A stretch of 22,495 bases of DNA from IMG/VR virus record IMGVR_UViG_3300032006_000096, positions 1-22,495 of that record. One strand, 5' to 3'. The position numbers were made by a program, and so were the translations under genes. This DNA is from a virus. The notes beneath the pieces are model-generated. The model worked only from the letters and a program-made list of their open reading frames with translations, was not told the DNA's origin and did no database searches. Below are positions 1-22,495 of the stretch, piece by piece. Every line of letters begins with the position of its first letter. Position 1 is the first letter of the stretch.

Positions 1-2
1 CT

Positions 3-131
3 CGGAAAGCTCAAGGTCACGTGCAAAACGTGTTTTACACGAGTGGGCGAGGCACCGAAGTTAGGCAGAACCTCTTGGCTTCGATGAAGGGGGCATGTGC
101 ATTGCACCGAGAACTAGACCGAGTGAACAAG
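3..131 (+). CDS. 3' end of an unidentified plus-strand gene (partial)
   Basis: One plus-strand frame is open from the window edge to a TAA at 129-131, about 42 codons, and the stop lies only 10 bases before a strong intrinsic terminator. The visible C-terminus is basic and helix-prone (a stretch reading NLLASMKGACALHRELDRVNK is its end). The other two plus frames close earlier, at 88-90 and 62-64. The frame and the terminator together suggest the tail of a real gene that enters from the left, convergent with the minus-strand late block. I do not recognise a family, and 42 codons cannot support a function. It could still be a chance open frame. Confidence 0.5.
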
Positions 132-141
132 TAAGAAACAC

Positions 142-170
142 CAGGGGGCTACGGCCCCCTTTTTTTTGCT
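142..170 (+). terminator. Rho-independent terminator (copy 1)
   Basis: GGGGGC-TAC-GGCCCCC-type hairpin followed by eight T, 10 bases after the TAA of the partial plus-strand gene. It lacks a T tract on the minus strand, so it works for plus-strand transcription. It is nearly identical to the terminator at 17996-18021, including the GCT(T/C)AATA that follows the T run. Confidence 0.88.
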
Positions 171-520
171 TAATAACTTGCACGCTGTGCCAGCTTCCGC
201 GCTACCAGTTCTTCATTCACATTTTCCCCATCCGCCCACACCGTAATAATCCACCGGCCAAACTTTCCCTGCTGATGTTGGTGGGTTTCGATTTGCACCT
301 GGGCCGCTTCACGCAATCTATTCTTGAGCCAGTCCCGCGAGGCACGGCCCGCGATCTTTTCCGGGCCACGCACTTCCGGGGCATTGATTCCCCGAAGCCG
401 CCCGGTGAGCGTGAACGTGATCCCAAAGCCAAGTGCCACCTGGCAATCCATGATCGTATCGGCATCATAGACCCGCCAGCGGGTGGCTGGGAACACCCAG
501 CGGGAATCTAATTGGCCCAT
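170..520 (-). CDS. SNase-like (thermonuclease-fold) nuclease
   Basis: 116 residues with the staphylococcal-nuclease (TNase) layout: the metal-binding DxD of YDADT (D19, D21), then RLRGINAPE carrying the catalytic arginine (R41) and glutamate (E49), then KFGRW with the second arginine (R89), and a C-terminal VNEELVARKLA helix typical of the family. The residue matching Asp40 of the S. aureus enzyme is Asn46, so one calcium ligand is altered. The family hydrolyses DNA and RNA with calcium. No signal peptide is visible, so a cytoplasmic role is likely. It is the last minus-strand gene of the block, separated from the lysis genes by a regulatory gap, so it may be transcribed separately. The start at 520 has no well-placed ribosome site (the nearest G-rich run is about 16 bases upstream), so the true start could be internal. 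In phages such enzymes could serve host DNA degradation or competitor exclusion; this is inference. Confidence 0.85.
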   Translation of the reverse strand: MGQLDSRWVFPATRWRVYDADTIMDCQVALGFGITFTLTGRLRGINAPEVRGPEKIAGRASRDWLKNRLREAAQVQIETHQHQQGKFGRWIITVWADGENVNEELVARKLAQRASY

Positions 521-537
521 AAAAATAATTATTTAAC

Positions 538-599
538 CCCCTTGACTAGTCTGCAATAATTCTATAGAATTGCTATTAGTGGAGAAGGGGCTTTTTTTT
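538..599 (+). terminator. Imperfect long hairpin with T8, terminator-like
   Basis: CCCCTT at 538-543 pairs with AAGGGG at 585-590, ACTA 545-548 with TAGT 577-580, and GCAA..TTC with GAATTGC around a TATA loop, followed by C and eight T at 592-599. It reads as an intrinsic terminator in the plus direction, yet no plus-strand gene is evident just before it. It overlaps the promoter-like site at 542-570, so one of the two readings may be coincidental. Confidence 0.45.
542..570 (+). promoter_or_regulatory. Near-consensus sigma70 promoter with palindromic -10 region
   Basis: TTGACT (542-547), 17-base spacer, TAGAAT (565-570): five of six matches at each box with ideal spacing, on the plus strand. 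The -10 is inside a perfect 14-base palindrome (558-571, AATTCTATAGAATT) that could be an operator. Transcription would start near 577 and run antisense to the small basic genes of the late operon. No convincing plus-strand gene follows. Confidence 0.45.
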
Positions 600-614
600 A
601 CATACGATCCCTTG

Positions 615-655
615 AAAAAAAAATACCTACCGATCCATTGTTCTCACGGCACTGT
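615..655 (-). terminator. Possible weak terminator at the end of the late operon
   Basis: On the minus strand a weak stem (CCTA/TAGG and CCG/CGG, interrupted) inside the end of the small basic gene is followed by nine T (615-623). The T tract is striking but the stem is poor, so this is tentative. Confidence 0.3.
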
Positions 656-812
656 AGGCCCGCCCGCCTCTGGCTTTACTCATGCCTTTGGATTCATCCC
701 GGCGGCTTTTGAGGCTTTGCGTTTTTTTCCCGTGGCGTGCGCCCAGGGATTCATCTAAACGAGCATTGTAACCTTGGGATTTCATCCGGTAAGTTTTTCC
801 GCCTTTGGGCAT
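627..812 (-). CDS. Small basic conserved phage protein
   Basis: 61 residues, strongly basic, low in hydrophobics, containing NARLDESLGARHGK and RRDESKGMSKARGGRAYSAV. Sequences with this RR-ESKG-SKA-GRAY arrangement are familiar as short uncharacterised proteins from phages and aquatic metagenomes (family memory, not searched). The start is well supported: AAGGAG lies 7 bases before the ATG and sits inside the end of the preceding small gene, so the two are probably translationally coupled. The charge suggests nucleic-acid or membrane binding, but no function is known to me. It is the last gene of the lysis cluster. A minus-strand T9 run just after its stop (615-623) may belong to a weak terminator. 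Confidence 0.7.
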   Translation of the reverse strand: MPKGGKTYRMKSQGYNARLDESLGARHGKKTQSLKSRRDESKGMSKARGGRAYSAVRTMDR

Positions 813-815
813 TTG

Positions 816-959
816 TTAACTCCTTGATTTTTTCTTCTTCTTCTTTTTAGCGGTGCTGTAGGCAATCGCCGTAGCTTGTTTGGTGGGGTAGCCTTCTGTG
901 CGTAACTTTTTTATATTCTTCCGAATGGTGGCCCCACTCGATCCTTTTTTCAACGGCAC
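816..959 (-). CDS. Small Lys-rich phage protein (47 aa, GTG start)
   Basis: A short gene starting with GTG at 959, five bases after the endolysin stop, and ending with TAA at 816-818. It begins VPLKKGSSGATIRKNIKKL and continues GYPTKQATAIAYSTAKK, then a run of lysines. This matches the common short phage protein pattern of MPLKKGxS, then an NIxxL helix, then GxPxxQAxAIA (family memory, not searched). It has no Shine-Dalgarno site of its own and is probably coupled to the endolysin gene. Its last codons contain the AAGGAG that serves the next gene. The lysine tail is encoded by an A-rich tract (AAAAAGAAGAAGAAGAAAAAA). Role unknown; a nucleic-acid or membrane contact is plausible from charge alone. 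Confidence 0.68.
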   Translation of the reverse strand: MPLKKGSSGATIRKNIKKLRTEGYPTKQATAIAYSTAKKKKKKKSRS

Positions 960-963
960 CTGT

Positions 964-1395
964 TTAGACTAACGCATCCTTGAGAGGCGTGCCACTACGC
1001 AATTTATTCCAGACGATTAATCGTGATCCCCTGGCCCGTAGATCCCAATGCACACCCCACCTATACAATCCGATCCCCCCGATCCGGGGTTCTTCACGGG
1101 CAAACTCCCGGCTGAGTGCGTGAAATTCTTCCAGGGATAAATGCGAGGGGGGATAACAATCCAGTGCCCGCCCTTTGACATGCTGGCTGGTTTTCACGCC
1201 CCCGATACGCTTGTTGTGGGCTGCTGTGCGGTAGGCTGACCCAATCCGTATAGGTTTGCCCCCCAGACACTCCCGGTAGGCTTCAAACACCGCTGCAAGC
1301 CGTCTAGCACGGCTTTCCCACGCAGCCGGGTAGGGCGTGCCATCTTTGCACCCAAGTTCAGCCCAGGAAAGGTGTGGGCTAAGTTTCGCTTTCAC
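964..1395 (-). CDS. M15-family peptidase endolysin
   Basis: 143 residues matching the Peptidase_M15 fold (D-Ala-D-Ala carboxypeptidase / L-Ala-D-Glu endopeptidase-like). Visible hallmarks are SAYRTAAHN, then SQHVKGRALD with zinc ligands H72 and D79, and GVHWDLR with H116 as third ligand. Members cleave peptide stems of peptidoglycan and serve phages as lysis enzymes. There is no signal peptide or SAR-type transmembrane start, so export should need a holin, which fits the three small membrane-associated genes directly upstream. It starts with GTG at 1395, overlapping the end of the 121-residue gene by 17 bases, so the two are coupled. Length is typical for a single-domain phage M15 enzyme. Confidence 0.9.
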   Translation of the reverse strand: MKAKLSPHLSWAELGCKDGTPYPAAWESRARRLAAVFEAYRECLGGKPIRIGSAYRTAAHNKRIGGVKTSQHVKGRALDCYPPSHLSLEEFHALSREFAREEPRIGGIGLYRWGVHWDLRARGSRLIVWNKLRSGTPLKDALV

Positions 1396-1744
1396 TCGCT
1401 TTCCGTTTCTGCTGGATATCTTCTACCAAGACTGCCAAATGTGCGTGGGCATTTCTCAGGGCCACTTCTGCATCGATCACAGAACCTACGGCTGATGCCA
1501 CCAGCGGATCAGAGGCCAGATCCTTGGCAGCGGCTTCTTCTCCGACTGTCAGCAAACTGCCGACCATATCAATCGCCCGCTGGCGTTTTTCCTGCGATCC
1601 TTTATTGGTTACAAAATTTTCAATGATAACTACAGAACTACTAATAGCCTTGAGAATGGCCCCCACTGGCCCCCCAGCCACAGGTGCCAGAATTGGTGCA
1701 ATGGACGTAAACAGCCCGGTAATTTTTGACCAGTTAATTCCCAT
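1379..1744 (-). CDS. Probable membrane-associated lysis-cassette protein
   Basis: 121 residues. The N-terminal third is hydrophobic and glycine/proline/alanine rich (LFTSIAPILAPVAGGPVGAI), able to form one or two short membrane or amphipathic segments. The remainder is helical and charged, ending in QQKRKASESET. The ATG at 1744 is preceded by AGGGGGA at good spacing. It lies between a small membrane protein and the endolysin and overlaps the latter, so a holin or holin-partner role is the natural inference, though I recognise no named family. It could instead be a small virion or ejection protein, since similar glycine-rich N-termini occur there. Confidence 0.62.
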   Translation of the reverse strand: MGINWSKITGLFTSIAPILAPVAGGPVGAILKAISSSVVIIENFVTNKGSQEKRQRAIDMVGSLLTVGEEAAAKDLASDPLVASAVGSVIDAEVALRNAHAHLAVLVEDIQQKRKASESET

Positions 1745-1760
1745 TCATTCCCCCTGAATC

Positions 1761-1985
1761 TTAATTTGGCATTTTTCGGCGTTGGTACTCTGACCAACTG
1801 CCCAACAGCAAAAACATCAGTACGTCATGCCCTGCTTCATCATCCCAGGCAAAATCATACGAACTATTAGTCATGAAACTAATGAAGACAATAAAGATCA
1901 AAATAACAAGAAGCCGCGTGATGGTGCCCAGAAGATTCCACACCGGATGTTTCGCATCGGCCAAAATTAACAGGTAGTTAGTCAT
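1761..1985 (-). CDS. Small transmembrane protein, possible holin
   Basis: 74 residues with one strong central transmembrane segment (LLVILIFIVFISFM, residues about 26-39) and a second, weaker hydrophobic stretch near the C-terminus (VLMFLLLG), with acidic residues between. The ATG at 1985 overlaps the end of the preceding gene by eight bases, so translation is coupled. Small size, one or two membrane segments and the place next to an XhlA-like protein and an M15 endolysin fit a holin or antiholin. No family-specific motif is visible. Confidence 0.65.
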   Translation of the reverse strand: MTNYLLILADAKHPVWNLLGTITRLLVILIFIVFISFMTNSSYDFAWDDEAGHDVLMFLLLGSWSEYQRRKMPN

Positions 1986-2211
1986 GCAATCCCAGATACC
2001 CCAACACGCCGCTGATCACAGCAGATACGCCTACACTCCATTTCGTAGCTACGCTGCGGGCCGCGAGGAGTTCCCGGTCTTCCCGGTCTGCCATAATCGC
2101 TACCTGGGTTTCCAGTTTGGTGACATCGGTATGAAGTTGATCAAGTTTCCTGGTATGTTCATCCATTTTAGAAATCACGAGCTTCTGCATTTCGCTCCAC
2201 TCGCCGTTCAT
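1978..2211 (-). CDS. XhlA/holin-like protein: coiled coil plus C-terminal membrane segment
   Basis: 77 residues. The first 50 form a heptad-like helix (QKLVISKMDEHTRKLDQLHT and on through DVTKLETQVAIM), followed by a basic patch and a C-terminal hydrophobic helix (WSVGVSAVISGVLGYLGL). This arrangement matches haemolysin XhlA-type proteins of phage lysis cassettes, in which a coiled-coil head precedes one membrane anchor. The ATG follows the stop of the glycosidase gene by two bases. The architecture is clear; the lysis role is inferred from neighbours. It could also be a spanin-like or signal-tuning protein. Confidence 0.68.
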   Translation of the reverse strand: MNGEWSEMQKLVISKMDEHTRKLDQLHTDVTKLETQVAIMADREDRELLAARSVATKWSVGVSAVISGVLGYLGLHD

Positions 2212-2213
2212 GA

Positions 2214-3668
2214 TCAGACACTCCCCACCACAAGAAATGCACTACCGTCAGCTTCCTGCAACGTCACTGGCCCCGGCCCGGTGTACACGGTATCTCCTGT
2301 GCGTAAACTGAACACCGTGATACTGGTGTGCGGTTCCTGCAACGTCACCTTCTTTTTAACTCCAGTCAGAGACATGACAAACCGATCACCGTTCACGGCA
2401 GCAAACGCCCGTGAGACTCCATGATCGATGTTTTCAAAACTCCAATGCTGATCAATTAGCGACGGGTACGGATGCGGCCCCCCATCGCCCACGCGGGTCT
2501 GTTGCCAGTTTACAAGATCCCCAGGCACATGCGGGAGTACTGCGCGGCATGTTGACTGGAACGCCTGGGCATTTTCAACAGCCGCATATTCTTCATCGGG
2601 ATGCACACCAGCATTATCGTGATGCGTTGACCATCCACAGCCCGCGACAAACGCCGTCACCAATGCGGCCACAGGCACAGCAACATCCTGCCGCCCGCCC
2701 GCCGCTTTATCCCATCGTTGGTGTTCATTGTCCACATACGGCCCGGAAGGGCATCCCGTAATGTTGTGGCGGGCGTGCCACGGTTGCCGTACCCACCGCC
2801 AATTTCCTTCTTCCGTATTTTGCTTTCTGGGGAAATGGATCGTGGTGCAATTAGCTACACTTCCGTTATACAACTCTCCGAGTTCCGCTTTCATGTCTTC
2901 CCAGGATTCTGCGGCGGGGGCCGATAAAGCCAGCGGCACGGTGTCACAGTACGCCCGGATCACTTCAGCGGCCCGCCGCACATCCTGTGGACTCACAGCA
3001 TTATCCGAGTGGTTAAACTCGTTAGCGATTTCAAGAAGGCCAATGTACTGCCGATTTTCCTGGGCAATTAATCCCCACTGCTTGGCGTGTTCTTCTAAAT
3101 TGTCGATTAAAAAACGGCGAGTAAATAAGGTTACTTCACTACGTAGCCCAAGTTCTCCCAGGCGTTCCACGGTGCGCTGCATGATTTCAAAATAGTGGGG
3201 GGTGTGCCGAGGGTCTAACCCCCCCGGCCAATCGTGACTGGCAAACCAGCGGCACGCGGTGAACCCGGCACCCACCGCATATTCCGCCATGCGTTCTAAT
3301 CGCCCCGGATCATGGTCTAAGGCCCACGGTGCCCAGAATGCACTGATGGATGCCACCGGCCAACAGCCATGATCATCCCGAAATGCACGGCCCGCGATCC
3401 TGATATCTCCCGTGATCGGGCGGGTAGCCCCCAGCGTAATCGGGGGCTGGATGGCTTCCACAATACTGGACAGTGCGCCATAGCGATCCTGTTCCCAGAT
3501 AGCCCGCCACTTGGCCTGGTTGATCACACCCTGCACATCGGTACGCCCCACGGCATCACAGCGTGACCGGATGGCTTGATCAAACAAGTGTTCATCCGTC
3601 ACCAACAATAGATAAGCGGAATCGGTGTGGGCGTTTTTAACCCACCAGCCATACTCTGGTTTATTCAC
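2214..3668 (-). CDS. Glycoside hydrolase, clan GH-A-like TIM barrel (tail-associated?)
   Basis: 484 residues. After about 90 residues, alternating strands and helices suggest a (beta/alpha)8 barrel. Clan GH-A features are LLEIANEFNHS, with an Asn-Glu pair (N216-E217) where the acid/base lies at the end of strand 4, and GPYVDNEHQRW, with E315 placed as the possible strand-7 nucleophile; TTIHFPR would be strand 6. The C-terminal 80 residues look beta-rich (DRFVMSL, TSITVFSL, GPVTLQEADGSAFLVVG), like the beta-sandwich that often follows such barrels. No signal peptide. It lies between tail-fibre and lysis genes, so it is probably a virion-borne enzyme that trims host surface polysaccharide, though a released enzyme is possible. 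The family within GH-A and the substrate cannot be read from sequence alone. Confidence 0.75.
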   Translation of the reverse strand: MNKPEYGWWVKNAHTDSAYLLLVTDEHLFDQAIRSRCDAVGRTDVQGVINQAKWRAIWEQDRYGALSSIVEAIQPPITLGATRPITGDIRIAGRAFRDDHGCWPVASISAFWAPWALDHDPGRLERMAEYAVGAGFTACRWFASHDWPGGLDPRHTPHYFEIMQRTVERLGELGLRSEVTLFTRRFLIDNLEEHAKQWGLIAQENRQYIGLLEIANEFNHSDNAVSPQDVRRAAEVIRAYCDTVPLALSAPAAESWEDMKAELGELYNGSVANCTTIHFPRKQNTEEGNWRWVRQPWHARHNITGCPSGPYVDNEHQRWDKAAGGRQDVAVPVAALVTAFVAGCGWSTHHDNAGVHPDEEYAAVENAQAFQSTCRAVLPHVPGDLVNWQQTRVGDGGPHPYPSLIDQHWSFENIDHGVSRAFAAVNGDRFVMSLTGVKKKVTLQEPHTSITVFSLRTGDTVYTGPGPVTLQEADGSAFLVVGSV

Positions 3669-3680
3669 ACTAAACCCACA

Positions 3681-4031
3681 TCAATCATTGTGCAGACTCT
3701 GCTTCATGTTCTCAATCATTGAATCATGCAGACTTTGTTTCTGTGCATCAGTCGGTGGTGAACCAGTCGTAACTTCAAACACGGCGTAACTGGCAGCTAA
3801 GGCTTCTTCTGTAACACGGCTTTCTGCGTCCAGATCAATACTGACCTCTGCGTCTAGAAATTCTTGTTTCCAGCCTTCAATGGTTTCTGTTGATGGGGGA
3901 TCACCTGGGCCTTCCCATGACCCTTCTCGTAGAACGCCATCCATTCCCGCCCCGTCAACGATACACTTCGCACCGGGAACTTTCCACGTAATGACATTCT
4001 GCGTGTTATGGAACAACTCGTTTAAGTGCAT
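3681..4031 (-). CDS. Hypothetical protein after the tail fibre
   Basis: 116 residues, acidic. It begins with a beta-like part (NVITWKVPGAKCIVDGAGMDG), then a helical, acidic C-terminal half ending in two similar short pieces (QKQSLHDS and MKQSLHND). Its ATG shares one base with the fibre stop (TGATG), so it is translated with the fibre gene. Position suggests a fibre chaperone or tail accessory protein, but no family is recognised. Confidence 0.6.
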   Translation of the reverse strand: MHLNELFHNTQNVITWKVPGAKCIVDGAGMDGVLREGSWEGPGDPPSTETIEGWKQEFLDAEVSIDLDAESRVTEEALAASYAVFEVTTGSPPTDAQKQSLHDSMIENMKQSLHND

Positions 4032-5209
4032 CAGACTTCTACCTCCATCAACGTGATTGATCCCCGACCGTTGCCAAGCATACAGTAGGTATTTGACGCA
4101 TTACTGACATTTGAAAATTCCACCGTATATGTCAACTCCGAAGTGGTTGTTGGGTCATCAAGAAACTGGAAAGAAGCGGAGCCAATATAGTTCGTTCCCG
4201 TTGCTGCGGTATTCGCACCCGTCTGCAAGAAATTCCCGCCGCTAACAGTCGTAGTTGCGCCACCTGAGATTGCCCGCTGAATGCGAACTGCAATACTCGT
4301 ATTTCCAGACTTTCCAAGACCACCAATATCTACCATCACCAGACACTTGTTGTCCGAGTCAGCTAAGGTGATGGTGTCAAGGACGTTCGTTGTTGCAAAC
4401 GTCGATGATGTCGATCCAACCTGTGCGGTGTACGCAAAATTATGAACTTGGAGAATCTTCCCGCCAGCAGCAGCAGCAGCCCACGCTACATCCGTACCAT
4501 CAGATGTGAGAACCGTATTTGCACCCCCGACGGCCAACCTCGTGCCGGTCACGGTACCACTACTGCTGTATAACAGATCACCCCGAGTGGTAAGGGGGCT
4601 TTGTTCTGCAAATGTCGGAGCAGCAGCCCAGGTTGCGTCTGTGGCATCTGACTTCAGATAGGTGTTTGCTGACCCAATAGCCAACCGCGCACCGGTCACT
4701 GTGCCGGACGTTGCGACTAGGGTATCCCCCCTAGTAGTGAGTGGGGAAAGATCCGCAAAAGTTTGCGATTCACTAAATGAAGTAAATGGCCGCCAGTTTG
4801 TTCCGTCATACACAAGAGAATACGTATGGTATTCCTCAGAAAGGGTAACGTCGGCCCCTATATTTAAATTGTCAGATCCGCTTGTGCCGTTTTTTAGCAC
4901 AACTGTTCTTGCCCCACTCTCTGGGCGAACATGCAACACAAAGCCAGCAGCAACATTGGTTCCAGCGGTAATCGTGTCCAGGTCATCCGTTCCCGCATCA
5001 CTCTGGGTATCGATCTTGTGGTAGTTCTGTGTGACCGTGACCACGCCAGACGCAATGGTGAGTTCTGTGGCATCGGTAAATTCCAACTGACCGGAATCAT
5101 TAATGGCCGTTTTTAAAACGTCTAAATTGGCCTTCAATTGGCTGTTCATTAAACTGGCCGTCACTAATTCCCCGCTACTCCAAGTCCGAGGGGTTTCCCA
5201 TGCACACAT
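4031..5209 (-). CDS. Tail fibre with tandem repeats
   Basis: 392 residues. The N-terminus (WETPRTWSSGELVTASLMNS) is of the type seen at the virion-attachment end of phage fibre proteins: a short W-x-P-T-W segment then an 'LN/LMNsqlk-N' helix. Residues about 150-198 and 199-247 are two tandem 49-residue repeats built on F-A-x-x-SPLTTRGD-x-L...SGTVTG-x-RLA-x-G-x-ANT-x-L-x-SD-x-TD-x-x-WAAA, typical of trimeric fibre shafts. The last 140 residues are beta-rich and probably form the receptor-binding head. Start is supported by AAGGAG 8-9 bases before ATG. It sits right after the tail-tip gene, as fibres do. Receptor unknown. Confidence 0.82.
   Translation of the reverse strand: MCAWETPRTWSSGELVTASLMNSQLKANLDVLKTAINDSGQLEFTDATELTIASGVVTVTQNYHKIDTQSDAGTDDLDTITAGTNVAAGFVLHVRPESGARTVVLKNGTSGSDNLNIGADVTLSEEYHTYSLVYDGTNWRPFTSFSESQTFADLSPLTTRGDTLVATSGTVTGARLAIGSANTYLKSDATDATWAAAPTFAEQSPLTTRGDLLYSSSGTVTGTRLAVGGANTVLTSDGTDVAWAAAAAGGKILQVHNFAYTAQVGSTSSTFATTNVLDTITLADSDNKCLVMVDIGGLGKSGNTSIAVRIQRAISGGATTTVSGGNFLQTGANTAATGTNYIGSASFQFLDDPTTTSELTYTVEFSNVSNASNTYCMLGNGRGSITLMEVEV
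4469..4762 (-). repeat. Two tandem 147-base repeats in the fibre gene
   Basis: Copies at 4616-4762 and 4469-4615 encode the 49-residue fibre repeats. Identity is high in SPLTTRGD, SGTVTG and WAAA and lower between them, so this is an old in-frame duplication kept by selection. Confidence 0.8.
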
Positions 5210-5236
5210 ACGCTTAACTCCTTTACTTACAACAAC

Positions 5237-6856
5237 TTACGCAAAACCTAAATTCGTGTTGACATCCAACTGCGACGTATTCAAGACCCACGCAGCCTGG
5301 GCACTCGCGGGCTGTAACACCCACGAAGTGGAAATGGTGCTACCTTTGGAAATCGTCATACGCACACCATTGATGAAATACCCAATGGTGGCCCCGCCTG
5401 TTCCGGTAGTCGCTATCCCTGTCATAGCCTCGCTGAAGGAAATAAGGCTTCCCGGCTCCAGAGCAAGACTTTTTTCCATGTTATAGGCCGAGTCATTACT
5501 ACTAATGGAAAATTCTTGGATGACATAGCGGGCATCTTTATAGATGTTTAATAACCAGTTGGCAATCTCATTGCCGTATTCCCCTGCCCTGGATTCATAG
5601 ATCATATCTACCCGTTTATCAATTTCCCCATACTTAGAAGAACTCACCGCATTGGTTGCACTCATCACCGTTTCTGACACATCCCGCACTGCCGTGCCGC
5701 GTATTTGCAGCGTAGTTAAGTATGCGGTAACCAAGGCATTATTGGTAATGGTTAATTCACAAGAGTTTGCGGCTTCCGTACTAACTGTTAAAACAATATC
5801 TGATGTGAGGTTAGTGCCACTGGCATCACTGGCACTATTGGCGATGTAATCAGATCCACTCACCGGGGGTACAAGAGATTCAGCCGCGACCCGGTAAGCA
5901 TTAATGCTGGATTCTTTAAACGGACAATTGATCGTAATGGTTTGCCCTGCGGGAATTTCAGGGGAAGCATTCGTAGACGTTAATTCAAATAACACCGAAA
6001 CACTGCCATCTGTCGTACGGGGATGCACCACCACGTAAATCCGGTTAATTAAATCTTCACGGTTCCGGGTGGCTACCAGTTCCACCATCGTATTATCAAA
6101 AGTAGCGGCGGGCGTAACCGTCTTGGGGCGTGCGTGGCGATCTTCAAACGTGAGAATGCCGCCTTTATACGCCGTGCCGCCCTTGACGTAACAGTAGCCC
6201 AATTCACTAAGGGTGCAATCGGCAATGGCCCGGAGAACAGTGGTCTGGGCATCCAGTAAATTATCAAAGGCCACTTTAAACGTGCTTTGGCCTTCCGCCA
6301 GTGAAGTAGAGTCTGGTTCCCGTGAAACCGAATTGGTCACGAGCGTATCGATCAGTTCATCGGCCCGTTTATTTTCCTGGATAGTCACGTTCCGCACCCG
6401 CGCACGGGCTAAATCATCCATGAAATCCACCGCAGTGACACGGACGGCTTGCGTACGATACTGCCCCGCAAGGGGTTCTATCCCGATGACGGTGCCGTTA
6501 AATTTATAGTAGGTAGTGCCGTCATAGGTGATCTTTAACCAGACAGGCACGCCGATATCCCACCCGGCGATGGCGTTGGTGTGGCCCGGACTAAACGCCC
6601 CCTGCGCCCCAGCGGAATTGTTTGCCATGTTGTTCAGCGTAAACGTGAGTGTACCGGTGGATGCGATCCGATCCGTAGGCCCAGTACCCTGGATGCCATA
6701 CTCTAATTGCACATCTTCAGTTATCCGCACATCAGGGGTTAAGTCTCTTGAGGCTCCCCCTACAATGGCGGAATCCAGTTCTGACAACCCCACCACACCC
6801 AGATACCAGCCCCCAAGTGCCCCGGCTTCGATAGCAACTGTTGCGGCTACACCCAT
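5237..6856 (-). CDS. Tail-tip / baseplate hub-like protein
   Basis: 539 residues, starting one base after the tape-measure stop. The N-terminal 160 residues are beta-rich (VRITEDVQLEYGIQ, TGTLTFTLNN, GVPVWLKITYDGTTYYKFNG, VRVTAVDFMDDLA), like the first domain of hub or gp27-type tail-tip proteins, where an input field such as 'rfnGtv' and 'v.a.D.m..L' is typical. A middle part (about 285-395) looks like an inserted beta-sandwich. The C-terminal part (EYGNEIANWLLNIYKDARYVIQEFSIS) resembles the second barrel of hub proteins. Place directly after the tape measure supports a role in closing the tail tip and joining the fibre. Exact identity (Dit-like or Tal-like) is uncertain. Confidence 0.72.
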   Translation of the reverse strand: MGVAATVAIEAGALGGWYLGVVGLSELDSAIVGGASRDLTPDVRITEDVQLEYGIQGTGPTDRIASTGTLTFTLNNMANNSAGAQGAFSPGHTNAIAGWDIGVPVWLKITYDGTTYYKFNGTVIGIEPLAGQYRTQAVRVTAVDFMDDLARARVRNVTIQENKRADELIDTLVTNSVSREPDSTSLAEGQSTFKVAFDNLLDAQTTVLRAIADCTLSELGYCYVKGGTAYKGGILTFEDRHARPKTVTPAATFDNTMVELVATRNREDLINRIYVVVHPRTTDGSVSVLFELTSTNASPEIPAGQTITINCPFKESSINAYRVAAESLVPPVSGSDYIANSASDASGTNLTSDIVLTVSTEAANSCELTITNNALVTAYLTTLQIRGTAVRDVSETVMSATNAVSSSKYGEIDKRVDMIYESRAGEYGNEIANWLLNIYKDARYVIQEFSISSNDSAYNMEKSLALEPGSLISFSEAMTGIATTGTGGATIGYFINGVRMTISKGSTISTSWVLQPASAQAAWVLNTSQLDVNTNLGFA

Positions 6857-6857
6857 G

Positions 6858-9800
6858 TTAATTGGTCAAGAGAATGGCATCCCGCAGGTGCAGCGGTAGC
6901 ACTCGGAGTTCATTCCGTAACCCGGAAATTTCACTGAGCAGGGCAGCAGATACCGCCCCGTCATCCCCACTGCCCTGGGGTGTAATTTTTTCCTTTCCAT
7001 GGAGCATGGCAAGGGTGCCTTGCCCGAAGTCCACATACTTTCCGCCTGTGCCGTGTTGAAATGATGGCCCAGACCAGGTGGGGCCACCACCCCCGAAATC
7101 AAACTCAGGAATGTCATAGTCAAAACTTACACTTACCCTCGGGTCAGGAATATTATTGATATCATGCGTGAGTGTTGCCACTGCCGACGTAGCCGAGTCC
7201 GGGCCAGGGCCAGCTAACTTATCAATCAACTCCCCAATCTTGGTAATTAAGGCATCAAACTTTTCAGCGATAGGCTGAGCAAAGTTGAGTTTAGATGTAT
7301 CTGTCAGTTTTACCCCATTTTCGTCAGTGAGCCTTCCTTGCTCCACCATAGAGTCTATGATCGGTTGCATTCCGAGTGGGATATCTCGACCAGCTTTCAG
7401 GGCTTCAGTGACAAGGTCTTGCACTTCATCTTGCATCCCGTCCATCACAGCATTAACATCCGCCCCATTTTCTGTCAGGATTGCCCAGTCTGCACTAAGT
7501 GCCTCTGCCGCTTTTTCCATTTCTGCCGCTGCAAATTTTGGGCCTAACGCACTAAGTTCAATCCCATATTTATTTGCAGCCGCTTCCATCCCGGCAAAAT
7601 CTGTTTCTGTCTGGTCTGTTAACGCCATTAGTGCAGATTTATCGGCATCAGTAATTAGGCCCACTTCTAGTAATTTATCAAGGTAAGGCCGCAACGCTTC
7701 AGGGGCCGCTTTGCCTGTGGCTAATACTTCATTAGCATAATCCTGTAAGCCTTCAATACTTTCGTCAGTTAATGTTTGCAACGCTAACGCGGCGGCTTCT
7801 GCTTCACCTTTTACTACGTTAATTTCATCAATAATTGTCTTGACTGCTTCTGGCCCACCATCCTTAATGGCATCCCATAAACGTTGCACGGTGGATTCGG
7901 CTTCTTCACTTGATTTACCCGCTGCTAAATAAGAATCTCTCACGCTAATAACAACCGATGCCCAGCGACGGCCCCCGGCTTCAGCAATTTGCTGCGTGTT
8001 AAGTGCCTTGATTAGCTCATTTTCAAAATCTTTTACAAGGTTGCGGGCTTCTTTTTCTTCTTTACTTGGCCCGAAGAATCCTTTTACCCACCCGTGTAAT
8101 TTACCTAAACCCTTCATAGCTAATCCAACCCCAGCACCAATAATTGAACTAAGACCCCCAGAAATAACTTGGCCGAAGCCATCAATTACGCCTTTGCCTA
8201 AGTTGCTAAACAGCCCAGAAATTTTTCCCTCACCCCCGGTCATACCTTTCCACAAACTGGAAAAGCCGCCTTTAATTCCATCACCCCATTGTCCAAAAAT
8301 ACTTTTTCCTTTTGCTGCTTCAGCATGGATGCCCGCCATGTTAGTAATAACCGCAGGGCCAGTGGTTATAAAATCAAGTTGCTGTTGGTTTGCACTAACC
8401 CAGGCAAATGCTGCATCCTGGAGACTCCCCGATAAATTCTCTGGGCCAATTTCATCAGCTAACTTCATAATGGCTGGCCCAAGATTATTTAACATTAATT
8501 TATTCGTTTTTAAATGGTCTGGTAATTTCTCCCAAAATTCTGTGAATTGATCAGCTTGGTCAAAAAACTTGGTGCCAAACATTTCATCATGCAAGGATTG
8601 CATGGCATCTTTATGTTCTTCTTCTGCTTTTGCGGCTTCCTCATGGGCCGCTGCAATTCCTTCAGTAATGATGGTGGCAGCACGGGCATCTACAACATAT
8701 TCCCGTAAGGATTCAGAGAGTTCTTCTCCTTCCGCTGTTACTCCTTCCGCCGCGCTGACCAACCGTGCCATAACGTGTTCATTTTCTTTTTCTGCTTCAG
8801 TTAATTCTTTAAACGCTTGTTCCAGTGCCGCCACTTCCCCTTTGACCGCTGTGCCAAGTAAGGCATCTTTCATTTCTTTAGCTTCATCCGTTAACCTGGC
8901 TTGAGCTTCCGCCGTTTCTGCCGCCGCATCTTCAATGGCTTTTAACGCCGCTTCTTCCGCTTCAAATTCATCCACCAAGTACTGCAAACTGGGCGTAAGT
9001 TCTTCTCCGGTTTCCCGTAACCGAATGGCTCCCTGTATCACCCCGGCCAGGGCATCTTCTGAAAGGCTCCCAGCTTCAGCCCCTAAAGCGTGCATGGCGG
9101 TTTCTAGTTCTTGTACGCTTCCTTCAATTCCTGCTTTTCCTAACTCCATTTCTAGATCAGCAATTTTTTCTGCCAGTTCTTCCGTCGCACGGGCCGTTTC
9201 TTCTTCAGCCGTTTCCCCCACGCGGCTTAACCACGTATTCCAATCCTTTAACCCATCCACTACCCAATTTAATCCGTCTTTTACCGCTTGTGGGATCATA
9301 TCTACCAAGGCATTCCCCACATCTTTAGCCAAGGGGATGGCTTCCCGAAATAACCCTAGTAAAAATTTCCAAGGGGCAAGGAATGAATTAATGATCAACT
9401 GCGCTAATTGCCAGAGAATTTCCCGCACAGGTTTAATGGAAAGAAGTAAGCCCAGCAACACCACTTTCCACCCCACCAGAAATGCAGCTACTTTTGCGAG
9501 GGGGGCAAATAACGCGGTAAGCGTACCAAGGATGCCTGTCGTACCGAGTGTGGCGGCTAAGGAACCAAAGGCCATGGTGACGGTTCCCGCGATCATTAAA
9601 ACTGGCCCAATCGCTGCAAGAAATGCCGTAAACCCCAGAATAATTTTTTGGATGGCCGGGGAAAGATTCTGGAAAGCGGGCACTAACGTTTGAGATACCC
9701 AATTAGAGACTTTGATCCCAATATTTAAAAATGAGGTAAGCATTGGCGCAATAGCTTCCCCGATTTCAATCAGTGCCCCGGTAGCGGCTGACTGGAACAG

Positions 9801-10802
9801 GGTGAACGTACCCGCTAACCCTTCCATCTGGGTTTCCGCAATGGTTTTAGCTACATCCCCCACATTTTCCAGTTCCCCGGTAAACTCCTGTAACGCATCA
9901 GCCCCCTGGCCGACCAGTGCCGCCATCGCAGGGCCAGCCCGCTGCCCAAAGATTGTGATCAGTTGTTCTGTAGTAGCACTACTATCACCCAACTGTCGCA
10001 CGATCTCATCCATCGGTTTAATCTTGCCTGTGGAATCGGTGACATTTAACCCCAGCTTCCGCATCACACTCGCGGCTTTATTTGACGGCCCCAGCAAGCG
10101 TGTAACGGCCCCGCGCAAGGATGTGCCCGCCATCGATCCCTGAATGCCCGCATTCCCCATCATGGAAATAGCGGCAGCAGTCGATTCAAAAGACAGACCC
10201 GCAGACTTCGCCACCGGCCCTGCGTATTTGAATGCCACCCCTAACTGCGTGAGATCCGTATTGGCCGAGGTAAAGGCTTGTACTAAAACATTATTGGTAT
10301 GGGCAAGATCCTCTGTGGTTTGCCCAAATCCTGTCATGATGTTGCTGGTGATATCCGCAGCACTGGCAATATCTAACGTAGCCGCAGACGCTAACTCCAG
10401 CACATTGGGCATCGCCCCATAAATTTCTTTAGTCTTAAATCCAGCCATGCCAAGGAAGCCCATAGCATCAGCCGCTTCACTTGCTGAAAACTTTGTAGTT
10501 TCCCCAAGTTCTTTTGCTTGGCCTTCCAAGAGTTTAAAATCTCCGCCTGTAGCCCCGGTTAAGGCTTTCACGCGGTTCATGGATTTTTCAAAACTGCCAA
10601 ACGCAATCCCAGCAGCCGCACCCATGCCCACAATGGGAGCCGTCAGGCCCATGGTGAGTTGTGACCCGGTGGCCGTCATCCCGGCCCCCACAGATTTTAA
10701 TTTTTCACCTGTTTTTTTCAGATTAGTTTCAGCCTTGGCTAAGGCTGGAGACATCTTATCCTGAAGCCTTAAAACGGCCAGAAGCGTACCGATATTGATC
10801 AT
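6858..10802 (-). CDS. Tail tape measure protein
   Basis: 1314 residues. Residues about 60-330 match the PhageMin_Tail / TP901 tape-measure core (SFEKSMNRVKALTGATG, KFSASEAADAMGFLGMAGF, GTSLRGAVTRLLGPS, LITIFGQRAG). A hydrophobic block (about 384-485) has several membrane-like helices used in DNA delivery. Next comes a long helical, acidic region with three degenerate repeats (about 553-612, 648-704, 741-800), a second helical block, and a Gly-rich C-terminus (FQHGTGGKYVDFGQGTLAMLHGKE) typical of the family end. The ATG overlaps the chaperone stop (ATGA). Using the known rule of about 0.15 nm per residue, tail length would be near 200 nm, which argues for a siphovirus. Confidence 0.95.
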   Translation of the reverse strand: MINIGTLLAVLRLQDKMSPALAKAETNLKKTGEKLKSVGAGMTATGSQLTMGLTAPIVGMGAAAGIAFGSFEKSMNRVKALTGATGGDFKLLEGQAKELGETTKFSASEAADAMGFLGMAGFKTKEIYGAMPNVLELASAATLDIASAADITSNIMTGFGQTTEDLAHTNNVLVQAFTSANTDLTQLGVAFKYAGPVAKSAGLSFESTAAAISMMGNAGIQGSMAGTSLRGAVTRLLGPSNKAASVMRKLGLNVTDSTGKIKPMDEIVRQLGDSSATTEQLITIFGQRAGPAMAALVGQGADALQEFTGELENVGDVAKTIAETQMEGLAGTFTLFQSAATGALIEIGEAIAPMLTSFLNIGIKVSNWVSQTLVPAFQNLSPAIQKIILGFTAFLAAIGPVLMIAGTVTMAFGSLAATLGTTGILGTLTALFAPLAKVAAFLVGWKVVLLGLLLSIKPVREILWQLAQLIINSFLAPWKFLLGLFREAIPLAKDVGNALVDMIPQAVKDGLNWVVDGLKDWNTWLSRVGETAEEETARATEELAEKIADLEMELGKAGIEGSVQELETAMHALGAEAGSLSEDALAGVIQGAIRLRETGEELTPSLQYLVDEFEAEEAALKAIEDAAAETAEAQARLTDEAKEMKDALLGTAVKGEVAALEQAFKELTEAEKENEHVMARLVSAAEGVTAEGEELSESLREYVVDARAATIITEGIAAAHEEAAKAEEEHKDAMQSLHDEMFGTKFFDQADQFTEFWEKLPDHLKTNKLMLNNLGPAIMKLADEIGPENLSGSLQDAAFAWVSANQQQLDFITTGPAVITNMAGIHAEAAKGKSIFGQWGDGIKGGFSSLWKGMTGGEGKISGLFSNLGKGVIDGFGQVISGGLSSIIGAGVGLAMKGLGKLHGWVKGFFGPSKEEKEARNLVKDFENELIKALNTQQIAEAGGRRWASVVISVRDSYLAAGKSSEEAESTVQRLWDAIKDGGPEAVKTIIDEINVVKGEAEAAALALQTLTDESIEGLQDYANEVLATGKAAPEALRPYLDKLLEVGLITDADKSALMALTDQTETDFAGMEAAANKYGIELSALGPKFAAAEMEKAAEALSADWAILTENGADVNAVMDGMQDEVQDLVTEALKAGRDIPLGMQPIIDSMVEQGRLTDENGVKLTDTSKLNFAQPIAEKFDALITKIGELIDKLAGPGPDSATSAVATLTHDINNIPDPRVSVSFDYDIPEFDFGGGGPTWSGPSFQHGTGGKYVDFGQGTLAMLHGKEKITPQGSGDDGAVSAALLSEISGLRNELRVLPLHLRDAILLTN

Positions 10803-11113
10803 GGTTTTTTCTCACTGGTATCAATACCCAACTGCTTCCCCACCAATTCCATCTGAAGTTGTAAATACCGCTGGGCCGTGGCATCTGTTGGCATATTTTT
10901 CCCGTCAACTCCATCGATCCGTTGTTTAGCATTTGCCAAAGATCGTAACTGCATAATTTGAAAAATTGACCCGTTGGTATCATCCTCCAGTGCCGCCCGT
11001 GCCGCGTCAGGCAAACAATTAAATTCTTCACAGACTCGACTAATAACCCACAATTCTGGTGCAGGGATATCGTTACCTTCTTGCTCTAGGTACTCGACAA
11101 ACCCTTCTGCACG
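10799..11113 (-). CDS. Tail assembly chaperone, T part of a G-T frameshift fusion
   Basis: This frame is open upstream of any sensible start and codes for AEGFVEYLEQEGNDIPAPEL, then WVISRVCEEFNCLPDAARAAL, 104 residues to the TGA at 10799. A stand-alone start would be a TTG at 11053 with no ribosome site, and the upstream coding would be wasted. The frame is -1 to the 144-residue gene before it and is entered at the GGGAAAC heptamer (11113-11119), giving a 240-residue fusion (10799-11520; 136 + 104 residues). This is the lambda gpG/gpGT layout: both proteins bind the tape measure and recruit tail-tube subunits, and neither stays in the virion. The stop overlaps the tape-measure ATG. Confidence 0.82.
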   Translation of the reverse strand, partial: RAEGFVEYLEQEGNDIPAPELWVISRVCEEFNCLPDAARAALEDDTNGSIFQIMQLRSLANAKQRIDGVDGKNMPTDATAQRYLQLQMELVGKQLGIDTSEKKP

Positions 11114-11520
11114 TTTCCCGCTTCTGCTTCTGTATCCGGGCGTGAAAATTCAAAAATAGCTTCTGCTAAAAATGCCGCCGTGGGTTCATCCAGTTCCCCC
11201 ACCATTTCTGATCGGTTCTTATCTGTTAACGCAGGTTCCAGTGTCCAGGACACAATCCCCTTTTCTAGCAGGGAATCCCGGTGGTAATTGGAAAGAGTGG
11301 CTTCCTGTGTCTTTTGAATCCGATCAATTTTATCGGTATCTTCCGCCCGCAATGCTGCCATCAGTTCCGGGCCAATTTCACGCATAAACCCGATCCCTGT
11401 GCTTTGTTGTTTCTGTGCCGCTTCCGATAATTTCCGATGACTTAATTTACGGATCACTGCACTTTCCCCCGCATCATGCGGGAGTTGCACCGTTGTTGTT
11501 ACACCTATCACCAATCCCAT
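11086..11520 (-). CDS. Tail assembly chaperone, G-like
   Basis: 144 residues, the product when no frameshift occurs. It has a short beta start (MGLVIGVTTTVQLPHDAG) followed by helices (RKLSHRKLSEAAQKQ, PELMAALRAEDTDKIDRIQK) and an acidic end. The gene lies between tail-tube and tape-measure genes, where lambda-type G genes always are. AGGAG lies about 9 bases before the ATG. At codons 135-136 (GGA AAC) ribosomes can slip -1 into the T frame; the rest finish eight codons later at TAG. Sequence similarity to lambda G itself is not evident; the call rests on position, size and the slip site. Confidence 0.8.
   Translation of the reverse strand: MGLVIGVTTTVQLPHDAGESAVIRKLSHRKLSEAAQKQQSTGIGFMREIGPELMAALRAEDTDKIDRIQKTQEATLSNYHRDSLLEKGIVSWTLEPALTDKNRSEMVGELDEPTAAFLAEAIFEFSRPDTEAEAGNVQKGLSST
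11113..11119 (-). promoter_or_regulatory. Programmed -1 ribosomal frameshift site, GGGAAAC
   Basis: On the minus strand the zero-frame codons GCG GGA AAC place the heptamer G GGA AAC in the exact X XXY YYZ register, and a -1 slip gives GGG AAA followed by the open T frame. Lambda uses the near-identical GGGAAAG between G and T. No strong downstream stem is obvious, which is also so in several phages. Confidence 0.85.
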
Positions 11521-11545
11521 TCGCTCATTCTCCTACAGAAAAAAA

Positions 11546-11971
11546 TTATGACCAGACACCAGCACCCGTAGGTACGAGTTCTGCCACAATTGTTTGGATA
11601 CTTCCGTTTGCAGCGACCACTTCTGATGACATTAGCCGCACATCCACCGTGTATGTTTTCGAGTCACCAAACACTACAACCAACTGCCGCCCATCGTCCT
11701 GGGGGCCATCATCCACCGTGCCCAACACCACATGGGTACCCGTGGTGCCTGTGGTATCCCAGATGCAGGTCAGCGTAATATTTTCTGTACGCTTCGTACC
11801 TGTGGGGGTCTGTTCTTCAAATGAATCCCCAAGTGCCGTGGTGTCCGTAAGGACAGACGTTTGTTTGACGCTAATGCCTTCCAAAATAAAATTAGTGAGG
11901 GCACGGGCGGTACCGCCGGGGCCATCTTCCAATGTAACTGTAACGCTTGCTGGGCCGTATTTTCCTGCCAT
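11546..11971 (-). CDS. Tail tube-like protein, short paralogue
   Basis: 141 residues, beta-rich. Its N-terminus MAGKYGPASVTVTLEDG and the pattern D-T-T-x-LGDS-x-E-x-x-x-PTGT, then CIWDTT, match the first 80 residues of the next upstream gene (MAAGKFGP..., TTGIGDTWETHAPTGT, AFFDTT). Even the start context CTGCCATGATTAGCT (forward strand) is identical in both. The two arose by tandem duplication or are related tail-tube and tail-cap subunits. Place before the chaperones fits a tail tube protein. Which of the two forms the main tube is uncertain; this compact one-domain form may be the tube and the longer one a decorated version, or they may copolymerise. Confidence 0.7.
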   Translation of the reverse strand: MAGKYGPASVTVTLEDGPGGTARALTNFILEGISVKQTSVLTDTTALGDSFEEQTPTGTKRTENITLTCIWDTTGTTGTHVVLGTVDDGPQDDGRQLVVVFGDSKTYTVDVRLMSSEVVAANGSIQTIVAELVPTGAGVWS

Positions 11972-11983
11972 GATTAGCTTCTC

Positions 11984-12730
11984 CTATGAACGGGAAAATC
12001 CCGCAAAAATAGTTATTGATCCTGTTCCCGTTACTGTTCCCGAAAAAGCCAAGTAGCGGTTAACAGTTCCCGACACACTCACACGTTCTGCAAATGGTGC
12101 TGTTACATTATCGGTAAACGATAAAAGATCGGTGTATGTAACATTATCGGCTGAGTGCCTTACCTTCCCCACAAACGCACTGAATCCTGATGCTGCTGTA
12201 CACTGAATGAAGCCTACGCCACCGGCTGATGTGGATGCCGAGTTGTCTACCGGGGATGAGGTCGTAGCCCATGTAGCCGTTTTTGTTGCAATGGGCTGGA
12301 GGATTACGCCAGGGGAACGGCTTCCGGTCATGCCATACGTCACATTCGCTTTTTGGAGGTTCCCCAGTTCCGCCACCACTTCATATTCGTAACTATAGGT
12401 GCCTTCAAATCCCACAAAGGGGTACCCTGTGGTTTGCCCCCCAAACCCTAAACACATAACCCGTGCAGTGGCTTGTGGGGAGGTTGGACAACTCCCACTG
12501 AATGCGGCATGGGAGTAGTTCGCAGTGGTATCAAAAAATGCACCCTGCTGCACTACTTCTAAAGTTGTTGTGCCAGTCGGGGCGTGCGTTTCCCACGTAT
12601 CACCAATGCCCGTGGTTTCCACTAGCTGTGAATTTTGCTTTTCACTGAGTGATGTAATTTTATTAGACAGAACATCATACCCATCTACATATAAAATACC
12701 ACTCTGTGGGCCAAACTTTCCTGCTGCCAT
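11984..12730 (-). CDS. Major tail (tube) protein with C-terminal beta domain
   Basis: 248 residues. The N-terminal part is a tube-like domain related to that of the gene downstream (PTGT, D-T-T motifs). The C-terminal 100 residues (GVGFIQCTAASGFSAFVGKV, then RHSADNVTYTDLLSF and RVSVSGTVNRYLAFSG) form a beta-sandwich module that I recognise as common on phage tail proteins: 'qhSaDg.tw.DLl.F...R..v.GtvnRYla'. Such decorations often stick out of the tail tube and bind host surfaces weakly. AAAGG precedes the ATG by 9 bases, inside the previous gene's end. Tail-tube identity is supported by order: tail terminator, then tube, then chaperones and tape measure. Confidence 0.75.
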   Translation of the reverse strand: MAAGKFGPQSGILYVDGYDVLSNKITSLSEKQNSQLVETTGIGDTWETHAPTGTTTLEVVQQGAFFDTTANYSHAAFSGSCPTSPQATARVMCLGFGGQTTGYPFVGFEGTYSYEYEVVAELGNLQKANVTYGMTGSRSPGVILQPIATKTATWATTSSPVDNSASTSAGGVGFIQCTAASGFSAFVGKVRHSADNVTYTDLLSFTDNVTAPFAERVSVSGTVNRYLAFSGTVTGTGSITIFAGFSRS

Positions 12731-12732
12731 GA

Positions 12733-12975
12733 TTAGCTACCTTTTCTGGTTTTTTTAGCTGTGGGGGTCACTTCCTCAATACTCCCTTGGGCTAATAAAC
12801 TTTTAATAGATTTGTCTGGAATATCATCACACAGTGACCCCGCTTTAACTTCCTTAAATTTTACTTTTTCTAACTGGGCTTCACTAAGTTTTGATACACC
12901 CCCCGCAGCAAGTACCGTTTTCAAACTTCCTGGGGTGGGGTATCTCAAACCTACTTTTGCACGATACTTTGCCAT
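12733..12975 (-). CDS. Small conserved phage protein before the tail tube
   Basis: 80 residues, basic at both ends. MAKYRAKVGLRYPTPGSLKTVL opens with a short beta/turn piece, then DDIPDKSIKSLLAQGSIEEV is a compact helix and strand, then a Lys/Arg tail. Proteins with a start like this and 'DDiP..S...Ll.qG.Ie' are familiar short phage proteins in the head-tail region (memory, not searched). The ATG shares one base with the zinc-ribbon stop (TAATG). Function unknown. Confidence 0.65.
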   Translation of the reverse strand: MAKYRAKVGLRYPTPGSLKTVLAAGGVSKLSEAQLEKVKFKEVKAGSLCDDIPDKSIKSLLAQGSIEEVTPTAKKTRKGS

Positions 12976-13097
12976 TAGTCTGCATCCCTTTCATGCCCAC
13001 ATTTCATGCATACGACGCGGCCACCCAATACAGGTTTGGCTTCTTCTTTCGATGCCCCACACGGGCACGTTTTCGCTGTAGGTACCGTGACACTCAT
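12975..13097 (-). CDS. 40-residue zinc-ribbon protein
   Basis: A gene too short for usual callers, overlapping both neighbours: its ATG shares ATGA with the tail-terminator stop (13094-13097), and its TAA shares one base with the next ATG. Residues: a CPC pair at 11-13 (KTCPCGAS), an acidic/basic middle (KEEAKPVLGG), and a CMKCGH at 30-35, so four cysteines in a CxC ... CxxC ribbon arrangement. The tight overlap on both sides is strong evidence that it is translated. Role unknown; zinc ribbons this small usually bind nucleic acid or a protein partner. Confidence 0.72.
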   Translation of the reverse strand: MSVTVPTAKTCPCGASKEEAKPVLGGRVVCMKCGHERDAD

Positions 13098-13501
13098 GCG
13101 TTTTTATCTTTCGTAAAAATCATATTAAACGCAATGTAGGGACGGTCTAGATCATCTACATCACGGGGAAAAGGTTCCTGTAAATTCTCACTGAGATAAT
13201 ACCGCGTGCCAGAGAGATCCTCTGTTTCAATTGTCGCTAAGTTTTCAAAAATCGTTTGGGCCGTGGTGCGGGCCGTCTGGTAATCATACGGGGCACCGCG
13301 TACCACAAACTGGATACCGGGGCGTTCATACTGAATGCCCGCCGTACCAAAAGCCCGCGTGGGGGCTAACCCGCCCGTTTCATATAACGCTACACAGGCA
13401 TTGGGGGTGGGGGGCATCGTAGCTTTAAACACATTGGTGCCTACCGTACCACTAATGGCCGTGGCTACCCGTGTTGCTAGATCGTCCAGGACGTTAGCCA
13501 C
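13094..13501 (-). CDS. Tail terminator-like protein (Minor_capsid_3 type)
   Basis: 135 residues. Pattern MPPTPNACVALYETGGLAP, then ERPGIQFVVRG and the YDYQTARTTAQTIFENLA helix match the phage 'minor capsid protein C-terminal / tail terminator' family, where a P-x-x-P-x-x-x-V-x-x-Y-E-T-G-G opening and ERPxxQ-x-x-V-R strand recur. Such proteins cap the tail tube at the head-proximal end. It stands right after the gp10-like gene and four bases from its stop, the usual order. Ends in ATGA overlap with the zinc-ribbon gene. Confidence 0.8.
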   Translation of the reverse strand: MANVLDDLATRVATAISGTVGTNVFKATMPPTPNACVALYETGGLAPTRAFGTAGIQYERPGIQFVVRGAPYDYQTARTTAQTIFENLATIETEDLSGTRYYLSENLQEPFPRDVDDLDRPYIAFNMIFTKDKNA

Positions 13502-13505
13502 GTTG

Positions 13506-13895
13506 TTACTTCGCCCCCTCTAAAATCTCTAACCGTTTTGCAATCCGCTGCAACATATACTTAGCTGATCCGAGTAACGTACTCTCTAAAAATTTTGCTT
13601 GCCCTGCTTTATGATGCACATCTAACCGTTCATGCACCGCCACGGCATACGGGGCAGCAGGGCCACCCACTTTAATTTCTACGCTTACTTCATCCCCCTT
13701 ATACGAGGGAAAACTGGTTTCATGACTATTCCGCAATGTACCAAATTCCACAGGAGTCCGGGCCATGGATTCTTTTTGCTCGATCAGGGCTTCTTCATAT
13801 AACGCCCGCCCCACGTTACGCGGTAACTTTCCTTCTATTTTTTTTAAGGTGCCTAACACTTCTGGCACACCTTTTAATTCAAAACTTTTAGCCAA
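13506..13895 (-). CDS. HK97 gp10-like tail completion / minor head protein
   Basis: 129 residues. Family pattern: an N-terminal 'GVPEVLGTLKKI' helix, ARTPVEFGTLRNSHE (the tPvdtGtLrnS signature), then a beta-hairpin rich strand pair and YAVAVHERLDVHHKAGQAKFLES (the 'YA..vHE....h..gqakFL' signature). It works at the head-tail junction in completing the tail. The start overlaps the previous gene by eight bases. Confident family call; exact homology (gp10, Gp17 or tail completion) is less sure. Confidence 0.86.
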   Translation of the reverse strand: MAKSFELKGVPEVLGTLKKIEGKLPRNVGRALYEEALIEQKESMARTPVEFGTLRNSHETSFPSYKGDEVSVEIKVGGPAAPYAVAVHERLDVHHKAGQAKFLESTLLGSAKYMLQRIAKRLEILEGAK

Positions 13896-14244
13896 GCTCT
13901 ACCTCCACAAGAAATTCCGCATTCGTTGTGGGATCAACCGGGCCTGTAATCCTGACAATTGGCATTTCCGATCCATCTGGTAACGTAATTAAATCCTGTT
14001 CCCCAACTGTCACAGGGCCAACAAATAACACCCGCGCTAATGAAAGTTTTTCTTCCCCAAGTTCATTCCGTACGAATTTTTGCCGCCGTTCTACAATCGC
14101 TTTCCGTACTACTCCCGTGGCATACGTCGGTTTTCCATATCCATCATCACTGGCATACGCTTTATGTGTTACTGATGCCTGTAACGAGTCTGTGAGGGTA
14201 TTGGCTAACGCCACACCACTTTGCACAATCGTGGCAAAACTCAT
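13888..14244 (-). CDS. Head-tail connector / stopper-like protein
   Basis: 118 residues, mostly beta, with an N-terminal helix and strands around GDGYGKPTY-type loop (SDDGYGKPTYATGVVRKAIVE) and a C-terminal beta pair (DLITLPDGSEMPIVRITGPVD). Size, fold pattern and location between the DnaT-like adaptor and gp10-like protein match a head-tail stopper (gp16-like in SPP1 terms). No signature residues to prove it; order is the main evidence. Its ATG overlaps the previous stop (ATGA). Confidence 0.7.
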   Translation of the reverse strand: MSFATIVQSGVALANTLTDSLQASVTHKAYASDDGYGKPTYATGVVRKAIVERRQKFVRNELGEEKLSLARVLFVGPVTVGEQDLITLPDGSEMPIVRITGPVDPTTNAEFLVEVELG

Positions 14245-14771
14245 GAAGCCCGTACCAAACTGCGGGTAGACGATAACCGCCCGCGCACAGAACTAAACCA
14301 ATCCTGGGGAATCATCAAATACACCGCATCTGGTACCACTTTGTTATATTGATCCGCCGTAAATTGGAGAAAAACCGATCCCGCTTTAATCGAAGCTATC
14401 CCCTGGCTTTCCACATCATTATCTTCACTGCGGTTAGCAAGAATTAGTTGGCGGGCATATTCCGCTTGGGCATCCTTCACTTCTGAAGGCACTGTATCGG
14501 AATCTAGTACCACATCAATACGTTCTAACAGTCCCGTACGCGGCCAGCCTACCGCTTGGGTCGTGGTAGTTGCGTACCCCGTCCAGGTAAATAGAGATTC
14601 CATCAGTTTTGTAGCCCACAATAACGCTCGTATTTTTTCGTTTTCAGAGGCATCAGCCCATGTCGTAGATGCGGCTGGCCGATTATCGTGATACTGATCT
14701 GCTTCGGCCAGTGTGCAATAACTATTGGCTGTGGCACTTTTCGCCGTTGCAACAAGTGTAGAGGTACCCAT
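14241..14771 (-). CDS. Head-tail adaptor with DnaT-like domain
   Basis: 176 residues. NSYCTLAEADQYHDNRP, W (39), KIRALLWATKLMES, W-TGYAT..QAVGWPRTGL and IPSEVKDAQAEYA-type helices follow the pattern of the 'DnaT-like ssDNA-binding' / gp6-type head-tail adaptor family common next to the coat gene (A-L-x-x-A-T, then W-x-G, then Q-x-x-x-WPR, then IPxxVxxAQ). The start shares its last base with the gene before. The family name is historical; in this place it is best read as the first connector ring below the portal. Confidence 0.78.
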   Translation of the reverse strand: MGTSTLVATAKSATANSYCTLAEADQYHDNRPAASTTWADASENEKIRALLWATKLMESLFTWTGYATTTTQAVGWPRTGLLERIDVVLDSDTVPSEVKDAQAEYARQLILANRSEDNDVESQGIASIKAGSVFLQFTADQYNKVVPDAVYLMIPQDWFSSVRGRLSSTRSLVRAS

Positions 14772-15193
14772 TAGTTAATACACACAGAAACATCTAACGT
14801 GGATTCCCCAAGATACGTCCCGGCTACCACTGTTTTTACTCGTAACCGATCCCCGATCAATCCATCCAAGATCGTATTATCACTTAACGATCCATCGGTG
14901 GGGGTAACGTTAGCGGCTAAGGCAATAGAAGGGCGTACCCCACTCACCCGCGTGGCTGTAGTAGTGGCAAAAGCAAACTGCACAATATCGATCCAGGTTG
15001 ATCCGTTATCCACCGAGGTTTGTAAAAACACATCGGTGGTAGTGCCCCCGGAACCACGCACAAACACCGATTGGCAAATAATGTTTGTGACACCCATCGG
15101 GATCGACGTTTCCCCACTGATATACGTACCCGCCGCCGCTTGTGTAAGGGGAAGTGATTGCAACTTTACGCTGCGTTTCGGAAAAACTGCCAT
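14771..15193 (-). CDS. Hypothetical beta-rich virion protein
   Basis: 140 residues, almost all beta: IICQSVFVRGSGGTTTDVFLQTSVDNGSTWIDIVQFAF, in pieces, with the Q-T-S-V-D-N-G-S-T-W strand common in phage structural beta-sandwiches, then DGLIGDRLRVKTVVAGTYLG. Similar 'SvDnGtTWvDi..FaF' modules appear in phage head and tail genes. It follows the coat and a small gene and precedes the connector, so it may decorate or stabilise the head. No firm family. Confidence 0.62.
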   Translation of the reverse strand: MAVFPKRSVKLQSLPLTQAAAGTYISGETSIPMGVTNIICQSVFVRGSGGTTTDVFLQTSVDNGSTWIDIVQFAFATTTATRVSGVRPSIALAANVTPTDGSLSDNTILDGLIGDRLRVKTVVAGTYLGESTLDVSVCIN

Positions 15194-15194
15194 G

Positions 15195-15338
15195 TTATTT
15201 TTTCACCCCCGTTTTTTTCTTGGTGGGTGTTTTCTTGGGTGTGCTGGTGTGATGCAGTGAGGGATCAAAATCAGAAGCATTAATAACTGCCGTTGATCCA
15301 TCGTTTAACGTTACTGAAATGGTCTTTACAAGTGGCAT
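15195..15338 (-). CDS. Small hypothetical protein (47 aa) after the coat gene
   Basis: ATG at 15338, TAA at 15195-15197. It begins MPLVKTISVTLNDGSTAVIN, goes on to ASDFDPSLHH, and ends in a Lys/Thr/Pro-rich tail (KKTPTKKKTGVKK), so it is short, basic and partly disordered. GGGG lies five bases before the ATG and is inside a hairpin that could hide it (15344-15363). The stop is one base before the next ATG. Tight packing in the operon supports translation. Function unknown; tails like this occur on small linker or DNA-binding proteins. Confidence 0.6.
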   Translation of the reverse strand: MPLVKTISVTLNDGSTAVINASDFDPSLHHTSTPKKTPTKKKTGVKK

Positions 15339-15343
15339 AGAAA

Positions 15344-15363
15344 CCCCGCATAAAAATACGGGG
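15344..15363 (-). promoter_or_regulatory. Alternative hairpin competing with the post-coat terminator
   Basis: In RNA sense CCCCGUAU and AUGCGGGG pair (8 bp, one G-U) around a UUUU loop. The left arm is the same CCCC that forms the terminator stem, so the two structures exclude each other. The right arm is the GGGG ribosome-site candidate of the 47-residue gene. This looks like an attenuator or translation switch, by inspection only. Confidence 0.4.
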
Positions 15364-15392
15364 GCACGCTCACGGATGAACGCACCCCCGCA
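15352..15392 (-). terminator. Rho-independent (partial) terminator after the coat gene
   Basis: On the minus strand UGCGGGGG and CCCCCGUA (8 bp, one G-U) close a 20-base loop and are followed by TTTTT. It lies 11 bases after the coat stop and would cut transcription of downstream tail genes, favouring high coat levels. Confidence 0.6.
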
Positions 15393-15403
15393 CAGACTAC
15401 TTG

Positions 15404-16540
15404 TTAGCCAGCGATAAATACGCCCAACTCAGGTCGAATGACTGAGCCACCATAGAGTGCGTCAAAACTCCACTGGTATTGTTTGTATTGTCTGGTAACT
15501 TCCAGCCGTAAACTCAAGCCAGAGTCTTCATCTACCGCAACGGCTTGCATTCCGCCACCATCAAACTGCTGCGTTTCCAGCAGGGGTGCCATCGCAAACC
15601 CGATCACATCCCGATGCAACAGCGCATTCATCCGATACGAGCCTTTAAAGGTCAAGGCTGCATTGTTTGCATACGCAAACTGGATCGATGGGGTCATGGT
15701 AATGACGGTAGACGTAGCCGAAGTTACTTGGTACGTCTGTGTGCTTCCCGCCACACTGAAAATATCACCTTCAACGGGGGCACCTGATCCGGTGTCCACG
15801 GTTAGTGTGGTATCCCCCACGGCAACACTGGCATCATTGACCAGCCATCCGGTGGGGCTGTTGGTTTCCGTATGGGACGGCACGTTTTGGCTCATCAGCC
15901 ACCGCGCACCCAACTTATAGCCAATGTCACCTTCAACAATGACACCCTTACCGCCGCCATAACTCGCATCCTGAAATGGACGCAAGGCCAGGGCATTGGC
16001 TTCTGCATCAGCGTCAAGGATGACATAGCGATCATCCATCGGCATCAGTTGATTGTTGGCAATCGCCCGCGCATCAAGATACTCAGTGACGGCAGTGGCA
16101 AATGGTGTGGTGCCCGATGTGCCTGTAAACCCATACACACCACCAGCCGAGTCCAGCAAGTTCCACAGAAAATCATCTATGGTATTGGAGAGTGATTTGA
16201 CGGCTTCACTCATCTGCATGGGAATAATGCCACGCTGTACTTGCATGATGGCTTTGTCATCCATCGCAAACGGGGCTTCTTTCCACTGGTCAAGGGTCAA
16301 CGCCACACTGGTGGGCGTTACCGCAGTCACGGCAGGTGGAACAACATCAGCCGTCACACTGCGTGTAGTAATTGCGGAGGGAACAGCCACATTCACAGTG
16401 GCACCTTTTCTGGCCCCCACAATGTCCTGCTCGTATGAACGATTAACGATCCGAGGTAGTACGACCTGCTGCCGCAGGGCATCCAGGCCCATGGCTACCG
16501 CCGTCTGAACTACGTTGGTTGTGACTAGTGATCCAGCCAT
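15404..16540 (-). CDS. Major capsid protein, P22 coat-like with inserted domain
   Basis: 378 residues. The N-terminus (LVTTNVVQTAVAMGLDAL, RIVNRSYEQDI, KGATVNVAVPSAITTRS) and the segment DQWKEAPFAMDDKAIMQ are typical of P22 gp5-type coats with the HK97 fold. Residues about 222-298 (SPTGWLVNDASVAVGDTTLT and on, with GDIFSVAGSTQTYQV) form a separate beta unit like the P22 I-domain, then the chain returns to the coat fold with YRMNALLHRDVIGFAMAPL. Start has TTAGGAG about 9 bases upstream. It lies after a scaffold gene and before head-tail connectors, the usual order. It assembles the procapsid. Confidence 0.9.
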   Translation of the reverse strand: MAGSLVTTNVVQTAVAMGLDALRQQVVLPRIVNRSYEQDIVGARKGATVNVAVPSAITTRSVTADVVPPAVTAVTPTSVALTLDQWKEAPFAMDDKAIMQVQRGIIPMQMSEAVKSLSNTIDDFLWNLLDSAGGVYGFTGTSGTTPFATAVTEYLDARAIANNQLMPMDDRYVILDADAEANALALRPFQDASYGGGKGVIVEGDIGYKLGARWLMSQNVPSHTETNSPTGWLVNDASVAVGDTTLTVDTGSGAPVEGDIFSVAGSTQTYQVTSATSTVITMTPSIQFAYANNAALTFKGSYRMNALLHRDVIGFAMAPLLETQQFDGGGMQAVAVDEDSGLSLRLEVTRQYKQYQWSFDALYGGSVIRPELGVFIAG

Positions 16541-16580
16541 ATCAATACAACTCCTAAGCTAACTTAATAAATGATTCAGT

Positions 16581-16619
16581 CAGCTTCCCCGAAGCTGCAC
16601 ACGCTACGCCCCGCGTAGC
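16581..16619 (-). promoter_or_regulatory. Twin GGG-loop hairpins before the coat gene
   Basis: Two perfect 7-bp inverted repeats with CCC on the given strand (GGG in RNA) as loop: 16581-16597 (CAGCTTC..GAAGCTG) and 16603-16619 (GCTACGC..GCGTAGC), five bases apart. There is no T run after either, so they are not standard terminators. They lie in the 129-base gap between scaffold and coat genes and may act in mRNA processing or stability, or bind a protein. Confidence 0.5.
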
Positions 16620-16669
16620 TGTTCAGATGATGGCCCCACCCCGTGGTTCCAACTCTGCTGGCTTGTGTG

Positions 16670-17482
16670 TTACTCGTTCACGATCATTACTTTCCCTTCG
16701 CGGATATCCTTTGCGTGTTCCCCAAGTTGCTGGGGTGTCGGGTTCCGTAATTGCCGTACTCCCGCCGGGATAGTGCCCACTGGATTACCTTCCCGATTAT
16801 GGGCACCGCCGCCGTTACTACTCCCAAAGGCAAACGCAATTTCTTTTGTTTGCTTGGTCATCCATTCCCCTAACGCCATTGGTTCACCAGGGTTATCTAC
16901 ACTGTAGATCCCTTCGCGGGCTACCAGTTGATTGCCATCCATTTTAAATACATCATTGGCACGGCTGACTACAAAATCAACTGCCGCATCCTGACCCCCA
17001 GCCGCTTTAAACTGGTTCAACACTTCGTTCTTCATCGCCGCAGCAGACACTTTTTGATCCGCTTCCTGGCGGGCTGTTTTTTCTTCGGTCAGTAATTGCC
17101 GCAAGGGTTCTAATTCCGAGGTTTTAAATTGAAGTAAAGCATTCTTTACCTGTTCATCTACATCACTGGCTTTTCGTACTCCCTTTTTCGAGAGTTCCGC
17201 CACTTGTGCTAACGCTTCCCGTGCCGCCGTGGGGTCAAGATCCCTATAGTTATCAAGTTGTTTTACGGCTTCCTGCTGGGCTTCTAACTCCGCTTTAAGT
17301 TTCACATTGTTATCTCGAAACTCTGCGACTTTGTTCACTTGTTCTGCATGAGTTTCGCGGGGCACAAAGCCTTGCGGATCACCGTCCATTTGTAAAATAA
17401 ATTTATCACCCTCACCAATGTAGTGCTGGCGTAAATCTTCAGAGACTTGATCCAAACTATCGATCACGGGCTTTAATGACAT
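16670..17482 (-). CDS. Scaffold protein
   Basis: 270 residues from the ATG at 17482, which GGGGGAG precedes at good distance; a longer reading back to a GTG at 17569 lacks support. The order MSLKPVIDSLDQVSEDLR, then an FILQMDGD strand, then long coiled coil (about 50-190, KLKAELEAQQEAVKQLDN...) and a helical C-terminus with GNPVGTIPAGVRQLRNPTPQ is typical of phage scaffolds that sit just before the coat gene. It guides coat assembly and leaves the head afterwards. No protease is visible here. Confidence 0.82.
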   Translation of the reverse strand: MSLKPVIDSLDQVSEDLRQHYIGEGDKFILQMDGDPQGFVPRETHAEQVNKVAEFRDNNVKLKAELEAQQEAVKQLDNYRDLDPTAAREALAQVAELSKKGVRKASDVDEQVKNALLQFKTSELEPLRQLLTEEKTARQEADQKVSAAAMKNEVLNQFKAAGGQDAAVDFVVSRANDVFKMDGNQLVAREGIYSVDNPGEPMALGEWMTKQTKEIAFAFGSSNGGGAHNREGNPVGTIPAGVRQLRNPTPQQLGEHAKDIREGKVMIVNE

Positions 17483-17578
17483 AAATAACGCTCCCCCACT
17501 GTAGGATATTTTTTTATTTCTAGCAACTAAAAACTGTGGGGGTAAGTATATAACAACTCCTCCAGGCACAAATATCCC

Positions 17579-17606
17579 ATATTACCCCTAATATTTTTTT
17601 GCTCAA
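17579..17606 (-). promoter_or_regulatory. Candidate promoter for scaffold and coat genes
   Basis: On the minus strand TTGAGC (17601-17606), 16-base spacer, TAATAT (17579-17584), both four of six matches. It sits just after the moron and the hairpin at 17607-17634, where a fresh promoter for the coat genes would be useful. The wider gap from 17483 to 17736 holds this, the hairpin, and the moron promoter, but no gene that I can support. Confidence 0.35.
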
Positions 17607-17634
17607 TAAACCCCAGAAACATTGGGGTTTTTTA
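17607..17634 (+). terminator. Hairpin with T run between scaffold and moron
   Basis: AACCCCA-GAAACAT-TGGGGTT forms a perfect 7-bp stem followed by four more T on the plus strand. The minus strand has a poorer tract (TTTATT), so it may partly work both ways, insulating the moron from the scaffold/coat unit. Confidence 0.6.
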
Positions 17635-17662
17635 TTTACCTAAAAATAATTGAAAATAATTC

Positions 17663-17690
17663 TTGCTTTCTTCTCAGAATCCTGTAGACT
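17663..17690 (+). promoter_or_regulatory. Candidate moron promoter
   Basis: TTGCTT (17663-17668), 16-base spacer, TAGACT (17685-17690). It is weak against consensus, but lies in an AT-rich stretch 47 bases before the ATG, where a promoter of the divergent gene must be. An alternative is TTGAAA (17650) with CAGAAT and a 19-base spacer. Confidence 0.4.
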
Positions 17691-17736
17691 TATACACATG
17701 ATGTTGAACGACACACTAACCCAGGGAGACAACACG

Positions 17737-17982
17737 ATGAACAAAACATACAACACACAAATCAAGGAAGCCAGAGAAGCACTGATTGCCGAATCGGGAT
17801 TAACCAAGGAAGAACAAGAAACACTTAGAACTCTGATATACGCATGCAGAGACTGGAAACGTTCCAAAGTAATGAAGTGGGCAGAGGAAGAAGGCTTAAT
17901 GACTGATAGAATTCATTTTGCATTTACTTCTCAATCTATTATTTCCGGTCGTATTCGTGCGGCACTAGTACCAGCTAGTTAA
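17737..17982 (+). CDS. Plus-strand moron-like gene, unknown function
   Basis: 81 residues from the ATG at 17737; AGGGAGA seven bases upstream fixes this start over the earlier ATGs at 17698 and 17701. The protein is helical and charged (TQIKEAREALIAESGLTKEE, then CRDWKRSKVMKWAEEEGLM) and ends FTSQSIISGRIRAALVPAS. Its middle could be a helix-turn-helix-like or winged domain that binds DNA, but no signature proves it. It is the only complete gene here against the late block, with its own promoter region and a strong terminator 15 bases after the stop, the defining pattern of a moron. It may be expressed when late genes are off. Confidence 0.72.
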   Translation: MNKTYNTQIKEAREALIAESGLTKEEQETLRTLIYACRDWKRSKVMKWAEEEGLMTDRIHFAFTSQSIISGRIRAALVPAS

Positions 17983-17995
17983 ACGTAATTCCTCC

Positions 17996-18021
17996 CAGGG
18001 GGCTTCGGCCCCCTTTTTTTT
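17996..18021 (+). terminator. Rho-independent terminator (copy 2)
   Basis: GGGGGC-TTC-GGCCCCC hairpin and eight T, ending the plus-strand gene. It matches the terminator at 142-170 over almost its entire length, with a one-base change in the loop (TTCG-type here, TACG there). Confidence 0.9.
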
Positions 18022-18031
18022 GCTCAATACA

Positions 18032-18265
18032 CTAAAAAATCATGTTAGGTAACGATTCAACGTGGGTGGCTTTTACAATTTTCCCCTTCATCTTTTCCAC
18101 TACAAATTGTGCCACATCATAATCAGGATCAGGGTTAGATGGAACAGGCCGCCACGGGTGAATAATCATATACATTTCACAGGCATCTAATAAAAACTTA
18201 TCCCGTGATTTCCATACCCCGTCAGTGATCCGTGCCGTTCTCCCATCAACTTCAATTTCTACCAT
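18032..18265 (-). CDS. Small conserved phage protein after MuF
   Basis: 77 residues. Its ATG follows the MuF stop with no gap (TAAATG), so it is translated with it. It begins with a beta pair (VEIEVDGRTARITDGVW), then a helix, then NPDPDYDVAQFVVEKMKGKI, a 'PDPD...A...vE...GgkIv' pattern that I recall from small phage proteins beside head genes (memory, not searched). An immunity role to the MuF toxin-like domain is possible by position, as immunity genes often follow their toxins, but the conserved pattern argues more for a general phage protein. Composition is AT-rich like the end of the MuF gene. Confidence 0.65.
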   Translation of the reverse strand: MVEIEVDGRTARITDGVWKSRDKFLLDACEMYMIIHPWRPVPSNPDPDYDVAQFVVEKMKGKIVKATHVESLPNMIF

Positions 18266-20257
18266 TTAATAATCTTTCACTAATCTAATTTCCCGTATAG
18301 CCTCGGCTTGTTTCTGTTTTGCACGTATAGCTTTGTCCAGAAAATCTGAAGGTGGCCCACTAATCCCAAAAGTATCGGTAGACTTTAGCGTGGGGTCTTT
18401 CACAAACTTTATGTCTTTATTAAGACGTAAAGCCCATTTCGATGTAGTGTTTGTATATTTTCTTTTAATTACTCTTTCATAGATAAAATCAAAAAATTCT
18501 GGGCTTTCCTTTGCAAAAGCTAAAGGATCGGTATACATCTTTTGAATTCCCATTGTCACTACTTCTGTGCCAATATTCCACCCGTCCCGATCTGACCAGA
18601 CACGACTAGAATCCTCAAGATCAAAAGATGAATATCTTATATTATTTTGAACTACTCTATCCCCACCAAAAGACCCTACGGAGTTATAAACTTTTGAAGC
18701 ATACGCCCCTAAATTCTCGCTATCATAGGCAAATTCATCTGCTCTATAACGGTTACTTTTCATAATCTCCCGCAAGGATTTTAATTTATCCCCTTTTGTT
18801 ACAATATTTCTGAATCTCAGGGCTTCGGCCATGAGTTCAGGGGTAGCAAATTCTAAGGTATGGGAGAGTTCATGTACTATTGTTGCACTGGCATCCCGTC
18901 CTACACGCCCATTCCCCTGAAAAAAGATATATTCTCCCGCGTTATCCTTATCATAAGCCGCCCAAGCCCTGCCGTTTCCGTTAGGTCTATCTTTAACAAC
19001 TTTAATTATTCGTTTCACTTTAACGGGTACCGCTTTAATCTCATCAACGGTGCCCGCTAACTCTGTTGTATAAAAAGAATCATCCACCAATTTTTGCCAT
19101 GCTGTTGATCCCAATTTCCATTGTTTTTTCTGGGCAGCATTCATGGTTCTGCCAATAACCAGTTCTACACTGGAAATATCTGACTCGTTATAAATAAATT
19201 TTTCTAAAATATCTTCTGCTACTCCCTCTAATGTTTCTGTTTGTTTTGCACCTAGTTTTTTTATCTTTTTCTTTAACTGATTTTGTTCTTTTAGTAACGC
19301 AACCATTTCTTTTTTTTGTGCTTCTGGTAAACGAAAAACTCGTTTTGGTTCATAAAACGTGTACTTATTTCTTAACTCTATAAGTCTCCCTTGAATCTCA
19401 TGGGATCTTTGCATTGCTTCACCCTGTGCTATCGCAGCTTTCTGTCGAACAAGTGTTAACTTGGCTGCTATCTTTTCACCTTCCTCATCCGCATACTTTA
19501 AAATTGCCTTCCGCGCATCCGATCCCTTGAGCAGTTCCCCATCTGCATTCACCGCCATGCGTGCCATGGTGGAGATTGGGGCACCTGTAGCAGCCACCGG
19601 GGGTGGCGTGAGTGTCATGCCGCCCATCCCAGGCACCGGAGCCACTCCACACCGGCAGTTGGGATGGGTAGTCGGGCCATCAATCTTGCCAATGCTTTTA
19701 ACGTTTGTATCAAATTTTTCTTTCAGTAACACTTGCTGGCCGTCCATGCGTTGACAAATGCCGCACGCTCCAAAGGGCGTAGTCATCCATTCCTTTTTGG
19801 CATCGCCCCCTAACACCCCTTTTTTCTGAGCCTGGAACCATGACTGCTGTGCCCCGGCAGACAAGGCATCTATTGTTTCTGTGCGGGCAATCGTGATCCC
19901 CCGTCTACGGATCATTTTCTTTTTTAATTTGATCCCGGCTTTGGCTTTGGCGGCTGGAGATAATGCCGGGTTTAACCCCCGCACATATTTTTTTAACGCA
20001 GCAGCCTGGGGGCGGTTTAACCCCACCATATTTTTTATTTGTTTTGCCGCTTCACGGGGGGGAATTTGATCCCGGATCATGTCTCTGATGAAATTGCGGA
20101 TCGCAATTTCTGTTTCAGTATTAATAACCGTGACTCGTTTGGCCGCATACTTCGCCGCCCATTTTTCAGCTTGCTTATTCTTGGCATCAAAGCCAAACCG
20201 CAGTGATTTAACTTTTACCGTATCGGTTGAGTTGTTTGGCACCGAAGTGGCCCCCAC
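18266..20257 (-). CDS. MuF minor head protein with C-terminal zincin (HExxH) domain
   Basis: 663 residues from a GTG at 20257, which has no ribosome site; the true N-terminus is probably the 95-residue frame before it. Residues about 15-210 are the MuF domain: FDAKNKQAEKWAAKY, RTETIDAL, FGACGICQRMDG (C165, C168) and THPNCRC (H198, C201, C203). After a Pro-rich linker and a long coiled coil (about 265-345) comes a zinc peptidase-like domain: ATIVHELSHTLEF with H462-E463-L-S-H466, and a possible third ligand E565 in GTEVVTMG, followed by YTDPLAFAKESPEFFDF. MuF proteins join the portal and head interior and in some temperate phages carry polymorphic toxin domains delivered with DNA. From about residue 260 base composition falls sharply in GC, suggesting that the C-terminal part was acquired separately. 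Confidence 0.85.
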   Translation of the reverse strand: MGATSVPNNSTDTVKVKSLRFGFDAKNKQAEKWAAKYAAKRVTVINTETEIAIRNFIRDMIRDQIPPREAAKQIKNMVGLNRPQAAALKKYVRGLNPALSPAAKAKAGIKLKKKMIRRRGITIARTETIDALSAGAQQSWFQAQKKGVLGGDAKKEWMTTPFGACGICQRMDGQQVLLKEKFDTNVKSIGKIDGPTTHPNCRCGVAPVPGMGGMTLTPPPVAATGAPISTMARMAVNADGELLKGSDARKAILKYADEEGEKIAAKLTLVRQKAAIAQGEAMQRSHEIQGRLIELRNKYTFYEPKRVFRLPEAQKKEMVALLKEQNQLKKKIKKLGAKQTETLEGVAEDILEKFIYNESDISSVELVIGRTMNAAQKKQWKLGSTAWQKLVDDSFYTTELAGTVDEIKAVPVKVKRIIKVVKDRPNGNGRAWAAYDKDNAGEYIFFQGNGRVGRDASATIVHELSHTLEFATPELMAEALRFRNIVTKGDKLKSLREIMKSNRYRADEFAYDSENLGAYASKVYNSVGSFGGDRVVQNNIRYSSFDLEDSSRVWSDRDGWNIGTEVVTMGIQKMYTDPLAFAKESPEFFDFIYERVIKRKYTNTTSKWALRLNKDIKFVKDPTLKSTDTFGISGPPSDFLDKAIRAKQKQAEAIREIRLVKDY

Positions 20258-20495
20258 GATTCAAAGTCTGTTTGATGCTGGTATTGACTGGTGCCATGGC
20301 TTCACGCATCCGCGTGGGCGTGATCACACTCCTTAGCGCGGCTTCTTCATCCCCCTTGGCTAAAGCTAGTGTGAGTTTCTCCAGATCAACCGCATTTTCT
20401 AAGTGTGCTGCGGCCCGAAGAAACCGGGCTTCTATCGTGGGTTCAATTTTATCCGCCATTTTTTCAATGGCTTTCAGATCATCACTCCTACTCAT
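20208..20495 (-). CDS. MuF N-terminal segment in a separate frame
   Basis: 95 residues: KAIEKMADKIEPTIEARFL, then DLEKLTLALAKGDEEAAL and a TLNRGGHFGAKQLNRYGK end. This is the all-helical opening that normally precedes the FD-x-x-N-x-x-A-x-x-WA segment in MuF proteins, which here lies in the next gene, one frame over, with a 50-base overlap. A one-base skip in the AAAA run (20213-20216) would join K94 to V16 of the next gene and read GKVKSLRFGFDAKN, giving a 742-residue protein. It may be a real split gene, programmed frameshift or sequence error. Its ATG overlaps the portal stop by eight bases. Confidence 0.7.
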   Translation of the reverse strand: MSRSDDLKAIEKMADKIEPTIEARFLRAAAHLENAVDLEKLTLALAKGDEEAALRSVITPTRMREAMAPVNTSIKQTLNRGGHFGAKQLNRYGKS

Positions 20496-21945
20496 CAGTT
20501 ACTTCTTCTTCTTTATTTTCATCTACTTCAATGACTTCCTCTGCCGGGGGCGGGGCTTGTTCCGGTTCACGGCTAATTTCCTTCTTTTCTTCTTCATCCG
20601 TGACCCCATACCGTGCCCAGCCACCTTCCGTTAAAATGTTCCAGAAAGTTTTGTAGGAAATCTCCCCGGCTTGAAGGGTAGCCAGGGCAGTTTGGATTTC
20701 CTGCGGGGCCGCTTTGACCTGCAAAAAATCTTTATTGAGTTCTACCCTCACAGGAATGTCCTGGGGGGAAGTTTCCAAGCCTTGCCACCAGGCCATTAAC
20801 TGAAGGGCCGAGGTTAAACCTTGTTCCATGGCCTGGGCCATCGTCCGAAGCGTGGCATGTTCGCCCGCGTGCCGCGCTAACACCGCCGTAGCCGTTTCCT
20901 GTGCCACCGTAGGCTGTTCTTCTAACAGCTTGGCACCTAGCGTAGCCATCTGGTGCTGCTTCGCTAACAACGCCTTTTCTAAGGCACCCATACCCGCCCC
21001 GGAAAACTCCACCATGCCCGCCTTGCCGTCTTTGTCAAGAATCCACACGGTGGATGGCCCGATCTGGAGTGCATCCACATCATCCCCACTGCCCTTCATG
21101 CCAGAGACATAGGGCGTAGGCAGTGCAACTAAATGTAAGCCCTGTTCATGATCACAGGTGTTCCGCCAATGGGCTAAATTCAGTTCTGCTAAATCCAGCA
21201 ACGGCGGATCTTTTAATTCAGGAGTGGTATAGGCTGGGCCAAGAAACACAAACGGAATAAAGGGCAACGGTTCCCCACGCCGCAGGGGGGTAATCTCCGG
21301 GCCATACAGTTCCAGTTCTCCTCCGCCTGGTGAACGCCGCCACCGCTGTTGCGTGTACCGTAATTGGTTCCCGTCCAGATGCAGCCGCATTTCCCGGTAC
21401 TGTTCCAGCGTGTCATATTTAAACCGATCTTTTTCATTCACCACACGCGGCTGTTCCTGCACTACCAGCAGGGTTAAAATCTCATCCCCGTCCAGGGTAG
21501 TTGTATCCCAATTCACAATATTTTCAGCCGTATAACTCACAAAGTAGGGCCGCTTTTCCAACAGTTCTGAATCTGACATTTCTACCAAAATGCCCTGGCG
21601 GGCCATCAGTAACACTTCTTCACTACAGGACAACGCAAACTGTTCTATAGGAATATTGGTGAGGGTCACATCCTGTAACCAGGGTTCCAACGCACGCGGC
21701 ACATCAAAGCGTGGCGTTTTTTGAAAAATGCCGCCGGTCAGCCCACTAACCGTACGCCGCACCGCGTTATAAAAATTTCCCCGATTTAAATAATCGTACT
21801 GGGCCTGGGGTGTAGCGGCGGGGAGTTGTGGTGTGTACGCGGTTCCTGCCGCAATCACTTTTTCCCGGCCCCCGTAAGTATCCCGCATTTTTTTCCAGAT
21901 CGGTTTGAACGCGGTGTAATCATCCCGTGGCGTATTGACTGGCAT
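20488..21945 (-). CDS. Portal protein (DUF4055 type)
   Basis: 485 residues. The opening YTAFKPIWKKMRDTYGGREKV, AAGTAYTPQLP, then RRTVSGLTGGIFQKTP is the pattern of DUF4055 phage portals, and the middle YTAENIVNWD is the conserved 'Y..e.iiNWr' segment; LAHWRNTCDHEQGLHLVALPTPYVSG follows the known core. The C-terminus is a very acidic tail (residues about 445-485). The protein forms the dodecameric ring for DNA packaging and exit. It lies 20 bases after the terminase gene, the usual order, and the ATG is preceded by GGAAGGGAA. Confidence 0.92.
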   Translation of the reverse strand: MPVNTPRDDYTAFKPIWKKMRDTYGGREKVIAAGTAYTPQLPAATPQAQYDYLNRGNFYNAVRRTVSGLTGGIFQKTPRFDVPRALEPWLQDVTLTNIPIEQFALSCSEEVLLMARQGILVEMSDSELLEKRPYFVSYTAENIVNWDTTTLDGDEILTLLVVQEQPRVVNEKDRFKYDTLEQYREMRLHLDGNQLRYTQQRWRRSPGGGELELYGPEITPLRRGEPLPFIPFVFLGPAYTTPELKDPPLLDLAELNLAHWRNTCDHEQGLHLVALPTPYVSGMKGSGDDVDALQIGPSTVWILDKDGKAGMVEFSGAGMGALEKALLAKQHQMATLGAKLLEEQPTVAQETATAVLARHAGEHATLRTMAQAMEQGLTSALQLMAWWQGLETSPQDIPVRVELNKDFLQVKAAPQEIQTALATLQAGEISYKTFWNILTEGGWARYGVTDEEEKKEISREPEQAPPPAEEVIEVDENKEEEVTDE

Positions 21946-21965
21946 CGTGTTCCCTTCCTAACAAG

Positions 21966-22493
21966 TTATCCCCACACGGCTTCCACGGCCCGCACTTCAC
22001 GGGGGGCTAATCGCAACTGAAATAACGCCCCGGCTGCGGCATCCAGTTGATCTTTATAACGGCTGCGTTTATTGGCAACCACTTCATCAAGAAACACTTT
22101 ATTCCATGCCCCGGCTACCAGCTTCACCCGGCCAAAGGGTTCATCATCCGACAGGGGGCGGGCTTGTGAAGCCAGGGGTTTCCAGCGGGTGATCTTATCG
22201 CCCGTGGCCGTAATCCCTGTGTAGCTAAACCCAGCCAGTAAAATCCGATGGGCGGCAATGATGGCTTTCCCGGCACTGCCCGGTTCCTGTTCTTCTGCCA
22301 CTTCTACCCCGATGCCATCCAGCCGTGCAGTTTGTAACATCAACTGATCAACTTTCGCAGAGACTAACCGATCCCGCTGCACATCTTCGACATAAAACAC
22401 CCCGCTGCGGCTTTCACTGAGTAACACCCCGGCAGTATACGGGCTGCGTTCTGTTTCACTTCCCGCCGCATCCCAGAACCGTACGCGGGTCAT
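21966..22493 (-). CDS. terL: Terminase large subunit, C-terminal nuclease domain (partial)
   Basis: The gene runs off the right window edge; the visible 175 residues are the RNase H-like nuclease domain. D8 in RFWDAAGSE, E68 in GVEVAEEQEPGS and D148/D151 in YKDQLDAAAGALFQL are the likely metal-binding residues, in the TIGR01630-type pattern with GFSYTGITATGDKITRWKPL between them. The ATG at 22493 is inside the frame and should not be read as the true start, since a full large terminase is near 450-550 residues with an N-terminal ATPase that is missing here. It cuts and packages the genome into the head. Confidence 0.9.
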   Translation of the reverse strand: MTRVRFWDAAGSETERSPYTAGVLLSESRSGVFYVEDVQRDRLVSAKVDQLMLQTARLDGIGVEVAEEQEPGSAGKAIIAAHRILLAGFSYTGITATGDKITRWKPLASQARPLSDDEPFGRVKLVAGAWNKVFLDEVVANKRSRYKDQLDAAAGALFQLRLAPREVRAVEAVWG

Positions 22494-22495
22494 CA

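What the first reader, a model, noticed from the sequence alone, without database searches (positions are those of the whole stretch)
18266..19480. MuF head protein carries an HExxH zincin domain in a separately acquired, AT-rich module
Seen: HELSH at residues 462-466 (18860-18874), possible third ligand E565, downstream YTDPLAFAKESPEFFDF, after a normal MuF domain. GC by hand count: 57% in 19501-19560 but 25% in 19261-19320 and 28% in 18421-18480, versus 58% in the portal (21001-21060). The shift near 19480 falls at the end of the MuF domain. Known: MuF proteins of temperate phages carry polymorphic toxin domains. Inference: a peptidase effector delivered with the DNA, or a head-maturation peptidase.
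Basis: partly seen in the sequence, partly recalled or inferred. Interest (0 to 1): 0.72.

Follow-up and report, generated by a model that had tools for sequence, protein, structure and literature searches.

The report
Swappable phage protease with dedicated partner
A phage head protein carries a swappable zinc-protease domain that travels between phages with its own small partner gene, much like a toxin with its antidote; the same pairing reaches phage P1, where it could be tested directly.

Summary
The MuF minor head protein (18266-20257, minus strand) ends in an AT-rich HExxH domain. H462, E463, H466 and E565 are invariant in 48 diverse homologues, so it is a real metallopeptidase family (PHROG 33618, function unknown). 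It is related to the peptidase domain of P1 DdrB, an internal head protein.

The module is exchanged. MuF is 98% identical to L003, yet the protease is 39% identical to L003 and 71% to L132, whose MuF is only 58% identical. The next gene (18032-18265, 77 aa) follows the protease (49% vs 75%), not MuF. At the same locus, relatives carry protease+ART, protease+Zeta+ART, or ART without protease. The partner is present in every zincin-bearing case that can be checked and absent from L133, which lacks the protease. A search with the partner alone found only protease-linked copies (7/7 contigs).

Partners often end in [IV]-[YF] (40 of 62, background 0.9%); P1 Hxr does too.

Best reading: a virion-carried effector protease plus a neutralising partner. 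Activity, packaging, toxicity and inhibition are inferred; AlphaFold did not resolve docking. A new variant of MuF polymorphic toxins/polyvalent proteins.

The parts
20208..20495 (-). ORF1, 95 aa: N-terminal part of the MuF head protein
   Evidence: matches phrog_3517 positions 9-90; ORF2 continues at 96; kept in all seven related loci
20251..20258 (-). CGTGGGGG: candidate frameshift site joining ORF1 and ORF2 (+1 or -2)
   Evidence: CGN GGG GGN in ORF1 of all seven loci; not tested experimentally
18266..20257 (-). ORF2, 663 aa: MuF domain plus C-terminal zincin
19643..19930 (-). MuF domain (residues 110-205)
   Evidence: PF04233, E 7.2e-8
19471..19525 (-). junction: end of the conserved MuF part; GC and homology break
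   Evidence: 98% identity to L003 before it, about 39% in the zincin after it; GC 0.515 to 0.38
18443..19210 (-). zincin domain (about residues 350-605)
   Evidence: phrog_33618; alignment A9; AlphaFold pTM 0.80
18860..18874 (-). HELSH, residues 462-466
   Evidence: invariant H, E, H in 48 homologues
18563..18565 (-). E565, probable third zinc ligand
   Evidence: invariant in 48 homologues
18032..18265 (-). partner gene, 77 aa, starts right after the MuF stop codon; ends in -NMIF
   Evidence: co-inherited with the zincin; family members follow most zincins

Best explanation
The C-terminal domain of this MuF minor head protein is an active zinc metallopeptidase that acts as an effector. It is held in the head through MuF, probably made in small amounts by a frameshift, and enters the cell with the DNA, where it cuts a host or defence protein. 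The 77-aa protein encoded directly downstream is its dedicated neutralising partner (inhibitor or immunity protein), protecting the producing cell until the protease is packaged. Protease and partner move between phages as one cassette that replaces the C-terminal end of MuF. Shown here: the invariant active-site residues, homology to the P1 DdrB peptidase, cassette exchange, and specific linkage of the partner to the protease. Inferred: catalysis, packaging, delivery, toxicity, inhibition.
For: H462/E463/H466/E565 invariant in 48 homologues. MuF is closest to L003 (98%) but zincin and partner are closest to L132 (71% and 75%, against 39% and 49% to L003). At the same locus: MuF-zincin, MuF-zincin-ART (L130), MuF-zincin-Zeta-ART (L011), MuF-ART without zincin (L133). 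The zincin partner is present with the zincin in window, L003, L009, L130, L132 and absent in L133; L130 has a second small ORF resembling those after the ARTs of L011 and L133. 54 of 90 distinct zincin ORFs are followed directly by a detectable partner; an independent search with the partner found 7 contigs, all zincin-bearing. Tandem zincin-partner pairs occur in one phage (L053, L081). The family includes the end of P1 DdrB; DdrB is in the virion (PMC9024508) and Dar proteins are ejected with the DNA (PMC12810830). Small downstream ORFs mark MuF toxins (89.4% vs 25.5% for short MuF; PMC5576092).
Against: No activity, toxicity or delivery was found reported for any member. P1 DdrB is reported to be cleaved before packaging, read as self-processing (PMC5512222), which favours a processing role. 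P1 ddrB and hxr both score non-essential in a CRISPRi screen (PMC10695390), so loss of Hxr is not obviously lethal. Some zincin genes have no recognisable partner, and two tandem zincins can share one. AlphaFold of the read-through fusion did not place the partner on the protease with confidence (pTM 0.63). Whether the phage is temperate is unknown.
Confidence: 0.5

Rival explanations
1. Processing protease: the zincin cleaves its own chain or other internal head proteins during assembly or after entry, freeing itself or downstream effector domains from the MuF anchor. The partner is a timed inhibitor or folding chaperone.
For: P1 DdrB is reported as processed to about 76 kDa before packaging, and Iyer et al. 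propose autoproteolysis by this domain (PMC5512222). In L011 and L130 the zincin lies between MuF and ART/Zeta domains, as a releasing protease would.
Against: In the window and most relatives the zincin is the last domain, so little lies downstream to release. L133 carries an ART on MuF without any zincin. A housekeeping step would not be expected to diversify and swap against a nearly constant MuF.
Confidence: 0.32
2. The partner is not an inhibitor but a loading factor or chaperone that brings the zincin-bearing head protein into the procapsid; the conserved C-terminal end binds a docking pocket on the zincin or the head.
For: Obligate-looking linkage, small size, conserved C-terminal residues. 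In P1, Dar proteins are incorporated in an ordered way (PMC12810830).
Against: L133 has the same MuF type but no such gene, so the head itself does not need it. MuF alone is expected to suffice for head incorporation (general knowledge of the family).
Confidence: 0.12
3. The domain is a catalytically dead structural relic and the AT-rich stretch is neutral drift.
For: No activity demonstrated; low-GC composition; Foldseek matches weak.
Against: Active-site residues are invariant over 48 divergent sequences; ORFs are intact; partner linkage is maintained.
Confidence: 0.04

Closest known systems
MuF polymorphic toxins of temperate phages (Jamet et al. 2017, PMC5576092)
   Same: MuF domain in the packaging module, variable exchanged C-terminal domain, small ORF immediately downstream
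   Different: this domain is an unnamed zincin family; the downstream ORFs form one recognisable family with a conserved C-terminal [IV]-[YF] and are shown to move with the protease; lifestyle of this phage unknown; MuF is split by a conserved overlap
P1 DdrB C-terminal metallopeptidase followed by hxr (polyvalent proteins, Iyer et al. 2017, PMC5512222)
   Same: homologous HExxH...E domain at the C-terminus of an internal head protein; short gene directly downstream ending in -QIVY
   Different: DdrB has a ParB-like N-terminal part instead of MuF; Hxr shows no significant body similarity to the 77-aa family; hxr is annotated as a possible Xre-like repressor and is not mentioned in Iyer et al.
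Planktothrix phage PaV-LD ORF080R/ORF081R + ORF082R
   Same: same zincin family and same partner family
   Different: not a MuF fusion; shares a Cys-rich N-terminal segment with neighbouring ART-like proteins; two zincins, one partner
Anthrax-lethal-factor-like and other solved zincins
   Same: fold class: top Foldseek hits of the model are zincins
   Different: best E-value 0.018, TM-score about 0.33; no sequence match in the PDB; phage context

Membership tests
MuF polymorphic toxins | MuF domain in the N-terminal part, encoded in the packaging module | tested here: met
   PF04233 E 7.2e-8, next to portal and terminase
MuF polymorphic toxins | C-terminal domain exchanged among otherwise similar MuF proteins | tested here: met
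   98% vs 39% identity and discordant nearest relatives; other domains at the same locus
MuF polymorphic toxins | small (<150 aa) candidate immunity ORF immediately downstream | tested here: met
   77-aa ORF starting right after the stop codon, co-inherited with the domain
MuF polymorphic toxins | encoded by a temperate phage | not tested
   22.5-kb virus record; only the late structural region was examined
MuF polymorphic toxins | toxic activity neutralised by the downstream protein | not testable with these tools
   needs experiment
Zincin (gluzincin-like) metallopeptidases | HExxH plus a distal Glu ligand | tested here: met
   invariant in 48 homologues
Zincin (gluzincin-like) metallopeptidases | zincin fold | tested here: inconclusive
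   model pTM 0.80; zincins rank first in Foldseek but no hit below E 0.001
Zincin (gluzincin-like) metallopeptidases | zinc-dependent proteolysis | not testable with these tools
   needs experiment
DdrB-type peptidase of polyvalent proteins | sequence homology to the P1 DdrB C-terminal domain | tested here: met
   homologue L022 matches P1-like plasmids at 33% identity, E about 5e-8; the direct hit of the window protein to phrog_2299 (DdrB-sized, 995 positions) is weak, E 0.01
DdrB-type peptidase of polyvalent proteins | several unrelated effector domains in one chain | tested here: inconclusive
   met in relatives L011 and L130; the window protein has only MuF and zincin
HK97/P1-Pro type prohead proteases | sequence match to a prohead protease family in the C-terminal part | tested here: not met
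   no Pfam or NCBIfam match there; PHROG hits named 'head maturation protease' cover only the MuF region

The most novel reading that the evidence does not exclude
The partner belongs to a widespread, unnamed class of phage-encoded metallopeptidase inhibitors that work by pushing a conserved C-terminal [Ile/Val]-[Tyr/Phe] end into the active site of the neighbouring zincin. The bodies of these proteins diverge beyond recognition while the last two residues persist, and the class includes P1 Hxr, now called a possible repressor.
Probability: 0.25. Interest if true: 0.75.

Novelty: new variant of a known kind. Interest (0 to 1): 0.6.

Why it matters
Zincin-like peptidases are the commonest domain in phage and plasmid polyvalent proteins (PMC5512222), but what they do, and how the producing cell tolerates them, is unknown. 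This work ties one family to a dedicated partner gene through co-inheritance and presence/absence at one locus, and points to the pair ddrB-hxr in P1, where deletion, complementation and virion proteomics are routine. That turns a general guess into an experiment: does Hxr, or its last two residues, restrain the DdrB peptidase? If so, it would also give a new mode of protease inhibition and an annotation for many orphan small phage genes.

Tried and rejected
Zincin motif by chance: rejected, catalytic residues are invariant in a divergent family. Sequencing error as the cause of the ORF1/ORF2 frame break: rejected, the same overlap is found in related contigs from several metagenomes. Independent re-initiation at the GTG next to the G-run: disfavoured, since L132 lacks a start codon there, but not excluded. 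Scarcity in bacterial genomes as a sign of a lytic-only family: dropped; the genome scan used one short pattern and found one hit, while Streptococcus prophages and P1-like plasmids carry members. PDB sequence search with the profile gave only unrelated hits. A first fusion alignment was misaligned and discarded. AlphaFold of zincin + TAA-readthrough + partner gave a confident partner body (pLDDT above 90 over most of it) but no confident placement and a low-confidence tail, so it neither supports nor refutes docking. The C-terminal end is not universal: GBK1, BboS-125, BpsS-36, Vibrio, Pantoea and Leptolyngbya cases lack it. The tail counts are not corrected for shared ancestry. No homology of Hxr or the Streptococcus/Lactococcus partners to the 77-aa family could be shown. 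One of the 12 peptidase clades of Iyer et al. may be this family; their alignment files could not be read here.

Full report
What is there. The window is a 22.5-kb virus record that holds late genes of a tailed phage, mostly on the minus strand: terminase C-terminus, portal (DUF4055), MuF minor head protein, scaffold, major capsid protein, tape measure and others. The finding concerns the MuF gene, 18266-20257. GC drops from 0.515 in the MuF part to 0.38 in the rest, and third-position GC from 0.53 to 0.29.

The peptidase family. No Pfam or NCBIfam model and no PDB sequence convincingly matches the C-terminal part, but phrog_33618 (unknown function) does, and it matches all 48 homologues collected. 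Profile searches of viral contigs gave 27 and then 76 loci, the second a capped list from 198 confirmed stretches. In the 48-sequence alignment H462, E463, H466, T487, Y519 and E565 are invariant. AlphaFold gives pTM 0.80 with high confidence over the HExxH helix. Foldseek ranks zincins first (anthrax lethal factor, astacins, Certhrax, MMPs) but with E-values of 0.018 or worse. The fold is therefore supported, not proven. One homologue (L022) matches P1-like plasmids at 33% identity (E about 5e-8), and the P1 DdrB sequence shows HELGH and ATEVFSMAL near its end. This is the domain Iyer et al. identified as a metallopeptidase in polyvalent proteins (PMC5512222).

Where the domain sits. It is nearly always the last domain of a head-associated protein: MuF proteins of many types, a portal-MuF fusion (L030), MuF with helix-turn-helix repeats (L032), a ddrB-ParB fusion (L023), and PaV-LD-type virion proteins. 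The exceptions are informative: L011 reads MuF-zincin-Zeta toxin-ART and L130 reads MuF-zincin-ART.

The module is exchanged, with its partner. Seven related MuF loci were compared. Window and L003 MuF parts are 98% identical, but their zincins are 39% identical. Window and L132 MuF parts are 58% identical, but their zincins are 71% identical. The next gene, 77 aa, shows the zincin's pattern: 49% to L003, 75% to L132. L003 and L009 are also close in zincin (69%) and partner (77%) although their MuF parts are 65% identical. The C-terminal part has GC of 0.38-0.41 in window, L003, L009, L130 and L132, whatever the MuF GC (0.51 to 0.63). So protease and partner move as one cassette. L133 carries an ART but no zincin, and there the 77-aa gene is missing; only another small ORF, resembling those after the ARTs of L011 and L130, lies before the scaffold gene. 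L130 carries both domains and both small genes, with the ART and its small gene apparently inserted between zincin and zincin partner. L011 cannot be scored because its contig ends soon after the ART-linked gene.

Specificity of the partner. 54 of 90 distinct zincin ORFs are followed directly by a member of the partner family detectable by HMM, and several of the rest by a similar-sized gene too divergent to detect. A search that started from the partner found 7 contigs; all are contigs already found through their zincin (compared). The partner has no convincing Pfam or PHROG family.

The conserved end. Of 62 distinct small ORFs chosen by position alone, 40 end in [IV]-[YF], against 25 of 2853 other small ORFs (0.9%). 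In ten partners with down to 24% identity the final Val-Tyr is invariant. The same kind of end occurs on downstream genes whose bodies show no significant similarity: P1 Hxr (QIVY), Streptococcus Javan514 (NAIY), Lactococcus 62503 (NIIF), Flavobacterium pippi8-1 (KEIY, borderline similarity). It is not universal, and the counts are not corrected for relatedness. A C-terminal dipeptide kept while the body changes suggests docking of the C-terminus into a pocket; the protease active site is an obvious candidate, but this is inference. AlphaFold on a read-through fusion did not resolve it.

How it most likely works. MuF places the protein in the head (known for the family). The protease is probably carried into the cell with the DNA, as Dar proteins are in P1 (PMC12810830), and acts there, while the partner blocks it in the producing cell. 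The main rival is a processing protease with a timed inhibitor, suggested by reported processing of DdrB (PMC5512222). Against that, the zincin is usually terminal and L133 does without it. P1 ddrB and hxr are both dispensable in a CRISPRi screen (PMC10695390), which limits how harmful an unrestrained DdrB can be under those conditions.

Split MuF gene. The N-terminal 95 residues lie in ORF1 (20208-20495), and ORF2 continues in the +1 frame. phrog_3517 runs through both. The overlap is kept in all seven loci, with ORF1 reading CGN GGG GGN at the same place. GGG is the commonest glycine codon in these genes (36%), so the codon argument alone is weak (about 0.006 for five lineages). Conservation of the overlap and the lack of a start codon there in L132 favour a programmed frameshift, which would keep the amount of MuF-protease low.

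Verdict. Observation confirmed. Interpretation partly supported: a real, exchanged metallopeptidase module, with delivery and toxicity unproven. The added finding is the dedicated partner. It is a new variant of a known kind.

Noticed in passing
window 20208-20495 and 18266-20257, site 20251-20258: MuF is split into two overlapping ORFs in all seven related loci at CGN GGG GGN; looks like a programmed +1 (or -2) frameshift in a head protein gene.
   Followed up: partly
window 17737-17982 (+): Opposite-strand small gene (TerB_C-like, E 3e-6 for the longer ORF) between the partner gene and the scaffold gene, with an upstream segment nearly repeated before two opposite-strand small genes in L004; a moron-like accessory island.
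   Followed up: partly
L011:3864-7349, L130:3995-6733, L133:932-3148: MuF proteins at the same locus carrying Zeta toxin and/or ART domains, each ART followed by a small ORF of another kind (MVDKER... / ...QPxxGV), a second candidate partner family.
   Followed up: partly
L047, L053, L081: Tandem arrays of zincin genes in phage contigs from one metagenome, several with their own partner gene; one member carries an N-terminal GNWRHKGRKGQRGGS-type motif that may be a head-targeting signal.
   Followed up: no
L115:4248-4553 (P1 hxr): P1 hxr, annotated as a possible Xre-like repressor, sits directly after ddrB and ends in QIVY; it may instead be the DdrB partner.
   Followed up: partly
L002:2605-10669 (Planktothrix phage PaV-LD): Cluster of proteins sharing a Cys-rich segment (KxQCVKxTxYNCG..CIN) with ART-like or zincin C-termini; looks like an effector battery.
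   Followed up: no
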